A DNA stretch of 64,000 nt from positions 1-64,000 of the forward strand of contig JAPPNI010000025.1 in the NCBI GenBank assembly GCA_028873865.1, written 5' to 3'. This document shows, in pieces, positions 1 through 64,000 of this stretch. Origin of the DNA: Chloroflexota bacterium. Its GTDB lineage: Bacteria; Chloroflexota; Dehalococcoidia; Bin125. Numbering within the stretch: position 1 is the stretch's first letter; every line of letters begins with the position of its first letter. The notes under the pieces are model-generated. The model worked only from the letters and a program-made list of their open reading frames with translations. It did not search any database and had not been told where the DNA came from. The translations under genes were made by a program, and so were the position numbers.

Positions 1-89
1 TGCAGGACCGCACGGACGCCGAGATGCACGAACACGCCGAGCGCTTCGTCGACGAGATCCTCGACACCTTGATGGCCCCCGTCGAGTAG
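1..89 (+). CDS. 3' end of a protein of unknown function (partial)
   Basis: An open frame enters from the left edge and ends at TAG 87-89. The 29 visible residues are acidic and helical, with DAEMHEHAERFVDEILDTL near the end. The next two genes point the same way and start 80 bp downstream, so it may be the first gene of their operon. The tail is faintly like the C-terminus of UGSC-type (seleno)proteins, but this is too short to assign a family. Confidence 0.5.
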   Translation, partial: QDRTDAEMHEHAERFVDEILDTLMAPVE

Positions 90-96
90 CTCCCCG

Positions 97-115
97 CCTC
101 CCCCTCCTGGGGAGG
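97..115. repeat. 7-bp perfect hairpin in the first intergenic gap
   Basis: CCTCCCC (97-103) and GGGGAGG (109-115) form a perfect 7-bp stem with a 5-nt loop. It is followed by the near-repeat cggagtgacggag. There is no T-run, so it is not a standard terminator. It resembles the small GC-rich palindromes dispersed between genes in many bacterial genomes, which cannot be confirmed from one window. Confidence 0.4.
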
Positions 116-168
116 TATCACGGAGTGACGGAGGGGGCCTCCCTCTCGCCAGCTGACCAGGCTCCGCC

Positions 169-1278
169 GTGCCTACAGATTCCGACAGCTTCGCGCGAAT
201 CATTGAAATCGCCGAGCACGACGACGTCTACGAGTTCATGTTCGCGCAGGGCATCACCGACGGTCTGCCCGTCGTCCCGCCGACCCGCGCGCGCGTCAAT
301 CGAATGCTCGAGTGCGCCCCGGAAGACCGGAGCAACCCGCAGCAGATCGTTGCCACGCTCCCGCCGAACATGGCCCCGATGACCGTCGAGAAGGCCGCCA
401 TCAACGCCGTGATGGCCGGCTGCAAGCCTGAGTACTTTCCCACTGTGCTCGCCTCGGTCGAGGCCGCGGCCGGCGGACAGTTCCCCCTGCACGGCTCCAT
501 CGCCACTACCGCTGGTCTGGCGCCGATGATGCTCGTTAACGGACCGGTCCGCAAACAGATCGGCATGAATTGGGGACTCAACGCGCTCGGACAAGGTAAC
601 CGGGCCAACTCCACCCTCGGCCGGGCCCTGCGCCTGATGCTGCGCAACGTCGGCGGCGCCGTCCCCGGGGAGATCGAGCAGGCCATCCAGGGCGGTGGAC
701 ACAAGTGGACCCTGAGCTACGCCGAGGACGAGGACTACTCCCCCTGGGAACCGTTTCACGTCGAGTACGGCTACGACCCGGAAGACAGTGTCGTCTCGCT
801 GCTGCCGATCACGGGCGGACCCCGTGTCTGCATCGATCAGACCAGCCGCGATGCTCGCGCGCTGACCGGCTCGATCGCCATGGCCTTCCAGCAGGTGCTC
901 AAACCCCGAGGCCAGGTCACGCCGTCGATGTTCGTGGTCAGTCCCGAACACGCCGATGTGTATCGCGCCAGCGGTTGGTCGAAGGACAACATCCGCGAGG
1001 CGATCATGGAGTTCACAGCGATCCCGTTGCGCGATCGTCTCGCCTCACCGACCATGGGCGGCGGGATCAACGAGTACCTGCCCGAGAAGCACGGACTGAC
1101 CGAAGCAGACCTCGACATGCCGCTGTCCAAGGTCGCCGATCCGTCCTTTATCGCGATCACCGTCGCCGGCAGCCACGCCGGCAAGTGGACCAGTATCTAC
1201 CAGGGCATCTTCGGCGACGGCAACCCCGCCCAGACCCCCGGAGTTTTCACGCCTCCCTCCGCTCGCGTCCGCGCATGA
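169..1278 (+). CDS. Conserved protein of unknown function, first of two tandem paralogues
   Basis: A 369-residue protein from GTG 169. It carries the motif TDGLPVVPPTRARV near residues 30-43 and a long well-conserved centre (GMNWGLNALGQGNRAN). I recall DGLPV-x-PPT proteins beside or fused to UGSC-motif (seleno)proteins, but I cannot assign a reaction. There is no signal peptide or clear membrane segment. The next gene is a paralogue along its whole length, separated by 7 bp, so the two are probably co-transcribed and may form a heteromer. Cysteines near residues 46 and 88 are not shared by the paralogue, which argues against a shared catalytic cysteine there. Confidence 0.85.
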   Translation: MPTDSDSFARIIEIAEHDDVYEFMFAQGITDGLPVVPPTRARVNRMLECAPEDRSNPQQIVATLPPNMAPMTVEKAAINAVMAGCKPEYFPTVLASVEAAAGGQFPLHGSIATTAGLAPMMLVNGPVRKQIGMNWGLNALGQGNRANSTLGRALRLMLRNVGGAVPGEIEQAIQGGGHKWTLSYAEDEDYSPWEPFHVEYGYDPEDSVVSLLPITGGPRVCIDQTSRDARALTGSIAMAFQQVLKPRGQVTPSMFVVSPEHADVYRASGWSKDNIREAIMEFTAIPLRDRLASPTMGGGINEYLPEKHGLTEADLDMPLSKVADPSFIAITVAGSHAGKWTSIYQGIFGDGNPAQTPGVFTPPSARVRA

Positions 1279-1285
1279 CCGCTCG

Positions 1286-2377
1286 ATGAACGAACTGCTC
1301 TCCCGAGCTATTGACATCGCCGATCAGGACGATGTCTACGAGTTCATGTTCGACCAGGGAATCACCGATGGCTTGCCCCTCGTCCCGCCAACCCGTGAGC
1401 GCGTGGAGCGAATGCTGTCTGGATCCGCTCGGTCGCCGTCCGACGTGATCGGCAAGATTCCACCCAACTATGCCCCGGCGACGGTTGAGAAGATCGCGAT
1501 CAATGCCGTCGCGGCCGGCGCCCGCCCCGATTACCTCCCGGTGATCATCGCTGCTGTTCAGGCTGCCTCCGGTGGACAGTTTCCGTTGCATGGAACCATC
1601 GCCAGCACCGACGGTATCTCGCCGATGATGATTGTCAACGGGCCGATTCGCGAGCGCATCGGCATGAATTGGGGGCTCAACGCCCTTGGACAGGGCAACC
1701 GCGCCAACATGACTATTGGCCGAGCGCTTCGCCTGGTGCTGCGCAATGTCGGCGGCGCCAGGGAAGGGGAGATCGACCAGACCGTCCAGGGTGGCGCGCA
1801 CAAGTTCACTCTCACTTTCGCCGAGTACGAGGATGCCTCCCCCTGGCCGCCGCTCCATGTCGAGCATGGGTACGAACCTGACGACAGCGTCGTTACGCTT
1901 CTGCCGGTTATCGGGGGACCTCGGCTCTGCATCGACGAGTACAGCCGTACCGCCCGCGCCCTGGTCGGTTCGCTGGCAATGGGCTTCCAGCGCATTTTCA
2001 GTCCCAATGGACAGATTGGGCCGTCCATGCTGGTCGTCAGCCCGGAGCACGCCGGCGTCTTCCGCCGCGACGGCTGGACCCGGGACGACATCCGCGACGC
2101 GATCATGGAGCGGACCGCCCTGCCGATCCGGGAGCGTCTGGCGACCGACCGAATCGGTGGCGGTATCACGGAGCCAACCCTGCGCCGCGAGCAGATCGGA
2201 CCCGACGACCTCGATCGTCCCATGTCCAAGGTCTCGCACCCGTCACACATCCAGATCGCGGTCGCCGGCGCTACGGCCGGCAAGCGCACCGGCATCTATC
2301 CGGGCATCGTCCGACGCATGGACCCCGAGCACATGGACCACTTCACGCCGGTCTCCGCCAAGATCGAGGCGACATGA
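1286..2377 (+). CDS. Conserved protein of unknown function, second tandem paralogue
   Basis: A 363-residue paralogue of the upstream gene. Both share DDVYEFMF-QGITDGLP, PPTRxRVxRML and GMNWGLNALGQGNRAN, and differ most at the C-terminus. Its ATG lies just after the upstream stop and its own end overlaps the methyltransferase start (ATGA, 2374-2377), so translation is probably coupled. Function is unknown. The divergence of the copies shows the duplication is old. Confidence 0.85.
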   Translation: MNELLSRAIDIADQDDVYEFMFDQGITDGLPLVPPTRERVERMLSGSARSPSDVIGKIPPNYAPATVEKIAINAVAAGARPDYLPVIIAAVQAASGGQFPLHGTIASTDGISPMMIVNGPIRERIGMNWGLNALGQGNRANMTIGRALRLVLRNVGGAREGEIDQTVQGGAHKFTLTFAEYEDASPWPPLHVEHGYEPDDSVVTLLPVIGGPRLCIDEYSRTARALVGSLAMGFQRIFSPNGQIGPSMLVVSPEHAGVFRRDGWTRDDIRDAIMERTALPIRERLATDRIGGGITEPTLRREQIGPDDLDRPMSKVSHPSHIQIAVAGATAGKRTGIYPGIVRRMDPEHMDHFTPVSAKIEAT

Positions 2378-3006
2378 GCCAGCCCGGGCTGGGACAGGAC
2401 CATCTCTCATCCCTGCGGGCGCGGCTGGCGAGCCATCCCGAAGTCACGATCGACGTCCCGGGCCGCCAGTTGCTGCTGCGTTCGCGGCACGGCCTCTTCT
2501 CGGCCCGCTCGCTCGACGAGGGCACGGCGCTCCTGTTGCGGGAGCTGGAATCCCTTGAGCCGGCTATGCGGATCCTCGACCTTGGCTGCGGCTATGGGGC
2601 GCTCGGCCTCACGCTCGCCGCTCGCTGGCCCGGATCCCGGGTTGACCTGGTCGACACCGACATTCGGGCTGTTGAGGCCGCTTCCGAGAACGTTGCCCGC
2701 AACCGGCTCGACAACGCGACCGTGACCCTGAGCGACGGCACCCACGAGCTCCCGGACGCCGATTCCGCGTATGACCTCGTCGTCTCGAACCTGCCCGCCC
2801 AGGCCGGCAATGACGCCATTGACCAGTTGCTCCTCGACGCTCACGACGCCCTGAACGACGGCGGATCGCTTGCGGTCGTCGCCGTCAATGGACTACGCCG
2901 TTACCTGCAGCGTCGTCTGGCCGACATCTTTGGAGCGGGACAGGTGGCCAAGATTCGCCAGGGACCGCGACATACGGTGCTCGAAGCCGCGAGACTGGTG
3001 ACATGA
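2374..3006 (+). CDS. Class I SAM-dependent methyltransferase, small (RsmC/RlmG-like) domain
   Basis: A 210-residue protein with the RsmC-like order: a substrate-side segment GLFSARSLDEGTALLL (about 48-63), then SAM motif I ILDLGCGYGALGL (about 72-84), an acidic motif II (VDLVDTD) and DLVVSNLPAQAG at motif IV. The usual amino-methyltransferase NPP[FY] is here NLPA, so the aromatic base-stacking residue is missing. Family knowledge suggests methylation of an rRNA or other base, but the altered motif makes the substrate uncertain. It overlaps both neighbours by ATGA, in one operon with the MFS gene. Confidence 0.8.
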   Translation: MSQPGLGQDHLSSLRARLASHPEVTIDVPGRQLLLRSRHGLFSARSLDEGTALLLRELESLEPAMRILDLGCGYGALGLTLAARWPGSRVDLVDTDIRAVEAASENVARNRLDNATVTLSDGTHELPDADSAYDLVVSNLPAQAGNDAIDQLLLDAHDALNDGGSLAVVAVNGLRRYLQRRLADIFGAGQVAKIRQGPRHTVLEAARLVT

Positions 3007-4385
3007 GCGCATCTCCGCCGCCGACCCGACCGGGAATGATGGAGCCGCTTCGGCTGCGCGAGTTCCGGCTGCTGCTGACCGGCTTCATCGTCGGCCAGTC
3101 GATGATGCCGCTCCAGTTCGTGGCCTCGATCGCCTGGATCCAGTTCGTGGCCGACGACAGCGTCGAGATCATCATGGTCGGTGCGATTGGGACGATTCGT
3201 GGGATCGGCATGATCGGCTTCGGCCTCTTTGGCGGGGCGCTCGCCGACCGCTTCGACCGGCGGCGCCTCTTGATGGTCACCCAGGCGATCGCCTTCGTCA
3301 GCAACATCCTGATCGCGGTTGTGATGTGGACCGGGTCGGGCACTACGACCGATATCGCCCTGTTCTTCGCGCTCACCATCATCGCCTCGTCCGCCCATGC
3401 GATTGACGGGCCGACGCGGAACGCGATCACTCCCGAGATTCTCGGTCCGCGGCTCACTCCGGCCGGGATCGCGCTCAACTCCGCCGCCATGCAGTTCGCC
3501 ATGCCCATTGCGATCTTCGCCTCCGGACTGATGATCGACCATCTCGGTCATGGCGCCGTGTTCGCCATCTCCTCGTTCGGGCATCTCGGCGAGGTGCTGA
3601 TCCTCGCGATGATGTCCTACCGCACCGTCTTCTCCGCCGCTCACATGGCCGCGAGAGGTCAGGGCCCGGGGCAAGCGATTCGCGACATTCGCGCCGGACT
3701 CCTCTTCGCGCGCTCCCGCTCGGTCATTCTCTGGACGGTGTTGATCGTCGTCCTGATGATGTCGCTGATCATGCCGCCGACCGGCACCCTCGGCCCCCAG
3801 TGGGTGACGACCGTGGTCGGCGCGACCTGGTCCGAGTTCAGCTACATCGCGGTGTTCTGGGGCGGCGGGGCGATGGTGGCCTCCCTGCTCCTGGTCCGCT
3901 TCTCCTGGATTGAGCGCAAGGGCGTCCTGACCGGCATCGGCGTCATCGTGATGGCGCTGGGCTTCGTTGTGTTCACCAATCCGCCGACCCAGATCAATGC
4001 GATGCTGGGCAATGCGCTGCTTGGCATTGGGATGTCGACGGCGATGGTCTCGGCCAATGCGACGCTGGCGTACGAGACGCCGAACGAGATGCGCGGGCGG
4101 ATCATGGGTCTGATCTTCCTCGGCATGGGCATCGCCCAGGCGGTTGGATTGCCGCTGGGCGCGGTCGCGCAGACTCTGACGATGGAGACCCTGTTCCCGC
4201 CGATGTCCTTCGTCGTGCTCGCGTTCCTTGCCGCGATCATCATCCTGCGTCCCGTCATCCTGCGGGCGCGGGTCCCGCAGCATCCGCCCGAGCCGGTTGC
4301 GCAAGTGGTCGAGACGGGACGGGCCGTCCTCAACGGGGCGGCGACGTTCATCCTGCGAGCCGCTCCCAACAAGGCCCGAACCTGA
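3003..4385 (+). CDS. MFS transporter, EntS-like exporter type
   Basis: A 460-residue integral membrane protein with about 12 hydrophobic helices and the MFS loop motif GGALADRFDRRRLL between helices 2 and 3 (about residues 79-92). A weaker repeat, YETPNEMRGRIMGL, lies in the second half, as in drug and siderophore exporters. No periplasmic binding partner is encoded nearby. The start overlaps the methyltransferase stop. The substrate cannot be inferred. Confidence 0.85.
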   Translation: MSASPPPTRPGMMEPLRLREFRLLLTGFIVGQSMMPLQFVASIAWIQFVADDSVEIIMVGAIGTIRGIGMIGFGLFGGALADRFDRRRLLMVTQAIAFVSNILIAVVMWTGSGTTTDIALFFALTIIASSAHAIDGPTRNAITPEILGPRLTPAGIALNSAAMQFAMPIAIFASGLMIDHLGHGAVFAISSFGHLGEVLILAMMSYRTVFSAAHMAARGQGPGQAIRDIRAGLLFARSRSVILWTVLIVVLMMSLIMPPTGTLGPQWVTTVVGATWSEFSYIAVFWGGGAMVASLLLVRFSWIERKGVLTGIGVIVMALGFVVFTNPPTQINAMLGNALLGIGMSTAMVSANATLAYETPNEMRGRIMGLIFLGMGIAQAVGLPLGAVAQTLTMETLFPPMSFVVLAFLAAIIILRPVILRARVPQHPPEPVAQVVETGRAVLNGAATFILRAAPNKART

Positions 4386-4494
4386 TCCTTCTTTGAGACG
4401 GGAGGCAGGCGCGGCGGGGCCGGGGGCGGGTGATCCGCTGAAAGAAAAAAAACGGGCGGGAGTTGACAGCCGAACGGGGAGATGAGGTGGGCGA

Positions 4495-4812
4495 TTACCA
4501 GGGGTCGTCGTCTTCGCCGGAGCGTTCTTCCTCGGGGAGGGCTGGGGGACCCTCACCCCAATCCTCTCCCGGAGGGAGAGGGAGGCAGAGGGGGCCGGGT
4601 CCGTCGTAGAGGTCGCGGAGCTTGTGGCGGGCGACGTCGAAGGGGTCGGTGGCGAGGAGCATGGCGTAGTTGCCTCGGGCGCGGTCGTTGGGGGCGTAGA
4701 GTTCGCGGACGATGGCGCCGAGGGCGTTGAGCCGTTTGTAGGCCGGGATGTTGCTGTTGGCGCGCCGCCAGAGATTGTCCATGCGGGCTCGGAAGTGGAA
4801 TGGGTTCGGCAT
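4495..4812 (-). CDS. Small hypothetical protein with a repeat-derived C-terminal half
   Basis: A 105-residue ORF. The ATG (4812-4810) is preceded by a strong ribosome binding site, GAGGAGG on the minus strand at 4826-4820, with 7-nt spacing, which argues that it is expressed. Residues 1-70 (starting MPNPFHFRARMDNLWRR) look like ordinary protein rich in Arg, Asn and Leu. From about residue 74 the sequence reads LPLPPGEDWGEGPPALPEEE, which is the translation of a palindromic GC-rich repeat. The original C-terminus was probably replaced when that repeat inserted. I recognise no family. Confidence 0.5.
   Translation of the reverse strand: MPNPFHFRARMDNLWRRANSNIPAYKRLNALGAIVRELYAPNDRARGNYAMLLATDPFDVARHKLRDLYDGPGPLCLPLPPGEDWGEGPPALPEEERSGEDDDPW
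4545..4592. repeat. Palindromic REP-like element (ccctcacccc...ctctccc type)
   Basis: CCTCTCCC (4563-4570), loop GGA, GGGAGAGG (4574-4581) is a perfect 8-bp hairpin, preceded by ccctcaccccaat. This composite resembles a dispersed repeat seen in many bacterial genomes, usually read through as PxPNPLPEGEG or LPLPPGEGWGEG. Here it lies inside the 3' half of the small minus-strand gene. Confidence 0.6.
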
Positions 4813-5090
4813 CGTGAATCCTCCTCATCGTCGTCACGTCTTCTTCGGCATTGATGGTATGTGAACGATGGTTCTGTCGTTGTGTTCTGGTTGGCAGTAG
4901 GTTGCATGGTTCTGGGCCCCGCCTGCGCGGGGCCGACTTTGATTTCAGCAGGAGCCGATTTTGATTTCAGCAGGAGCCGACTTTGATTGATTTCAGCAGG
5001 GGCGCGCGGGGAATCGAGGGCTCTCTGCGATAGCATTCAGTCGAACTTGTTCACGACGCGGTTCGCGTCCGCCTGCCAGGGAGTCCTCAC
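4813..5090. other. Intergenic region with 22-bp tandem repeat between divergent genes
   Basis: This 278-bp gap separates the small minus-strand gene from the acyl-CoA dehydrogenase. It holds three copies of a 22-bp unit beginning ccgactttgatttcagcagg, at 4933-4954, 4955-4976 and 4977-5000. The third copy has a 4-bp gatt duplication. Promoters for both genes should lie here. I could not pick a convincing -35/-10 pair. Confidence 0.75.
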
Positions 5091-6257
5091 ATGGAATACC
5101 GATTCAGCGACAAAGCGCTTGCCTTTGAGGCCGAGGTCAACGAGTTCCTCGACCAGGAATGGACCGCGGACCTGCAGGCGGTGATCGGCGATCCGAGCAC
5201 CGACACGATGGACGAGGAGCGCGGCTTCCGCCGGCTGCTGGCCGATCGCGGCTGGCTGACGATGTCCTGGCCAGCCGAGTACGGCGGCCAGGAGCGCTCG
5301 CTCGAGGAGCAGTACCTGTTCTGGGAGGCGATGAACTACGCGGGCGCGCCGCAGGCGACCGTGGCCACGCAGCAGGTCGGGCCCACGCTGATGCGTTTCG
5401 GCACGGACGAGCAACAGGAGCGCTTCCTGCCGCCGATTGCGCGCGGTGAGGTCGAGTTCGCGCTCGGCTACACCGAACCCGATGCCGGGTCCGACCTGGC
5501 CTCGCTGCAACTCCGCGCGGTCAAGGACGGCGACGACTACATCCTGAACGGGATCAAGCGTTTCACCTCGGGCGCGCACCGCAGCGAGTACGTCTGGCTG
5601 GCGACGCGCACCGATCCGGACGCGCCCAAGCACCGCGGCGTCTCGATGATGCTGGTCGACATGCAATCGGCGGGGATCACCGTGAAACCGCTGTGGACGA
5701 TGGCCGGCTACCGCACCAACGAGGTCTACTTCGAGGATGTGCGGGTTCCGACCAACGTCCTCGTCGGCGAGGAGAACCGGGGCTGGTACTACGCGGCGCA
5801 CGCGCTGGATCGTGAGCGTATCTCGATCTTCACCGTCTCTTCCGTCCGCGCGGTCTACGACCGGCTGATTGAGTGGGCCCGGTCGGACACGCCGATGGGG
5901 CGACCGATCGACGACCCGGGGATTAAGGGAACGTTCGCGGAGTTCAAGGTGCAGCTCGAGGTGCTCCAGCACCTGAGCTACCGGATTCTCGACATGCTGA
6001 AGCGTGAAGAATCGCCGAACTACGAGGCGAGCCAGGTGAAGATCTTCTCGACCGAGATGATGCAGCGACTGCAGAACTTCTCGCTGCACGCGATGGGCCT
6101 CTACGGTCAGCTGAACAGCAACGACGGCCGCGCGCCGATCGATGGCTCGGCCGAGAACGGGTATCTCGCGGCAGTGATGCCGACCTTCGGCGCCGGCGGC
6201 AACGAGCTGCAGCGCAACATCATCGCGCAGCGCGGCTTTGGGTTGCCTCGGGCGTAG
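5091..6257 (+). CDS. Acyl-CoA dehydrogenase
   Basis: A 388-residue FAD enzyme of the acyl-CoA dehydrogenase family, close to the family's usual length. The ATG follows CAGGGAG with suitable spacing. Landmarks are the N-terminal helical domain, the central beta-domain signature GYTEPDAGSDLASL (about 125-138) and INGIKRFTSG-like flavin/substrate contacts, and a C-terminal AGGNELQRNIIAQRGFGLPR segment typical of the family. It should oxidise an acyl-CoA to the enoyl-CoA in the cytoplasm. It stands alone between an intergenic region and the convergent F420 genes, so its substrate is not shown by context. Confidence 0.93.
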   Translation: MEYRFSDKALAFEAEVNEFLDQEWTADLQAVIGDPSTDTMDEERGFRRLLADRGWLTMSWPAEYGGQERSLEEQYLFWEAMNYAGAPQATVATQQVGPTLMRFGTDEQQERFLPPIARGEVEFALGYTEPDAGSDLASLQLRAVKDGDDYILNGIKRFTSGAHRSEYVWLATRTDPDAPKHRGVSMMLVDMQSAGITVKPLWTMAGYRTNEVYFEDVRVPTNVLVGEENRGWYYAAHALDRERISIFTVSSVRAVYDRLIEWARSDTPMGRPIDDPGIKGTFAEFKVQLEVLQHLSYRILDMLKREESPNYEASQVKIFSTEMMQRLQNFSLHAMGLYGQLNSNDGRAPIDGSAENGYLAAVMPTFGAGGNELQRNIIAQRGFGLPRA

Positions 6258-6271
6258 TGCAGGCCTAGCGC

Positions 6272-6964
6272 CTAGATTGGCGCACCGGTCCGCGCCTGGC
6301 GCGCCGCCAGCCAGCGGCGTGAATTGGGCGCGATTGCCTCGGGCAACTGCGGCAGTGTCTCCTGCAACCAACGCAGGTCTGCGGGCGTGTCCAGGTCGAA
6401 CGCCCAGACGTCGATGCTGGCCTCGCGGAAGGGGACTCCGGCCTCTCCGGCCGCTGCCGCCGATTGCTGATGCGCTCTCGCCGAGGACGGGCCGAACTGC
6501 GGCTTGACCACGTCGGGGGGGCGCAGGAACAGTCCGTTGGTGCCGCCGTCGTGCGCGGGCGCGACGACCACCGCCGGTCCGTCGGGCGCAGTCGAAACCA
6601 TCATGTCGACCGCGTCGGGGGTGATCAGCGGGACGTCCGCAGGGACGATCAGGATGGCGTCGGAATCGACCAAGGCTTCCTGCGCGAACTCGACGGCGCG
6701 GTTGTAGCCGAGCTTGAGATCGGTCTGGTCGAGGAACTCGACGCCCAGCCTGCCGGCTTCGTCGCGGGCGGCAGCGTCGCGGGAGGCGATCATGATCCGG
6801 TCGACCGTCTCTGCGGCTACCAACGCGCCGACGACGTCGTCCAGCATGGCGCGGACCAGGCCGTTGCGCTCATCGACGTCCAGCAGCGCAGCGAGCCGGC
6901 GCTTGCCGGCCGGCAGCCCGCGCACCGGGACCACGGCGACGAGTTGGTTGCGCTCAGGCGACAT
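6272..6964 (-). CDS. cofC: 2-phospho-L-lactate / phosphoenolpyruvate guanylyltransferase (F420 synthesis)
   Basis: A 230-residue nucleotidyltransferase. CofC/FbiD features are the N-terminal VVPVRGLPAGKRRLA, the metal-binding VPADVPLIT (about 105-113), DGGTNGLFLRPP and FDLDTPADL. The family transfers GMP from GTP to 2-phospholactate (archaea) or phosphoenolpyruvate (characterised bacterial FbiD), making the activated donor for F420. It overlaps the upstream cofD by 11 bp, so the pair is one operon. The bacterial context favours phosphoenolpyruvate as substrate. Confidence 0.92.
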   Translation of the reverse strand: MSPERNQLVAVVPVRGLPAGKRRLAALLDVDERNGLVRAMLDDVVGALVAAETVDRIMIASRDAAARDEAGRLGVEFLDQTDLKLGYNRAVEFAQEALVDSDAILIVPADVPLITPDAVDMMVSTAPDGPAVVVAPAHDGGTNGLFLRPPDVVKPQFGPSSARAHQQSAAAAGEAGVPFREASIDVWAFDLDTPADLRWLQETLPQLPEAIAPNSRRWLAARQARTGAPI

Positions 6965-7895
6965 CGAGCGCCGCCTTCAGCGTGCCCGAGGCCAGCGCCA
7001 TTTTGGTCTCGACGTCCTTCATCAGGGTCGGCATGACGACCACGCGCATACCGGTTTCCGACTCGATCATGGACGCCAGCGACGAGTCCTCTTCGTCGAG
7101 GATGAAGACGCTGGCCAGCTCGGCGTAGATCCGGGCCACGCCGAGCGCGGAGACGTCGTGGCCGAGGGAGCTGAGGATATCGGCGGCGGGCCCTTTCACG
7201 GCCTGTCCGCCGATGATCGGACTGACGGCGACGACGTTGTCCCGGTTTGATGTGACCAGCTCGCGGACTCCTGGCACGCTGAGGAGGGGATCGATGCTGA
7301 GGAACGGGTTGGACGGCGCGATGACGATCACGTCGGCTGCTTCCAGCGCCTGCGTCACCAGCGGCGCGGGCCTGGCCGACTCGGCTCCTTCGAAGCGCAG
7401 CGAGTGGACCGGGTCGGCGGCGCGGCCGCGGACAAAGTAGTCCTGGAAGGCAAGCTCCCCGGCGTCGGTGCCGACCACGGTGCGCAGCCGGTCGTCGGTG
7501 ACTGGCGTGATGACGCACTGCAGCCCCAGCCGGGCGGTGAGATCGCGCGTGATCGCCGAGAGCGGATCGCCCTGCGACAGGCGATGGGTGCGGTAGAGGT
7601 GGGTGGCGAGGTCGAGGTCGCCGATCATGAACCAGTCCGGTCCGCCCAGTTCGGAGAGCCGTTCCAACGTGCGCCGCGACTCCCCTCGCAGGCCCCAGCC
7701 GGTCTCGGGATTGACCAGGTCGGCGAGGGTGTAGGTGACGGTGTCGAGGTCGGGCGAGATGTGCAGTCCGGCCCACTCCATGTCGTCGCCGACGTTGACG
7801 ATCGCGGTCACGTCCGACGGCTGGGTCACGCGGACCAGACCATCGAGGAATCGCGCCGCGCCGACGCCTCCGGCCAGCACCGCGACGCGGGTCAT
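6954..7895 (-). CDS. cofD: 2-phospho-L-lactate transferase (F420 / FO ligation)
   Basis: A 313-residue CofD/FbiA. It opens with VAVLAGGVGAARFLDGL and has NVGDDMEWAGLHISPDLDT (about 36-54), whose aspartates bind metal and FO. Later come GDPLSAITRDLT and IAPSNPFLSIDPLL. The enzyme joins the phospholactyl or enolpyruvyl group to FO to make F420-0 or dehydro-F420-0. It overlaps an unknown upstream gene by 4 bp and cofC by 11 bp. The F420:glutamate ligase and FO synthase are not in the window. Confidence 0.94.
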   Translation of the reverse strand: MTRVAVLAGGVGAARFLDGLVRVTQPSDVTAIVNVGDDMEWAGLHISPDLDTVTYTLADLVNPETGWGLRGESRRTLERLSELGGPDWFMIGDLDLATHLYRTHRLSQGDPLSAITRDLTARLGLQCVITPVTDDRLRTVVGTDAGELAFQDYFVRGRAADPVHSLRFEGAESARPAPLVTQALEAADVIVIAPSNPFLSIDPLLSVPGVRELVTSNRDNVVAVSPIIGGQAVKGPAADILSSLGHDVSALGVARIYAELASVFILDEEDSSLASMIESETGMRVVVMPTLMKDVETKMALASGTLKAALDVA

Positions 7896-8242
7896 TCGCT
7901 CGCCTCCACGGGATCGAAGAGCGTCACGGCCAGGGCGATCTCGCCGTCATCTCGCTGCAGGACCTCCGCCTCTCCCTCGGCGCCGCGCAAACGCAGCGAC
8001 AGTTCTTCCTCGTCCCCGATTTCCGCAATCCCATCGAATCCGATCACGAGCGATGCGCCATCCATGTCCAGGCTGAGATCAGCTTCCTGCAATGAGCCGT
8101 CCCGGTCGACCACGAGCCGGAGCGCCAGATCGATATCGTCGGCGTCTGCGGCGATCTCGACGTGGCGGCTGCCGTCGAGCTGCCGCTCATCCTGTACCAG
8201 GGAGCCGATGAGCTTGACCTGTCTCACGTGCGGATCGTACAA
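7892..8242 (-). CDS. Acidic protein of unknown function, first gene of the F420 operon
   Basis: A 116-residue acidic protein that overlaps cofD by ATGA (7892-7895), so it is almost certainly translated with it. It is rich in alternating polar and hydrophobic strands (VEIAADADDIDLALRLVVD, LSLRLRGAEGEAEVLQ), suggesting a small beta fold. No motif, cysteine pair or signal peptide is seen. The start is uncertain: TTG 8242 gives the longest form, and GTG 8227 (VRQVKLIGSL) is equally possible. I do not recognise the family. Its place suggests a link to F420 synthesis. Confidence 0.65.
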   Translation of the reverse strand: MYDPHVRQVKLIGSLVQDERQLDGSRHVEIAADADDIDLALRLVVDRDGSLQEADLSLDMDGASLVIGFDGIAEIGDEEELSLRLRGAEGEAEVLQRDDGEIALAVTLFDPVEASE

Positions 8243-8315
8243 CCGCCGTTCGCGCGGTTCACTCCGTCATGGCGGCGGTTGACCGACATCGACGCAGGCG
8301 TGAGGCTTGGCCCAC

Positions 8316-8909
8316 ATGCTGATTGATATGCACAGCCATACTTCCGTGTTTTCGACCGACAGCAACCTGTTGCCTCACGAGACGCTCGAACGAGCAGCGG
8401 AACGGGGCCTGGACGCTGTTGTGCTGACCGAGCACGACGTCCTCTGGCCCGCCGACCGGGTGGCACGGTTGTCGGAGCAGGTGGGGATCCTCGTTCTGCC
8501 CGGGATTGAGGTCACGACCGAGTTGGGGCACGTGCTGGTCTATGGCTTGACCGAGACCTTTCCCCGGATCACCGACTCGAAACGGCTGCACGAATACTGC
8601 CGCGAGCGGGATGCGCTGATGTACCTCGCGCATCCCGCTCGCGATCCGGGTCTGCGCGTTTCCCGTGCGGCGATGGATCTGTTCGACGGCGTCGAGGGGC
8701 TGAATGGCTGCGACGGCCCTTTGCAGAATCAGAGCGCGTCGTCGCGGGGTCGGACGAGGCCGCTGCCGCCGATCGGCGGGAGCGATTCCCACGCGCTGCA
8801 CGAAGTGGGCACAGCGGCGACGGAGTTTGCCGCCGAGGTTGCAACGCTTGAGGATCTGATGGCGGCGCTGCGCAGCGGGGATTACCAGCCATTCGCTTTG
8901 CCCTACTAA
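8316..8909 (+). CDS. PHP-domain metal-dependent phosphoesterase
   Basis: A 197-residue PHP-family hydrolase. Metal-site motifs appear in order: DMHSHTSVFS (HxH, residues 4-13), LTEHD (about 44), the LPGIE glutamate (about 70), AHPAR (about 110) and GSDSHALHE (about 155-163). These match the PHP fold used for phosphoester hydrolysis. ATG 8316 is chosen over TTG 8307 because the HxH then lies at the usual distance from the start. It diverges from the F420 operon across about 70 bp. The substrate is unknown. Confidence 0.88.
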   Translation: MLIDMHSHTSVFSTDSNLLPHETLERAAERGLDAVVLTEHDVLWPADRVARLSEQVGILVLPGIEVTTELGHVLVYGLTETFPRITDSKRLHEYCRERDALMYLAHPARDPGLRVSRAAMDLFDGVEGLNGCDGPLQNQSASSRGRTRPLPPIGGSDSHALHEVGTAATEFAAEVATLEDLMAALRSGDYQPFALPY

Positions 8910-8932
8910 GCTCAGGGGCAGGAGCTACTCGC

Positions 8933-9592
8933 GTGGGCCGCTTCGAACCTCTTCCCACTGATCCCTATCTGCGTCCGCCTGGACAACCCCGACACTATGG
9001 AGCGATCTGCGCTGCGTGTCGGAGCGATACCAAGTTGGGGACCCGGTTTTGCACGAGCTGCAATGCTCTGAGGGACGATGTCGAGCGTGGGCACTCGCCG
9101 CGCTTCGCGGCGACGCGGCTGGCCAGGTTCATGGGAGCGCTGGCCGATGGTCTGATCGTCAGTGCGATCGGTCTGATCATCGACCTGGCCAACCTTGAGG
9201 GTTTGCTGTCGCTGGAGCTCTGGCTGGGATCGGCGATCTGGCTGGTCTGGTTCGCGGCGATCGCGAGGCGCGGCCAGACTCCGGGCAAGCAGATGCTTTC
9301 TACACAGGTGATCCGCACCGATGGCTCTGCGGCGTCGAGGAAGCTCATGTGGGCTCGCGAAGTTGGTTATCGCGCGGCGGTGAATGTTCCGGTGATTCTG
9401 ATCGGTCAGCTGTATCCGGAATCCACCGCGGCGGACCTCGTGCTGGCGGCGATTGCCGTGATTGTGATCGCCGACGGTCTGGCGATCTTCTTCAGTCCCG
9501 ACCGACAGACGCTGCATGATCGGGTGTTTGGCACTCTGGTGATCAGTGTTCGACCGGTTCGCCAGACCAGCGCGGAGCTTCGCGCTCTATGA
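8933..9592 (+). CDS. Zinc-ribbon plus RDD-family membrane protein 1
   Basis: A 219-residue protein from GTG 8933, after aggggcaggag. The N-terminus has a zinc ribbon, CAACRSDTKLGTRFCTSC (about residues 26-43). Hydrophobic helices then carry RDD-family landmarks: an Arg near helix 1, RRGQTPGKQML between helices, and SPDRQTLHDRVFGTLVI at the end. RDD proteins are small membrane proteins, some acting in ion transport. First of three tandem paralogues, it overlaps the second by ATGA. Confidence 0.85.
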   Translation: MGRFEPLPTDPYLRPPGQPRHYGAICAACRSDTKLGTRFCTSCNALRDDVERGHSPRFAATRLARFMGALADGLIVSAIGLIIDLANLEGLLSLELWLGSAIWLVWFAAIARRGQTPGKQMLSTQVIRTDGSAASRKLMWAREVGYRAAVNVPVILIGQLYPESTAADLVLAAIAVIVIADGLAIFFSPDRQTLHDRVFGTLVISVRPVRQTSAELRAL

Positions 9593-10155
9593 GCGGTTCC
9601 ATGGGCAGCTCTGGGCCGCGCGCGTTTGTCCTCGAGTGCGACGTTTGCCATCAGCCGATTGGCCCTGGCTCGTATTTCTGCTCGAGTTGCGACGTGCTCA
9701 GCGCCGATCCCGAGCGGCGGTCGTACGCAGCGACACGCTGGTCGCGGTTGGGCGCCTTTGCCCTCGACTACCTGATCATCTGGCTGACTGCCGGGATCGG
9801 CTGGCTGATCTGGCTGGCGATCGTGGCGCCGCGCGGGCAGTCGCCGGGCAAGTTTCTGCTCGGGTTGTACATCCATCGAACGAGTGGTGAGCAGGCGGCG
9901 ACACGCCATGTCTGGCTGCGGGAGTTCGGCTGGGACCTGGCGGTCGGACTGGTCGCGGTGGCCTTGCTGGCGCTGCTCGGCGCCGTGGCGAGCACGGTCG
10001 GCGAGCTGTTCATTCTCTGGTTCTGGCTCACCGTTCTGTTCTGGGCCTGTTCGTTTTTCGACGCCGCGTGGGTGCTCTGGGACCGCGACCGGCAGACGCT
10101 TCACGACAAGGTGCTGGGAACTCTCGTCGTGGAACGGGCGCGGGAGCCCCGCTAA
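9589..10155 (+). CDS. Zinc-ribbon plus RDD-family membrane protein 2
   Basis: A 188-residue paralogue with zinc ribbon CDVCHQPIGPGSYFCSSC (about 16-33), about three membrane helices, the loop APRGQSPGKFLLGLY and the closing motif WDRDRQTLHDKVLGTLVV. The ATG overlaps the previous stop, so both proteins are probably made in a fixed ratio. The cytoplasmic zinc ribbon may mediate protein contacts, which is inference. Confidence 0.85.
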   Translation: MSGSMGSSGPRAFVLECDVCHQPIGPGSYFCSSCDVLSADPERRSYAATRWSRLGAFALDYLIIWLTAGIGWLIWLAIVAPRGQSPGKFLLGLYIHRTSGEQAATRHVWLREFGWDLAVGLVAVALLALLGAVASTVGELFILWFWLTVLFWACSFFDAAWVLWDRDRQTLHDKVLGTLVVERAREPR

Positions 10156-10215
10156 GCCCCCCCCATCGCTCGGGCATATCTCGAGTGCCTGTCCTACCCT
10201 CGCGTCGGAGGCGCG

Positions 10216-10263
10216 ATGACGTTTGGCCTCCGTCGGGAGGCTGACCAAGTTTGGCCTCCGTAG
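10216..10263 (+). CDS. Candidate 15-codon leader peptide upstream of the third RDD gene
   Basis: A short ORF encoding MTFGLRREADQVWPP. It is preceded by GGAGG (10207-10211) with 4-nt spacing and ends at TAG 10261-10263, just before the ribosome binding site of the next gene. It lies over two small hairpins. Pro-Pro directly before a stop codon slows termination in known arrest peptides (general knowledge of TnaC-like and polyproline stalls). That this is a real leader peptide is inference. Confidence 0.45.
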   Translation: MTFGLRREADQVWPP

Positions 10264-10270
10264 GGAGGCC
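10226..10270 (+). promoter_or_regulatory. Twin hairpins, the second sequestering the RBS of RDD gene 3
   Basis: Hairpin 1 is GCCTCC (10226-10231), loop GTCG, GGAGGC (10236-10241). Hairpin 2 is GGCCTCC (10253-10259), loop GTAG, GGAGGCC (10264-10270). The GGAGG of hairpin 2 (10264-10268) is the only good ribosome binding site for the ATG at 10276, so folding would hide it. The loop TAG is the stop codon of the leader ORF. A translating ribosome on the leader would open both stems. Confidence 0.55.
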
Positions 10271-10275
10271 GGGCG

Positions 10276-11019
10276 ATGTCCACGTCTCGGCCTCCCGCGC
10301 TGCGCAGCGAGCACTGCCCCGTCTGCGACCAGTATCCCGGCGTGGGAGCCTTCTGCAGCGAATGCGGTGTGTTGGCCTCGCATCCCACCTCCGGCGACTA
10401 CGCGGCCCCGTACCTGCGGCGCCTGGCCGGCGAAGTGCTGGACCTGCTGATCTTCCTGCTGCTGCCGATCTGGCTGTACTGGATGTGGTTCACGTCGCGC
10501 GACGGACAGTCTCCGGCCAAATCGCTGCTGGATCTGTACGTCATCGCCGAGTCGGGGCAACCGATCACGCCGCAACGCATGTGGGTCCGGGAACTCGTGA
10601 TCAAGCGGCTGTTGCTGGGACTGGTCGGTTACCTGTTCAGCCTGCTCGGGCCGATCATCAATGCGGGCTGGATCCTGATGAATCCCGACCGGCAATGTGT
10701 CCATGATCGGATGGTCGGAACGCTGGTCGTCGTGCGCCGGGAACCGCCCGAGCTTGCCAAGCGGGCGTCGGAGGCCGACCAACGGGACGTGCAGTTGCCG
10801 CCGCCGGCGCCCAGGGGACCGAGAGTGAAACCTGTGCCGCCAGTGGGGCCTGCGGCTCCGGCGAGCGAATCCCGGAGTGCGGTCACCGAAGCGACGGCCA
10901 AGCCACGCCCAACGTCGCCAGAGCTGGAGGCGCTTGAGCGTGAGCGCCCGATGCTCTCGCAGACCGAGTACGAGCGCCGTCGCCGCCGGCTGATCGAAGA
11001 GCTCGAGGAGTCCAGCTGA
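10276..11019 (+). CDS. Zinc-ribbon plus RDD-family membrane protein 3 with SHOCT-like tail
   Basis: A 247-residue paralogue: zinc ribbon CPVCDQYPGVGAFCSEC (about 14-30), membrane helices, loop RDGQSPAKSLLDLY, and MNPDRQCVHDRMVGTLVVV. It has an extra C-terminal region, first Pro/Ala-rich (about 175-210), then a basic and acidic helix of SHOCT type (MLSQTEYERRRRRLIEELE). Such tails are thought to help oligomerisation. The gene has its own leader and hairpins, suggesting expression different from the two upstream paralogues. Confidence 0.85.
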   Translation: MSTSRPPALRSEHCPVCDQYPGVGAFCSECGVLASHPTSGDYAAPYLRRLAGEVLDLLIFLLLPIWLYWMWFTSRDGQSPAKSLLDLYVIAESGQPITPQRMWVRELVIKRLLLGLVGYLFSLLGPIINAGWILMNPDRQCVHDRMVGTLVVVRREPPELAKRASEADQRDVQLPPPAPRGPRVKPVPPVGPAAPASESRSAVTEATAKPRPTSPELEALERERPMLSQTEYERRRRRLIEELEESS

Positions 11020-11031
11020 GGGGACGCGGGA

Positions 11032-13923
11032 CTACGAGCAGCCCGATGTCGCTCCACAGTTCATGCAGCGGAAGCAGGAACCCGAGCGCACCATGATCGA
11101 ACCGCACTCGGCGCAGGGCGGCGCATCGAGCTGATTCTGGAAGCCGGTCGTCGATGCATCATCGATGAGCGGCAATGTCGCAGGGGTCGTCGGAGTCACC
11201 GGGGCCGGCCCGGCTTCTTCGTCGGCCAGCTTGACCTCCTCGGGCGACATCGCCATCTGGCCCTGCTTGGCAACGGTGTCCACTGCCTCGTCGGGCAGGT
11301 ACTTCGTACCCATCCAGCGGAAGACGTAGTCGAGGATGGAGTCGGCGTGGGGGATCTCCCTGGAGCGCGTCCAGCCGCTCGGCTCGAAACGCATGTGGGC
11401 GAACTTCTTGACCAGCGTCGACAGCGGCACGCCGGACTGCAGGGCCACTGAGGTCAAAGTGCCGACCGCGTCCATCAGTCCGGAGACGGCGGAGCCTTCC
11501 TTGGAGATGTGCACGAAGACCTCGCCGGGCTTGCCGTCGGCGAACTCGCCGATCGTCATGTAGCCCTCGTGCTCGCCGATGGTGAACTTGTGGGTGAGCG
11601 CCTGGCGCTCGTCGGGAAGCCGGTGCCGTCGATAGGCCGGCGGCGACTGAGCGTTCTCGAGGACGACCGGTTCATCGCTGGGCAGCGACGGTCCCGGCTC
11701 GTAGGCGGCGGCTTCTTCGGCGACAGCGGAGGAACCGCGCTCGCCCGTTTCGAGCGGCTGGATTCGCTTGGAGTTGTCGCGATAGATCGCAACCGCTTTG
11801 ACGCCCAGTTTCCATGCGTCGATGTAGGTCTGCATGATCTCTTCGACGGTCGTGTGTTCAGGCACGTTGACCGTCTTGGAGACCGCGCCGGAGAGGAACG
11901 GCTGGACCGCGCCCAACATCCGAATGTGTCCCGAGGGGGCAATGCTGCGCTGACCCGACTGCGCCTTGAAGGCGCAGTCGAAGATGGCCAGGTGTTCGCT
12001 GCTGAGATCGACCGATCCTTCGATCGTGCCGGTCTCGTCGATGTGCTTGCCGATCCGATCGATCTCGTCTTCGGCGTAGCCCAGGCGCCTCAGCGCCGCG
12101 GGCACCGTGCGGTTGACGATCTTGAAGTAGCCGCCGCCCGAGAGATTCTTGAACTTGACCAGCGAGATGTCCGGCTCAACGCCGGTCGTGTCGCAGTCCA
12201 TCATGAAGGCGATTGTGCCGGTCGGCGCGAGCACGGTGGCCTGGGCGTTGCGGTAGCCGTGCGCCTCGCCCAGCTCGACGGCCTGACGCCAGGCGTCGTC
12301 GGCTGCCTGGCGAATCACATCCGGCACGCCGTCGAGTCCGTCGATCCGGCCCACCGCGGCCTGATGCTTGCGCATGACGCGCAGGAACGGTTCCCGGTTC
12401 GCAGCGAAGCGGCGGAACGGTCCGATCCGCTCGGCGATGCGAGCCGACTGGAGGTAGGCCTCGCCGGTCATCAGCGCGGTTACGGCGGCAGCCAGCGCAC
12501 GGCCATCGACCGAGTCGTAGGGCAGCCCGCGAGCCATCAGCAGAGCGCCGAGGTTGGTGTAACCCAGACCCAACGGCCGATACTTCTCCGAGTTCTCGCC
12601 GATCAATGGCGACGGGTAGGAGGCGTTCGAGACGAGGATTTCCTGGGCGGTGATGATCACGCGGCAGGCGTGGCGGTAGGCGGCGACGTCGAACTCGTGC
12701 GTTTCGAGGTCGTAGAACTTGAGCAGGTTGAGTGAGGCGAGGTTGCAGGCCGTGTCGTCGAGGAACATGTACTCGGAGCACGGGTTGGAGGCGTAGATTC
12801 GGTCGGTGTTGGAGCAGGTATGCCAGTCGTTGATCACCGTGTCGAACTGCATGCCGGGGTCGCCGCACTGGTGCGTGGCGGCCGAGATCGCGCGCAGGAT
12901 CTCGCGAGCCGGGATCTGCTCGACGACCTCGCCGTTGACGACGGCGCGCGTCGACCACATCCCGTTGGCTTCGACCGCCTGCATGAACTCGTCGGCGACG
13001 CGGACCGAGTGGTTCGCGTTCTGGAATGAGACCGAGGAATAGGCGTCGCCGTTGAGCGAGCCGTCGTAGCCGGCGTCGATCAGCGCCCAGGCCTTGCGCT
13101 CCTCGTCCGCCTTGCAGTTGATGAACTCGATCACGTCGGGGTGGTCGGCGTCGAGGATGATCATCTTCGCGGCACGGCGGGTCTTGCCGCCGGACTTGAT
13201 CACGTTGGCGAACGCGTCGTAGCCGCGCATGAAGGAGACCGGACCGGAGGCCTTGCCGCCGCCGGTCAGCGACTCCTTGCTGGATCGCAAGGTGGACAGG
13301 TTGGAGCCGGTGCCGCTGCCCCACTTGAACAGCAGGGCCTCACGCTTGGCCAGGTCCATGATCGACTCCATCGTGTCCTCGACGGAGTTGATGAAGCAGG
13401 CCGAGCATTGCGGCGTCTCTTCGATCCCGACATTGAACCAGACCGGCGAGTTGAACGCGGCGTACTGGTTGATCAGGAGATAGCGCAGCTCCTGCGAGAA
13501 GGCGGAAGCGGCGGCGCCGTCGCTGAAGTAGCCGCCCTCGCGGCCCCAACGCGTGATCGTCTCAACGACGCGGTCGACCAGGGTCTTCATCGAGGTCTCG
13601 CGCTGCGAGGTGCCGGCTTCGCCCCAGAAGTACTTCGAGGCGACGATGTTGGTCGCGGTCTGCGACCAGAACGACGGAGTCTCGATGTCGGACTGCTCGA
13701 AAATCGTGTCGCCCGTGTCGGAGGTGATCGCGGCCGTGCGGTAGGTCCACTCGATCTGCGCGTAGACGTCATCGCCGGGCTGGGTGAAGTGGCGTCCGAT
13801 CAACGGCTCGCGGACGACCCGTGCAGCAGGCAGGGCGGCAGCGTGCTCCTCGGCGCCGGCTTCCGCCTGGAAAGCAGCGCTTGCCTCATCCGAAACGTCG
13901 GAGTGGTCGTCTGCGCGTGTCAT
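11032..13923 (-). CDS. nrdJ: Adenosylcobalamin-dependent (class II) ribonucleotide reductase
   Basis: A 963-residue NrdJ. It has the redox-site SACFINSVEDTME (about 180), the active-site loop NPCSEYMFLDDTACNLASLNL (thiyl Cys with flanking Asn and Glu, about 380-400), PTGTIAFMMDCDTTG and a C-terminal cysteine cluster (CAECGS, CFRCMNCG) that re-reduces the enzyme. It makes deoxyribonucleotides without oxygen, using B12 as radical source. The ATG follows acagg. Two inverted repeats lie just upstream. No other RNR genes are adjacent. The length matches the long NrdJ subtype. Confidence 0.95.
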   Translation of the reverse strand: MTRADDHSDVSDEASAAFQAEAGAEEHAAALPAARVVREPLIGRHFTQPGDDVYAQIEWTYRTAAITSDTGDTIFEQSDIETPSFWSQTATNIVASKYFWGEAGTSQRETSMKTLVDRVVETITRWGREGGYFSDGAAASAFSQELRYLLINQYAAFNSPVWFNVGIEETPQCSACFINSVEDTMESIMDLAKREALLFKWGSGTGSNLSTLRSSKESLTGGGKASGPVSFMRGYDAFANVIKSGGKTRRAAKMIILDADHPDVIEFINCKADEERKAWALIDAGYDGSLNGDAYSSVSFQNANHSVRVADEFMQAVEANGMWSTRAVVNGEVVEQIPAREILRAISAATHQCGDPGMQFDTVINDWHTCSNTDRIYASNPCSEYMFLDDTACNLASLNLLKFYDLETHEFDVAAYRHACRVIITAQEILVSNASYPSPLIGENSEKYRPLGLGYTNLGALLMARGLPYDSVDGRALAAAVTALMTGEAYLQSARIAERIGPFRRFAANREPFLRVMRKHQAAVGRIDGLDGVPDVIRQAADDAWRQAVELGEAHGYRNAQATVLAPTGTIAFMMDCDTTGVEPDISLVKFKNLSGGGYFKIVNRTVPAALRRLGYAEDEIDRIGKHIDETGTIEGSVDLSSEHLAIFDCAFKAQSGQRSIAPSGHIRMLGAVQPFLSGAVSKTVNVPEHTTVEEIMQTYIDAWKLGVKAVAIYRDNSKRIQPLETGERGSSAVAEEAAAYEPGPSLPSDEPVVLENAQSPPAYRRHRLPDERQALTHKFTIGEHEGYMTIGEFADGKPGEVFVHISKEGSAVSGLMDAVGTLTSVALQSGVPLSTLVKKFAHMRFEPSGWTRSREIPHADSILDYVFRWMGTKYLPDEAVDTVAKQGQMAMSPEEVKLADEEAGPAPVTPTTPATLPLIDDASTTGFQNQLDAPPCAECGSIMVRSGSCFRCMNCGATSGCS

Positions 13924-14240
13924 TTCCTGTACCCTTCACTAACAGATTAGTACGCCCGTTCCCATATCGGGGTTGATATGAGTGAGAAATGCGCCACTGC
14001 TTATGTCTTCAGCGCAAGAAGCGTGGGCAGTGAGGCTACTCTCTACGGCACAACTGATCAACTGCGTGATCTGTTGGACATTTGTGGGTCGTTGAGTATA
14101 GCTGCTTCACGGCGCGTTTGCGCATCCGCATCCCAATGTGACTGAGGCCTCGGGCCAACTCGCCGAGCATGGGTAAACTAGACCGGCGGGCTGAGGCTCG
14201 ACCGGCGGCTGCCCACAACTCTACAGAAAGCGTTGAGCAC
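13924..14240. promoter_or_regulatory. Divergent intergenic region between nrdJ and the MetE-like gene, with inverted repeats
   Basis: A 317-bp gap. ACTAA-caga-TTAGT (13938-13951) and CATATC-ggggtt-GATATG (13963-13980) are perfect inverted repeats 15 and 40 bp upstream of the nrdJ start and look like operators. A third structure, CACTGC (13995-14000) pairing with GCAGTG (14027-14032) around an inner CTTC/GAAG stem, could fold in the nrdJ leader RNA. TAAACT (14174-14179) is a plausible -10 for the rightward gene. I saw no convincing cobalamin riboswitch and no classical NrdR box. Confidence 0.5.
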
Positions 14241-15302
14241 GTGGACGCTCCCATTCACCTGCCGCTTTTGCCTTGCGGCATTGGCTCGACTCGCCATTCC
14301 GATGCCGCCGAAGCGGTCTCTGAAGTACTTGAGGACTACTGGCGTCTTCCCTTCTGGCCGCAGTTGCCGAACCGCGTGGTCGAAGAGCAGATGATCCCGC
14401 AGACGGCGCTGTCGCTGCCGGGAGCTTCGTGGGACGGCGAGTATGTGTCGTGGTCGGGCTCCCTGTCGGACGAGGACCTGGCCAACGCCGGATTGCCGCC
14501 GCGGGAACGCGCCGCCGGACTGTACGAACTGCTGGATCGACTTCCCTCCGTGCAGGAAGAGCGCAAGTCGAACGTGGTCAAAGGCCAGATCGTCGGACCG
14601 CTGACGCTGTCGCGTTGGATGCGCGACAGCGCCGGACGCGCGCCGCACGAGAATCTTGAGATGCTCGGACGTCTGGGCGCCTGGTTGGGCGCTGCTGCGG
14701 CCGAGCAGGCGCGCGTCTTCCAGCGACTTGGCTACCAGGCGATCATCCTGTTTGACGAACCGGAGCTGGCGTCGGTCGGCGAACCTTCGATTCCCCTCCC
14801 CTGGCGTGAAGTCGTGCCGGTGCTGCGAGCGGCGATCGAGCCCGTGCAGCGGATCGGAGCGCTGGCCGGGATTCATTGCTGCGCCTCGCCCAACTGGAGC
14901 CGAATTCTGGACGCTCGGCCGAATCTGATCCACTTCGACGCCCGCGAGGGACACGTCGAGGATGTGATTGAGCACCATCGCGCGGTTCGCGAACATGTCG
15001 CGCGCGGCGGTTATCTCGGGTGGGGTCTGTGGCCGACCGACGGCCGAGGTCCGATGCCGTTTGACTCCAAGGAAATGCAGTACTTCCTCGCCAACAAGGC
15101 GCGCGACCTGTCGTTCGTGGACGCGTCCGTCGGCCTGATCTTCAAGCGCTCCATGTTGACCGGGGTCTGCGGCGGCGCGGGTCTCGATGCCGCGACCGAG
15201 CGGCAGGTGGCGCGCGATCTTGAGGACCTGTCGATGGGGATCAGGCACCGCTACTGGATTGCAGCGACTACCGATGTGGACCCCGACTCGCCGCTGACCT
15301 GA
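14241..15302 (+). CDS. MetE/UROD-like TIM-barrel protein (cobalamin-independent methionine synthase family)
   Basis: A 353-residue protein from GTG 14241. The N-terminus LPCGIGSTRHSD, followed by WPQLP and QIVGPLTLSRWM, matches short MetE-core proteins. GIHCCASPNW (about residue 214) gives the His/Cys pair used to bind zinc in this family. It is half the length of MetE and has no MetE N-terminal domain, so it may move a methyl group from a corrinoid protein or act on another thiol. An upstream ATG (14169) would add 24 poorly conserved residues, but the likely -10 at 14174 falls inside that extension. The substrate is not known. Confidence 0.75.
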   Translation: MDAPIHLPLLPCGIGSTRHSDAAEAVSEVLEDYWRLPFWPQLPNRVVEEQMIPQTALSLPGASWDGEYVSWSGSLSDEDLANAGLPPRERAAGLYELLDRLPSVQEERKSNVVKGQIVGPLTLSRWMRDSAGRAPHENLEMLGRLGAWLGAAAAEQARVFQRLGYQAIILFDEPELASVGEPSIPLPWREVVPVLRAAIEPVQRIGALAGIHCCASPNWSRILDARPNLIHFDAREGHVEDVIEHHRAVREHVARGGYLGWGLWPTDGRGPMPFDSKEMQYFLANKARDLSFVDASVGLIFKRSMLTGVCGGAGLDAATERQVARDLEDLSMGIRHRYWIAATTDVDPDSPLT

Positions 15303-15320
15303 GGCCGGGTGTCGAGCCGG

Positions 15321-16322
15321 TCAGCGGTAGCGCTCGAGAAACTCGAGCATCAGGCGATTGACGTCCGCTGCGCCCTCCTGTTGCACCCAGTGACCGCAAT
15401 CAGGCAAGTACATGAGCTCGAACGGGCCATCAAACAGGCCATCCATGTCCTCGGTCAGCTCTTTGCCCAGCGCCGTATCTCGTTCTCCCCAGATCAGCAG
15501 GGTCGGGGCGGCGATCCTTGGAAACTCCACGGCTTCTGTCGTGTCGGACCCCAGGACGTTGTCCAGTAGCTGACCCAGGCCGGGGAACTGGGAACTCAGG
15601 CGAGTGCGAGATTCGTGGGCTCCGGCACGAACAGCGGCGCGATAGTAGTGCAGCGGGCCACTGAGGCCGTTTCGCGCCGCGGCCGTTCGATACTCCTGCA
15701 TGACCTCCGCCGGGAATGCCTCGGGTCGCGCAGCCGTGTCGCGAAAGACCCAGCCCACGCGCTCGTAGTTGTTGGTCGCCAGCCAGCGCTCCGGCAGCCT
15801 CGGGATCTGGAAGACGAACATGTACCAGGATCGACCGATCTGACGGAGATTCGGCTTGCCGCCGAACGCCTCGGCCATTCGCTCGGGGTGCGGAGCGTTC
15901 ATGACGATCAGCCGCTCGACTGACGATGCGTAGTCCATGGCGAACCGCCAGGCGACGACGCCACCCCAGTCGTGACCAACGATCACCGCGCGTTCCCGAC
16001 CGCAGTGGGCGATCAGGCTCTGGACGTCCTCCGTGAGGAGGTCCATACGGTAGTCATCGACCCCGGTGGGCGCGTCGGACAGGTTGTAGCCGCGCAGGTC
16101 GGGCGCGACGACCCAATAGCCGGCCGCCGCCAGCGCCGGCATCTGCAGCCGCCAGGACCACCAGAATTCGGGAAATCCGTGGAGCAGGATGGCCAGCGGC
16201 GCCTCGGCCGGATCGCTTTCCGGGCGGATCTCGGCGTAGTGCAGCCTGATCCCGTTCGCTCCGTCGGCGTAACCGTGGGTCCAGGGTCCTCGAGGTTGCC
16301 GCTCCGTCGAGGGGTCGCTCAT
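15321..16322 (-). CDS. Alpha/beta hydrolase, epoxide hydrolase type (second of pair)
   Basis: A 333-residue protein. Epoxide hydrolase features are the oxyanion motif LLHGFPEFWWSWR, nucleophile VGHDWGGVVAWRF (Asp after His), lid tyrosines (HYYR) and the terminal catalytic His in DCGHWVQQEG. The ATG (16322-16320) overlaps the upstream hydrolase stop as ATGA. A longer in-frame reading to 16523 would lie inside the upstream gene and is rejected. It probably opens an epoxide or cleaves a carbon-halogen bond, since dehalogenases share this nucleophile. The substrate is unknown. Confidence 0.88.
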   Translation of the reverse strand: MSDPSTERQPRGPWTHGYADGANGIRLHYAEIRPESDPAEAPLAILLHGFPEFWWSWRLQMPALAAAGYWVVAPDLRGYNLSDAPTGVDDYRMDLLTEDVQSLIAHCGRERAVIVGHDWGGVVAWRFAMDYASSVERLIVMNAPHPERMAEAFGGKPNLRQIGRSWYMFVFQIPRLPERWLATNNYERVGWVFRDTAARPEAFPAEVMQEYRTAAARNGLSGPLHYYRAAVRAGAHESRTRLSSQFPGLGQLLDNVLGSDTTEAVEFPRIAAPTLLIWGERDTALGKELTEDMDGLFDGPFELMYLPDCGHWVQQEGAADVNRLMLEFLERYR

Positions 16323-17218
16323 TGCGCGGAAGCCTCGCCGGCCGAGGGGGCCAGGAAGTCCAGCATCGCCGACGTGACTTCTCGCGGTTTCTCCTGCTGC
16401 ACCCAGTGGCCCGCGTCGTCGATCAACACGGTCCGCAGATCGTCGACCCGCTCGGCCGCCTCTTCCATGAATGGCAGGCGCACGGCAGGGTCGTCCCGAC
16501 CCCAGATGAACTGGGTTGGACACTGGATCCGCTCATTGCGGTCGGGCCAGGTCAGGAACCAGTCGGGCCAGTAGATCGAGCGGTAGTACTTCATGGCCGA
16601 GGACAACGCCCTGGGCTGCTTCAGAGCCTCGGCCAGGATTTCGATGTCCTCATCGGTGAAGGAGTCGTTGTTCGCCGCCGCGCCTGAGAAGACTGCTTTG
16701 GCGGTCGCGTCGATGTCCGACCAGTTGCGGCGTTCGGCGAGGCCGGGCACCTGCATCAGCAGGGCGTAGGTGTTGTTGGGATAGTTGCGTCGGCCCCAGT
16801 ACCAGGAACGGACCAGCGGAGCGTTCATCACGATCAGACGATCACAGGCCGCCGGATAATCGATCGGGAACTGCAGGGCAATGACTCCGCCCCAGTCGTG
16901 CCCGACGACGGTCGCCGAGGTCTCGCCCATTGCGCGGATCAGTCCGCGCACGTCCCTGGTCAGGTTCTTGATGTCGTAGCCGCCGCGCGGCTTGTCGGAC
17001 AGGTTGTAGCCGCGCATATCGGGCGCAACCACCCGGAATCCCGCGTCGGCCAGCGGGGCGATCTGGTAGCGCCAGGAGTACCAGTGCTCTGGGAAGCCGT
17101 GCAGGAGCACGACCAGCGGGCCTTCGCCCTGGGTCACGTAGTGGAGTCGGACGCCGTTCGTCGTGGCGTAGTCGTGGGTCCAGCCCGCAGGATCAAACCG
17201 GGTGTCGTCTGCGCTCAT
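16319..17218 (-). CDS. Alpha/beta hydrolase, epoxide hydrolase type (first of pair)
   Basis: A 299-residue protein sharing the same motif set as its downstream neighbour (LLHGFPEHWYSWR, VGHDWGGVIALQF, KYYRSIYWP, DDAGHWVQQEKP). ATG 17218 is chosen because GGAGG lies 5 nt upstream; a longer reading from 17242 has no such site. The two paralogues are translationally coupled and may differ in substrate range. Confidence 0.88.
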   Translation of the reverse strand: MSADDTRFDPAGWTHDYATTNGVRLHYVTQGEGPLVVLLHGFPEHWYSWRYQIAPLADAGFRVVAPDMRGYNLSDKPRGGYDIKNLTRDVRGLIRAMGETSATVVGHDWGGVIALQFPIDYPAACDRLIVMNAPLVRSWYWGRRNYPNNTYALLMQVPGLAERRNWSDIDATAKAVFSGAAANNDSFTDEDIEILAEALKQPRALSSAMKYYRSIYWPDWFLTWPDRNERIQCPTQFIWGRDDPAVRLPFMEEAAERVDDLRTVLIDDAGHWVQQEKPREVTSAMLDFLAPSAGEASAQ

Positions 17219-17266
17219 GCCAACCTCCGCCTCGAGCGGCATGTCGGCGCAGCCCGAGAGATCGAA

Positions 17267-18589
17267 TCAGTTCAACCAGGCCAGTGGGTTCACCGCCTGG
17301 CCGTCAACGATGATCTCAAAGTGTAGATGCGACCCGGAGGAGTACCCGGTATTGCCCACCGTGCCGATGTAGCTGCCGGCGTCGACCCATTGACCCTCGC
17401 GCACATTGATGATGTCCAGATGCGCGTATCGCGACCGATATCCGCCGCCATGGTCGATCTCGACCCAGTTGCCGTACGAGGGATCCCAGGTGGCCACGGA
17501 GATCCGCCCGGCGGCAGCGGCGCCAACGAGCTCTCCGACCGGGGCTATGAAATCGACTCCGGTGTGGTAACCGGCTGCGTTCCCCCTGGGGGTGCCGAAG
17601 TAATCGCTGATCTTGTCGTATCTGAGGTAGAGCACAAAGGCTGGCACCGTCCACACCTGAGCGCCTTGCCCGCCGCTCGAAACGTCGCTGACGCCGGACG
17701 ATGCCACCGACGCCGAGCCCTGGACCAGCAGGAGTTTCTGGCCGACGAAGATCTGGTCCGGGCTGGAAATCCCGTTCGCGGGATACGCCAGAGTGGCCGC
17801 TCTGTCGCCCTGGTATCTCTCCATAAGGACGTCGAAGAGATCACCCGACTGCACGGTGTAGACGAGACCGTCAACCGGCGGCAGGGTCAAACTCTGGCCG
17901 ATGCTCAGCAGATTCGGGTCGTAGATGTCGAAGTTGTTGAACAGGACCGTGGCCTCCTGCAGGCCAAAGCGTTTGGCGATGCTCGACGCCGTGTCGCCCT
18001 GTTCGATGACGTAGCTGAACGACACCGGCAATTGCGCTCCGGCGTGCAGATCCAGGTAGTCGCGGATCCGCGCCGCCGGATCGTTCAGAGTCGCAGTCTC
18101 CGTGGCTGCTGCCGAAGACTCGACCTCGCTGCTGGTCTCGGTGAGCGCGGCTGTGACGGCGGAGGTTTCGCTCGACGCCGAGTCAGCCAATGCTGGTTGC
18201 GTCGCGGCGGGCGCGGAGGCCGCGGGCGTTGCCGTTCCTTCAGCGCCGGAGGTGGCCGAGGGTGATCGGTCTGTTGCGGTCGGCGCTGAGCTTCCGGATG
18301 TCTCCGTTGGCACGGTCGTGGCCGGAGGTAGGGCGACCTGGGCCGTCGTCCGCTGTGCGGGCTCGGTCTCCGCAGGTGGCAGGATCACCACCGGTAGACC
18401 GACCTGCGAAGACAGGCGGAGATCGAAGATCACCGCCGAGATCGCGACCAGCGCTGCTGCGATCGCGATCGCGAATGACCATTGCTGGCCAGTGGCCGCT
18501 ATGAACTGATGAGGGCGCTGATGAGGGCTGTCGATGAGCGCCCAGCCGCCCAGCCGGCTGCTTAACGGCACTTCGGACAGCCTCAGCAT
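17267..18589 (-). CDS. Membrane-anchored LysM / M23 (LytM) peptidase
   Basis: A 440-residue cell-wall protein. One membrane helix (about residues 38-56) is followed by a long Ser/Thr/Ala/Pro linker (about 70-175), two LysM domains (YVIEQGDTASSIAKRFG about 198; YTVQSGDLFDVLMERY about 248) and a C-terminal M23 domain. The M23 zinc ligands are in YHTGVDF (about 350) and HLHFE (about 425). The set is complete, so an active peptidoglycan endopeptidase on the outer face of the membrane is likely. It is monocistronic. Confidence 0.92.
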   Translation of the reverse strand: MLRLSEVPLSSRLGGWALIDSPHQRPHQFIAATGQQWSFAIAIAAALVAISAVIFDLRLSSQVGLPVVILPPAETEPAQRTTAQVALPPATTVPTETSGSSAPTATDRSPSATSGAEGTATPAASAPAATQPALADSASSETSAVTAALTETSSEVESSAAATETATLNDPAARIRDYLDLHAGAQLPVSFSYVIEQGDTASSIAKRFGLQEATVLFNNFDIYDPNLLSIGQSLTLPPVDGLVYTVQSGDLFDVLMERYQGDRAATLAYPANGISSPDQIFVGQKLLLVQGSASVASSGVSDVSSGGQGAQVWTVPAFVLYLRYDKISDYFGTPRGNAAGYHTGVDFIAPVGELVGAAAAGRISVATWDPSYGNWVEIDHGGGYRSRYAHLDIINVREGQWVDAGSYIGTVGNTGYSSGSHLHFEIIVDGQAVNPLAWLN

Positions 18590-18673
18590 GGCGCACCCCG
18601 AGAGGCAATGGGTCGATTATCGACCATCCGCATTACGTCGGAGTTTATCGCAGTCCCGAGGACCTGGAGCGCC

Positions 18674-18702
18674 GTGACAATCGTTGGAAAATCAGCTACC
18701 AT
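18674..18702 (+). promoter_or_regulatory. Sigma70-like promoter for the sirtuin leader transcript
   Basis: GTGACA (18674-18679), a 17-bp spacer and TACCAT (18697-18702) match the -35/-10 layout. A transcript would start near 18709, about 13 nt before the strong ribosome binding site of the 21-codon leader ORF. Confidence 0.45.
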
Positions 18703-18733
18703 GACGGCGGTTGGGAACTGAGAGGAGGAATCG

Positions 18734-18799
18734 ATGCGCAAGCTGAACATTCACCTCGTTTATGGAGTACTTCAAGTCGATCGTCCAGGCTCCCGTTAG
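18734..18799 (+). CDS. Candidate 21-residue leader peptide upstream of the sirtuin gene
   Basis: A 21-codon ORF beginning MRKLNIHLVYGV and ending RPGSR. It has a near-ideal ribosome binding site (GAGGAGGAA, 18722-18730) just before ATG 18734. Its TAG (18797-18799) lies in the loop and first stem base of a 7-bp hairpin. There is no similarity to known amino-acid attenuator peptides (no runs of one regulatory amino acid). The strong site and the downstream hairpins make a translated regulatory leader plausible. Confidence 0.5.
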   Translation: MRKLNIHLVYGVLQVDRPGSR

Positions 18800-18841
18800 G
18801 GAGCCGAAGGCACAAAGAAGATGCGCCCCCGTCAGGGGGCG
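18788..18841 (+). promoter_or_regulatory. Two 7-bp hairpins in the sirtuin leader
   Basis: GGCTCCC (18788-18794), loop GTTA, GGGAGCC (18799-18805), then CGCCCCC (18824-18830), loop GTCA, GGGGGCG (18835-18841). Both stems are perfect. The second is followed by ttgtcgt, too U-poor for a strong terminator. Stem length and GTNR loops match the two hairpins before RDD gene 3. Confidence 0.55.
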
Positions 18842-18867
18842 TTGTCGTATGTGAGGGATGCTTGCCC

Positions 18868-19665
18868 ATGCCCGATCCGGTCGACAGTCATCAGGAGTCC
18901 ATTGAACGCGCTGCGGCGTTGCTCGCCCAGTCGCGCTACTGCATCGCCTTGACTGGCGCCGGCATCTCCGCAGAGTCGGGAATTCCCACCTTCCGTGGCA
19001 AAGACGGCCTCTGGACCAAGCACGGCGAGCCGCCCCTGAACCAGTACGAGCAATTCTCGGCCGATCCGGCCGAGTGGTGGCAGAACGTCGCTGAGCGTCG
19101 TCGCAATCCCGACGAGTTGACCGCCACGATCGCGAACGCCCAGCCCAATGACGCCCACTACGCGATGGCTGAACTCGAGCGAATCGGTGTGCTCAAACAC
19201 ATCATCACGCAGAACGTCGACGGTCTGCATCGCGCCGCGGGGGCCGAGAGCCTCACCGAGATCCACGGCTGTACGACCCTGCTGCGTTGCATCGCCTGCA
19301 ATACGCGCTCGCCGTTCGACGAAATTCCCGAGATCTTCCCGCCGCGCTGCGACAAATGCGGCGGCATCGTCAAGACCGACACCGTCATGTTCGGCGAACC
19401 GATCCCGCCCGACTGTCTCCAGCGCTGCTATGAGGAGGCTTCCAAAGCCGACTGCGTGATCCTTGTGGGCACGACCGCCGTGGTATCCCCGGCGGCCGAC
19501 TTCGCATTTGCGGTCGGACAGCGAGGCCATCCGATGATCGAAGTCAATCTCGATCCGACGATCATCACCCAGTACTGCGCCGTCGCGATCCATGACAGGG
19601 CCGGCGAGCTCATGTCGCGGATTGTCGCCGAAGTGAAGCGGGTTCAGCTGGCTGAGTCGAACTGA
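18868..19665 (+). CDS. NAD-dependent protein deacylase (sirtuin)
   Basis: A 265-residue Sir2 protein. NAD-binding motifs are TGAGISAESGIPTFRGKDGLW (split here as TGAGISAESG and IPTFRGKDGLW) and TQNVDGLH. The catalytic His is in EIHGC. The zinc-binding cysteines are in CIACN and CDKCGG, and GTTAVVSPAADF lies near the end. It removes acyl groups from lysine at the cost of NAD, in the cytoplasm. ATG 18868 is preferred; TTG 18862 is also possible. The leader ORF upstream suggests control at translation or early transcription. Confidence 0.93.
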   Translation: MPDPVDSHQESIERAAALLAQSRYCIALTGAGISAESGIPTFRGKDGLWTKHGEPPLNQYEQFSADPAEWWQNVAERRRNPDELTATIANAQPNDAHYAMAELERIGVLKHIITQNVDGLHRAAGAESLTEIHGCTTLLRCIACNTRSPFDEIPEIFPPRCDKCGGIVKTDTVMFGEPIPPDCLQRCYEEASKADCVILVGTTAVVSPAADFAFAVGQRGHPMIEVNLDPTIITQYCAVAIHDRAGELMSRIVAEVKRVQLAESN

Positions 19666-19683
19666 CCTCAGCCGGCTGATACG

Positions 19684-19689
19684 TATACT
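19684..19689 (+). promoter_or_regulatory. -10 element placed for a leaderless transcript of the M20 peptidase
   Basis: TATACT ends 6 nt before ATG 19696, so transcription would start at or next to the start codon. No ribosome binding site precedes this ATG. ctgacc at 19662-19667 is a weak -35 with a 16-bp spacer. Confidence 0.45.
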
Positions 19690-19695
19690 CGACCA

Positions 19696-21021
19696 ATGAC
19701 TACCACACCCCAACTCGGCATCAACTGGGACGACGTGACGGCTGAGATCACGTCGGTCCTGCGCGACTACCTCCGTGTCAACACGTCCAACCCACCCGGC
19801 AATGAACAGGCCGCCGCAGAGTTTCTGGCGCCAATCCTCGAGGCCGAGGGCTACGAATGCGAATACGTCGAAGCCGGGCCCGGTCGTGTCTCGATGCGCA
19901 CCCGTCTGCATGGGAGCGGCGACGAGCGACCACTGATGTTGCTCAATCACACCGACGTGGTTCCGGTCCAGGAGGAGTTCTGGGACGTCGATCCCTTCGC
20001 GGCCGTCGAAAAAGACGGCATGCTCTGGGGCCGGGGCGCGCTCGACATGAAGGGCATGGGCACGCTCGAGTTGCTGGTGATGCTGCTCTTTCGGCGACTC
20101 AACCTGACGCCCAATCGCGACATCGTGTTCCTCGCCGTCGCAGACGAAGAGGCTGGCTCGGCCTACGGCATGGAATGGCTCGACCAGAACGAGCAGGGTT
20201 GGATCACCGAGCCAGAGTTCGCGCTCAACGAGGGGGGCATGGGCGCCCTCAACCTGCTGGGCTCAAACCGACCGGTGTTCGCCTGCTCGCCCTCCGAGAA
20301 ATCTCCGCTCTGGCTCAAGCTGCGCGCCGAAGGACAGCCCGGTCACGGCTCGACGCCGCACGCCGACAACGCCGTGGAACGTCTGATCCGCGCGTTGTAC
20401 GCCGTCCAGAACTGGGACCGAGCGGTCACCGTCCAGCCGCATACAGCAGAGGCGCTGCAGCGGATGCGCGATGCCAACGCCTGGGCCGGCTCCGCGCCCA
20501 GCCTGAACAAACTCTGCCAGACCTATCCCGCCTTCGCCGCCGTCACGCGCGACACGATCTCAAATACCGGCGCGACCAGCGGCATCAAGCACAACGTCAT
20601 TCCCGCCGACGCCGAGGCCACGCTCGACTGCCGCCTGCTGCCCGGCGAGTCTTACGACGACTTCATCAAGAGCATGCGTGACGTGATCGACGACGAGAAA
20701 GTCGAGGTCGAAGTCGTCTTCGGCAGCATGGGTCCGTCCAGCAGCTTCGAGACCGAGATGGTCAGCGTGATTGAGGACGTCGTCCGCGAACAGGTCGAAG
20801 GCGCGCTCGTGATTCCCTCCACCTGCGTCGGATTCACCGACTCGCGGGTGCTTCGCCGTCATGGCGTCCACTCGTACGGATTCGTGCCGACCCTGATGGA
20901 CGCCTCACTCGCCTCGGGTGTGCACGGACACAACGAACGCACTCCGATCGAGGGGCTCAACACCGGGATTCAGATCCTGTTCGAGGTCGTCCGGCGCTTC
21001 ACCAACGCGCAACGTCTCTGA
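19696..21021 (+). CDS. M20-family metallopeptidase / amidohydrolase
   Basis: A 441-residue enzyme with M20 dizinc motifs in order: LLNHTDVVPV (His, about 86), WGRGALDMKGMG (bridging Asp, about 118), DEEAGS (catalytic and ligand Glu, about 152), NEGG (about 175), the dimerisation-domain GHGSTPHADN (about 217) and a C-terminal HGHNERTP. It should hydrolyse an amide, such as a dipeptide or acylated amino acid. It follows the sirtuin by only 30 bp but has its own -10, so it may be transcribed separately. Confidence 0.92.
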   Translation: MTTTPQLGINWDDVTAEITSVLRDYLRVNTSNPPGNEQAAAEFLAPILEAEGYECEYVEAGPGRVSMRTRLHGSGDERPLMLLNHTDVVPVQEEFWDVDPFAAVEKDGMLWGRGALDMKGMGTLELLVMLLFRRLNLTPNRDIVFLAVADEEAGSAYGMEWLDQNEQGWITEPEFALNEGGMGALNLLGSNRPVFACSPSEKSPLWLKLRAEGQPGHGSTPHADNAVERLIRALYAVQNWDRAVTVQPHTAEALQRMRDANAWAGSAPSLNKLCQTYPAFAAVTRDTISNTGATSGIKHNVIPADAEATLDCRLLPGESYDDFIKSMRDVIDDEKVEVEVVFGSMGPSSSFETEMVSVIEDVVREQVEGALVIPSTCVGFTDSRVLRRHGVHSYGFVPTLMDASLASGVHGHNERTPIEGLNTGIQILFEVVRRFTNAQRL

Positions 21022-21070
21022 TTTCAGCATCAGACCAGTCTGCCAACAGCGAGCAGCAGGGAGGCGAACC

Positions 21071-21883
21071 GTGCGGCATCCGCAACTCGACGGTCAATGG
21101 GCGCTCATTCTCGGCGCATCCTCGGGATTCGGCGGCACAGCGGCCGTGGCGCTCGCCGAAGCGGGGATGAACATCGCCGGTGTCCATCTCGACCGGCGCT
21201 CCACCATGGGCAATGTCGAGCGAATTGTCGGTGAGATCGAGTCGCACGGTCGCCAGGCCGTCTTCCACAACATGAACGCCGCCGACGAGGCGAAGCGCGG
21301 CGAGATGCTCGACAGCCTGCGCGAGCAGTTCGGCGCCGAAGGCGGCCCGGGCACCGTGCGAGTTCTGCTCCACTCGCTCGCATTCGGCACGCTCGGTCCA
21401 TATATCGGCGCCAAAGAAGATCGCCCGATCACCCAGCGGCAGATGGAAATGACCCTCGACGTGATGGCCAACTCGGTCGTCTACTGGACCCAGGACATGG
21501 TCGCTCGTGGACTCCTTGGCGAAGGCAGCAAGATTTACGGGATGACCTCCGGCGGAGACATGCGGGTCATCCCCCAATACGGAGCGGTTTCCGCCGCGAA
21601 GGCCGCGCTCGCCGCCCACCTCAGACAACTCGCCGTAGAACTCGCTCCGCAGGGCATCGCCGCCAACGCGATCAAGGCCGGTATCACCCACACACCGGCG
21701 CTTGAGAAGATTCCCGCCGGCATGCAACTCCTCGACTTCGCCCAGAATCACAATCCGTCCGGCCGCGTCACCGAGCCCGAAGATATCGCCCGAGCAATCA
21801 TCGGCCTCAGCCTCGACGACTCCAACTGGGTCACCGGAAACACCATCAACGTCGACGGCGGCGAAGACATCACGGTGCTCTAG
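21071..21883 (+). CDS. Short-chain dehydrogenase, enoyl-ACP reductase (FabI/FabL)-like
   Basis: A 270-residue SDR. The GTG start follows GGGAGG. The cofactor loop is LGASSGFGGTAAVAL (about 16-30). The catalytic Tyr and Lys are spaced YGAVSAAK, that is Y-x6-K, as in enoyl-ACP reductases, rather than the Y-x3-K of classical SDRs. LLHSLAFGTLGPYIG also resembles FabI. The most likely role is reduction of an enoyl thioester, but a catabolic enoyl-CoA reductase cannot be excluded because it precedes thiolase and CoA-transferase genes. Confidence 0.8.
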   Translation: MRHPQLDGQWALILGASSGFGGTAAVALAEAGMNIAGVHLDRRSTMGNVERIVGEIESHGRQAVFHNMNAADEAKRGEMLDSLREQFGAEGGPGTVRVLLHSLAFGTLGPYIGAKEDRPITQRQMEMTLDVMANSVVYWTQDMVARGLLGEGSKIYGMTSGGDMRVIPQYGAVSAAKAALAAHLRQLAVELAPQGIAANAIKAGITHTPALEKIPAGMQLLDFAQNHNPSGRVTEPEDIARAIIGLSLDDSNWVTGNTINVDGGEDITVL

Positions 21884-21963
21884 CGCCCACGGAGCGGCGG
21901 GCCCCAGACAGGTTGAGACGGGACCCGCTGCTAAACTGACGCCGGATTTGCGAGGAGTTTCAC

Positions 21964-23154
21964 ATGAGTGACCCGATCAGGGGACAAACGGCGATTTGCG
22001 GCCTTGGCATCACCGAGATGGGCAAGGTCTACGGCCACGACGCGTCCTGGTTCGCCGGCGAGTCGATCCGTCTCGCCGTCGAAGACGCCGGCCTGCAGAA
22101 GGACGACATCGACGGCCTGCTTGTCAACCCGGGCATCACCGGCATGATGGGCAGCGGGATCGGCATTCCCCTGCAGGGCTACCTCGGACTGCGCAACTTG
22201 CGCCTGCTCAACCACATGAACTCCTACGGCGCCACCGCGTCCGCGATGGTCCAGTACGCCGCGTTCGCCGTCCACCACGGCATGGCCAACTACGTCGCCT
22301 GCATCTTCTCCGACGCTCCGCTGCAACAGGGCGGATCGGCCGGCGCGGCCTACGGCGGAGCCGGACGCCGCGGACCGAGCGGGATGGCCTCGTTGATGCC
22401 CGCCTTCGGCTTCTATGGCGCCAACACCTCGTACGCGCTCGCTGCACGACGCTATATGGAGCGCTACGGCATCACCAACAACGACCTCGGCCGCGTCTCG
22501 GTCACGCAGCGACGCTACGCCGTCGACAATCCGCACGCGACCATGCGCCAACCGCTCACGCTCGAGGACTACCACAACTCCCGTTGGATCGTGGAGCCGT
22601 TCCACCTGCTCGACTGCTGCCTCGTCTCCAATGGCGCGGTCTGCACGATCGTCACCACCGCCGAGCGCGCGCGTGACCTCAAGTCATCGCCCGCCTACAT
22701 CTGGGGCATGGGACAGGGACACCCGGGCAACTTCCCCCACGCGGAAGTCGAAGTCGGCACGACCTCCGGCGCGACGATCGCCGGTGAAACCGCATACAAG
22801 ATGGCCGGCGTCGGACCCGAAGATGTTGACATCTGCGAGTTCTACGACTGCTACACCTACACCGTCCTGCGCACCATTGAGGACTACGGTCTGGCCAAGC
22901 CGGGCGAAGCCATCGGCCTCTACCCCGAGGACCCGGCCGACCCCGAGGCGGAACTACCGACGATCAACACCGGCGGCGGACAGCTCTCCTCCTACTACAT
23001 GTGGGGTATGACGCCGATCTCAGAAGGCGTGATCCAGGCTCGCGGCTCGGGTGGCGACCGTCAGATCGAGAAGAACGACATCGTGCTCTGCTCGGGCAAC
23101 GGTGGCACCCTCGACACCCACGGCACGCTCATCCTCTCACCCAACGCCAACTAG
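21964..23154 (+). CDS. Thiolase-like protein (lipid-transfer/aldolase type), partner of DUF35
   Basis: A 396-residue thiolase-fold protein with a GAGGAG ribosome binding site. The nucleophile-loop cysteine of true thiolases is absent (the region reads HMNSYGATASAM), and the C-terminal GHP motif is replaced by GGGQLSSYYMWG. It keeps CEFYDCYTYT, a YDxxT segment as in Ltp-type steroid side-chain aldolases (recalled, not checked). It is followed 12 bp later by a DUF35 protein, the known partner of such aldolases. It is therefore more likely a retro-aldolase or inactive acyl-CoA-binding subunit than a thiolase. Confidence 0.8.
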   Translation: MSDPIRGQTAICGLGITEMGKVYGHDASWFAGESIRLAVEDAGLQKDDIDGLLVNPGITGMMGSGIGIPLQGYLGLRNLRLLNHMNSYGATASAMVQYAAFAVHHGMANYVACIFSDAPLQQGGSAGAAYGGAGRRGPSGMASLMPAFGFYGANTSYALAARRYMERYGITNNDLGRVSVTQRRYAVDNPHATMRQPLTLEDYHNSRWIVEPFHLLDCCLVSNGAVCTIVTTAERARDLKSSPAYIWGMGQGHPGNFPHAEVEVGTTSGATIAGETAYKMAGVGPEDVDICEFYDCYTYTVLRTIEDYGLAKPGEAIGLYPEDPADPEAELPTINTGGGQLSSYYMWGMTPISEGVIQARGSGGDRQIEKNDIVLCSGNGGTLDTHGTLILSPNAN

Positions 23155-23166
23155 GACCGACCACCG

Positions 23167-23571
23167 ATGGCCTACGAAAAGCCGCTCCCCAACCCCGACG
23201 AGAACACCCAGCCCTTCTTCGACGGGCTCAAGGAGCACAAGCTGCTGCTTCAGTACTTCCCCTCGGCCGACCACTACCAGTACCCCTACAGTGACCGCTG
23301 CTACAAGGATTGGTCGACCGACTGGGAATGGCGCGAGTCCGCCGGCAACGGCGAGGTCTACACCTGGGTGCGCATGCACCAGCTCTATCACCCGTCGTGG
23401 AAGGCGGAGATTCCCTACACGCTCGCCGTCGTGCAGCTCGACGAAGGACCGCGGATGCACACCAACCTGGTCAGGGTGCCGGTGGAAGACGTCCACGTCG
23501 GCATGCGTGTGAAAATCCACTTCGACGATGTCACCGATGAGTTCACGCTGCCCAAGTTCGAGCCCGCGTAG
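23167..23571 (+). CDS. DUF35 OB-fold protein with degenerate zinc ribbon
   Basis: A 134-residue protein of the OB-fold/DUF35 family. The N-terminal helix region (FFDGLKEHKLLLQYF) and beta-barrel (GEVYTWVRMHQLYH, YTLAVVQLDEGPRM) are intact. The zinc ribbon that normally has four cysteines is reduced to one (SDRCYKDW). It sits directly after the thiolase-like gene, as DUF35 partners do, and should form a complex with it. Loss of zinc ligands suggests the ribbon folds without metal. Confidence 0.8.
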   Translation: MAYEKPLPNPDENTQPFFDGLKEHKLLLQYFPSADHYQYPYSDRCYKDWSTDWEWRESAGNGEVYTWVRMHQLYHPSWKAEIPYTLAVVQLDEGPRMHTNLVRVPVEDVHVGMRVKIHFDDVTDEFTLPKFEPA

Positions 23572-23586
23572 GTCGCCGCGTCATCG

Positions 23587-24843
23587 ATGACTGACTCCGA
23601 GCCGAACACCAAGCCGCCGCTCGACGGCGTCAGAGTCGTCGACTTCACCTGGATCGTCGCCGGACCCACCTGCACGCGCCTGCTCGGCGATCTCGGCGCA
23701 GAGGTCATCCGTGTGGAGAACGAGCAAACCCTCGATTCGATCCGTTTCGGACGTCCCCATCCGAACGGATTCGACCCGCCCGACTCGGGCGCCATGTTCA
23801 ACTGGCTCGACCGCAACAAGCGCTCGATCACAGTCAACGCGCGCCATCCCGATGGCCTCGACCTGATCAAGCGGCTGATCCGAGTCTCGGATGTCGTCGT
23901 CGAGAACTACTCGTCGCGCATCCTCGAGAACTGGGGCCTGAGCTTCGAGGAGCAACGAGCCGAGAATCCGCAGATCATCTACGTATCCCTCTCCGGCTTC
24001 GGACACTCCGGACCGCAGCGTGACTATTCGACCTGGGGCCCGACCGCACAGGCGCTGAGCGGCCTGACCGCGATGTCCGGTCTGCCCGAGGCGCCGGAGC
24101 CGGCCGGTTGGGGCTACTCCTACCTCGATCACATGGCCGGCTTCACTGCCGCGGCGGCGATCACGGCCGCGCTGAAACATCGCCGCGAGACCGGTCAGGG
24201 TCAGTGGATCGATCTCTCCCAGGTCGAGACGGGCATGGCGCTGACCGGCTCCGCCACGCTCGATTTCACCGTCAACGGCCGTCGCTACCGGGAAACCGGC
24301 AATCCTCCCGGCAATCGCTCGGTCTGGCCTCAGGCGGCTCCGCACAACACCTATCCGACCGCCGGCGACGACAACTGGATCATGATCACCTGCACCTCGG
24401 ACGCCGAATGGGAGGCGTTCTGCGAGGTCAGCGATCATCCTCACTGGCGCACCGACCGACGTTTCGCCACCCTGCCCGCTCGTCTCCGCCACGAAGACGA
24501 ACTCGACGAACAGATCGGTTCCTGGACTGCTGGACAGGACGGCCGCGCTCTGATGCAACGCCTGCAAGCCGCCGACGTTCCCGCCGGCGTTGTGCAGAAC
24601 GGCGTCGACCTCGTTGTCAGCGATCCGCAGATGAAAGCTCGCGAGTGGACGGTCACCCGTGATCACCCGGTCATCGGCGAGCACCTGACCGACGGCCTGC
24701 AGATTCACTTCTCCCGCACCCCGGCCCATCGCGACCGTCCCGGACCGCCGCTCGGAGAAGCGAACCAGTACGTCTTTGGCGAACTACTCGGCCTCAGCGA
24801 CGAACGGATCGCCGAGCTGCAGATGAACGGCGCAATGGGCTAG
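23587..24843 (+). CDS. CaiB/BaiF family CoA-transferase (catalytic Asp present)
   Basis: A 418-residue class III CoA-transferase. It opens with LDGVRVVDFTWIVAGPTCTRLLGDLGAEVIRVE split over the usual N-terminal Rossmann region. The active-site Asp is predicted at residue 181 in YLDHMAGFTAAAA, followed by TGQGQWIDLSQ. The family moves CoA between carboxylic acids through an Asp-CoA thioester. The next gene, 2 bp on, is a paralogue lacking this Asp, so the two may form a heteromer. The acyl acceptor is unknown. Confidence 0.9.
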   Translation: MTDSEPNTKPPLDGVRVVDFTWIVAGPTCTRLLGDLGAEVIRVENEQTLDSIRFGRPHPNGFDPPDSGAMFNWLDRNKRSITVNARHPDGLDLIKRLIRVSDVVVENYSSRILENWGLSFEEQRAENPQIIYVSLSGFGHSGPQRDYSTWGPTAQALSGLTAMSGLPEAPEPAGWGYSYLDHMAGFTAAAAITAALKHRRETGQGQWIDLSQVETGMALTGSATLDFTVNGRRYRETGNPPGNRSVWPQAAPHNTYPTAGDDNWIMITCTSDAEWEAFCEVSDHPHWRTDRRFATLPARLRHEDELDEQIGSWTAGQDGRALMQRLQAADVPAGVVQNGVDLVVSDPQMKAREWTVTRDHPVIGEHLTDGLQIHFSRTPAHRDRPGPPLGEANQYVFGELLGLSDERIAELQMNGAMG

Positions 24844-24845
24844 CC

Positions 24846-26087
24846 ATGGGCGCACTCGACGGCTTGAGCGTGCTCGACTGTTCCGACCCCAGGGGTCACT
24901 TCGCCGGCAAACTTCTGGCCGGACTGGGCGCGGACGCGATCAAGGTCGAGCCGCCCGGCGGCGACATCGGCCGCAGCTACGGACCGTTCCTCGACGATCA
25001 ACCAGGCCCCGAGCGCAGCCTCTATTGGTGGCACTACGCCGCCGGCAAGCGATCGCTGGCGCTTGATCTGCACAGCGCCGACGGCATCGAGCTCTTCCTC
25101 CAGCTCGCTGGGGATGCCGATGTCGTCCTGGAGACCTCCCAGCCCGGCCGCGGCCGCCCGTTCGATCCGCTCGCGCTCTCGGACTACTGCCCCGAACTCG
25201 TCGTTCTCAGCCTGACTCCGTTCGGCCAGACAGGCCCCTGGCGCGATCACGCCTGGTCCGACGCCGTTGGACTCGCCCTCGGCGGACCGATGGGTAGCTG
25301 TGGTTATGACAACATCCCCGGTACTCCGCCGATCCGCCCGACCGAACACCATGCCGCGCACATCTCCGGCTACTTCGCCGCGACGGCCGCCTGCACCGCC
25401 CTCTATGAGCGCCAGGAGAGCGGACTCGGACAACACATCGACATCGCCATGCACGAGTGCATGGGCTTCACGATCGAGTCGTCCGCGCCCTGGGCGCTGT
25501 ATGAGCAACATCCGCTCATCCGCCAGGCCGGACGCCACGCCGGTCCCCAGCCGACCGAGCCCTGGCAATATCCGACGGCTGACGGTCGCTTAATCAACAT
25601 CTTCGGTATGCCTCGCTCCGAGGCCAGTTGGCTCGCCCTCGTCGCTTTCATCCAGGAGCACGGCATGGGCCAGAACCTCTCCGAGCTCGAACTGCTCGAC
25701 GGCCGCAAGCGCCAGTTGGGGCTGCAGCAGCCGTCGGTCGCGGTGATGCTGCAGGACATTGCCGAGTTCATCGCCGCCCATGAGGCCGAAGAGATATACG
25801 CTGGCGCACAGGCCGCCGGCGCAGCCTGGAGCATCATCCGCACCCCGGACGAATGCCTCGCCGACGAACACTGGCACGCCCGAGGCTTCTTCGTCGACGT
25901 CGAGCATGAGGAACGCGACCTGACCGTGACCTTCCCCGGAGCGCCCTACATCCTCAGCGAGACTCCCTGGACGCACGGCCGTCGCGCGCCGCTGCTCGGC
26001 GAGCACACTCGCGAGATTCTCTGTGGCCAGCTCGGCCTCAGCGACGAAGAACTCGGCGCGTTGATCGCCGCTGGAGTCGCGCAATGA
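24846..26087 (+). CDS. CaiB/BaiF family protein lacking the catalytic Asp
   Basis: A 413-residue paralogue. The fold landmarks are present (LDGLSVLDCSDPRGHFAGKL, DAIKVEPPGGD, GLGQHIDIAMHE), but the active-site position reads AAHISGYF, giving Ala 171 where the neighbour has Asp 181. Alone it should not form the Asp-CoA intermediate. Two base pairs separate it from the catalytic-looking partner, and its stop overlaps the next gene by ATGA. A structural or substrate-binding subunit is the likely role. Confidence 0.88.
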   Translation: MGALDGLSVLDCSDPRGHFAGKLLAGLGADAIKVEPPGGDIGRSYGPFLDDQPGPERSLYWWHYAAGKRSLALDLHSADGIELFLQLAGDADVVLETSQPGRGRPFDPLALSDYCPELVVLSLTPFGQTGPWRDHAWSDAVGLALGGPMGSCGYDNIPGTPPIRPTEHHAAHISGYFAATAACTALYERQESGLGQHIDIAMHECMGFTIESSAPWALYEQHPLIRQAGRHAGPQPTEPWQYPTADGRLINIFGMPRSEASWLALVAFIQEHGMGQNLSELELLDGRKRQLGLQQPSVAVMLQDIAEFIAAHEAEEIYAGAQAAGAAWSIIRTPDECLADEHWHARGFFVDVEHEERDLTVTFPGAPYILSETPWTHGRRAPLLGEHTREILCGQLGLSDEELGALIAAGVAQ

Positions 26088-26881
26088 GCAACCAACCAGG
26101 GCGTCGTCGCCGCCGACGCCGACCGGCCCGACCAACCGGACAATCCGGCGAGTCGGAGGTCGGCCGCCGCCCCGACGCCGAACCTGCTCAGGAATCCTCC
26201 GAGCGCGGACGAGGCGGCGGCAGACGCTCGGGCGGCGGCTCCGAACAGCCCCAGCGACGAAGCACGATCTTCGGCATGCCGCGCATGACCGTCGCCTTGC
26301 TCGGTGGACTGCTGGTAGCGATGATCGCCGTCTTCGCCATGCAGCTCATCTTCCCACCCGACGACGTGATCGAGGTCCAGGGCGTACAGACGTTCCCCGA
26401 CCAGGGACGCCGCCACCTCGGCGAAGGCGAGACCTTCGACGCCTACAACTCATCGCCACCGACATCAGGGCCGCAACCGGCCGAGTCGCCGCCCGCCGAC
26501 GTCTACCTGCCCGACGACGACTTCATTCCCGAGCCCGCCGAAATGCTGCCTCTGCTCGAACGCGGCGGCATCGTGATCTACTACGACCCCAACTCCTACT
26601 CCAGCGCCGAAAATCCCAGCGGCCTGCTCGGAGCCATGGTCAGCCTGCGCCAGTTCCGCGAGCGCCTGGCCGTCGTGCCCATCGACGGCCTCGCCGATCA
26701 ACACGACGGCGCAACGATCGTCGCGGTTGCCTGGCGGACCATTCTGGCCATCGCTCAATGGAACGCCGAGGGCAACGACCAGCTCACGGCCTTCCTGCAG
26801 AATGCGCCCGAGGGCTACTACGACCGCTACCGCCTCGAACGCGGCGACTCCACGATCTCGGCGGGAACCTCGTCTCAATGA
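26084..26881 (+). CDS. Membrane-anchored DUF3105-like protein 1
   Basis: A 265-residue protein. The first 60 residues are very basic and glycine-rich (RRRRRRRPARPTG). One membrane helix follows (about 68-88), then an extracytoplasmic domain with DUF3105-like spacing (PPTSGPQPAE, LPLLERGGIVIYYDP). The conserved histidines of the family are absent here, unlike the next gene. The start overlaps the CaiB stop and the end overlaps the second DUF3105 gene, so all are one operon. Function is unknown. Confidence 0.7.
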   Translation: MSNQPGRRRRRRRPARPTGQSGESEVGRRPDAEPAQESSERGRGGGRRSGGGSEQPQRRSTIFGMPRMTVALLGGLLVAMIAVFAMQLIFPPDDVIEVQGVQTFPDQGRRHLGEGETFDAYNSSPPTSGPQPAESPPADVYLPDDDFIPEPAEMLPLLERGGIVIYYDPNSYSSAENPSGLLGAMVSLRQFRERLAVVPIDGLADQHDGATIVAVAWRTILAIAQWNAEGNDQLTAFLQNAPEGYYDRYRLERGDSTISAGTSSQ

Positions 26882-27450
26882 GCCTCTCGATCCCGAGACA
26901 TCTCCTCCCTCCATTGATCGCGTTCGTCGCCATGGCGCTCAGCGCATGCGCTGGAGGCTCCGGCGGTGACGGGACATGGATCGACATCCGCGATCGTCCG
27001 GAACTCGAGATCTACGACAACGAGCACACCACCGACCAACAGATTCACCTCGTCGCCGGACAGGCCGCCGACTACACCGTCATCCCGCCCTACGGCGAGG
27101 AACACTCTCCGATTCCGCAGCCCTGCGGAGCCTACGGAGCGACCCCCACCTTCGAGATGGTGGTGCACGCCATGGAGCACGGCGCCGTCGCGATCTGGTA
27201 CTCCCCGGACGACCTCAGCGGATCCGAGCTGGAACAGCTCACCGCAATCACAAAACGACACTTCGAGGACGGCGATTACGTCATCCAGGCGCCCTACGGA
27301 GGCCTCGGTGCGCCGTTGATGCTCATCGCCTGGGGAGTCCGCCTCCCGCTGGACACCGTCGAAGAACGCGCCATCGATCAGTTCTTCGACGAGTTCCACG
27401 ACGAAGCCCCCGAACCGCTCGCCGCCGGCGGCTGCCCGACCGCCCGTTAG
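26878..27450 (+). CDS. DUF3105 lipoprotein 2
   Basis: A 190-residue predicted lipoprotein with signal helix and lipobox ALSAC (cysteine at about residue 23). The mature part has DUF3105 features: VIPPYGEEHSPIPQPCGAYG and the HAMEHGAVAIWYSPDD block. ATG 26878 overlaps the previous stop. Longer in-frame readings lie inside the upstream gene and are rejected. It is presumably surface-exposed and pairs with DUF3105 protein 1. The reaction or ligand is unknown. Confidence 0.8.
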   Translation: MSLSIPRHLLPPLIAFVAMALSACAGGSGGDGTWIDIRDRPELEIYDNEHTTDQQIHLVAGQAADYTVIPPYGEEHSPIPQPCGAYGATPTFEMVVHAMEHGAVAIWYSPDDLSGSELEQLTAITKRHFEDGDYVIQAPYGGLGAPLMLIAWGVRLPLDTVEERAIDQFFDEFHDEAPEPLAAGGCPTAR

Positions 27451-27461
27451 CGATCTGCGCG

Positions 27462-27467
27462 TACACT
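27462..27467 (+). promoter_or_regulatory. -10 element for a leaderless transcript of the acyl-CoA synthetase-like gene
   Basis: TACACT ends 7 nt before GTG 27475, and no ribosome binding site is present. This is the layout of a leaderless mRNA. No good -35 was found. Confidence 0.4.
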
Positions 27468-27474
27468 CTCAAGC

Positions 27475-28911
27475 GTGACCAACCCCCACCCGCTCGACCC
27501 CATCTTCTTTCCCCGAGGCGTCGCCGTCGTCGGAGCCTCCCGCGGGAACAGCGGCAATCGTGGACCGGGCGGCTGGCTGCAGTCGCTCAAGGACGCCGGA
27601 CAGCCCAACATCTATCCGGTCAATCCCCGCGCCGACGAGATCGAAGACTTGCCGGCCTACCCCCGCCTGACCGACATTCCCGGACCCGTCGACCACGTGA
27701 TCAGCGCCATTCCGGCGGCCTACGTCCTCGACATGCTCGAAGACGCCTCGGCCAAGGGCGTCCGCTCGATTCACCTCTTCACTGCCGGATTCGCCGAGAC
27801 CGGCATCGCCGACCGGCTGGAACTCCAGCACCAGCTCAAGTCGCGGGCGGCCGAGCTGGGCATCCGCCTGATCGGCCCCAACTGCATGGGACTCTACGTC
27901 CCCGACGGCAAAGTCTCGTTCTCCCAACAACTGCCGACCGACTCCGGACCCGTGGCCTTCTTCTCACAATCCGGCACCAACGCCAGCGACGCCACCTACA
28001 ACGGAGCCGTGCGCGGACTCCGTTTCTCCAAGGTCGTCTCGTTCGGCAACGCCATCGACGTCTCCGCCGCCGAGCTCATCGACTACGCCGCCGCAGACCC
28101 CAGCACAGAGGTCATCGGCGCATACATCGAAGGCATGCCCGACGCCCGCGACTTTTTCCAATCCCTGCGCGGCGCCGCTCGCGCCAAGCCCGTGGCTATC
28201 CTCAAGGGCGGACTACTTCCCTCAGGCGGCCGCGCCACTCAATCCCATACCGCCTCACTCGCAGGCTCCGGCCAGATCTGGGCCGCTGCCGCCCGACAGA
28301 CCAACGCCGTCCTCGTCCACAACATGCAGGAAATGGTCGACGTGCTGGTCGGCTGGCGCTTCCGCGCCGTGCCAGCCGGACCCAGGATCGGCCTCGTCGT
28401 CGGAGGCGGCGGCATCTCCGTCCAGGGCGCCGACGACGTCGAACGCGAGGGACTCCAGTTGCCGTCCCTGCAAGACCGCACGCTCAAGCGCCTGGCCGAC
28501 GTCACCCCCGTCGCCGGCACCGGCATCCGCAATCCCGTCGACACGATGTCGCTCTGGGACGGCGAAAGGATCCGTCCCACGCTCGACGCCGTCGCCGAGG
28601 ATCCCAACATCGACGCGATCATCGTCCAGGTCGGCATGAACTGGGGAGTCGGCTTCTTCGGCAACGACCAGATCGAAAACCGGCGCAACATGATCGCTGA
28701 GGTCGCCGAGGCCCGCGAGCGACACGGCATCGCCATTGCGATGGTCGTCCCAATCAGCATCGATCACCGTCACGGACAGTCCAACGCAGCGCTCGCGCGA
28801 ATGATCTCCGACGCCGGACTGCCGCTCTATTACAACATCCGCGACGCCGCCCGGGCGATGAAACGACTCCTCACCTGGGATACCCGACGAGCCGAGAGAG
28901 CAGGATCATGA
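27475..28911 (+). CDS. CoA-binding / ADP-forming acyl-CoA synthetase-like protein (alpha-type)
   Basis: A 478-residue protein. The N-terminal CoA-binding Rossmann domain reads FFPRGVAVVGASRG (about 11-24). Two succinyl-CoA-synthetase-like domains follow, with GPNCMGLY, FFSQSGTNASD and ATQSHTASLAGSG, where the His should be the phosphorylated residue (about 263). The ATP-grasp beta domain is not in this gene or its neighbours, so it should need a partner encoded elsewhere. The reaction would be reversible acyl-CoA formation or cleavage coupled to ADP/ATP. The stop overlaps the nitroreductase start. Confidence 0.87.
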   Translation: MTNPHPLDPIFFPRGVAVVGASRGNSGNRGPGGWLQSLKDAGQPNIYPVNPRADEIEDLPAYPRLTDIPGPVDHVISAIPAAYVLDMLEDASAKGVRSIHLFTAGFAETGIADRLELQHQLKSRAAELGIRLIGPNCMGLYVPDGKVSFSQQLPTDSGPVAFFSQSGTNASDATYNGAVRGLRFSKVVSFGNAIDVSAAELIDYAAADPSTEVIGAYIEGMPDARDFFQSLRGAARAKPVAILKGGLLPSGGRATQSHTASLAGSGQIWAAAARQTNAVLVHNMQEMVDVLVGWRFRAVPAGPRIGLVVGGGGISVQGADDVEREGLQLPSLQDRTLKRLADVTPVAGTGIRNPVDTMSLWDGERIRPTLDAVAEDPNIDAIIVQVGMNWGVGFFGNDQIENRRNMIAEVAEARERHGIAIAMVVPISIDHRHGQSNAALARMISDAGLPLYYNIRDAARAMKRLLTWDTRRAERAGS

Positions 28912-29534
28912 GCAACCAGACCACCGACATCTACGAAGTCATGCAGACCCAGCGCGCCATCCGCCGCTGGACCGACGAGCCGGTCGACCGCGAAACAATC
29001 GAGAGAATCATTCAGGCTGGCTGCTGGGCGCCCAGCGGCAGCAACTCCCAGCCCTGGGGATTCCTCGTCGTCACCGACGACGGCATCCGCGAGCGGCTCG
29101 CCGCCGCGATCCGCGAGATGTTCAGCTCCCGCTTCGGCGGCGACATGCCCAATCCCGACGACATCGACGATCCCACTACCCGCCGCATGATACGCGGCGC
29201 CTTCAACCTCTTCGACAACTTCGCCGCCGCGCCCGTCTGGATCATCCCCTGCCTCGTCCGCGTGCAGTCGCCCGCGCCCGAGGGTCTGCTGGCTGGCAGC
29301 AGCATCTATCCCAGCATCCAGAACATGATGCTCGCCGCCCGCGCCGAAGGGCTGGGCACCGTCCTCACGACGCCCCAGGACGGGATCATGGACGAGCTCC
29401 GCGCCGAGCTCAACGTGCCCGACAACGCCACGCCCGTCGCCATCATTCCCATGGGCCATCCCGACGCCAACTTCGGCCCCGTCACCCGCCAGCCCCTGGA
29501 CAACTTCCTCCACTGGAACGGCTGGAGTGAGTAG
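28908..29534 (+). CDS. Nitroreductase-family flavoprotein
   Basis: A 208-residue FMN oxidoreductase. The FMN phosphate-binding arginines are in TQRAIRRWTDEPV, with APSGSNSQPWGFLVV (about 42-56) and GLGTVLTTPQDG in the C-terminal half. The family reduces nitro, quinone or enone groups with NAD(P)H. It is the last gene of the operon by ATGA overlap. F420 or FMN dependence cannot be told from sequence. Confidence 0.9.
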   Translation: MSNQTTDIYEVMQTQRAIRRWTDEPVDRETIERIIQAGCWAPSGSNSQPWGFLVVTDDGIRERLAAAIREMFSSRFGGDMPNPDDIDDPTTRRMIRGAFNLFDNFAAAPVWIIPCLVRVQSPAPEGLLAGSSIYPSIQNMMLAARAEGLGTVLTTPQDGIMDELRAELNVPDNATPVAIIPMGHPDANFGPVTRQPLDNFLHWNGWSE

Positions 29535-29710
29535 TTGGCATACACCCGGTTGACGGGTGATCCGAACTCATGTACGTTAAGAACCCATGAACGAATCAAG
29601 GCAGCACGTTCAACTGGCCCCGGCTTCCAGCCTTGCCGGTCCACGCCGCGCTCAATGCTCGCGTCCGCCCACATCGGCGTCCCGCGCAGCGCCGAATATC
29701 GCCGTTCTGG

Positions 29711-29830
29711 ACCGAACAGGACCGTACAGGAACCGCTCAAATCCGTACAAATCCGTACAGAATCGAACAAATCCGTACAAATCCGAACAGATCCAGCTGA
29801 CCAAAACCAACCAAAACCTTCCAAAACTGA
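29711..29830 (+). repeat. Decamer-periodic array, copy 1 (12 units)
   Basis: Twelve consecutive 10-bp units with no phase slip: early units of accgaacagg/accgtacagg type, middle units of atccgtacaa/atccgaacag type, final units ccaaaaccaa, ccaaaacctt, ccaaaactga. A related array lies in the opposite orientation near 59941-60060. Confidence 0.8.
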
Positions 29831-29842
29831 CCACCCCAACGA

Positions 29843-29878
29843 CACGATCTTCAGTGTTTCACTGGAGATCGTGTTTTT
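29843..29878 (+). terminator. Rho-independent terminator with 14-bp stem
   Basis: Positions 29843-29856 pair with 29860-29873 (one T-G wobble at 29851/29865) around a TTT loop, followed by TTTTT (29874-29878). This is the clearest terminator in the window. It would end rightward transcription from the nitroreductase operon or from the promoter at 29550. Confidence 0.75.
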
Positions 29879-29932
29879 CCCGCCCCTGAGAAAAAATCGA
29901 AACCAACCACCTGGATCGACAGGACACCGACC

Positions 29933-30580
29933 ATGCCGCCGGTCCGACGCAAGTTCTCGATTCGCAAGGCCAACGCCCACCTGCGCCATGCCGATCCGAT
30001 CCTCGCCCGGCTGATCGGCGAGCACGGCTCATTCCAGCCCCGGCCATCCAACGACCCCTGGTCGGCCCTGGTCCGCTCCATCCTCTTCCAGCAGCTCGCC
30101 GGCGCGGCAGCCTCGGCGATCCAGCGCAAGTGGTTCGGCTTCTACGGCGACGAGGAAGCCACCCCGACGCCCGAACAGATTTTGTCCACCTCGGACGAAG
30201 ACTTCCGCGCCTGCGGCATTTCTCGCCAGAAAATGTCCTACTTCCGCGACCTCGCGTTGCACACCTCCGACGGGCGGCTCAAGCTCTCGCGCCTCAATCG
30301 CATGTCCGACGATGACGTGATCAAGGCGCTCACCGCGGTCAAGGGCGTCGGCGAGTGGACCGCTCACATGCACCTGATGTTTCACCTCGGACGGCCCGAC
30401 ATCCTGCCCGTCGGCGACCTGGGCGTGCGCAAGGGCATGCAGCTCGCCTACGGACTCGCCGAGACGCCAACCCCGAAGCAGGCCGTCGAGATTGGCGCGA
30501 AGTGGGCGCCCTACCGCTCCGTCGGCAGCTGGTACATGTGGCGCGCCGCCGACACCTTCACGCCCGAGCAGTCGCTGTAA
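29933..30580 (+). CDS. DNA-3-methyladenine glycosylase, AlkA-type (HhH-GPD)
   Basis: A 215-residue base-excision repair enzyme. The helix-hairpin-helix KGVGEWTAHMHLMF (about 133-146) is followed by PVGDLGVRKGM with the catalytic Asp (about 160). WSALVRSILFQQLAGAAASAI is the N-terminal helical signature (given as WSALVRSILFQQ and LAGAAASAI). It is shorter than E. coli AlkA because it lacks the N-terminal beta domain, as in many bacterial Mag2-like proteins. No strong ribosome binding site is seen. The repeat element and terminator precede it. Confidence 0.9.
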   Translation: MPPVRRKFSIRKANAHLRHADPILARLIGEHGSFQPRPSNDPWSALVRSILFQQLAGAAASAIQRKWFGFYGDEEATPTPEQILSTSDEDFRACGISRQKMSYFRDLALHTSDGRLKLSRLNRMSDDDVIKALTAVKGVGEWTAHMHLMFHLGRPDILPVGDLGVRKGMQLAYGLAETPTPKQAVEIGAKWAPYRSVGSWYMWRAADTFTPEQSL

Positions 30581-30591
30581 GGAGTCCGAAC

Positions 30592-31524
30592 ATGCCCGAT
30601 TCATCCCGCGATCAACTGATCGGCTTCATCGGCACCGGCAACATCGGCAACCCGATGGCTCGCAATCTGATCGAGGCCGGTCATCAACTCGTCATCTTCG
30701 ATCTGCGCCCCGAGGTCATGGAGAATCTGCTGGAATTAGGAGCGGAGTCCGCAGAGAGCTGCGCTGAGGTCGCCTCGCGCTGCTCCGTCGTCTTCAGTTC
30801 GCTACCTGGTCCGATCGAGATCGAAGCGGCGATCACGAGCGCCGACGGTATCCTGGCCGGAGCCTCTCCCGGCGATATCCACGTCGATCTCAGCAGCAAC
30901 TCGATCACTACCGTGCGACGGTTGGCCCAACTCGAAGCCGAGGCCGGCGTCAGCTACATCGACGCCCCCGTCACCGGAGGCGTCCCCGGAGCGGAAGCGG
31001 GAACCTTGACCGTCCTCGGCAGCGGTGATCCCGACGCGTTCGAACGCGTCCGCCCGCTGCTCGACCGCATCGGCTCGAACATCTTTCACCTCGGCGAGGC
31101 CGGCGCCGGCTGCCTGTTCAAGCTGCTCAACAACGTGATCATCCTCTGCGGCAGTCAGATCGTGCAGGAAGCACTCGTCCTCGGAACCAAAGCTGGCCTC
31201 GACCCCGAAGACCTCGTCGAGAAGCTTCGTCTCGGCACCGCCCGCCCGTATATGGGCCTCGCCCCCTACCTGCTCGGCAAGCGCTTCGACAACCCGTCCT
31301 TCACCCTGCGTCTCGCCGAGAAAGACGTCTCCCTCGCGATCGAAGCCGCCCGCGCCAACCAGGTCCCGATGCCCGTCGCCAATGCCGCCCACCAGACCTA
31401 TCTCCGCGCCCTCAGCGCCGGCCTCGGCGAGCAGTCTTTTCTCGCCACCCTCCAGGCCCTCGAAGCAGCCGCCGGACACGAGATCCCAACCATCCAGATC
31501 GAAGGCGGCCGCGCCTCGCTCTGA
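30592..31524 (+). CDS. Beta-hydroxyacid dehydrogenase (3-hydroxyisobutyrate dehydrogenase family), copy 1
   Basis: A 310-residue NAD(P)-dependent enzyme with AAGGAG ribosome binding site. The cofactor loop is GFIGTGNIGNPMARNL (about 10-25). The substrate motif is DAPVTGGVPGAEAGTLT (about 124). The catalytic Lys is in GCLFKLLNNV (about 178). The family oxidises beta-hydroxy acids such as hydroxyisobutyrate or tartronate semialdehyde. It is followed by a close paralogue, and longer reading upstream overlaps the glycosylase and is rejected. Confidence 0.9.
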   Translation: MPDSSRDQLIGFIGTGNIGNPMARNLIEAGHQLVIFDLRPEVMENLLELGAESAESCAEVASRCSVVFSSLPGPIEIEAAITSADGILAGASPGDIHVDLSSNSITTVRRLAQLEAEAGVSYIDAPVTGGVPGAEAGTLTVLGSGDPDAFERVRPLLDRIGSNIFHLGEAGAGCLFKLLNNVIILCGSQIVQEALVLGTKAGLDPEDLVEKLRLGTARPYMGLAPYLLGKRFDNPSFTLRLAEKDVSLAIEAARANQVPMPVANAAHQTYLRALSAGLGEQSFLATLQALEAAAGHEIPTIQIEGGRASL

Positions 31525-31533
31525 CTCCTCCCC

Positions 31534-31554
31534 GTCCCCGCTTCAAGCGGGGAC
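31534..31554. repeat. Palindrome between the dehydrogenase copies
   Basis: GTCCCCGCTT and AAGCGGGGAC flank a single C, a 21-bp near-perfect palindrome. It resembles dispersed palindromic repeats. Lack of a T-run argues against a terminator. Confidence 0.55.
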
Positions 31555-31577
31555 CCGCTCGGCCGGAGACCGTGACC

Positions 31578-32498
31578 ATGACCGAATCATCCCGCGATCA
31601 ACTCATCGGCTTCATCGGAACCGGCAACATCGGCAACCCGATGGCCCGGCAACTCATCCGGGGAGGCCATCAACTCGTCGTCTTCGATCTGCGCCCTGAG
31701 GCGATGGAGAACCTGCTCGAGTTGGGAGCCGAACCTGCCTCCAGCGCCGCCGAGGTCGCCTCGCGCTGCTCCGTCGTCTTCACCTCCCTGCCCGGCCCCC
31801 CCCAGATCGACGCGGCCACGACCGGCCCCGACGGCATCCTCGCCGGAGCCTCCTCGGGAGACATCCACGTCGACCTCAGCACAAACTCACTCCGCGGCGT
31901 CCAACGGATCGTCGGCATCGAGACGGATGCCGGGATCGTCCACATCGATGCCCCCGTCACCGGCGGCGTCGTGCGAGCCGGCGAAGGCGACCTGACCGTC
32001 TACGGCAGCGGCGACGCCGAGACGTTCGAGCGGGTCCGGCCCCTGCTCGACCACATCGGTACCAATGTGTTCCATCTCGGCGACGCCGGAATGGGCTGCC
32101 TCTACAAGCTGGTCAACAACGTGATTGTCCTCTCCGGACACATGATCGTCCAGGAGGCGCTGGTTCTGGGCGCGAAGGCCGGTCTCGACGTACCCGACCT
32201 GGTCGAAAAACTCCGCCTCGGAACCGCGAGACCCTACATGGGCCTCGTCGATCTCTTCCTGGCCAAACAGTGGGAGAACCCGCCCTCCACGATGGTCATC
32301 GCCGAGAAGGACGTCAGACTCGCGCTGGAACTCGCCCGCGAACAGCAGGTCGCCATGCCCGTCGCCAACGCGGTCCATCAGACCTACCTGACGGCACTCG
32401 CCGCCGGATTCGACGAACTCCACCACTACAGCACCATCGACATCCTCGAAGCCGCCGCCGGCATCGAGATTGCACCGATCCGGAGCGGGGCTGAATGA
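31578..32498 (+). CDS. Beta-hydroxyacid dehydrogenase, copy 2
   Basis: A 306-residue paralogue with long stretches identical to copy 1 (SSRDQLIGFIGTGNIGNPMA, EVASRCSVVF, KLRLGTARPYMGL). The catalytic Lys is in GCLYKLVNNV and the substrate motif is DAPVTGGVVRAGEGDLT. ATG 31578 lies 9 nt after GGAG; GTG 31572 is too close. The two copies diverge most in the C-terminal helices that shape the substrate pocket, suggesting split substrate use. Confidence 0.9.
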   Translation: MTESSRDQLIGFIGTGNIGNPMARQLIRGGHQLVVFDLRPEAMENLLELGAEPASSAAEVASRCSVVFTSLPGPPQIDAATTGPDGILAGASSGDIHVDLSTNSLRGVQRIVGIETDAGIVHIDAPVTGGVVRAGEGDLTVYGSGDAETFERVRPLLDHIGTNVFHLGDAGMGCLYKLVNNVIVLSGHMIVQEALVLGAKAGLDVPDLVEKLRLGTARPYMGLVDLFLAKQWENPPSTMVIAEKDVRLALELAREQQVAMPVANAVHQTYLTALAAGFDELHHYSTIDILEAAAGIEIAPIRSGAE

Positions 32499-32513
32499 GC
32501 AGTCCGCCTCGCC

Positions 32514-34037
32514 CTACCAAGCATCCACCGGATGCTTCTTCACCGGCGATAAGGGTGCCCGAGGCGTCATTCTGAGCATCGAGATCAGAACATCCCGGGT
32601 CTCCTCCGGCGCGATCACATCATCGAACTCATAGCGCCGGCCCGCGTTGATCGCCGAGTTCCGCTCCCGCATCTCCGTCGCCCACTCATCGCGCAAACGC
32701 CTGGCCTCCGCCGGATCCTCCCGCTCGACCTCACGGATCCGGTCCCGATTGACCAGTAGCGACGCGCCCTCCAGCCCCATCCCGCCCGACTCCGCCGTCG
32801 GCCAGGCCAGCCGGATATCGCGCGGCGCATACGAGTTGCCCATCGCCGCCGGACCCAGCCCGTATGCCTTGCGCAACTGAATTGTGTAGAGCGGCACCGT
32901 CCGGTTCTGGTGCGCAATGATCGGCCGCGCGTGATGCCGAGCGATGCCCGCCTCCTCCGCCGGCCGTCCGACCATGTAGCCCGGATTGTCGACCAGCGAG
33001 ACCATCGCAATCTCGTGCGCATCGCAGAGCTGGATGAACCGCGCGATCTTGTCGGAAGCGTCCGAGTCGATCGCCCCCGCGATCACCGAAAGCGGCTGGT
33101 TGGCAATGATCCCAACCGAGCGCCCGCCCAGACGCGCCAGCGCCGTGATCAACTGAGGAGCCCAGGTCGGCCGCAGCTCAAACACCGAGTCGCGATCCAT
33201 GATCGCGCGAATCACCCGACGCATGTCATACGCCCGGCGCCGATTCGAAGGCACGATCCCGCGGATCCGTTCAGCCCAGGGATCCGGTTCGCCGTCTGGC
33301 AGGTCGTAGAGGAAGTAGCGCAGGTACTGGCCGGCCGCATCGATCGCCTCCGCCTCGGTTTCGACCATTCGGTCGATCCCGCCGACCCGATCGTGCATCT
33401 CCGCCGGCCCGATCTCGTCCGGCGTCAGCTTGAGGCCCATCGCCCCCTCGACCAGCGGCGGACCGCCCATGCCAATCGCCGAGTCTCGCGTCGCCACAAT
33501 GAAGTCGGACAGCCCCGCAATCGAAGCATTGCCGGCAAACGAGCGTCCCGACACCACCGACACCGTCGGCACCCAGCCCGAGAGCACAGCCATGCCGTCG
33601 AAGGTGCCCCAGCGGCCCGTCATGCCGCGCTGGGAGCCGGCCAGGTCGTGAGCCCGCGCGCCGCCGCCGTCGGCGAACGTGATCAAGGGCCAGCGGCGAT
33701 CGTGAACCAGCTCGAGCAGCCGGTCGAACTTGCCGTGATTGAGCGCCGTCTGAGTCCCGCCCTGCACCGTGTAGTCGTAGGACGCGATCCCAACCGGATG
33801 ACCGTCGACGGTCCCGAATCCCTGGACCAGGCCATCGGCCGGGCCGGTCATCGACTTGTTCGCAGGAATCGAGAGAACCCCGTACTCGACGAAGCTGCCC
33901 TCGTCCAGAACCATGTCAATCCGCTCCCGGGCGGTGAACTTCTCCTTGGCATGCACCTTCGCCACGGCCTCGGGACGGGCGGCGTCCATCGCGCTCGCCC
34001 GAGCCTCAAGCACTTCCTGAATGATGTCTTCATCCAT
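32514..34037 (-). CDS. Acyl-CoA carboxylase carboxyltransferase (beta) subunit
   Basis: A 507-residue crotonase-fold carboxyltransferase. It has the paired N and C domains with GGGARAHDLAG (about 120-130), SGRSFAGNASIAGL, and, in the C domain, ANQPLSVIAGAID and VDNPGYMVGRPAEEAG. ATG 34037 is chosen because GGAGGGGG precedes it; a longer reading to 34085 has no such site. It would carboxylate acetyl-, propionyl- or a branched acyl-CoA with biotin. Biotin carboxylase and carrier genes are not in the window. It diverges from the acyl-CoA ligase gene, which may supply its substrate. Confidence 0.9.
   Translation of the reverse strand: MDEDIIQEVLEARASAMDAARPEAVAKVHAKEKFTARERIDMVLDEGSFVEYGVLSIPANKSMTGPADGLVQGFGTVDGHPVGIASYDYTVQGGTQTALNHGKFDRLLELVHDRRWPLITFADGGGARAHDLAGSQRGMTGRWGTFDGMAVLSGWVPTVSVVSGRSFAGNASIAGLSDFIVATRDSAIGMGGPPLVEGAMGLKLTPDEIGPAEMHDRVGGIDRMVETEAEAIDAAGQYLRYFLYDLPDGEPDPWAERIRGIVPSNRRRAYDMRRVIRAIMDRDSVFELRPTWAPQLITALARLGGRSVGIIANQPLSVIAGAIDSDASDKIARFIQLCDAHEIAMVSLVDNPGYMVGRPAEEAGIARHHARPIIAHQNRTVPLYTIQLRKAYGLGPAAMGNSYAPRDIRLAWPTAESGGMGLEGASLLVNRDRIREVEREDPAEARRLRDEWATEMRERNSAINAGRRYEFDDVIAPEETRDVLISMLRMTPRAPLSPVKKHPVDAW
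32519..32537. terminator. Hairpin between convergent genes, possible bidirectional terminator
   Basis: AAGCATCC, loop ACC, GGATGCTT is a perfect 8-bp stem at the convergent ends of the dehydrogenase and carboxyltransferase genes. It overlaps the last codons of the latter. The T-run is poor on both sides, so efficiency is doubtful. Confidence 0.35.
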
Positions 34038-34124
34038 GAGACCGTCCCCCTCCGCTGATACCCTCCGCATACGGTATCCGCTCACTTCTCAAGTTCATTC
34101 CGTATCCGGATATGGAGTCTTCAC

Positions 34125-36059
34125 ATGGCGTCAGACATCGATCTGGTTGGGCCCATCGTCCGAGAAATCCAGCGGCGGGCGCTTGACGAGCCGGACGTAT
34201 TCTGGTCCGAAGCCGCCGCTCGCATCCCCTGGTTCCGCGAGTGGGACGAGGTCTTCGAGTGGACGCCCGACGAGATCCCCGCCTTCCGCTGGTTCATCGG
34301 CGGCGAGACCAATCTCGCCTACGCCTGCCTCGACGCACAGGTCGCCAACGGCCACGGCGGACGCGCGGCGCTGATTGCCCTGGACGAGAACGGCGGACAG
34401 CGCGTCTACACCTACGCGCAGTTGCTCAAGCAAGTCGAACGAATGGCGGCATCGCTGCGAGCGATCGGCATCGAACGCGGCGATCGCGTCGCCGTCTACA
34501 TGCCGACCAACTTCGAAGCGATCGCGCTGATGCTCGCCTGCGCCCGGATCGGCGCCGTTCACCTGGTCATCTTCGCCGGCTTCGGCGCCGGCGCCATTGC
34601 CGAGCGAGTCAAGCTGGCTGAGGCAAAGGCCATCTTCTGCACCGACTCCACCTACCGACGCGGCCGCAACGTGCCGCTGGATCACTTTGTTCGCGGAGCG
34701 CTGGAGAACGAAGGCGCCGGTGAGATCGTCGAGACGGTCGTCGTAGAACGGCGGCTCGCTGATAGCCCCAACATCGGCGGCGACAAGGAGATCAGCTGGG
34801 ACGACTTCCTCGCCGCTGGAGACGGCGGCGACGGCTCCTGGGCGGCAATGGAAGCGAATGATCCCGCCTACATTCTCGCAACCTCCGGCACGACGGCCCG
34901 GCCCAAACTCTGCGTCCACACGCACGGCGGTTACCCGGTCTGGATTGCGAGCATGGCCGACTGGGTCTTCGACATCCAGCCCGAGGATGTCTGGTGGGCG
35001 ACCTCAGACATCGGCTGGGTCGTCGGACACTCCTACATCGTCTATGGTCCCCTGCTGGCTGGTGCGACGACGATCGCGTTCGAAGGCGCGCTCGATTACC
35101 CCGACGTCGGCACCTTCTACAAAATTGTCGAGGATCACGGCGTCACGGGCATGTTCACCTCACCGACGGCGATCCGGCTGCTGATGCGATCCGGCACTGA
35201 GCCGGCCGAGTCGGTTGACATGTCCTCGCTGGTCCGAGTCTTCTCGGCCGGCGAAGTGCTCAATCCGCCGGCCTGGGAATGGTTCCAGCACGAGATCTTC
35301 GGCGATCAGATTCCTGTCCTCGACCACATGTGGCAGACCGAGACCGGTGGACCAATCATCGGCAATCCCTACGGCATCCAGATGCTGCCAATCAAGCCAG
35401 GCTCCGCCGGCATCCCCCTGCCCGGAATCGAGGGCACGGTGCTCGACACCGACGGCGCCGAGCTGGCGGCCGACGAGAAGGGCATCTTCGCCATCACCCG
35501 TCCATTCCCCGGTCTCACCGCGCGGCTCTGGGGAGAACCCGAGCGCTATCAGACCGACTACTGGGGCAAGGTGCCGGGCAAGCAGGTTTACTTCACCGGC
35601 GACGCCACTTCGGTCGACGAGGACGGCTACGTCTGGTTCTCCGGCCGCGCTGACGAAATCATCAAGATCGCCGCGCACCGGCTCGGAACCATCGAGGTCG
35701 AGTCGGCCATCCTCCGACACCCCGGCGCCGCCGAAGCCGGCGTCACCGGACGTCCGGACGAACTGCGCGGCGAAGTGATCTCAGCCTTCGTCGTGCTCAA
35801 GGCTGGCTTTGAGCCGGGCGACGAACTGAAGACCGAGATCCTTCAGACGATCCGCGGAGAACTCGGTCCCGTCGCGGTCATCGGCGAGCTGAACTTCGTC
35901 GACGCGCTGCCCAAGACGCGCTCCGGCAAGATCATGCGCCGGGTGCTGAAGGCGGTCACGCTCGACACCGACCCCGGCGACATCTCCACGATCGAGGACG
36001 AAGGCTCGGTCGAGGACGCCCGTTCCGCCTGGGAGACGATGAAGGCCAGCATTCGGTGA
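34125..36059 (+). CDS. Acetyl/propionyl-CoA synthetase-type AMP-forming acyl-CoA ligase
   Basis: A 644-residue adenylating enzyme of Acs type. Motifs: ATSGTTARPKLCVHTHGG (P-loop-like A3, about 247-264), WWATSDIGWVVGHSYIVYGP (about 287), WQTETGGP (about 405), TGDATSVDEDGYVWFSGR, DEIIKIAAHRLGTIEVES and the C-terminal PKTRSGKIMRR with the catalytic Lys (about 605). It activates a short-chain acid to acyl-CoA with ATP. The length and the W-W-x-T-S-D-I-G-W motif favour acetate or propionate. It is divergent from the carboxyltransferase and coupled to a channel gene by GTGA. Confidence 0.92.
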   Translation: MASDIDLVGPIVREIQRRALDEPDVFWSEAAARIPWFREWDEVFEWTPDEIPAFRWFIGGETNLAYACLDAQVANGHGGRAALIALDENGGQRVYTYAQLLKQVERMAASLRAIGIERGDRVAVYMPTNFEAIALMLACARIGAVHLVIFAGFGAGAIAERVKLAEAKAIFCTDSTYRRGRNVPLDHFVRGALENEGAGEIVETVVVERRLADSPNIGGDKEISWDDFLAAGDGGDGSWAAMEANDPAYILATSGTTARPKLCVHTHGGYPVWIASMADWVFDIQPEDVWWATSDIGWVVGHSYIVYGPLLAGATTIAFEGALDYPDVGTFYKIVEDHGVTGMFTSPTAIRLLMRSGTEPAESVDMSSLVRVFSAGEVLNPPAWEWFQHEIFGDQIPVLDHMWQTETGGPIIGNPYGIQMLPIKPGSAGIPLPGIEGTVLDTDGAELAADEKGIFAITRPFPGLTARLWGEPERYQTDYWGKVPGKQVYFTGDATSVDEDGYVWFSGRADEIIKIAAHRLGTIEVESAILRHPGAAEAGVTGRPDELRGEVISAFVVLKAGFEPGDELKTEILQTIRGELGPVAVIGELNFVDALPKTRSGKIMRRVLKAVTLDTDPGDISTIEDEGSVEDARSAWETMKASIR

Positions 36060-36802
36060 ACGAGTTGCTCAGCTGGCTAGTGCGGCAGCTGAATCGATTT
36101 CTGACGACAGCCAGGAACGACGAATTGCGGGCTCGGTGGGAGAAGCGAACTGACCCGTTCCTGTTGGCGCTCGCCGCAGCAATGGTTCCCCTGATTGTCG
36201 GGCCGTATGTCAGTGAGCTCTCAGACGCTGTTGAACGCTGGTTTCTCATTGGGGACGTCGTCATTTGGGTGTTCTTTGCAGTCGACCTCTCAGTGAGAGT
36301 TTGGCTGGCAGAGAACCGCCGTCGGTTTCTGCTTGCCCATTGGGCTGAAGTCCTGATTGTGATTGTCCCGGTCTTCCGACCTCTTCGGCTGCTCCGGCTG
36401 CTGCTCCTCATGCCTCGTATCTCCGAGATTCTGAAAAGGCGCGCTGTCGGTGGATCGCTTGCCGCTGCACTCATTGCAATCGTGCTGGCAACAATTGCCG
36501 TTGCCCTGATCGAACAGAGCGGCGGCGGACAAATCGGAGACTGGGGGACGGCACTCTGGTGGGCATTGGCGACGATCACCACGGTCGGCTACGGAGACGT
36601 TGTTCCAGTGACCCTGGTTGGCCGCGTGATCGGTTCCCTGCTGATGATTGTTGGGATCGGTGTCTTTGGCGTTCTGACAGCCAACGTTGCTGCCTGGTTC
36701 ATCGAGAGTGACGATCAGACCCAGCAGGACATTCTGGACGAACTCAAGTCTTTGAGGTCGGAAGTAGCGTCGCTTCGGGAGGATCTCAATCAGCGCGATT
36801 GA
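36056..36802 (+). CDS. Voltage-gated-type potassium channel
   Basis: A 248-residue six-helix channel. An S4-like helix reads FRPLRLLRLLLLMPRISEI (about 108-126). The pore has the selectivity filter TTVGYGD (about 180-186) before the last helix. The C-terminus is a charged coiled coil (DILDELKSLRSEVASLRED) likely to tetramerise. GTG 36056 overlaps the ligase stop. Bacterial homologues set membrane potential or potassium leak. Confidence 0.9.
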   Translation: MNELLSWLVRQLNRFLTTARNDELRARWEKRTDPFLLALAAAMVPLIVGPYVSELSDAVERWFLIGDVVIWVFFAVDLSVRVWLAENRRRFLLAHWAEVLIVIVPVFRPLRLLRLLLLMPRISEILKRRAVGGSLAAALIAIVLATIAVALIEQSGGGQIGDWGTALWWALATITTVGYGDVVPVTLVGRVIGSLLMIVGIGVFGVLTANVAAWFIESDDQTQQDILDELKSLRSEVASLREDLNQRD

Positions 36803-36832
36803 CGGCGGGACGAGCGTGACACCCATTGGGCA

Positions 36833-37822
36833 TCAGAACGGTCGGCCGATTTCCTCGCCGATCTTGCGCAGGCGCTCGACTCGCTGCTCGGTCGGTGGGT
36901 GGGTGGAGAAGAACTTGCCGGCGCCTCCGGCCAGCGGGTTGACGATGAACATGTGGTTGGCGGCCTCGGCGGTCTTCATCTCTTCTGCTGCGTAGCGCGA
37001 CTCCGGCGTCCTTACGCCCTGTTCCAGCTTCAGCAGGGCGTAGGCAAGCGCCTCAGGATCTCCGCAGCGACGGGCGCCCGTGTCATCGGCCTTGAGCTCC
37101 CGCTGACGGCTGACCGCCATCTGGATCATCCCAGCGATGATCGGCGCGATGATCGCCACAATCAGTGCCCCCGCCAGGTGACCGGCGCCTCCGCTGCCGC
37201 CATCTCGACCGCCCATGCCACCAAACATGAACCCCATGAACAGCACGAACTGAGCGATCATTGCAATGAACGAAATCACCATCGCCATTGATGCAACGAT
37301 CGTCGACCAGAGCGTGTCGCGGTTCGTGACGTGAGCCAGTTCGTGGGCCATGACGCCGGCGAGTTCTCGTCGGGTCAGGAGGCCCATCACGCCGGTGGTG
37401 GCGGCGACCGCCGAGTGCTTCGGATGCCGGCCGGTTGCGAATGCGTTGGGGATTGGCGTGTCAATCACGTAGACCGACGGGATATGGCGCGGGCAGTCGC
37501 CGGGACGGCAATGCCCCGTGCACCGCGCCTCGAGGTGTTCAATCGTGAACTGCGAGAGCAGTTCCGGCTTGAATGGCATCTGCGCCTGGCAGGCGGCCTG
37601 CTCGACAATCCGATACAGGTCCGGCGCTTCGGCCGCCGTGACCAGTTGGCCGCCCATCATTTTGGGCACCATCGAATGCGAGTTGTAGTAGCTGTACAGG
37701 TTGATGCCCAGCGCGATCACGGCCATGACGATCAGCCCGATCTCCCCGGCCACCGCCAGACCCACGACCATCATCAGTCCGGCCATCAGGACCACGAGGA
37801 ACATCGTGCGTAATCCGTACAC
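36833..37822 (-). CDS. htpX: M48 zinc metalloprotease, HtpX-like
   Basis: A 329-residue membrane protease. There are two N-terminal helices (about 7-50), then the zinc motif VMAHELAHVTNRD (HExxH, about 160), two more helices, and the third ligand Glu in RQRELKADDTGAR (about 230). PPTEQRVERLRKIG at the C-terminus is typical of HtpX. It degrades misfolded membrane proteins under stress. A loop with HLEARCTGHCRPGDCP (about 95-108) adds three cysteines not found in E. coli HtpX. The start is GTG 37822 or ATG 37804. Confidence 0.92.
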   Translation of the reverse strand: MYGLRTMFLVVLMAGLMMVVGLAVAGEIGLIVMAVIALGINLYSYYNSHSMVPKMMGGQLVTAAEAPDLYRIVEQAACQAQMPFKPELLSQFTIEHLEARCTGHCRPGDCPRHIPSVYVIDTPIPNAFATGRHPKHSAVAATTGVMGLLTRRELAGVMAHELAHVTNRDTLWSTIVASMAMVISFIAMIAQFVLFMGFMFGGMGGRDGGSGGAGHLAGALIVAIIAPIIAGMIQMAVSRQRELKADDTGARRCGDPEALAYALLKLEQGVRTPESRYAAEEMKTAEAANHMFIVNPLAGGAGKFFSTHPPTEQRVERLRKIGEEIGRPF

Positions 37823-37939
37823 GAGCCGACTCTCCCCTCAACCGCCAGCAAACTCACCGATCAGATGCGGCTGTTACGTCGAGATCGTACCATCGTGAGA
37901 GACGGATCGATCGACTGTTGCGTCCGCAGGGAGTCTGCT

Positions 37940-38236
37940 ATGCCCATCTACGAATACGTTTGCCGAGCCTGCGGAGCCGAGTGGGAGCACTTCACTCGCA
38001 AGATCGACGCGCCCGCGCCGCCTTGCGAGGCGTGCGATACGCAGGGACAGGTCGAACGCCTGATCGCCCGCTCTGCGTTCATCAAGGACGAAAACACCAA
38101 GATGCGTGAGATGCATCCGAAGTACGCGAAGATGGTCGACGCGGCCTGGGACAAGGCGTCGCGCAACGATCCGCTCAGCAAGACTCGCTTCGCGCCGCTC
38201 GTGGACTCGGGCAAGCGCGTTCAGGACATGACCTAG
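37940..38236 (+). CDS. FmdB-type zinc-ribbon protein
   Basis: A 98-residue protein. ATG 37940 follows CAGGGAG. The N-terminal FmdB/CxxC zinc ribbon is MPIYEYVCRACGAEWEHF, with a second cysteine pair CEACD (about 38). The C-terminal tail is rich in Lys, Asp and Met. The family is suspected to regulate amidase or formamidase genes, but most members are unstudied. The stop shares CTAG with the convergent formyltransferase gene. Confidence 0.88.
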   Translation: MPIYEYVCRACGAEWEHFTRKIDAPAPPCEACDTQGQVERLIARSAFIKDENTKMREMHPKYAKMVDAAWDKASRNDPLSKTRFAPLVDSGKRVQDMT

Positions 38237-39177
38237 TCGGCTGGAGCCGGCTCGAACACCGCTCCGACAGCGACACCATTGGCCGATGCCCACTCGTGGG
38301 CCGGCTGCCGATCCCGGCCAACGGCCAGGGTGCTGACTCGCACCGACCTGCCGTCGCCGCAGGCGACCGTCATGCCACCGGCGTCAATAGCAGCCACCTC
38401 GCCGGGTGCGCCGCCGGAGTGATCGGAGCGTGTCGAGCCCAACAGCGTGACCCGCTGGCCGCCGACCTCGCTCCAGGCGCCGGGCGCGCGGTCGGAGCCG
38501 CGGATGAAGTTATGCACTGTCTGAGCGTCCTGTGACCAGTCGATCCGGGCGAGGTCGCCTTCCCACGGACCCTCGTAGGTCATGTCCTCTTCATTCTGGA
38601 CGTGACGCGGGGCCTGGCCGGCCTCAACCAGCTGGACTGCTTCCGACATCGCTTCCACGCCCAGCGGGAACAGGTGCTCGCGGTAGACCTCGTTGAGGGT
38701 GGTGTCCGGGCCGATCGGGCAGGAGCGCTGAAGCAGGATCGGTCCCGTGTCGATGCCTTCATCGACCCAGAAGATGGTGACGCCGGTCATCGTGTCGCCC
38801 TGGAGGATCGAGTGATTGATCGCCGATCGGCCGCGATGTTTGGGCAGAATCGAGGGGTGGTACTGAATCGTCTTGAGCGGTGGAAAGTCCAGGACCTGAG
38901 AGGGAATGATCTGCGTGACGAAGGCCATCACGTTGAGGTCGGGGCTGGTCGCCTCGTACTGGGCGACGACGCCCTCATCGACGACTCCGCGGCGCTGCCA
39001 GCGACGGGGCTGGACCAGGATGATGCCGGCGTCACGAGCCGCCTGGGCCAGCGGATCGGGGCGACCGCCCTCGCGCTCGGGGGGTGTGAAGACGCCGACG
39101 ATCTCGTGCCCGTCCTCCACCAGCCGCTCGAACACGGCTGCTCCGAACGGGGCCTGTCCAATTAGTGCGATGCGCAT
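38233..39177 (-). CDS. 10-formyltetrahydrofolate hydrolase-domain protein (ALDH1L1/FDH N-terminal-like)
   Basis: A 314-residue formyl-THF-using enzyme. It matches the hydrolase domain of formyl-THF dehydrogenase more than methionyl-tRNA formyltransferase: MRIALIGQAPFGAAVF, LNVMAFVTQIIPSQVLDFP, QYHPSILPKHRGRSAIN (catalytic His, about 108), VDEGIDTGPILLQ (catalytic Asp, about 144), and FIRGSDRAPGAWSE in the C-terminal domain. The usual partner aldehyde dehydrogenase domain is absent. It may hydrolyse formyl-THF or formylate an unknown acceptor such as an amino sugar. Confidence 0.85.
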   Translation of the reverse strand: MRIALIGQAPFGAAVFERLVEDGHEIVGVFTPPEREGGRPDPLAQAARDAGIILVQPRRWQRRGVVDEGVVAQYEATSPDLNVMAFVTQIIPSQVLDFPPLKTIQYHPSILPKHRGRSAINHSILQGDTMTGVTIFWVDEGIDTGPILLQRSCPIGPDTTLNEVYREHLFPLGVEAMSEAVQLVEAGQAPRHVQNEEDMTYEGPWEGDLARIDWSQDAQTVHNFIRGSDRAPGAWSEVGGQRVTLLGSTRSDHSGGAPGEVAAIDAGGMTVACGDGRSVRVSTLAVGRDRQPAHEWASANGVAVGAVFEPAPAD

Positions 39178-39220
39178 GCTGCAATCCTCTCCTCGTCCTC
39201 CGCAGCCCGTGCCGAACGTG

Positions 39221-39691
39221 TCAATCCGACGCGCGCCAGATGCGAGGCCGCTTGTCCGCGATGATGTCGTTGAAGGTGGTGATCGAGACCCGCTGAATTG
39301 TGATCTTGATCATGGCCGGAGCGCGGATGTCGGGACCGAAGAAGTCGTCCACGGTGTAGGGGAAATGTGGCGCGGCTTCGGCGATCTCGTCGGTGTCTTC
39401 GGTGACCTCAGCGCTGCCGGAGAGATTGAGATGGCGGAAGTCTGAGGTCCAGTGGAGGAGCTCGACCAGTTCGTTGCCTTCGACCTGGTGTGTCTTGGGC
39501 GAGCCCGAGCTCGTCAGCACGTAAGCGCGGAGTCCGACATAGGCCGGGACGACCGGGCGAACATGCGGTTGCCGACCGTGAGATGTGGCCAAAAGACCGA
39601 TCGGAGCGCTCTGGATGATCGCCAGCGCTTCCGGCCAGAAGTCGGGAGCGGACACGGTTGCCACAGTATTCAGGTCTTGCTGTTGCGTCAC
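39221..39691 (-). CDS. Pyridoxamine-5'-phosphate-oxidase-like (PPOX) split-barrel flavoprotein
   Basis: A 156-residue protein from GTG 39691. The split-barrel fold is shown by IGLLATSHGRQPHVRPVVPAYV (given as IGLLATSHGR and QPHVRPVVPAYV), SGSPKTHQVEGN and LNLSGSAEVTEDTDEI. The family binds FMN, F420 or haem. With cofC and cofD in the same genome, an F420-dependent reductase is possible, but the F420-specific residues cannot be confirmed. Confidence 0.82.
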   Translation of the reverse strand: MTQQQDLNTVATVSAPDFWPEALAIIQSAPIGLLATSHGRQPHVRPVVPAYVGLRAYVLTSSGSPKTHQVEGNELVELLHWTSDFRHLNLSGSAEVTEDTDEIAEAAPHFPYTVDDFFGPDIRAPAMIKITIQRVSITTFNDIIADKRPRIWRASD

Positions 39692-39746
39692 AGAGACTCC
39701 CAGGCTCCGGCCCTTGGCCGAAACGGCGTCTGTTGCAGGTTAACGG

Positions 39747-40493
39747 CTAGTCCAGCGAATCCGGAACGTCGGGATCGACTTCGTCGATCCGGCCGTCGCG
39801 CATAAGGAACAGGCGGCCGGCTCGGCGGGCGATCTCCAGATTGTGGGTCACCATGACGATCGTCTGTCCGGCGCGATTGAGGTCCTCCAGCAGATTGACA
39901 ATCTCGCGCCCGGTCTGAGAATCGAGGTTGCCGGTTGGTTCGTCGGCGAGGATGACGTCGGGCTCGTTGGCCAGGGCGCGGGCGATCGCCACGCGTTGAC
40001 GCTCTCCACCCGATAGCTGCAGCGGCCGATGTTCCAGTCGCTCCGCCAGTCCGACCGCCGACAGGAGCTCTTCCGCCCGTTGGCGGCGCTTGCGCCGGGG
40101 GAAGCCGGCCAGTGTGAGAGCAATCTCGACGTTCTGGCGAGCCGTCAGCATTTGCAGCAGGTTGAAGGCCTGGAAGACGAAGCCCAGTGTCTTCAGGCGG
40201 AGCGCCGCTCGTTGCTCGCGCCCGAGGTCCTGCGCGATCTGGTTGCGGATTCGGACTTCTCCGGCTGTGGGCGAATCAACCAGTCCGAGGAGCTGGAGCA
40301 GCGTCGACTTGCCCGAGCCTGACGGGCCTGCGATAGCGATGAAGTCGCCGTTATGAATATCGAGGTTGAGCGGCCGCAGCGCGTGGATCGTCTGCTCGCC
40401 GAGATGGTAGACGCGCTCCAGGTTGCGCACCGACAGGAGCGGAGTGCGCTCTTCCGTCTTGGTTGCAGGAGTCGCGGCTGGTGCGTCGCTCAC
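39747..40493 (-). CDS. ABC transporter ATP-binding protein (LolD/MacB type), exporter 1
   Basis: A 248-residue ATPase. Walker A is GPSGSGKST (about 57-65), the Q-loop is in FVFQAFNLLQ, signature LSGGERQRVAIARAL, Walker B VILADEPTGNLDS and H-loop THNLE. It starts at GTG 40493, 10 bp after the permease stop; a reading to 40604 overlaps that gene. With the upstream FtsX-type permease it makes a two-gene export or mechanotransmission system. No adaptor is encoded next to it. Confidence 0.9.
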   Translation of the reverse strand: MSDAPAATPATKTEERTPLLSVRNLERVYHLGEQTIHALRPLNLDIHNGDFIAIAGPSGSGKSTLLQLLGLVDSPTAGEVRIRNQIAQDLGREQRAALRLKTLGFVFQAFNLLQMLTARQNVEIALTLAGFPRRKRRQRAEELLSAVGLAERLEHRPLQLSGGERQRVAIARALANEPDVILADEPTGNLDSQTGREIVNLLEDLNRAGQTIVMVTHNLEIARRAGRLFLMRDGRIDEVDPDVPDSLD

Positions 40494-40503
40494 GGAAGGA
40501 GTC

Positions 40504-41715
40504 TCATTCGTAGCGCAGGGCGATGATCGGGTCGACCTGGACTGCTCGCCAGGCTGGCATGAGCGCCGCGACCATCGAACAGAGGCTGAGGATTCCTGCG
40601 GCACCCCACTCGATCTCCCGTGAGCGCAAGCCGGCTGCGTCGGGGCCGAGCGCTTTGCTGATCACGACGCGCGACATCGGAACGCCGACCAGCGAACCGG
40701 CGAATGCGAAGCCAGCCGATTCGGAGAGGATGAGCGAAAGCAACGCTCGCCGAGGCGCGCCGATTGCTCGGAGAGTGCCGAGCTCGCGAGTTCGCTCCAG
40801 CACCGAAACGAACATCACGATCGCGATCAGCAACGCGGCGACTGAAACCGATGTCCAACGAACCACGTCGAAGAGCTGATTGACGCGGTCCAGGAGTTTG
40901 CGCGCGTTGTCAGCCAGTTGGCGGTCGGAGATGACCATCAATTCTTCGTGTTCGGACTCGATCAGTTGTTGGAGCGGGTCGATGTCGGAGGCGCGCTTGG
41001 GCGAGACCAGTAGCGCCGTCACTGAATCAGGGGACTGCAGCACGCACTGCGCGTTCTCAAGCGGGACCAGTACGGCGGAACGCAGGAGTTGGTTCGTCTC
41101 GGGTTCGATGATGCCCTGGACTTCAAACTCCGTGCCTCGCACGGAGATCCTGCTGCCCAGCGCCGCCAACGCGAGTGGGCCAACCGGTGTCGGCACTTCG
41201 GTGACCGCTGAAGCGACTCGGGCAAAGTGCCGAGCGGCAAGAACGCCCAGGATCGCCGGCGGTGCGTTGCCGGTTCCGTTTTGCGGCGGAAACTGGCAGC
41301 GTCCGGCGATTGCGGTGGCGCCGTTGAGGAAGACGTCCTCCTTGCCTTGCTCAATCCCGACCAGCAGCGCCTCCGGCGGGGCTGTGGGGTAGGGCGGCGG
41401 CGCGAGCGCCGCGAACGACACCTTGGTCGAGCGTTCCTGGTCGACGGCTGACCGCGAGATGACATCGTTCGCCTCAGAGATTGAGATGGTCGACGAGATC
41501 GGCGGCCACTCGATCCCGGAGAGGCCGGTCAGGCCTCGCGATTGGACGAAGAGCACGCCCGTGAATCGTTGGACCTGGAGGTCGAGATCTTCGGTGATGA
41601 AGCGCATCACCGTGGTCACGACGATGTAGAGATTGACGCAGACGCCGAAGCCGAGCACGGTCAGCGCGCTGCGGAGCTTCTTCGTCAGTAGCTGCTGGAC
41701 CGCGAGCGTGAACAT
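40504..41715 (-). CDS. FtsX-like ABC transporter permease, exporter 1
   Basis: A 403-residue MacB/LolC-type permease: one N-terminal helix (about 15-37), a large extracytoplasmic domain (about 40-275) and three C-terminal helices with the FtsX motif ERTRELGTLRAIGAPRRAL (about 307). It ends RYE, as family members often do. Cysteines in the outer domain (CQFPP, CVLQS) may form a disulfide. Substrate unknown. Confidence 0.88.
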   Translation of the reverse strand: MFTLAVQQLLTKKLRSALTVLGFGVCVNLYIVVTTVMRFITEDLDLQVQRFTGVLFVQSRGLTGLSGIEWPPISSTISISEANDVISRSAVDQERSTKVSFAALAPPPYPTAPPEALLVGIEQGKEDVFLNGATAIAGRCQFPPQNGTGNAPPAILGVLAARHFARVASAVTEVPTPVGPLALAALGSRISVRGTEFEVQGIIEPETNQLLRSAVLVPLENAQCVLQSPDSVTALLVSPKRASDIDPLQQLIESEHEELMVISDRQLADNARKLLDRVNQLFDVVRWTSVSVAALLIAIVMFVSVLERTRELGTLRAIGAPRRALLSLILSESAGFAFAGSLVGVPMSRVVISKALGPDAAGLRSREIEWGAAGILSLCSMVAALMPAWRAVQVDPIIALRYE

Positions 41716-41760
41716 CGGCTGTAGCGTATCGCCCGATCGAGCGCGTATCGCCGCCGGGCT

Positions 41761-42600
41761 CTAGCTGCCGACGAAGACCCCGCCGTCCGGGTGCAGGATC
41801 TGTCCGGTGATATAGCTTGACTGGTCACTGAGCAGGAAGAGCGCGGCCTCGGCAATGTCTGCCGGTTCGCCGAGGCGATTGAGGGGAATGCTCTCGATCC
41901 GCCGCTGCCGGCGTTCTTCGTCGGTGGTCACGGCGAGCGTCATTGGTGTGTCGATCAGACCAGGGGCGACGGTATTGACGCGGATGCCTGCGGGCGCGAG
42001 TTCGAGCGCGATGCAGCGTGTCATCATCCAGACGCCAGCCTTGGAGACGCAGTAGTCGGCCATGCCGCGGATCGGCGCTTTGGCCGCCCCGGAGGAGATG
42101 TTGACGATCGATCCGCCCTCGCCCTGGGCCAGCATGACTCGCGCGACGGCGCGATTGGTCAGCATCACGCCGGTCAGATTGACGGCCAGGACCTTCTCCC
42201 AATATTCGACCGGCTTATGGATCACATAGCGCTGTGCGCCGCCGAGCAGCGGTTCGCCCTCGGTCACCTCACCCGAAACGTATCCGGCGTGGGAGATGCC
42301 GGCGGCGGCGATGCACAGGTCGAGTCGGCCGAAGTGGTCGAGCGCGGCCTGTGCCATGGCGTCGCAGTCAGCTTCTCGGGTTACGTCGACGCCGACGTAG
42401 ACGGCCCCTCCGCCGGCTTCTTCGACCAGTGCCACGGTTTCCGCGCCGCGTTCGTCGTCGGGTAAGCCGGCGACGATCACCGACGCGCCCTCGCGGGCCA
42501 GACGAACTGAGGACTCGCGACCCATGCCGCTGGCGCCGCCCGTTACGACAGCGACCTTGCCCTCAAAGCGATTCAATGACTCTTCAGGCGGCAACGGCAT
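41761..42600 (-). CDS. Short-chain dehydrogenase/reductase, paralogue A
   Basis: A 279-residue classical SDR with GGAG before ATG 42600. Cofactor loop VTGGASGMGRES (about 19-30), IAAAG (about 97), catalytic Ser in NISSG, YCVSKAG (Y-x3-K, about 184-188) and PDGGVF at the end. An extra loop after GYVSGEVTEGE precedes KPVEYWEKVL. It is a close paralogue of the SDR at 47622-48449. It probably oxidises a secondary alcohol. Confidence 0.92.
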   Translation of the reverse strand: MPLPPEESLNRFEGKVAVVTGGASGMGRESSVRLAREGASVIVAGLPDDERGAETVALVEEAGGGAVYVGVDVTREADCDAMAQAALDHFGRLDLCIAAAGISHAGYVSGEVTEGEPLLGGAQRYVIHKPVEYWEKVLAVNLTGVMLTNRAVARVMLAQGEGGSIVNISSGAAKAPIRGMADYCVSKAGVWMMTRCIALELAPAGIRVNTVAPGLIDTPMTLAVTTDEERRQRRIESIPLNRLGEPADIAEAALFLLSDQSSYITGQILHPDGGVFVGS

Positions 42601-42656
42601 GGTCTGGCTCCTTGACTCGAAGGCGCGAGTGTTTCGTCGTCAAGATAGCTGGCAGG

Positions 42657-43910
42657 CTATTCGTTACGGAGGGCGGCGATGGGGTCGATCACAGTGGCGC
42701 GCCAGGCGGGGTAGAGGCCGCTGAGCAGGCCGATGCCGGCGGAGACGCCGAAGGCGGCGGCGATCGACCAGGCCTGGATCACGGTGGTCATCTCCTGATC
42801 GCCGACAGTGCTGCCGTCGACCAACAGCGATGCGACGACTCCGATCACGATTCCGATGATGCCGCCGAAGACGCTCAGAGCGAGAGCCTCGGTGACGAAC
42901 TGATTGACGATGTCGGTGGCGGTTGCGCCGACGGCGCGTCGGATGCCGATCTCGCGGGTGCGCTCGGTCACGGAGACCAGCATGATGTTCATCACGCCGA
43001 TCCCGCCAACCAGCAGCGAGATGCCGGCGATGCTGCCGAGCAGGATTGAAAGAGTGTTGGCCACCTCGGAGGCGGCGTCGAGCAGGTCGTCCTGGCTTTC
43101 GATGGTGAAGTCGGGATCGGAGCGGTTATGGCGGAAGAGGAGCAGATCGGTGAGTTGCTGTTTGAGTTCTTCGGTGTCGGCGCCGGGTACGGCCTGGACA
43201 TCGATCTGGGTAACGCGCAAATCGCCGGTTGGCGTGTAGAGGAAGCGGAAGCGGTTGGCCAGTCCGGTGATCGGCACGAACACCTGATCGTCGGCGTCGG
43301 CAGCGCCGCCGACCTCCACCAAGACGCCGATCACGGTGAAGGAGAAAACGACGCGTCCGCCGAGGAAGGACAGCCGCACCTCCTGGCCGAGCGGATCGAC
43401 GCCGGGATAGAGCGTTTCGGCGACCCGCGATCCGAGCACGGCGACGAGCGCGCCGGCCTGATCGTGGCCGGGCCCGATGAACGATCCGGCCGCGATATCG
43501 AGGTCGCGCACTTCGGCGTAGTTGGACGACGTGAAGACGGACTCCGCGCCGACGTTGTTGACGCCCGCGATGGCCTGGGTTTCGCCGCTGCTGTGCGAGC
43601 TCACCGCCGAGATGGACGGATTGCCGCTGGCTGCGATCGCATAGGCGTCGGCCCGCGTCAACGTGCTCGTGATCAGCGACGAGCTGCCGCCCTGCTGGGT
43701 GGTGGCCGCCGCCGACGGCTCGATGAAGATGAGGTCGGTGCCCAGTCCGCGGATCTGGTCGCTGACGCCCTTCTGGGTGCCCTGCCCGACGGCGATCAGC
43801 GCGATCACGGAACTCACGCCGATCACCAGCCCGAGCAGCGTGAGCAAGCTGCGCAGACGATTGGCGACGATCGCGCGCACCGCGATGCGCAGGGCGTCGA
43901 ACATGCTCAT
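42657..43910 (-). CDS. MacB-type ABC transporter permease, exporter 2
   Basis: A 417-residue permease. N-terminal helix (NRLRSLLTLLGLVIGVSS, about 17-34), MacB periplasmic core domain (about 45-270), then three helices with ERTREIGIRRAVGA (FtsX motif, about 315) and a C-terminal YPAWRATVIDPIAALRNE. It overlaps the ATPase by ATGA. Together with the long adaptor it forms a MacAB-like export system. Confidence 0.92.
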   Translation of the reverse strand: MSMFDALRIAVRAIVANRLRSLLTLLGLVIGVSSVIALIAVGQGTQKGVSDQIRGLGTDLIFIEPSAAATTQQGGSSSLITSTLTRADAYAIAASGNPSISAVSSHSSGETQAIAGVNNVGAESVFTSSNYAEVRDLDIAAGSFIGPGHDQAGALVAVLGSRVAETLYPGVDPLGQEVRLSFLGGRVVFSFTVIGVLVEVGGAADADDQVFVPITGLANRFRFLYTPTGDLRVTQIDVQAVPGADTEELKQQLTDLLLFRHNRSDPDFTIESQDDLLDAASEVANTLSILLGSIAGISLLVGGIGVMNIMLVSVTERTREIGIRRAVGATATDIVNQFVTEALALSVFGGIIGIVIGVVASLLVDGSTVGDQEMTTVIQAWSIAAAFGVSAGIGLLSGLYPAWRATVIDPIAALRNE

Positions 43911-44641
43911 GGCGAGGCCTCGCCGTCGAGTGAGCGCGGCCCGCCACTCGCCGGGCTGACCGCCGCGCTGGCCGCCCCGCTGTCCTCGATGATCCGACCG
44001 TCGCGCATGCGCACGGTGCGATGGGCGAATGCCGCGATCTCCTCTTCGTGGGTCACGAGGATGATCGTCATGCCATGCTGATCGACCAGATCGCTGAGCA
44101 GCGTCATCACGTCTCGCCCGGTCGCGGTGTCAAGCGCGCCGGTCGGTTCGTCGGCGAGGACGACCAGCGGATTGACGACCAACGAGCGGGCGATCGCCAC
44201 GCGTTGCTGCTGACCGCCGGAGAGCTGCGTCGGACGATGCCCGATGCGGTCGGCCAGACCGACGCGCACCAGCGCTTGCGCGGCCCGGCGCCGGCGGTCG
44301 CGGACGCCCTGGTAGATGAGCGGCAGTTCGACCTGTTCCAGCGCCGACATGCGCGGCAGCAGCGAGTAGGACTGGAAGACGAAGCCGAACGCTGTGCCTC
44401 GCAGCCGCGCCCGAGCCTGCTCGCTGAGCGCCGCAACGTTCTGGCCGGAGAGCAGATAGGCGCCCTCGTCAGGCTGATCGAGCAGGCCGATGATGTTCAT
44501 CATCGTGCTCTTGCCGGAGCCGGACTGACCCATGATCGCGACGAACTCGCCGCGGTCGATCTCCAGGCTGACGCCGTCCAGCGCGTGGATCTGCGTCTCG
44601 CCTGCCGTGAACGTCTTGCGAACGCCCTCGAGCCGAATCAT
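43907..44641 (-). CDS. MacB/LolD-type ABC transporter ATP-binding protein, exporter 2
   Basis: A 244-residue ATPase: Walker A GQSGSGKST (about 39-47), FVFQSYSLLPRM, signature LSGGQQQRVAIARSL, Walker B VVLADEPTGALDT and THEEE. It overlaps both the adaptor and the permease genes by ATGA, so the three are one tightly coupled unit. The last 20 residues (SAAVSPASGG) are an unusual Ala/Ser/Gly tail. Confidence 0.92.
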   Translation of the reverse strand: MIRLEGVRKTFTAGETQIHALDGVSLEIDRGEFVAIMGQSGSGKSTMMNIIGLLDQPDEGAYLLSGQNVAALSEQARARLRGTAFGFVFQSYSLLPRMSALEQVELPLIYQGVRDRRRRAAQALVRVGLADRIGHRPTQLSGGQQQRVAIARSLVVNPLVVLADEPTGALDTATGRDVMTLLSDLVDQHGMTIILVTHEEEIAAFAHRTVRMRDGRIIEDSGAASAAVSPASGGPRSLDGEASP

Positions 44642-47466
44642 CTCTGCGCTCCGCCTCCGGCAGATCCGCTGCCTGCTGCCGGGCCAGCAAATCCTCCAGT
44701 TGCGCCGCCGCCCGGAAGCTGCGTGGCGCTGTAGGCGATGCCCTCGGAGTCGGCGCCGACCAGCACGATTGCCCCATCCTCCAGCCCCTGGAGGATCTCG
44801 ACGTTCGGCCCATCGGTCTCACCGATTTGCACCTGCAGACGTTGCCAGCCGCCGTCTGCAGTCGGTACGGCCACGTAGAACGCCCCATCGATCTGCCGCA
44901 CCGCCGAGGTAGAGACCAGCACTGCCTGCTCACGGACAGCGGTCAAGATGGTCACGGAGGCGCTCATCCCGTGGACCGGCAACTGACGATCGTCGCTGAC
45001 CGCGGCGGTGCCGCCGGCCGCCGCTCCGCCACCAGCGAAACGCGCCAGCAGGGCGCTGAGTTGCGCGCGTTCCTCGTCGGTGATGTCGAACTCGTTGGGA
45101 AGTTCTACACCTTCTGGAAGCGGTTCGTCGTTGGCGATTGCCTGGACGACCTGGAGCAGACTCACCCCTTCGGGCAGATCGAGCGATTGCAGAATCGCTC
45201 CCAGTCGCTGCGCCCGTGGACTGGCGCCAGCCCCTCCTTGCGCGCCCCGACCTTCTGCCGCCGAAGATTGGCGTTCGGGCACGGTTACACCGAGTGCCTC
45301 CAGTTCGTCGCGGACAGCCTGAATCGCCAGCGGTGACAGGACCGCCGCCTCGACTGAATACGTGACGACGCCCTGTTCGATGTTTGGCACCCGACTGATC
45401 GAGGTGATCCGAATGGGATACTGCGCCCCCTCGATCGCATCGAACGACGCCACACCGACCTGCAGTTCCTCAAGGTCGAATATCTCCGCCTCCGTCACCG
45501 TCAGCTCAACCACGATCTGATTCCGCGTGCTGAGCACGAGCGCCGCAGCTCCCGAGCCGATCCGATCGCCGGGTTCGACGTTGACCTCTTCAATCACGCC
45601 GTCGAACGGCGCCGTGATTACGAGATCGTCCATGCCGGCCATCGCTTGCTCGACGGAAATCTCGGCCAGGCGAACATTCTGTTCCTGCTGCGCGATGGCG
45701 TTCGCGTCGGCGCCGGACAACAGCTCGTCGTGCCGTGCCTGCGCCTCCTGCAGCGACGACTCCGCGCTGGCGAGCGCCAGTTCGGCTTCGAGGATGTCAT
45801 CGTCGGTCGGCGGCTCCAGCAGCTCGGACAGACGGGATTCCGCTGCGTTGCGATTGGCCAGGGCCGCGGCCACTGCTTGCTCGGCCTGAAAGAGGTCGCT
45901 GGAGTCGACGGGTCCAAGCAGGTCGTTCAACGACGACTGAGCCGCTCGCAATCCCGCATCCGCTGCCGCGACTGCCTGCTCGGCCTGGAAGATGTCGTCT
46001 GGAGCGGGTCCGTCGTGTAGCTCCTGACGCCGAGACTCGGCAGCGATCAACCCGGCCGTTGCGGCTACAACGGATTGCTCGGCCTGGAAGATGTCCTCCT
46101 CGGTCGCCGGCGTGAGCAGGTCATCAAGCCGGGCGATCGCAGCATCATGAGCCGCTTCCGCCGCTGAGACTGACTCGGTCGCCTGCGCAAGTTCGTCGGG
46201 ATCAGGCTCCTCGATCAGATCCTCCAACCGCGCCTCCGCCGCAATGAGTGACGCCGCCGCAGCGTCGTAGGAGTTGAGCGCCTGTTCCCAAGCGGATTGC
46301 GCGTTGATCAGGTCTCGCGAACGTCGTTCGAGGGTTGCGCCGCTGTTTTCGGTCTTGCTTTCCAAGAGACTGATCTCCGACTGCGGCAGCGGCGGTGAGG
46401 CGTCGCAAATCTCCGGCATCACCACGATGTCGTCGCAGAAGCGCTCATGCGCCTGCTCGAGCGCCTCCTCAGCAGTCTCGATTGCCCGTTCGGCCTCCGT
46501 GACCGGATTGCGAGCCTGGACGGCCGCTGCACGTGCTGTTTCGATCTCGGCGATGCTGGGATCGTCCTTGAGACGTTCCAGGGTCCGCTCCGCGCCGGCC
46601 AGTTGCGAGGCGGCTGAGGCGACCGCCTGCTCCGCCGAGGCGCGTTCTGCAGGCGTCGGCGCGTTGGTCAGCTGTTCCAATGCCTCTTGCGCGTTGGACA
46701 ACTGCACGGCGGCATTGGCCACGGACTGATCAGCCGAGGCGATCTCCGTAGTTGAAGGCTCGTCGACGAGATCGTCCAGCGCCTGTTGAGCATTCGACAG
46801 TTGCGAGGCGGCGTTGGCCACGTTCTGCTGGGCTCTGGCAAGATCTCCAGGGTCGACACCACCGGTGAGTTCGCCCAGCGCCTGCTCCGCGTTGGACAGT
46901 TGTGATCGAGCGTTGGCCAGGGCCTGTTCCGCTGCTTCGATCGCGCTGGCCTCCGGCGGGTCGTCGATCTCATCCAGCGCTAAGGCTGCGTCCACGACCT
47001 GCGCCCGGGCCGTTGCCAGCGCCCGTTCGGACGCGGCGATCGCCGAAGCCTCCGGGCTCTCCAGCAATTCTTCGAGTCGCAGCCTTGCGATCTCGAGCTG
47101 AATCTCCGCAGTTTCCAACTGGCGCTCGGCGTCACTGCCATCGAGGCGAGCCAGAACATCTCCAGCTGACACCGCAGCGCCGACCTCGACTTCGACCGAG
47201 TCGACCTCGCCGCTCAGGCCGAAGCTCAACGTGGATGTCTGCGCGGCCGCGGCGGCACCTGATAGCTCAACTGTGGTCGTCAGTTGGCCGGTTTGCGCAG
47301 TCACGCGCTGCGGTTCGAAGACGACCTCTTCCTCGTCACTGCGAGTGAAGAACCAGGCCAGTAGCGCGACGACCGCAATCACGATGATCACAATGAGCAA
47401 CGCCCAACGCCGAGGGCGGCGTTGGGCGCGGATCAATGCGTCGATGTCTACATCTTGAGTGCTCAC
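44638..47466 (-). CDS. Giant HlyD/MacA-type membrane fusion (adaptor) protein with 33-residue coiled-coil repeats
   Basis: A 942-residue protein; MacA-like adaptors are usually 350-450. Order: cytoplasmic tail, membrane helix (about 21-41), lipoyl-like half (about 55-115), ascending arm (about 116-340) of six 33-residue units of AEQALANARSQLSNAEQAL type, a tip with CDDIVVMPEIC (Cys 344 and 354, which appear to be the only cysteines), descending arm (about 365-612) of six similar units, second lipoyl half (VITAPFDGVIEEVNVEPGD, about 616), beta-barrel, a Gly/Ala-rich insert and a C-terminal membrane-proximal domain. GTG start. Upstream gene of the exporter 2 operon. Confidence 0.9.
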   Translation of the reverse strand: MSTQDVDIDALIRAQRRPRRWALLIVIIVIAVVALLAWFFTRSDEEEVVFEPQRVTAQTGQLTTTVELSGAAAAAQTSTLSFGLSGEVDSVEVEVGAAVSAGDVLARLDGSDAERQLETAEIQLEIARLRLEELLESPEASAIAASERALATARAQVVDAALALDEIDDPPEASAIEAAEQALANARSQLSNAEQALGELTGGVDPGDLARAQQNVANAASQLSNAQQALDDLVDEPSTTEIASADQSVANAAVQLSNAQEALEQLTNAPTPAERASAEQAVASAASQLAGAERTLERLKDDPSIAEIETARAAAVQARNPVTEAERAIETAEEALEQAHERFCDDIVVMPEICDASPPLPQSEISLLESKTENSGATLERRSRDLINAQSAWEQALNSYDAAAASLIAAEARLEDLIEEPDPDELAQATESVSAAEAAHDAAIARLDDLLTPATEEDIFQAEQSVVAATAGLIAAESRRQELHDGPAPDDIFQAEQAVAAADAGLRAAQSSLNDLLGPVDSSDLFQAEQAVAAALANRNAAESRLSELLEPPTDDDILEAELALASAESSLQEAQARHDELLSGADANAIAQQEQNVRLAEISVEQAMAGMDDLVITAPFDGVIEEVNVEPGDRIGSGAAALVLSTRNQIVVELTVTEAEIFDLEELQVGVASFDAIEGAQYPIRITSISRVPNIEQGVVTYSVEAAVLSPLAIQAVRDELEALGVTVPERQSSAAEGRGAQGGAGASPRAQRLGAILQSLDLPEGVSLLQVVQAIANDEPLPEGVELPNEFDITDEERAQLSALLARFAGGGAAAGGTAAVSDDRQLPVHGMSASVTILTAVREQAVLVSTSAVRQIDGAFYVAVPTADGGWQRLQVQIGETDGPNVEILQGLEDGAIVLVGADSEGIAYSATQLPGGGATGGFAGPAAGSGSAGGGAQR

Positions 47467-47621
47467 GGGTGCTCCAACTGTTGTGGTGGTCGTCGCGTAG
47501 GTCGTCGACCGGCCGACGCACCAACAGGCTCGATCCGCAAGCTAGAACCGGATCGTAAGACGGCGGTCAGAGAATCGTCATCTTCTGGCGATCAGGCTGT
47601 CCCGGCTCTCAGCTCGACCAA

Positions 47622-48449
47622 TCACCCGGTGAAGAGACCGCCGTCGGGGTGCAGGATCTGGCCGGTGATGTAGCTGGCGTGGTCGCTGAGCAGGAACAGT
47701 GAGGCCTCGGCGATGTCTTCGGCCTCTCCCAATCGGCCGAGCGGGACGAAGCGCTCGAAGGCTGCGCGGCGTTCTTCGTCCTGTGAGAGCCCCATCGCCA
47801 TCGGCGTGTCGATCACACCCGGCGCGACCGTGTTGACGCGAATGTGGTGCGGTGCGAGTTCGAGGGCGAGGACCCTGGTGAGCATCCAGACGCCGACCTT
47901 GGACACGGAGTATTCAGCCGAACCGGGCATCGGAATCTTCGCTGCGCCTGAAGAGATATTGACGATCGCGCCACCATCGCCCTGGGCGATCATGCGTCGG
48001 GCGACAGCCCGGTTGGTCAGCATCACGCCGGTCATATTGACCGACAGCACCTTTTCCCAGTATTCGACCGGTTTGTTGATGATGTGCCCGGCGCTCCGAT
48101 CGCCGGCGAGTTCCTCCTCCGAAACCTCACCTGAGACGTAGCGAGCGTGCAAGACTCCGGCTGCGGCGATGCAGAGGTCGAGGCGTCCGAACTCGTCGAC
48201 GGCGGCTTGAGCGGCTGCGTCGCAGTCGGCCTCGCGCGAGACATCGGCGCCGATGTAGATCGCCTGTCCGCCAGCGTCGGCGATCTGCTTCACGACTTGG
48301 TCGCCGCGCCGATCATCAGGAAGGCCAACTACTGCCACGGCCGCGCCCTCTCGGGCCAGTCGGACGGAGGACTCGGCGCCCATCCCTGATGCGCCGCCGG
48401 TGACGAGGGCGACCTTGCCCTGAAAGCGCTGGACTCCTGTGTCGGCCAT
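47622..48449 (-). CDS. Short-chain dehydrogenase/reductase, paralogue B
   Basis: A 275-residue classical SDR closely related to the SDR at 41761-42600, sharing GKVAxVTGGASGMGxESSVRLAREGA, the YVSGEV insertion, KPVEYWEKVL and the PDGG end. Catalytic residues: SSGAAK and YSVSKVG. ATG 48449 is chosen because the conserved fold begins right after it. It lies downstream of the DUF35/thiolase pair B and is probably in their operon. Confidence 0.92.
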   Translation of the reverse strand: MADTGVQRFQGKVALVTGGASGMGAESSVRLAREGAAVAVVGLPDDRRGDQVVKQIADAGGQAIYIGADVSREADCDAAAQAAVDEFGRLDLCIAAAGVLHARYVSGEVSEEELAGDRSAGHIINKPVEYWEKVLSVNMTGVMLTNRAVARRMIAQGDGGAIVNISSGAAKIPMPGSAEYSVSKVGVWMLTRVLALELAPHHIRVNTVAPGVIDTPMAMGLSQDEERRAAFERFVPLGRLGEAEDIAEASLFLLSDHASYITGQILHPDGGLFTG

Positions 48450-48463
48450 GCCGTGATCCGTTC

Positions 48464-49000
48464 CTAGACGCCGTTGACCCCCTGCGGATAACGCCACGGC
48501 GTGTCGGGCTGCTCGGCGTCTTCGTCGAGCGTCCAGTGCGGGAGCGCGAGCCCCTCGGCCACGTCGGCGAAGACCATTCGCATGCGTGAGCCGATGCCGA
48601 CCTGCTTGACCAGGTCTGGTCCCGCGAAGTTGCCGTCGGCGTCAACCAGGTTTCCGGCGACGCGCAGTGCTTCGTGCTCGGTCGGTTCACCGGCCTGAGT
48701 GTCGAGCTCGACGAGCAGGATCATGTAGGGCGCGCGCTCGCGGAAGGCGGGCTGGATGGCGTGGTGGACCTCGCCGTATGAGTGCACGGTGCCCCGCGCG
48801 TCAACAGGGATCCATCTGAACTCGCGGCCCGAGCACCACGGGCAGGCGGTGCCCGGCGGGTAGCGGATCAGGTCGCAGTCGGGGTCAACACACTGCTGCA
48901 AGTGGAAGTCATGGTCGGCGCAGTGTTGGAAGTAGGCCAGGTTCTCGTTGTCCAGGTCGAGAACGGTGAGGGTCATTCCCAGATATTCGCCCTGCGGCAT
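48464..49000 (-). CDS. DUF35 OB-fold protein with intact zinc ribbon (pair B)
   Basis: A 178-residue protein. AGGAG precedes ATG 49000. The zinc ribbon is complete, CVDPDCDLIRYPPGTACPWC (about 37-56), followed by the OB-fold (GTVHSYGEVHHAIQ, YMILLVELD). It lies just after the thiolase-like gene of pair B and should bind it, as ChsH2-type DUF35 proteins bind Ltp aldolases (established for steroid degradation). Contrast the degenerate ribbon of pair A. Confidence 0.87.
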   Translation of the reverse strand: MPQGEYLGMTLTVLDLDNENLAYFQHCADHDFHLQQCVDPDCDLIRYPPGTACPWCSGREFRWIPVDARGTVHSYGEVHHAIQPAFRERAPYMILLVELDTQAGEPTEHEALRVAGNLVDADGNFAGPDLVKQVGIGSRMRMVFADVAEGLALPHWTLDEDAEQPDTPWRYPQGVNGV

Positions 49001-49043
49001 GGTCGGCTCCTGTTCAGTGTCGAAGTCTTCAGTCTCGTCCGCT

Positions 49044-50306
49044 CTAGCCCTTGCGCATGATCAGCGAGGAGCCGGTACCGGGCATCGCCCAGCCCAGGTT
49101 CTGCGTGATCTCCAGGTCGGGAACCTGGCGACAGCCGCCGCCCGCCGACGGCTCGGCGTAGTTGTAGGTGTGCTGCCTGCTGCCGTTGTCATCAACCGGG
49201 CAGTAGTCGTCGACCTCGCCTCTGAGCTGGCGCACGTTCTCGATGATCATGTTCATGCCGTGCGTGTAGCCCTCGCAGAGGTGTCCGCCTGACGTGTTGT
49301 TGGGCCGCTCAGCGCCCAGCCGCATGATTCCGGATGACACGTAATCGCCGCCTTCACCCTTCTCGCAGAACCCGTAGTCCTCGAGCTGCAGCATCGAGGT
49401 GAAGGTGAAGGCGTCGTATGCGCCCGTGCATTGGATGTCCTCGGGACCGAGACCGGCGTTCCGGTAGATCAGATCCTTGATGTAGAAGCCGGCAACGGTC
49501 GAGATCGGGCCGTGCTGGAAGTGCATGTCGATGCGCGGCTTGCAGACGCGGCCGGCCACGCCGAGGATGCGCGCCGGTGTGTTCCGGTAGTCGTATGCCT
49601 TGTCCACCGACGTCACGATCAGCGCGGTCGCGTTGTCTGTTTCGACACAGCAGTCGAGCAGATGCAGCGGCTTGCAGATCATCCGCGAGTTGACCACATC
49701 CTCGACCGTCACGCGCTGCTTGTAGTAGGCCTTGGGATTGTTCGAGGCGTGCTCGGAGTGGATCACCTTGACCATGGCCACCTGCTCGGGCGTGGTGCCG
49801 TAGTCGTACATGTGCCGCATGAAGGTCGGGGAGAAGTTCTGACCGGCGCTGAACCAGCCGTAGGCGGCCGAGTGCAGCGCGTCGCCGCCGACCGGGACCG
49901 AGGCGCGCGCGCCGGTACCGCCGATGCGCACCTGCGAGAAGCCGTTCATCGAGCGGAAGACGACGACGGTCTCGCACATCCCCGCTTCGATGGCGCCGAT
50001 GGCGAGTCCGATCAGCGCCTCGGACGACGAACCGCCGCCCTGCACGTCCATGTAGAAGTTGAGCCGGATGCCGAGGTCGCCGGCGAGCATCGGGGAGGCC
50101 GTCGAGTCGTTGCCCGAGTAGGACATCATCCCATCGATTTCCGACGCCGGGATGCCGGCGTCGTCCATCGCGTTCTTGATCGCCCAGGTGCCGAGCGCTC
50201 GGGTGGTCATGCCCGAACCACGGGTGTAGGTCGTCTCGCCGACGCCAATGATGGCGTACTTGTCGCGCAGGTACTTGCCTGCCGTTGCGTCAATGTCGGT
50301 CGTCAC
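49044..50306 (-). CDS. Thiolase-like protein (lipid-transfer/aldolase type), pair B
   Basis: A 420-residue thiolase-fold protein; GTG start after GAGGAG. The nucleophile loop reads DVQGGGSSSEAL, with no cysteine, while the C-terminal NTSGGHLCEGYTHGMN is intact. GAYDAFTFTSML gives the Y-D-x-F-T segment typical of Ltp-type aldolases (from memory). It is probably a C-C lyase acting on a CoA thioester, with the DUF35 protein as partner and the SDR downstream handling the product or substrate. Confidence 0.85.
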   Translation of the reverse strand: MTTDIDATAGKYLRDKYAIIGVGETTYTRGSGMTTRALGTWAIKNAMDDAGIPASEIDGMMSYSGNDSTASPMLAGDLGIRLNFYMDVQGGGSSSEALIGLAIGAIEAGMCETVVVFRSMNGFSQVRIGGTGARASVPVGGDALHSAAYGWFSAGQNFSPTFMRHMYDYGTTPEQVAMVKVIHSEHASNNPKAYYKQRVTVEDVVNSRMICKPLHLLDCCVETDNATALIVTSVDKAYDYRNTPARILGVAGRVCKPRIDMHFQHGPISTVAGFYIKDLIYRNAGLGPEDIQCTGAYDAFTFTSMLQLEDYGFCEKGEGGDYVSSGIMRLGAERPNNTSGGHLCEGYTHGMNMIIENVRQLRGEVDDYCPVDDNGSRQHTYNYAEPSAGGGCRQVPDLEITQNLGWAMPGTGSSLIMRKG

Positions 50307-50398
50307 CGCCTGCTCCTCTCAAGGACGTCACGTTCGGCCCGCCGATGACGTCAACATCGCGCGGAACGTGGGCAGTCTAGGACAGGTGGGCGCGCTGC

Positions 50399-50989
50399 CT
50401 ACGAGCTGGCGGCGGCCTGCGCGGACTCGGATGGTTCGCGCGCAAAGACCTCGTCGTACAACGCCTGTACGTCAGGACCCAGCAGCTGGGCCATCCCGCG
50501 ATACGCGCCGCGCCGATAGGCCCAGCCGAACTCAGAGCGCTCGACCTGCTCCAACCAGTCGAAGAGGTGAACGGTGACCAGGTCTCGAATCTGATCGATC
50601 GTCAATGCGATCGGCTGATTGCCATCGCGGTCAGAAATCGCGAAGTCCGTCTCGCCCGACAGCGCGGCCGACACCGCCGAGTCGAACGTTGAGCGATCCA
50701 TGATGCAGTTCAGCCAGGCGATGCACTCGGCGCGCTCGCCGATCAGGTCGCGCACCTGTTGCCGTTGATCGAGCGGCAGGCTGAAGTCCTGGAACTTCTC
50801 GGTGCCGTAGATCGAGTGGAACAGGCCGGCGGCCGCGAGTTCGTCTCCGGCGTCGTGCTCGGCGAGCAAGTCGTGGACGGCCCGGAGATGAGTGAGAAAG
50901 TCGTGACCAGTGTGGTCGATCTCGGCTGTACCGAGCGAATAGAGGAAGTCAAGGAGTTCGGGCAGAGGTCGAGGCGTATCCGTCATCAC
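50399..50989 (-). CDS. DUF6817-type, HD-like helical protein
   Basis: A 196-residue helical protein. HTGHDFLTHLRAVHDLL and AAAGLFHSIYGTEKF give an HD-domain-like pattern of histidines (about 26-42 and 58-72). RDLIGERAECIAWL follows. I recall this arrangement as the DUF6817 family, which has no defined activity. The histidines suggest a metal-dependent hydrolase. Two consecutive ATG codons make the start uncertain by one residue. Confidence 0.75.
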   Translation of the reverse strand: MMTDTPRPLPELLDFLYSLGTAEIDHTGHDFLTHLRAVHDLLAEHDAGDELAAAGLFHSIYGTEKFQDFSLPLDQRQQVRDLIGERAECIAWLNCIMDRSTFDSAVSAALSGETDFAISDRDGNQPIALTIDQIRDLVTVHLFDWLEQVERSEFGWAYRRGAYRGMAQLLGPDVQALYDEVFAREPSESAQAAASS

Positions 50990-51049
50990 GCAAGCAGGCT
51001 AGCGCCCTATCCTGCGGACGCATGAATTGAGACGAATCAGGAGCCAACC

Positions 51050-51805
51050 ATGCCTGACGCCCTGACCGACGCCCAGGTCTCTGAGGCCGCAGACTTCCTC
51101 GACCAAGCCACTGCCAATGGTCTTCCACTTCCTGCAATTCCCGAATCCTGCCGTCCCGAGACCGCCGCCGACGGCGGCCGCATCTACTGGGAGCGATGGT
51201 CGCGCAACCCGACTCCGGCGGTCGCCTGGAAGGCGGCGGTGATCGACGGCGACATGGTGCTCGCGCCGTTTTTCGAAGGCATGGTGTTGGACTCGCCCGC
51301 CTCGATTCCGGGCGACACGTTCGTCACTTGCATCCTCGAGGCGGAAGTGGCCTTCCGAGTGGGCCAGGACTTCGCCCCGACCGATGGTGGTCACAGCGCC
51401 GATGATGTCCTCGGTGGCGTATCGAATGCCTACATCGTGATCGAGGCGCCGAACAGCCGATTCTCCGAGCCGCCCGGCATGCCCGGTATGGCCGCCGACG
51501 GCGTCGGCAATCAGGCGCTGATTCTTGGCCCCGAGATCGACAACTGGCAGTCCAAGGACCTCGTCGCCCTGCCCTGCTCGATCGTCGTCGATGGCGAGAC
51601 AATCGCTGAAGGCCGCGACGGACGCCCGAATCCCACCGAAGTGCTGGTCGCGACCGTCAACGAGATCAACAATCGCGGCATGACAGTCAAGGCGGGCGAG
51701 GTGATCACCACAGGCGCCGCTGCAGTGCAGCCCTTCCCCCGCGGACGCGGTGAAGTCACGATCCGCTTCTCCGGCATCGGCGATGTCGAATTGAGCTTGA
51801 CTTAG
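51050..51805 (+). CDS. 2-keto-4-pentenoate hydratase / fumarylacetoacetate hydrolase-like protein
   Basis: A 251-residue protein of the MhpD type. AGGAG precedes ATG 51050, with TATCCT (51008-51013) as possible -10. Metal-site residues are in ILEAEVAFRVGQ (E-x-E, about 99). IEAPNSRF and AVQPFPRGRGEVTIRFSGIG near the end match the hydratase family. It would hydrate a 2-oxo-pentenoate, as in the lower part of aromatic meta-cleavage pathways. No other meta-cleavage genes are here, so the substrate is open. Confidence 0.87.
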   Translation: MPDALTDAQVSEAADFLDQATANGLPLPAIPESCRPETAADGGRIYWERWSRNPTPAVAWKAAVIDGDMVLAPFFEGMVLDSPASIPGDTFVTCILEAEVAFRVGQDFAPTDGGHSADDVLGGVSNAYIVIEAPNSRFSEPPGMPGMAADGVGNQALILGPEIDNWQSKDLVALPCSIVVDGETIAEGRDGRPNPTEVLVATVNEINNRGMTVKAGEVITTGAAAVQPFPRGRGEVTIRFSGIGDVELSLT

Positions 51806-51808
51806 CTC

Positions 51809-52111
51809 CTATTCAACCCGGCCGATCGCGTCGACCTTCCAGAGGCCCTCGACTTCGACCCACTGGGTGAAGATCGTGCCGTCTCCGCCGGCGCTCTCCG
51901 GGCCGCGGAAGGTGATGTGGAGCAAGTTCTCGCCCTGGTCTTCGATTTCATAGCTTTCGGAGCCCTCGGCCGAGTCGGGCTGTGCCTGTAGCGCCATCGC
52001 CTGACCGATTCCGACCGGTGTGAACATCGGCATCAGGCCGGCGATGTTGTTCGCGATCAAGTCCTGGGCGAACTGGTCCGCTATCTCCAACAGCTCGGCA
52101 GTGGCGGTCAT
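51809..52111 (-). CDS. NTF2/SnoaL-like small protein of unknown function
   Basis: A 100-residue protein. ATG 52111 follows AGGAG with 8-nt spacing; a longer reading to 52195 lacks a site. The N-terminal helices (ELLEIADQFAQDLIANN) and C-terminal strands ending WVEVEGLWKVDAIGRVE resemble the NTF2-like fold, where a cone-shaped pocket binds small molecules. No catalytic residues can be named. Confidence 0.7.
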   Translation of the reverse strand: MTATAELLEIADQFAQDLIANNIAGLMPMFTPVGIGQAMALQAQPDSAEGSESYEIEDQGENLLHITFRGPESAGGDGTIFTQWVEVEGLWKVDAIGRVE

Positions 52112-52299
52112 CGATAAGTCTCCTGGTTGGTTGTCAGCACCCGTGAAGTGTATGTAAGCACCGGGTATGCAGGCGGTACAGGTCGTGCCCTGCATTCGGA
52201 ATCTTCGGCCGAATGGACGCTCAGCCTAGCGCGAGGCGGGATAGGCTAGGTCGGAGTTGTGCCGCGTTCGAGGCTTCCCGGCAGACACTGGAGAAGAAG

Positions 52300-53076
52300 A
52301 TGAGCAGTCGTTCGATCGAAATCGACGCCGAGTCTGCGCCGCAAAAAGGCGCCGCCACGGCTGAGCCGAATGGCGCCGAACCGATTATTGCCGCCAGCGA
52401 TGTGCACAAAACGTATGCAGGAGCCGGAGAACCGGTCCACGCACTGCGCGGTGTCACGCTCTCGGTCGCGCGCGGAGAGATGGTCACGATCATGGGACCG
52501 TCAGGCTGCGGCAAGACGACGCTGCTCAACTGTCTGTCGGGTCTCGAGACGATCGAACAGGGCGAAATCTTCGTCGAGGGTCGCAGTATCCACGACATGC
52601 CCGACAACGAGCGCACCGACCATCGCGCGCGGCGGATGGGCTTCGTCTTCCAGTTCTACAACCTGCTGCCGGTGCTATCAGCCGTCGAGAACGTCGAACT
52701 CCCCTTGCTGCTCGCCGGCCTCGGGCAGGGAGAGGCGAGAAACCGTTCCATCGAGGCCCTCGAGCAAGTCGGCCTGCACGACTGGTCGGGGCATCGGCCG
52801 GCGCAGCTCTCGGGAGGTCAACGCCAGCGGGTGACGATCGCCCGGGCTCTGGTCAATGATCCGGCGATCGTCTGGGGCGACGAGCCTACCGGTGACCTCG
52901 ACTCGACCAATGCGAATCAAATCATGGAGTTGCTTGAAGATCTCAATCGGCGCAATCAACAGACCTTCGTCATTGTCACTCACGATGAGAACATCGGCCG
53001 CCGGGCCAATCGCACGATTCACATGCGGGACGGCCTGATTGAGGGTGAGACCGTTCACCGACAACTTGGCAGTTAG
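52300..53076 (+). CDS. ABC transporter ATP-binding protein (LolD/MacB type), exporter 3
   Basis: A 258-residue ATPase: Walker [10 protein letters not shown] (about 66-74), [21 protein letters not shown], signature [15 protein letters not shown], Walker [14 protein letters not shown] (the usual LAD replaced by WGD) and THDEN. ATG 52300 follows GGAGAAGAAG; an upstream reading to 52213 is less likely. It pairs with the 1116-residue permease downstream. Confidence 0.92.
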
Positions 53077-53113
53077 GCGACCGGAGCGTTCAACGAGCTG
53101 ACGAGGGAGCAAT

Positions 53114-56100
53114 ATGGAGGAGCTGTTTGGCCTGCCGACGATCCGCCTGATGTGGATCGTTGTCGCCATCGCCGGTGTTGCCGCCGCCGTCATCGCCTAC
53201 ATCTTCCTGAAGCGTCCGATTCTCGTTCGCATGGGTCTGCGCAACATTCCCCGTCGGCGCGCGCAGACGGTGCTGGTCACCATGGGTCTGACCCTGGCGA
53301 CGATCATTGTCACGATCGCATTCTCGACCGGCGACTCGCTGGCCGTCAGCGTCCGCAATCTGGCTCTCAACAGCCTTGAGCGGATCGACCATTTCATCAT
53401 TGAGGAGGAGACCGACGAGTCGGCCGGGGATGCCGGGACCGGCATCCCCGATCAGGTGCTGCGCGATCTGCAATCGCACTTCGCGGACGATGACCGGATT
53501 GAGGCCATCTTCGGCTCGCGATTCGACCTCGTCCCGATTGAACATCCTGAGGCCGGTCAGATTGAGCCGCAGTTCTTTCTCGTCGGCGTCGACCCGCAGA
53601 CAATCGATCGGCTCGACGCAGTCCGCGACGAGGACGGCGATCTGCTTCGATTGAGTGAACTCGGCGCTGAAGAGATTGTGATCAACGAGCGAGCCGCTCG
53701 TGAACTGGACGCTGAGCCAGGCGATCAGGTCAAGCTCTATGTGTTGGGCAGAGCACGACAGTACACGGTGGCGGCCATCGGCCGGGACGCTGTGCTGACC
53801 GGCAACCTCGAGGCCGGCGGCGCGGGCGGACTCCTGTCGCTGGATGCATACCAGAGCCTGTTGGGACCGCAGCTGTCCCCGCCTGACCGCTGGGACTCCA
53901 TCCTGATCAGCGGAGCGGGCGGCGTCGAAGCTCCGCTGGACTTCTCAGATGCCCTTGATCGGGACATTGAAGCAGCGCTCGACAGATTCGAGCGTCAAGA
54001 ACCCGATCTGTACCTGAGCAACGGGTTATCCCGCTATGCCAGCGAAGCGGTCAAGGCCGACAGCCTGGAAGACGCTGAGCTGATTGCCAGCGTGTTCACC
54101 ACCCTGTTCCTGTTCATGGGTTCGTTCTCAGTCGCAGCGGGAATTCTGCTCATCTTCCTGATCTTCGCCATGCTGGCTGAGGAGCGTAAGCCGGAGATGG
54201 GCATTGCCCGGGCCGTGGGCATGCAGCGCAATGACCTGATCCAGATGTTCATCTCCGAGGGCATGGTCTACAACATGGGCGCCGCCGTCGTAGGCGTGGT
54301 GCTGGGTCTGCTGTTTGCACTGGGCTTCATCGCTGCCCTCAACCAGGGATTCGAAAGTTTCGGATTCGTCTTCACCTGGACGGTGACGATCAAGAGCCTC
54401 GTGATCTCGGCCTGCATTGGGATCGTCATCACCTTCATTACCGTCGTCTTCTCCAGCTTCCGAGCCTCGCGACTGAACATCGTGGCGGCCATTCGCGACA
54501 TTCCGGAAGCCCAATATGAGGAGACTTACCCACTGACTCCCTGGAGGGTGGTTCGGAACGTTCTGGGAGTGTTTGCCACGGCGATCGGACTGGTTCTTCT
54601 TCTGACGACGCCGATCACGCTGATACTCGGAGCGCCGGTTGCATTGGTCTTGAACCTGATCGGCAGCCGCTGGTCGCGACGGCTGATTCCCTGGGTGCTC
54701 TTCTTCGGCTGGCGTGTCCTGCGCTGGAATCCGCAGTGGTGGGTGCTGTTCATCGTCGGCGGGCTCGCTGTGCTCGATTTCGGTCTCGACCAAGAGAGTT
54801 TCTTCCCCTATATGACCGGCGTTTCGCTGATTCCACTGGGCATTGTGATGGGTCTGAACAAGCTGCGTCTGGGCGGCCGGCGGATCAATCAGCGGCTGCT
54901 ATACACGCTCGGCGCCGGCTTCGTGATGTTCCTCTGGTTCATCCCCAATGACTGGCATGAGAGCTTCTTCGACAACAATCTCAATGGCGGGCCCGAGCTG
55001 TTTGTGCTCGCCGGCACGATGCTGACCGCGGCCGGGACGCTGCTGCTGGTCTTCAACCTGGATTTGATTGTCGGCGGGGTTAGACGGACTGTGGGAGGGA
55101 TCGGCCGGATGGCGCCGGTGATCCGCACTGCCGCTGCATATCCAGCCGCGGCGCGCTATCGGACCGGCATGACGATCGCGATGATCGCGCTGATCACATT
55201 CGCCCTGGTCAACTTCACCACGATCAACTCCTCCTTCAGCCAGGCCTTCACCGGCGACGACACCGCGGGCGGATTCGAGGTTCTCGCCTTCAACACCGAC
55301 GTCAATGCCGTTTCCGACATTCGCGAGGGACTGGCCGACGCCGGCGCCGACGAGGTGATCGAGGACATCGAGAATGCCGGCAGGATCGAGGCCGGGCCTG
55401 AACGCGGAACGCGCGCCATCACGATTCTGACTGAGCGCTGGGACGCGGTGACCGAGCGCCACATTCTCGATGACAACGGCGACATCCAGCTCGTGGAAAC
55501 CGATCTGGCAGAAGTTGAGATTGACGACCGTGACGCAGTCGTGATCGGAGGCATCAATAGCGAATTCGTCGATGGTCAGGAAGTGAAGCTGCAGGCCATT
55601 TCTTATCGGTACGAGGACGAGCGTGCGGTCTGGTCGGCGCTTCGAAGCGGGGAAATGGTCGCCGTTGCAACGGTTGATGCCATCGACGGCGCATTCGGCT
55701 TTGCTGGCAATGATCTTGATCCGTGGTCCACGCCGGACTCCATCACCGATGAGGCCACGCTGTTGCCGCGTATCGTCGTGGAGGTTGGCCTGGGCGAGAA
55801 TGCCAGGCAGGTCGAGGTGATTGCGATTCTTGAACGGATCAGCGGAGCATTCGTCGACCTGGACGGGGAAGACGGTGGCCTGCCCACACTGCTGCTCCCG
55901 GAGACAGTCGCCGCACAGGTGGTTGGCCAGTCCGAATCGACACGCCACTACATTTCGACGAGAGATGGGGCCGACACGCTCGACGTCGCGCAGGGGATCG
56001 AACGTGAGCTTCGTATCTTCGCGGTCGACATCCAGGGTGAACTCAAGCGGCAACAGCAGACCCAGACGTCGATTCTCGCTCTGTTCCAGGGCTTCATCGG

Positions 56101-56464
56101 GATCGGACTGGTGGCCGGGCTCGCCGCGCTTGGGGTGATCGCCCTGCGCGCGGTGGTCGAGCGGCGGCAGCAGATCGGCGTGTTGCGTGCAATTGGATTC
56201 CAGTCTCGACTGGTGGGTTTTGAATTGCTCATCGAGATGGGGTTCATTGCCCTGCTCGGCCTCGGGCTGGGCACGGCGCTGGCGCTGGGCCTCGCCTGGC
56301 GGCTGTTTGCCGAAGGCACGTTCGGCGAGATTTCGATGTACGTTCCAGTAGGCACCATCCTGCCGATATTGATCGGCGCGTTCGCGGCGTCATTGATCCT
56401 GACATACTTCCCTGCGAGACAGGCTGCGCGCACGACGATCGCGGAGGCGTTGAGATATGAGTAG
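53114..56464 (+). CDS. Large FtsX-family ABC transporter permease, exporter 3
   Basis: An 1116-residue permease with two FtsX modules. Helix 1 is at about 14-34. The first outer domain (about 60-330) is followed by helices with AEERKPEMGIARAVGMQRNDL (given as EERKPEMGIARAVGM) near 355. A central hydrophobic block (about 490-700) has up to eight helices, then a second outer domain (about 715-965), and last helices with ERRQQIGVLRAIGFQSRL (about 1015). It ends RYE. One protein could supply both halves of the transporter. It overlaps the hydrolase by 8 bp. Confidence 0.92.
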   Translation: MEELFGLPTIRLMWIVVAIAGVAAAVIAYIFLKRPILVRMGLRNIPRRRAQTVLVTMGLTLATIIVTIAFSTGDSLAVSVRNLALNSLERIDHFIIEEETDESAGDAGTGIPDQVLRDLQSHFADDDRIEAIFGSRFDLVPIEHPEAGQIEPQFFLVGVDPQTIDRLDAVRDEDGDLLRLSELGAEEIVINERAARELDAEPGDQVKLYVLGRARQYTVAAIGRDAVLTGNLEAGGAGGLLSLDAYQSLLGPQLSPPDRWDSILISGAGGVEAPLDFSDALDRDIEAALDRFERQEPDLYLSNGLSRYASEAVKADSLEDAELIASVFTTLFLFMGSFSVAAGILLIFLIFAMLAEERKPEMGIARAVGMQRNDLIQMFISEGMVYNMGAAVVGVVLGLLFALGFIAALNQGFESFGFVFTWTVTIKSLVISACIGIVITFITVVFSSFRASRLNIVAAIRDIPEAQYEETYPLTPWRVVRNVLGVFATAIGLVLLLTTPITLILGAPVALVLNLIGSRWSRRLIPWVLFFGWRVLRWNPQWWVLFIVGGLAVLDFGLDQESFFPYMTGVSLIPLGIVMGLNKLRLGGRRINQRLLYTLGAGFVMFLWFIPNDWHESFFDNNLNGGPELFVLAGTMLTAAGTLLLVFNLDLIVGGVRRTVGGIGRMAPVIRTAAAYPAAARYRTGMTIAMIALITFALVNFTTINSSFSQAFTGDDTAGGFEVLAFNTDVNAVSDIREGLADAGADEVIEDIENAGRIEAGPERGTRAITILTERWDAVTERHILDDNGDIQLVETDLAEVEIDDRDAVVIGGINSEFVDGQEVKLQAISYRYEDERAVWSALRSGEMVAVATVDAIDGAFGFAGNDLDPWSTPDSITDEATLLPRIVVEVGLGENARQVEVIAILERISGAFVDLDGEDGGLPTLLLPETVAAQVVGQSESTRHYISTRDGADTLDVAQGIERELRIFAVDIQGELKRQQQTQTSILALFQGFIGIGLVAGLAALGVIALRAVVERRQQIGVLRAIGFQSRLVGFELLIEMGFIALLGLGLGTALALGLAWRLFAEGTFGEISMYVPVGTILPILIGAFAASLILTYFPARQAARTTIAEALRYE

Positions 56465-57293
56465 TGACGTCGAACAGCTTGAGCTGCTTCGCGATCTGGC
56501 CTTCGGATACGACCGCGATCTTGCCTTCAACGCCACTACCGCTCCCGCTGGCGATGGTGGAGGACTGACCGTTGAACGGTTCGAGATCACTTCGCGCTAT
56601 GAGGATCGTGTTGGCGGATTGTTGCTTCAGTCGGTCGAGGCCGAGGCTCCGCGTCCGCTGATCCTGGTCGGTCATCCTGGCACATTGGACAAGTCCAGCG
56701 ACTATGTGCTCTGGCCGGCCGAGCAGTGGGTCGCGCGCGGCGCCATCTGCGCGACGATCGACCAGGCAGGGCACGGTGAGCGGGCGAAGCGGCCTGTTTC
56801 CATGGAAGACTTTCAACGCTGGCCGATGCGCCGGCTGGACCAGTCGCTGCAGACAGTGGTCGACTGGATGCGGACGCTCGACTATCTCTCGGAGCGGCCG
56901 GAAGTCGATGCTGACCGGGTTGGATTTGTCGGCTTCTCGATGGGCGGGATGCGCGGGGCGCCGTTTGTTGGACTCGACGAGCGAGTGAAGGCTGCTTCGT
57001 TCTGCATCTCGGGAGCGAGCACGTTGTCCGGCCGTGGCGGCAGCGCTGGTGAACTGGCTGACCAGCTCACCGATCCCGGCGCTTATGCGCCGATGATGGC
57101 GGGCCGGGCGATTCAGGTCGTGGCCGGGGAGCATGACGACTTGATTACGCCGGAGGCGACGCAGCGCTTCTATGACCGGCTCTCCGAGCCGCGGGAGTTG
57201 GTCTGGCTGCCCTGTGGGCACTGGGACTTCATGCCCCAGGGGATTGCGCCGGTCGGGCCGTTCCTTGAGCGTCACCTGGCGTTTGGCGGCTAG
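56457..57293 (+). CDS. Alpha/beta hydrolase, dienelactone-hydrolase/acyl-transferase-like
   Basis: A 278-residue hydrolase. Nucleophile elbow GFSMGGMRGAPF (Ser, about 161), acidic residue in VVAGEHDDLITPE (about 225) and terminal His in LPCGHWDFMPQG. ATIDQAGHGERAKRP resembles peptidase_S15/DLH-type esterases. It is translated from within the end of the exporter 3 permease, which suggests joint function such as processing an exported lipid or ester. Its stop shares CTAG with the convergent CaiB gene. Confidence 0.85.
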   Translation: MSSDVEQLELLRDLAFGYDRDLAFNATTAPAGDGGGLTVERFEITSRYEDRVGGLLLQSVEAEAPRPLILVGHPGTLDKSSDYVLWPAEQWVARGAICATIDQAGHGERAKRPVSMEDFQRWPMRRLDQSLQTVVDWMRTLDYLSERPEVDADRVGFVGFSMGGMRGAPFVGLDERVKAASFCISGASTLSGRGGSAGELADQLTDPGAYAPMMAGRAIQVVAGEHDDLITPEATQRFYDRLSEPRELVWLPCGHWDFMPQGIAPVGPFLERHLAFGG

Positions 57294-58534
57294 CTCAGTA
57301 CGCCCGACGAGGTCAGCTCCGCCACTTCGTCCGCCGAGTAGCCCAGGATTTCCGTCGCTACTTCGTAGGTGTGCTGGCCGAAGAGGGGCGCTGGTGCGGC
57401 CAGGTAGCCCGGCGTTTCGTGCAGCTTGACGATGGGTCCGTCGTAGAGGGAGATGTCTGTCTCGGGGTGATCGAGGTATTCGTAGAATCCTCGGGCGGCT
57501 AGGTGATCGTCGTGCTTGCACATGTCTTCGGCGTCCTGCACCAACGCGGCGGCGACGCCGACCGATTGGAGCTGGACTGCCAGGGCGGCGGCGTCGAAGG
57601 ATGCGGTCCAATCCGAGAGCGTTATGTTAAGTTCATCCTCGTGCCGCCGGCGGCCGAGCAGGGTTGCGAAGCGATCGTCCGTGGTGAACGCTGCGCCCTC
57701 GGCGACGGCGCGAAGCGATTCCCACTGGGCGTCGTCGCCGACGGCGATGGCGATCCAGCGTTCTCGTCCTGAGGGATCGTCGGCGCAACGGTAGATGCCG
57801 TGCGGGCACATCCAGCTTGATTTGTTGCCGTTGCGGACCTGGTTGACGCCGTTGGCGGTGTAGTCGAGCAGCGAGGGGCCCATGGTGGCGGCGACCGACT
57901 CGACCTGGGCCAACTCGATCCGCTGTCCTTGTCCAGTCTTCCGACGGTGCCTGAGCGCCGCCAGGATGGCGATGACCGTGTGGCCTGGGTTGACGACGTA
58001 GTCGGGGTAGTTGGTGCCCACGCCGACCGGTTTCCGTTCAGGGTCACCCGAGAGGTGTGAGATCCCGGTGGTCGGGGTGAGAACCGCGCCGAAGCCGAGG
58101 AAGTCGCGGTGGGGGCCGCTGAGACCCTGCATCGGCATGTAGGCGGCGATGATGTCGGGCTTGACTTCGCGGAGTTGTTCGTAGGTCAGGTTCCAGCGTT
58201 CGAAGATGCGCGGGGTCAGGTTGGAGAGGAAGACGTCGGAGCGCTCGATCAGGCGGTAGGCGACTTCTTGCGAGCCTTCCGCCGACATGTTGAGGAGGAA
58301 GGAGCGCTTGTCGGCATTGAAGTTGTTGAAGTAGGCGCAGACGTTGTAGCCGGTCTTGCCGGGCTTGATCGGCTGTCCGAGGCGCAGGCCGTCGACCCGC
58401 GCTTCCGATTCGATGCGGATCACGTCCGCGCCGAAGTCGGCGAGGGTGCGCGCGGCTATGGGTCCGACGCCGAACCAGGAGAAGTCGGCCACTCGAATGC
58501 CCTCAAGTGGACGCGATCCGTTTGTTGCTGTCAT
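57290..58534 (-). CDS. CaiB/BaiF family CoA-transferase (catalytic Asp present), pair B
   Basis: A 414-residue class III CoA-transferase. N-terminal LEGIRVADFSWFGVGPIAAR, then GVGTNYPDYVVNPGH with the subfamily-typical YPD (Asp 178) and TGQGQRIELAQVES. It overlaps the upstream Asp-less paralogue by ATGA (58531-58534), the same arrangement as pair A but with gene order reversed. Confidence 0.9.
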   Translation of the reverse strand: MTATNGSRPLEGIRVADFSWFGVGPIAARTLADFGADVIRIESEARVDGLRLGQPIKPGKTGYNVCAYFNNFNADKRSFLLNMSAEGSQEVAYRLIERSDVFLSNLTPRIFERWNLTYEQLREVKPDIIAAYMPMQGLSGPHRDFLGFGAVLTPTTGISHLSGDPERKPVGVGTNYPDYVVNPGHTVIAILAALRHRRKTGQGQRIELAQVESVAATMGPSLLDYTANGVNQVRNGNKSSWMCPHGIYRCADDPSGRERWIAIAVGDDAQWESLRAVAEGAAFTTDDRFATLLGRRRHEDELNITLSDWTASFDAAALAVQLQSVGVAAALVQDAEDMCKHDDHLAARGFYEYLDHPETDISLYDGPIVKLHETPGYLAAPAPLFGQHTYEVATEILGYSADEVAELTSSGVLS

Positions 58535-59814
58535 ATCGCGCCCTCTCCGGCGAAGGCAATCAGGTCTTCGGCGGGAATGCCGACTTCGTCGACCCAGACC
58601 TCCTGGTTATGTTCTCCGACTTGCGGGGCCGGACGCCGGACGGTCGCCGGCGTCTCGGACAGATGGTAGGGAGGACCGGGATATCGCAAGGCTGCATCTT
58701 CGGAGCCAAGGCGGGTTGGCTGATTGAGTTCCAGCCACCACTCTCGCGCGGCCAGGTGCTCGCTGTCGGCGATGTCGGACGGCGTGGCCACCTGGCCGAT
58801 CAGCAGCCGCCGCGATTGCCCCTCCTCGTAGGCCTCCATCGTCGTCTTGCTCGCGTAGAACCTCGTCAGCACCTCCTGGGCGCGGGCCAGGACCGGCGCG
58901 TGTTTGGCCTGCTCTTCCTCATCGAGCAGGATGCGCATATTGAAGTTGGCGAAGGTGTTGGCGTACTCCGGCTCGGTCAGATCCTCGGCCATGCCGCTCT
59001 CGTCCATCCAGCCGATGACTTCGGTCCAGGGCGCACCGAATCCCGGGACGCCGACCATCGAGAAGATGTAGCCGTCGCTGGTCTCGTATGTCCCGATACC
59101 GGGCAGTCGATGGCTCTCGCCAACCCGCTCGCGCGAGGCGCCCTGGAAGTCCCACTGCAGGTGGGCGGTCTCCTGGCAGATCGAGAGCGCCTCCTGGATC
59201 GAGGTCTCGACGCGCTGTCCGCTGCCCGTCGCCTCGGCCTGCAACAGCGCCAACAACGCGCCCTGGGCGGCGGAGATGCCGGCTACGGCGTATGCCTGGT
59301 TGCCGGCGATCCTCATTGGGGAGCCGTCCGGGTATCCGGCCAGCGTGGCAATACCGGCTGCCGCCTGCGCGACGATGTCCGTGACCTCCCAGCCGGCCCT
59401 GGGTCCGTCGAGGCCGAAGCCGGTGATCGAGACCCAGATCAAGGCCGGTTGTGCTGCCATGTAGGCGTCGGGATCGACATCGTGCTCGGCCAGCTCGGCT
59501 CGCTCTGCGGCGGTCCAGGACTCGATCACGATGTCGGCAGTCTTGACGAGTTCGCCGAAGAGCCAGCGTCCGTCGTACTGGGCGAGGTCGAGGGTGACAG
59601 AGCGCTTGTTTGCGTTGAAGTACCAGAAGCGAAGGGAGGTCTCGCGGCCGGGAATGCCCTGCCAGAAGGGCGCGCGGCCGCGTGAAGGGTCCCCGCCGAC
59701 GGGCTCGACCTTGATCACGTCGGCGCCGAGGTCGGCGAGGAGCTTGCCGCAGTACCAGCCCATCTCGGAGGTGAGGTCGAGGATGCGAACGCCATCGAGT
59801 GCTGTTTGATTCAT
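58531..59814 (-). CDS. CaiB/BaiF family protein lacking the catalytic Asp, pair B
   Basis: A 427-residue paralogue. Fold landmarks LDGVRILDLTSEMGWYCGKL and DVIKVEPVGGDPSRG are intact. The active-site stretch reads AGNQAYAVAGIS, with Tyr 175 where the Asp is expected. It resembles the Asp-less member of pair A in its N-terminus. A decamer repeat element lies directly upstream. The start ATG 59814 has only a weak upstream site. Confidence 0.88.
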   Translation of the reverse strand: MNQTALDGVRILDLTSEMGWYCGKLLADLGADVIKVEPVGGDPSRGRAPFWQGIPGRETSLRFWYFNANKRSVTLDLAQYDGRWLFGELVKTADIVIESWTAAERAELAEHDVDPDAYMAAQPALIWVSITGFGLDGPRAGWEVTDIVAQAAAGIATLAGYPDGSPMRIAGNQAYAVAGISAAQGALLALLQAEATGSGQRVETSIQEALSICQETAHLQWDFQGASRERVGESHRLPGIGTYETSDGYIFSMVGVPGFGAPWTEVIGWMDESGMAEDLTEPEYANTFANFNMRILLDEEEQAKHAPVLARAQEVLTRFYASKTTMEAYEEGQSRRLLIGQVATPSDIADSEHLAAREWWLELNQPTRLGSEDAALRYPGPPYHLSETPATVRRPAPQVGEHNQEVWVDEVGIPAEDLIAFAGEGAI

Positions 59815-60200
59815 GTTCGGATTGTAGGAGGCGAATTATTCGGTTCAGGGTGGTCGGTGGAAAAATTTTGTCTGGGCTGGAAAAAAGACCAAGAGGTGAC
59901 GATCTCCAGTGTTTTGCGGGGTTTCGCGGCCTGCAGGGTGGTTGGAAGTGGTCGATTTTGGTCGGTTGTGGTCGATACTCGCTGTTCGGGTTTGTTCGGT
60001 TCCGTTCGGATTGGGCGGGTTTCAGCGGGCAGTCCTCGGAGTGTTCGGTGGGCGCCGTGGGGGTGAACGGTTGCGGGATATTGCCAACGCGCATAAGGGT
60101 CGCTTCCTTCCGGGGCGGCCGTGAGTTCAGATTATCAGAATGTATGCTCTAGCGAGATGAGGCCGCAGGGAGTACGTATGCTGGCTTGCAGGAGGCGGAG
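59815..60200 (-). other. Intergenic decamer element, copy 2, upstream of the CaiB gene
   Basis: A 386-bp gap. On the minus strand it runs: GATAAT (60136-60131, possible -10), decamer array (about 60060-59941), the block ACTGGAGATCGT also found in copy 1, a pyrimidine-rich stretch with two T-runs, then ATG 59814. The left arm of the terminator hairpin seen in copy 1 is missing. An open frame through this region extending the CaiB gene's shadow frame is not a gene. Signals for the rightward toxin-antitoxin genes must also lie here. Confidence 0.6.
59941..60060 (-). repeat. Decamer-periodic array, copy 2 (about 12 units)
   Basis: On the plus strand successive 10-bp units read gctgttcggg, tttgttcggt, tccgttcgga, ttgggcgggt and so on, with the gttcgg core at the same position in each unit. 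Read on the minus strand these become ccgaaca-type units followed by accacaaccg/accaaaatcg units, in the same order as copy 1. Confidence 0.75.
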
Positions 60201-60560
60201 ATGGCGATCAGGAAGATGGAAGGCGAGCCGGTTCCAGACCGCGAAGTGATGCCGATGTTGGAGATCCGGCGTTGGAAGGGGATGCGGCTTGAGGAGTACG
60301 TGGAGCTGTATCCAGTCTGGGCCGACTGGATGAGCAATCACAGCCAACTGATGTACGACGAAGACGGTGGGGCCTGGGTCCCGCGGTGGGATCCTGAAGT
60401 CGGCGTGGGGATCGGTTGGGAGGACGACGAGGAGTTCACTCCGGACCACGTTGAAGGGCTGATTGCAGAGGCGAAGCGAGCGTTGGAGGAGGTCAGGGCC
60501 GGAGGGGGCGTGGACTTTCGAGAGTTAGACGAGGACGAGTCGTTTTGGGCTGACGACTAG
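60201..60560 (+). CDS. Acidic small protein, candidate antitoxin
   Basis: A 119-residue protein. ATG 60201 has AGGAGG 6 nt upstream. Residues 1-40 are basic and hydrophobic (RKMEGEPVPDREVMPMLEIRRWKG), while the C-terminus is strongly acidic (WEDDEEFTPDHVEGLI, ELDEDESFWADD). Such charge suits binding to the basic RelE-like protein encoded 2 bp downstream. No known antitoxin DNA-binding fold was recognised, so the assignment rests on context. Confidence 0.55.
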   Translation: MAIRKMEGEPVPDREVMPMLEIRRWKGMRLEEYVELYPVWADWMSNHSQLMYDEDGGAWVPRWDPEVGVGIGWEDDEEFTPDHVEGLIAEAKRALEEVRAGGGVDFRELDEDESFWADD

Positions 60561-60562
60561 CG

Positions 60563-61006
60563 GTGCGCTTCAAGGTCACCCTCAGTGATGAGGTGAGGGC
60601 GCAGTTGCGCAGACTGGCTCCCGACCCTAAGAGGCTCGTCCGGAGGGTGCTGCGGGAAATGGAAAGGGATCCGTTCGCGCTCGACTATCACCAATTGGAT
60701 CGACCAGAGGTCGTGTACCGCATTCGCGAGGGAGGTTATCGGATCGTGTTTGAGCCTGGTCCTGGTCATCGGGAGGTAACGGTTGTCAGGATTGGTCACC
60801 AAGGGTCCGTGTACGAGGGGTTGAAGACCCAATCGGCTAATGGGGAAGGATGTTCAGGTGGTCAGTCTCGCGCAGGGTCAGCGTCGCCTGCACCCGCATT
60901 CACAGCCGATACCGTCGTTGTCGCGATCTTGGCTGGGGTGGTATCCGGGACTGCCACGATACGTTCGTTGGCTGGTGTCGCAGGTGCTGCTAGACGAGGA
61001 ACCTGA
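60563..61006 (+). CDS. RelE/ParE-like toxin with run-on C-terminus
   Basis: GTG start 2 bp after the previous stop. The first 90 residues match small RelE/ParE-type proteins: EVRAQLRRLAPDPKRLVRRV, FALDYHQLDRPEVVYRIREG and YRIVFEPGPGHREVTVVRIGH. The family's proteins end near here (85-95 residues), but this frame runs to 147, the last 55 being Ala/Gly/Ser-rich and antisense to the nuclease gene. A TAA in another frame at about 60838 suggests a small indel removed the normal stop. The toxin may be non-functional. Confidence 0.6.
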   Translation: MRFKVTLSDEVRAQLRRLAPDPKRLVRRVLREMERDPFALDYHQLDRPEVVYRIREGGYRIVFEPGPGHREVTVVRIGHQGSVYEGLKTQSANGEGCSGGQSRAGSASPAPAFTADTVVVAILAGVVSGTATIRSLAGVAGAARRGT

Positions 61007-61984
61007 GGATCGACTCGTACCGGAGGCCTTGGGGTAGGAGCGACTACTGGTGTATCCGTAACTGCGCATCCTGCTGTTTACTGAGGTTCCAGAGACAGAG
61101 ACATTGCCGACCTTGCGGCCATAGGAGTCGGGCTGGGTCTGGGTGAAGCTCACTATAGTGCCTGGCGGAATCAGACTTCGAAGCCGAGAAGTTGCAGTGC
61201 TCCCTCCTCGCTCGTGAGTTTCCGGTGCCCAGACGTTTGCCAATCGAATTCGATAGGCCGAGCAGGACGCGCAATCTCGGACCTCGATCGTGTCGCCATC
61301 AATGATGCGTGTGACTCTGATACCCATTGTCGGTGAAGTTGACGTTAGAGACCGGCCACTTGTCGAGCTCGCAGTGTTTGAGCCGGAACCTGATCTGGTG
61401 GAAAGGGTCGGCGTATTTCTTGGAGTCTTACTCGGTGGATCCAGCGCTGCCAAGCGGGTCGCGGCGTCAAACCTTGCTCTTCGATCTTCTGACGACGAGT
61501 AGGACCGTCCGACGTAGCGGACAAACTCACGGGGACTGGTTACGAGACTCTTGGGGGACAGCGTGTAGCGAAGAGTGGAGTCATGCGGCTGTTGTCGAAT
61601 GGCAAGGGTCCATCCTCCGCTGTCTCCGATACAAAGCGACACTCTGGATAATGTGACTCGATTGTCTTTGCGAGGCCATCCCACGACGTCGGCGTTGGAT
61701 GTCAGGTAACATTTCCCATGTTGAGGGGCGGAAACCATTGCACGCTTGATCGTGCTCCATTCGGTATGGGTGCCAAGGACTTGGATCTCGAGTGAAATCC
61801 TCGCATCCGCTTGGAGGGTTGCGACAGGCCGAACTTTCGTGAACTCGGTAGCCCTGTTGGAGTCTTCGAGATTCTTGGACGATGACGATACGGAACACCC
61901 GACGGCCATAACAGCGGCGATTGCGATGACGATGAGAGTCGCCTTCGCTGTGTAGCCATGCGGACTGTCAGTCCCATTGCGCAT
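60878..61984 (-). CDS. Secreted lipoprotein nuclease: SNase domain plus Excalibur calcium-binding domain
   Basis: About 368 residues. The signal sequence ends AVMAVGC (lipobox). An uncharacterised N-terminal region (about 30-200) is followed by a thermonuclease domain: RIIDGDTIEVRDC, YRIRLANVWAPETHE (active-site Arg and Glu) and DSYGRKVGNV (second Arg). A Ser-rich linker leads to a C-terminal Excalibur motif, DRDNDGIGCE. Codon use is less GC-biased than in neighbours, suggesting transfer. ATG 61984 is favoured over 62014 (AAAGG upstream). It would degrade extracellular DNA in a calcium-dependent way. Confidence 0.85.
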   Translation of the reverse strand: MRNGTDSPHGYTAKATLIVIAIAAVMAVGCSVSSSSKNLEDSNRATEFTKVRPVATLQADARISLEIQVLGTHTEWSTIKRAMVSAPQHGKCYLTSNADVVGWPRKDNRVTLSRVSLCIGDSGGWTLAIRQQPHDSTLRYTLSPKSLVTSPREFVRYVGRSYSSSEDRRARFDAATRLAALDPPSKTPRNTPTLSTRSGSGSNTASSTSGRSLTSTSPTMGIRVTRIIDGDTIEVRDCASCSAYRIRLANVWAPETHERGGSTATSRLRSLIPPGTIVSFTQTQPDSYGRKVGNVSVSGTSVNSRMRSYGYTSSRSYPKASGTSRSSGSSSSSTCDTSQRTYRGSPGYHPSQDRDNDGIGCECGCRRR

Positions 61985-62060
61985 CGCGCGGCCTTTCGAT
62001 CCTATGAGCGACATTAGACGACGTCAGTAATGCAGGCAAAAGCTGTGAACCAGTCGATTC

Positions 62061-62093
62061 CCGTTATCCCAGCGAACGCGGGGAGCCATACGG
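62061..62093. repeat. Palindromic repeat, copy 1 (inverse orientation)
   Basis: ccgttatcccagcgaacgcg and what follows to 62093 is the imperfect reverse complement of the attcccgc...gcgggaat repeats at 62105 and 62529. It is an REP-like element. Confidence 0.6.
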
Positions 62094-62104
62094 CGTGTGA
62101 GGTC

Positions 62105-62136
62105 TGTATGGATTCCCGCTTGCGCGGGAATGACGG
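62105..62136. repeat. Palindromic repeat, copy 2
   Basis: ATTCCCGC (62112-62119), loop TTGC, GCGGGAAT (62124-62131), then gacgg. This is the widespread tggattcccgc...gcgggaatgacgg palindrome. Confidence 0.75.
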
Positions 62137-62179
62137 AAAGGCGGCGCGGGAACGATGGAGGGAACATGGAGCGATTTCG

Positions 62180-62479
62180 CTAAGCGAGTTCCTCATAAAG
62201 GTCGCGCCATCGAGGATTCGTCTCTCGAATCAGGTCAACCTTCCAGTCTCGATTCCACTTCTTCATACGCTTCTCTTTCAGGATCGCCTCCTCCATCGTG
62301 TCGTGCGTCTCGTACCAGACAAGACGGTCGAGCCCGTGTTGTTTGGCGAATCCCTCGATGAGTTTCTGTTTGTGGTTCCGGATGCGAGTCGGGAGATCGG
62401 AGGTGACCCCGATGTAGAGGGTTCCGTGCGGTTTGTTGGTGAGGAGGTAGACGCATGGCGTCCTTCGATCGATTGGCAC
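62180..62479 (-). CDS. GIY-YIG superfamily nuclease, small stand-alone type
   Basis: A 99-residue protein. CVYLLTNKPHGTLYIGVTSD has the VYLL...YIG pair (about 9-23), RIRNHKQKL the conserved Arg and His, and AILKEKRMKKWNRDWK the catalytic Glu region. The end, NPRWRDLYEEL, is typical of the YhbQ-like branch. Copies of an REP-like palindrome lie on both sides, a common genomic association for this branch and possibly a mobile unit. Confidence 0.9.
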   Translation of the reverse strand: MPIDRRTPCVYLLTNKPHGTLYIGVTSDLPTRIRNHKQKLIEGFAKQHGLDRLVWYETHDTMEEAILKEKRMKKWNRDWKVDLIRETNPRWRDLYEELA

Positions 62480-62528
62480 GTGTTTGGCCTCCTACCGATG
62501 GAGATGATGTGTGTTCCATTGCTAGGGC

Positions 62529-62560
62529 CGTATGGGTTCCCGCTTTCGCGGGAATGACGG
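62529..62560. repeat. Palindromic repeat, copy 3
   Basis: TTCCCGC (62537-62543), loop TTTC, GCGGGAA (62548-62554), then tgacgg, in the same orientation as copy 2. Confidence 0.75.
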
Positions 62561-62586
62561 CAAGTGGATGGCGTGTGCGCTTGTGG

Positions 62587-63738
62587 TTAGGCCCCGACGG
62601 CGACTTTGACGCTTGCAGGCAGCCTTGAGGTGAATACTTCGACGGCTTCTCGGACCATTTCTTCGAGGACTTCGGCGGCGGGTCGGAGTTCGTTGAGGAG
62701 GCCGGAGATCTGGCCGGCGGCGTTCATCAGGAGGTCTTCCCGTTCACCCTGCTTGGCGGCCTCGGCGATGTCGGCGATGAGGAGGCCCTGGAGGCCCATG
62801 GGCAGGGCCTGGGCACCGGAGTCTTCCCAGGCTTCGATTAACTCGTTGGTGATGTTACGCATGGTCTTGCCGGAGTAAAGGCGGGTGACTCGGGTGTCCT
62901 CGTCCTTAGCGGCGAGGATGCGGCGCTTGCGGAACTCGTCGAGGTTGGCTTCCTGAGTGGGGATGAAGACGGTGCCGCACCAGACGCCGACGCAGCCCAT
63001 GGCGAGGGCGGCGGCGAGTCCGCGGCCGTCGCCGATGCCTCCGGCGGCGATCACGGGTTTGGGGGCGACGGCGTCGAGCACCTGCGGGAGCAGGGCCATG
63101 GTGCCGATGCGGCCGGTGTGGCCGCCGGCCTCGTGACCCTGGGCGACGACGATGTCGGCGTTGCCTTCGTGGACGCGGCGGGCGTTCTTCACGTTGCCGA
63201 CCAGCGAGATGACTTTGCCGTTGGCCTCGTGGACCTGGTCGACGAATGGGGCGGGATTGCCCAGGCCTGTTGCCAGGACGGGCACCTGCATGCCGGTGAT
63301 CGTGTCGACCTGATCCTGGGGCGTGAAGCGCGGCGTGCGCACATCGGCGCGGGGCGCCTGAACGTCGGGCAGATCGAGGTTGGCGCGAATCTCGCCGATG
63401 ACTTCCTTGTGTTCGCCGGGCAGCAGGTCGCGCGGATCCTTCGGCCGTTCGCGTCCGCTGGGGCGCCGAGCAACGTTGGAGGGGACGAGGATGTCGACGC
63501 CGAAGGGGCGATCGGTGAGGTCCTGGATGCGGCGGATCTGGGCTTCGAGGCGGTCGGGTGGGAATCCGGCCGCTCCGAGGACGCCGAGTCCGCCGGCGTT
63601 GGAGATCGCGGCGACCAGCTCGGGTCCGGCGACGCCGCCCTGTCCGCCACCGACGGTCGGACCCATGCCGGCGAGGGCGATGGGGTATTCGATGTCGAGC
63701 AGGTCGCACATGTCGGTGTGGAGGATGGGTCGCGTCAT
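62587..63738 (-). CDS. Nitronate monooxygenase-family FMN protein
   Basis: A 383-residue TIM-barrel flavoenzyme. N-terminal YPIALAGMG, then ISNAGGLGVLGAAG, AQGHEAGGHTGRIGT (active-site His, about 198-212), and FMN-phosphate loop AAGGIGDGRGLAAALAMG (about 232-249). It oxidises alkyl nitronates; related members reduce enones. It is convergent with nothing close on the left and divergent from the last gene on the right. Confidence 0.9.
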   Translation of the reverse strand: MTRPILHTDMCDLLDIEYPIALAGMGPTVGGGQGGVAGPELVAAISNAGGLGVLGAAGFPPDRLEAQIRRIQDLTDRPFGVDILVPSNVARRPSGRERPKDPRDLLPGEHKEVIGEIRANLDLPDVQAPRADVRTPRFTPQDQVDTITGMQVPVLATGLGNPAPFVDQVHEANGKVISLVGNVKNARRVHEGNADIVVAQGHEAGGHTGRIGTMALLPQVLDAVAPKPVIAAGGIGDGRGLAAALAMGCVGVWCGTVFIPTQEANLDEFRKRRILAAKDEDTRVTRLYSGKTMRNITNELIEAWEDSGAQALPMGLQGLLIADIAEAAKQGEREDLLMNAAGQISGLLNELRPAAEVLEEMVREAVEVFTSRLPASVKVAVGA

Positions 63739-63836
63739 GGTTCACCAGCGATTCGCGGTCATGGGAGGAGTGTCGTCTGCATTGTTCCTGTAACCGCGCA
63801 CGCGGTCAATCGCGCATTGTGCGCAGTGCTCGGGGG

Positions 63837-63842
63837 TAAGAT
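63837..63842 (+). promoter_or_regulatory. -10 element for a leaderless transcript of the last gene
   Basis: TAAGAT ends 6 nt before ATG 63849, in the layout also seen at 19684 and 27462. gggggt just upstream could instead serve as a weak ribosome binding site. Confidence 0.35.
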
Positions 63843-63848
63843 GAGCGC

Positions 63849-64000
63849 ATGCTGATTCGGGCGACGCTGGGACTGGCGGTGGCGCTGGCGTTGCGAATCT
63901 GGTCGCGTCTGCGCAAGCCGCTGATCATCGCGGTCGGCAGCGTCATTCTGGTCATACTGTTGATCGTTGTGCTGCAATCCGGGCTTGGCGTGGACAGCGA
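63849..64000 (+). CDS. N-terminal part of a membrane protein of unknown function (partial)
   Basis: Fifty codons from ATG 63849 run off the window. They encode a short hydrophobic segment (LGLAVALALRIW), a basic turn RLRKP and a second strongly hydrophobic helix (VGSVILVILLIVVL) before QSGLGVDS. This looks like a signal anchor followed by an outside domain. The product cannot be named. Confidence 0.5.
   Translation, partial: MLIRATLGLAVALALRIWSRLRKPLIIAVGSVILVILLIVVLQSGLGVDS

Follow-up and report, generated by a model that had tools for sequence, protein, structure and literature searches.

The 10-bp-periodic array at positions 29711–29830 of the window (the whole 64 000-nucleotide stretch of DNA analysed, from a 2.8 Mb Dehalococcoidia MAG) belongs to a family of modular elements that is real, lineage-specific and positioned like a 5′ control site. 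In one lineage of Chloroflexota, dozens of genes are preceded by such arrays, which are, as far as found, previously undescribed; a literature search yielded no matching report on such arrays in Chloroflexota or on SEC-C/HTH families. They occur almost only in genomes with a matching family of HTH proteins, the genes of which hold the same arrays, and the best-supported reading is that of an HTH operator array spread with the HTH proteins, the main rivals being functionless remnants and Rho-loading leaders. The arrays may be bound cooperatively by the co-occurring HTH proteins and serve as 5′ control sites, a proposal made tentatively from the sequence and falling somewhat short of an even call.

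Architecture and conservation of the element

The element upstream of a DNA-3-methyladenine glycosylase-like gene is composed as follows, the P, D and E modules being assigned by their sequence, D also by its recurrence among copies and E by its co-variation with B.

29550–29578, plus strand: P module, a σ70-like promoter (TTGACG-N17-TACGTT, then AAGAAC)
29587–29889, plus strand: short ORF of 100 amino acids spanning the array, in a frame other than the one in which HTH genes read the palindrome
29712–29790, plus strand: A array of eight decamers with CCGAACA, CCGTACA or TCGAACA cores and one 11-bp step
29800–29837, plus strand: B array of type 2, CCAAAAC decamers
29844–29872, plus strand: 29-bp palindrome ACGATCTTCAGTGTTTCACTGGAGATCGT
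29889–29899, plus strand: D module, the A-tract AGAAAAAATCG
29902–29912, plus strand: E module of type 2, ACCAACCACC
29933–30580, plus strand: DNA-3-methyladenine glycosylase-like gene, 3′ of the element

The A cores start at 29712, 29722, 29733, 29743, 29753, 29763, 29773 and 29783, the CCAAAA motifs of the B array at 29801, 29811 and 29821, and TRF reports a period of 10 at 29738–29794 and 29800–29827. The decamer array described in the original prediction is therefore present at 29711–29830, but its twelve units do not run without a phase slip, since one step is of 11 bp and the B units lie 2 bp off the register of the A units. The B array is followed after 7 nt by the palindrome, the 3′ arm of which is the ACTGGAGATCGT motif; this palindrome, the promoter 5′ of the array and the genome-wide family go beyond what had been predicted. 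Similar P modules are found in other copies (TTGACT-N17-TACGTT in L097 and TTGACA-N17-TACGTT in L098), and coding selection, judging from the sequence, probably does not act on the 100-residue ORF at 29587–29889 of this copy. Just outside the window lies an ORF with many GTTCGG repeats (coding strand: CCGAAC; L024, G000:C34:83083-83374).

The second copy, on the opposite strand, precedes a CaiB-type CoA-transferase gene.

60120–60150, minus strand: P-like region (TTCTGATAATCTGAAC)
59983–60050, minus strand: A array with three clean decamers (60009, 59999, 59989) and degenerate units
59934–59977, minus strand: B array of type 2
59899–59927, minus strand: degenerate palindrome
59848–59874, minus strand: D (A/T tract) and E (CCACCGACCACCC)
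58531–59814, minus strand: CaiB-type CoA-transferase gene, 3′ of the second copy, where the element is common to six genomes

The array predicted at about 59940–60060 has the same order as the first, CCGAACA units and then CCAAAAC units, and ACTGGAGATCGT, a T-run with GCCC and a CCACC stretch are indeed common to both elements, arranged alike with respect to the gene that follows. The similarity of the two regions exceeds chance (local alignment score of 46, against a maximum of 39 for 500 dinucleotide-shuffled pairs).

Comparison of copies gives a general module order of P, an optional RBS–ATG, A, B, the 29-bp palindrome, the A-tract D and the E box. P is a σ70-like promoter (TTGAC-N17-TACGTT or similar), A is (YCGAACA N3)n, the B array is of type 1 (CCTGAAAAAA), type 2 (CCAAAACCNA) or a third, CAAAACTGAC-like type, and the family palindrome reads ACGATCTCCMGTAAAACACTGGAGATCGT or the same with its loop reversed. 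The B and E types co-vary (B1/E1 34, B1/E2 1, B2/E1 1, B2/E2 18; Fisher p = 3.6e-12, an optimistic value as orthologues were counted in). Composite copies carrying two palindromes occur; in the tandem pairs L037, L045, L095, L096, L102 and L108, an element with the third B type (GACAAAACCTGTCC) and its own palindrome is followed by a type 1 element.

Within the arrays, the 10-bp step and the YCGAACA core are kept while the 3-bp spacers vary. Among unique cases, 68 of the 71 steps of 9–11 bp between strict cores measure 10 bp, with two of 9 bp and one of 11 bp. At the CaiB locus, six species align across the array and the B region with zero indels; identity by unit position is 1.00 at C2 and 0.92 at both G3 and C6, compared with 0.45–0.70 in the spacer and 0.42 in the upstream flank. 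Two sucD-like orthologues (G000 and G014) have likewise kept bare arrays with diverged spacers. Where arrays are coding, third codon positions are no less conserved than the others, a measure that is inflated by the picking of cores by pattern, as the CaiB test is to a lesser degree. The decamer array, and not the palindrome, is the core of the element, because in G017, of a sister genus, bare arrays lie between genes without promoter or palindrome. At the G017 loci L258–L261, the core YCGATCA replaces YCGAACA with the same 10-bp step, and the core type switches within one array.

Dispersal, insertion and placement

The family is dispersed, as predicted. The 246-bp element has at least 53 BLAST matches in its own genome; copy counts across genomes are lower bounds drawn from the matches listed. 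A sequence model of the palindrome finds at least 33 copies (about 33) in the own genome, at least 68 in G014, and at least 39 in G005; in five members of the genus the number is zero to two. Of the 15 genomes of the genus, 12 contain palindromes, and the palindrome is carried, among named relatives, by Dehalococcoidia and Chloroflexota MAGs. A three-unit array pattern has at least 63 matches in the own genome and at least 68 in G017, which belongs to another genus of the same family, and among the matches listed it has none in 29 of 41 genomes, while a reversed control pattern matched once over all 41.

The element upstream of the glycosylase gene is an insertion, present at some orthologous sites and absent from others. 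Six genomes are filled (G000, G009, G011, G005, G014 and G013), G005 with a type 1 element and the others with type 2, and nine of the 15 genus genomes are empty, with no more than a few tens of bases between the preceding stop codon and the gene start. In a protein tree the filled genomes do not form a clade, and filled G013 is sister to empty G010. The CaiB locus has a different pattern of presence. Another dispersed repeat, GGGGGGAGATGCCGAAGGCAGAGGGGGG, adjoins the element at the glycosylase locus of G009, G011 and G014 (L065, L064 and L071, respectively).

Orientation relative to genes, called with a simple codon-usage gene caller, is biased as well. Of 85 distinct arrays, 61 are intergenic, with upstream/downstream gene strands relative to the array of +/+ in 32, −/+ in 19, +/− in six and −/− in four. 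Array and downstream gene point the same way in 51 of the 61 (p = 1e-7), in 39 of 49 with known orthologues removed (p = 4e-5) and in 17 of 21 in the own genome alone (p = 0.007), and divergent gaps outnumber convergent ones by 19 to six (p = 0.015). The arrays called inside ORFs are all sense (24 of 24), although these are non-independent, many being homologous HTH tails or within-gene repeats, and a few of the ORFs may be spurious. Copy number and orientation support the predicted dispersed 5′ regulatory element with many intergenic copies facing downstream genes; regulation itself is what we infer, as a few copies lie in convergent gaps and others inside HTH coding tails.

The HTH protein family and the operator reading

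A protein binding the core had been envisaged in the original prediction, and a plausible candidate now exists: array copies inside genes led to a family of paralogous HTH proteins, whose binding and cooperativity we infer. They share a conserved N-terminal HTH and a helical region, probably oligomerising, that ends in RELRxLL and is followed by a probably disordered tail, at times with a SEC-C motif. Pfam gives weak generic HTH matches and SEC-C and nothing else, PDB profile matches are to generic HTHs and designed repeats, and no catalytic domain was found in these proteins with Pfam, PHROGs or NCBIfam. It is the arrays and the palindrome of the free elements that encode the tails, and arrays also lie in the HTH tails of G017.

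Across 197 genomes of the class, a profile of the family matches solely in nine members of this genus and in G017. The own genome has at least 15 HTH genes, and up to 17 paralogues occur per genome. Arrays were detected in all 11 HTH-positive genomes examined (three to 68 matches) and were absent from HTH-negative G002, G003, G007, G012 and G016 and from the class-level genomes screened for both arrays and HTH genes; within the genus, four HTH-negative members are without arrays. The exception is G006, with seven array matches, partly eroded, and no HTH gene found in a genome that is 91% complete. Within the genus, subgroup and tail type also correspond, since by hmmsearch all 14 B1 tails belong to one HTH subgroup, B2-type tails are mostly in another and A-type tails, within the genus, in a third.

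Several HTH units are nearly identical. L163, L164 and L165 (G000:C19:115692, C19:77141 and C22:113300) are 96–98% identical between a point close upstream of the promoter and the vicinity of the stop codon, with unrelated flanks, and these units, C29:3 and C4:50302 and partial copies at contig ends suggest recent amplification. Close to the start site, promoters of HTH genes (for example L148, L149, L153, L157 and L158) have GTTC-N6-GAAC or GAAC-N4-GTTC dyads, which resemble LexA/SOS boxes.

In the operator reading, the element would be a dispersed cis-acting site for lineage-specific HTH proteins, which would load cooperatively along the DNA at one recognition core about every helical turn. 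Arrays in the 3′ coding tails of the HTH genes themselves would provide autoregulation, copies 5′ of other genes would place those genes under the same proteins, and the B and E boxes may be read by one HTH subgroup and the A boxes by another. Spread would occur as promoter-to-tail units, the window elements being a form that lacks the HTH core. Cores repeated directly at helical spacing are found together with a candidate HTH protein in the same genomes (G006 excepted), and the co-occurrence, the arrays in HTH tails, the 10-bp step, core conservation, placement, B/E pairing and the near-identical units all argue for this reading. Against it, the array forms part of the HTH gene, which makes the co-occurrence partly trivial; arrays occur in G006 with no HTH gene found; G017, where A-type tails accompany an HTH resembling the B1- and B2-linked subgroups, breaks the match of subgroup and type, so that matching is not general; and the sense-strand bias and C-rich, G-poor, unstructured RNA would equally fit a role at the RNA level.

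A rather doubtful extension of the operator reading is a self-propagating regulatory system, in which the coding tail of an HTH gene would hold that gene's own helically phased operator array and copies of promoter and array, lacking the HTH core, would insert 5′ of unrelated genes in fixed orientation, with HTH subgroups and array types co-evolving and dozens of genes rewired in each genome. Should the arrays be operators, a single protein family would have seeded tens of look-alike control sites in each genome of an uncultured lineage, a natural example of how a regulatory network grows through dispersal of binding sites, with empty sites for comparison. Whichever frame is read, a 10-nt repeat yields one and the same decapeptide, so that the array can reside in coding as well as noncoding DNA. 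The pairing of array types with HTH subgroups offers a direct and cheap binding test.

Alternative readings and known systems

The unit of P, HTH core and tail may instead be a selfish dispersing gene, with the window elements as decayed or internally deleted, MITE-like derivatives without host function, their arrays being kept by descent and by slippage of units. The clean empty sites at the glycosylase gene, scattered on the tree and with another B type in G005, the 96–98% identical HTH units in unrelated flanks, the variable copy number and the retention of the promoter where the HTH core is missing are all in keeping with this, yet it is judged unlikely. No transposase domain was seen; related units encode HTH proteins, and a search with Pfam, PHROGs and NCBIfam gave no autonomous unit with a transposase among them. 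Terminal inverted repeats were absent from both the filled/empty site comparison and the HTH unit boundaries, no inverted ends or target duplication being visible at the ends of L163, L164 and L165, and no target site duplication is visible at the glycosylase locus or at L163/L165, where the flanks have diverged. The strong orientation to the downstream gene and the preference for divergent over convergent gaps are the opposite of the excess between convergent genes shown by pneumococcal BOX, RUP and IS elements (PMC3049150), and cores, phase and B/E pairing are conserved against diverged spacers and flanks.

Quite unlikely, and acting on RNA, is a leader in which the transcribed array would be a Rho-loading (rut) site, with a YC at each 10-nt step of an unstructured, C-rich RNA and a polymerase-pausing hairpin after it, attenuating transcription from P and possibly coupled to the short ORF. 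The two window elements contain the two highest C/G-ratio 78-mers of the window on either strand (4.29 and 3.62), array 78-mers have a median MFE of −8.5 compared with −25.7 for random ones, YC is kept by all unit types, and the promoter and sense orientation fit. The published terminator consensus of a 78-nt C>G site, C spacing of 11–13 nt and a downstream hairpin (PMC6407284) is matched by a 78-nt C>G region with regular C, albeit every 10 nt, and by the palindrome 3′ of the B array, in keeping with a possible role at the RNA level. Rho would, however, need spaced C alone, leaving the conserved G, the GAACA core, the exact 10-bp step and the HTH co-occurrence unexplained; a conserved sequence core and a strict 10-nt step are foreign to Rho utilisation sites, and the palindrome is without covariation. 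An intrinsic terminator or conserved RNA hairpin was rejected, as changes in the arms of the palindrome are not compensated and a consistent U-tract is lacking; the window has no Rfam match and no tRNA was found in it.

That the elements are small protein-coding genes, with the array encoding a disordered repeat peptide (NPNKSEQIRT), is highly improbable: several copies have an RBS–ATG, the same DNA is translated in HTH genes (TISxKTLEIV, KNLKEPE) and several orthologues at one locus keep the frame, but an RBS–ATG ORF reaches the array in just 24 of 97 copies in near-random frames (10/7/7), variation is without third-position excess, 10 nt is no multiple of the codon length, TGA occurs in B arrays of type 1 and the bare arrays of G017 lack a clear ORF start.

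For operator arrays, the nearest likenesses are to DNA-binding proteins with repeated targets. ParR- or omega-type centromere-binding proteins are small and bind arrays of 7–11-bp direct repeats near their own promoter. The combination of a small DNA-binding protein and short direct-repeat arrays is shared, whereas no partner NTPase or plasmid context was seen and the present arrays are dispersed upstream of metabolic genes. The small terminase TerS of SPP1/SF6 is also an HTH protein with a direct-repeat target region at its own gene (PMC4737164); unlike that system, the HTH loci inspected contain no phage genes, and there are up to 17 paralogues per genome and dozens of chromosomal array copies. 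TerS family profiles gave no terminase match for the HTH proteins, and a scan with a single protein query found no viral relative. Viral contigs L266–L281 (for example L268 and L273) have YCGAACA-type arrays, some of many units; a viral origin was rejected, since in the 16 viral contigs with three-unit arrays no HTH-like ORF accompanies the array, and these contigs look unrelated.

Among dispersed elements, MITEs and Rickettsia palindromic elements are similarly dispersed, palindrome-bearing, polymorphic in insertion and sometimes in frame inside genes, the present family differing in its lack of terminal inverted repeats, visible target duplication and a detectable transposase. BOX elements of Streptococcus pneumoniae (boxA–boxB(n)–boxC) are short, interspersed, modular and intergenic, and sometimes form ORFs (PMC3049150), and they share with the present family a repeatable internal module. 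Unlike BOX, this family has a 10-bp helical-phase array, co-occurs with an HTH family that itself carries the array, and favours the 5′ sides of genes in fixed orientation.
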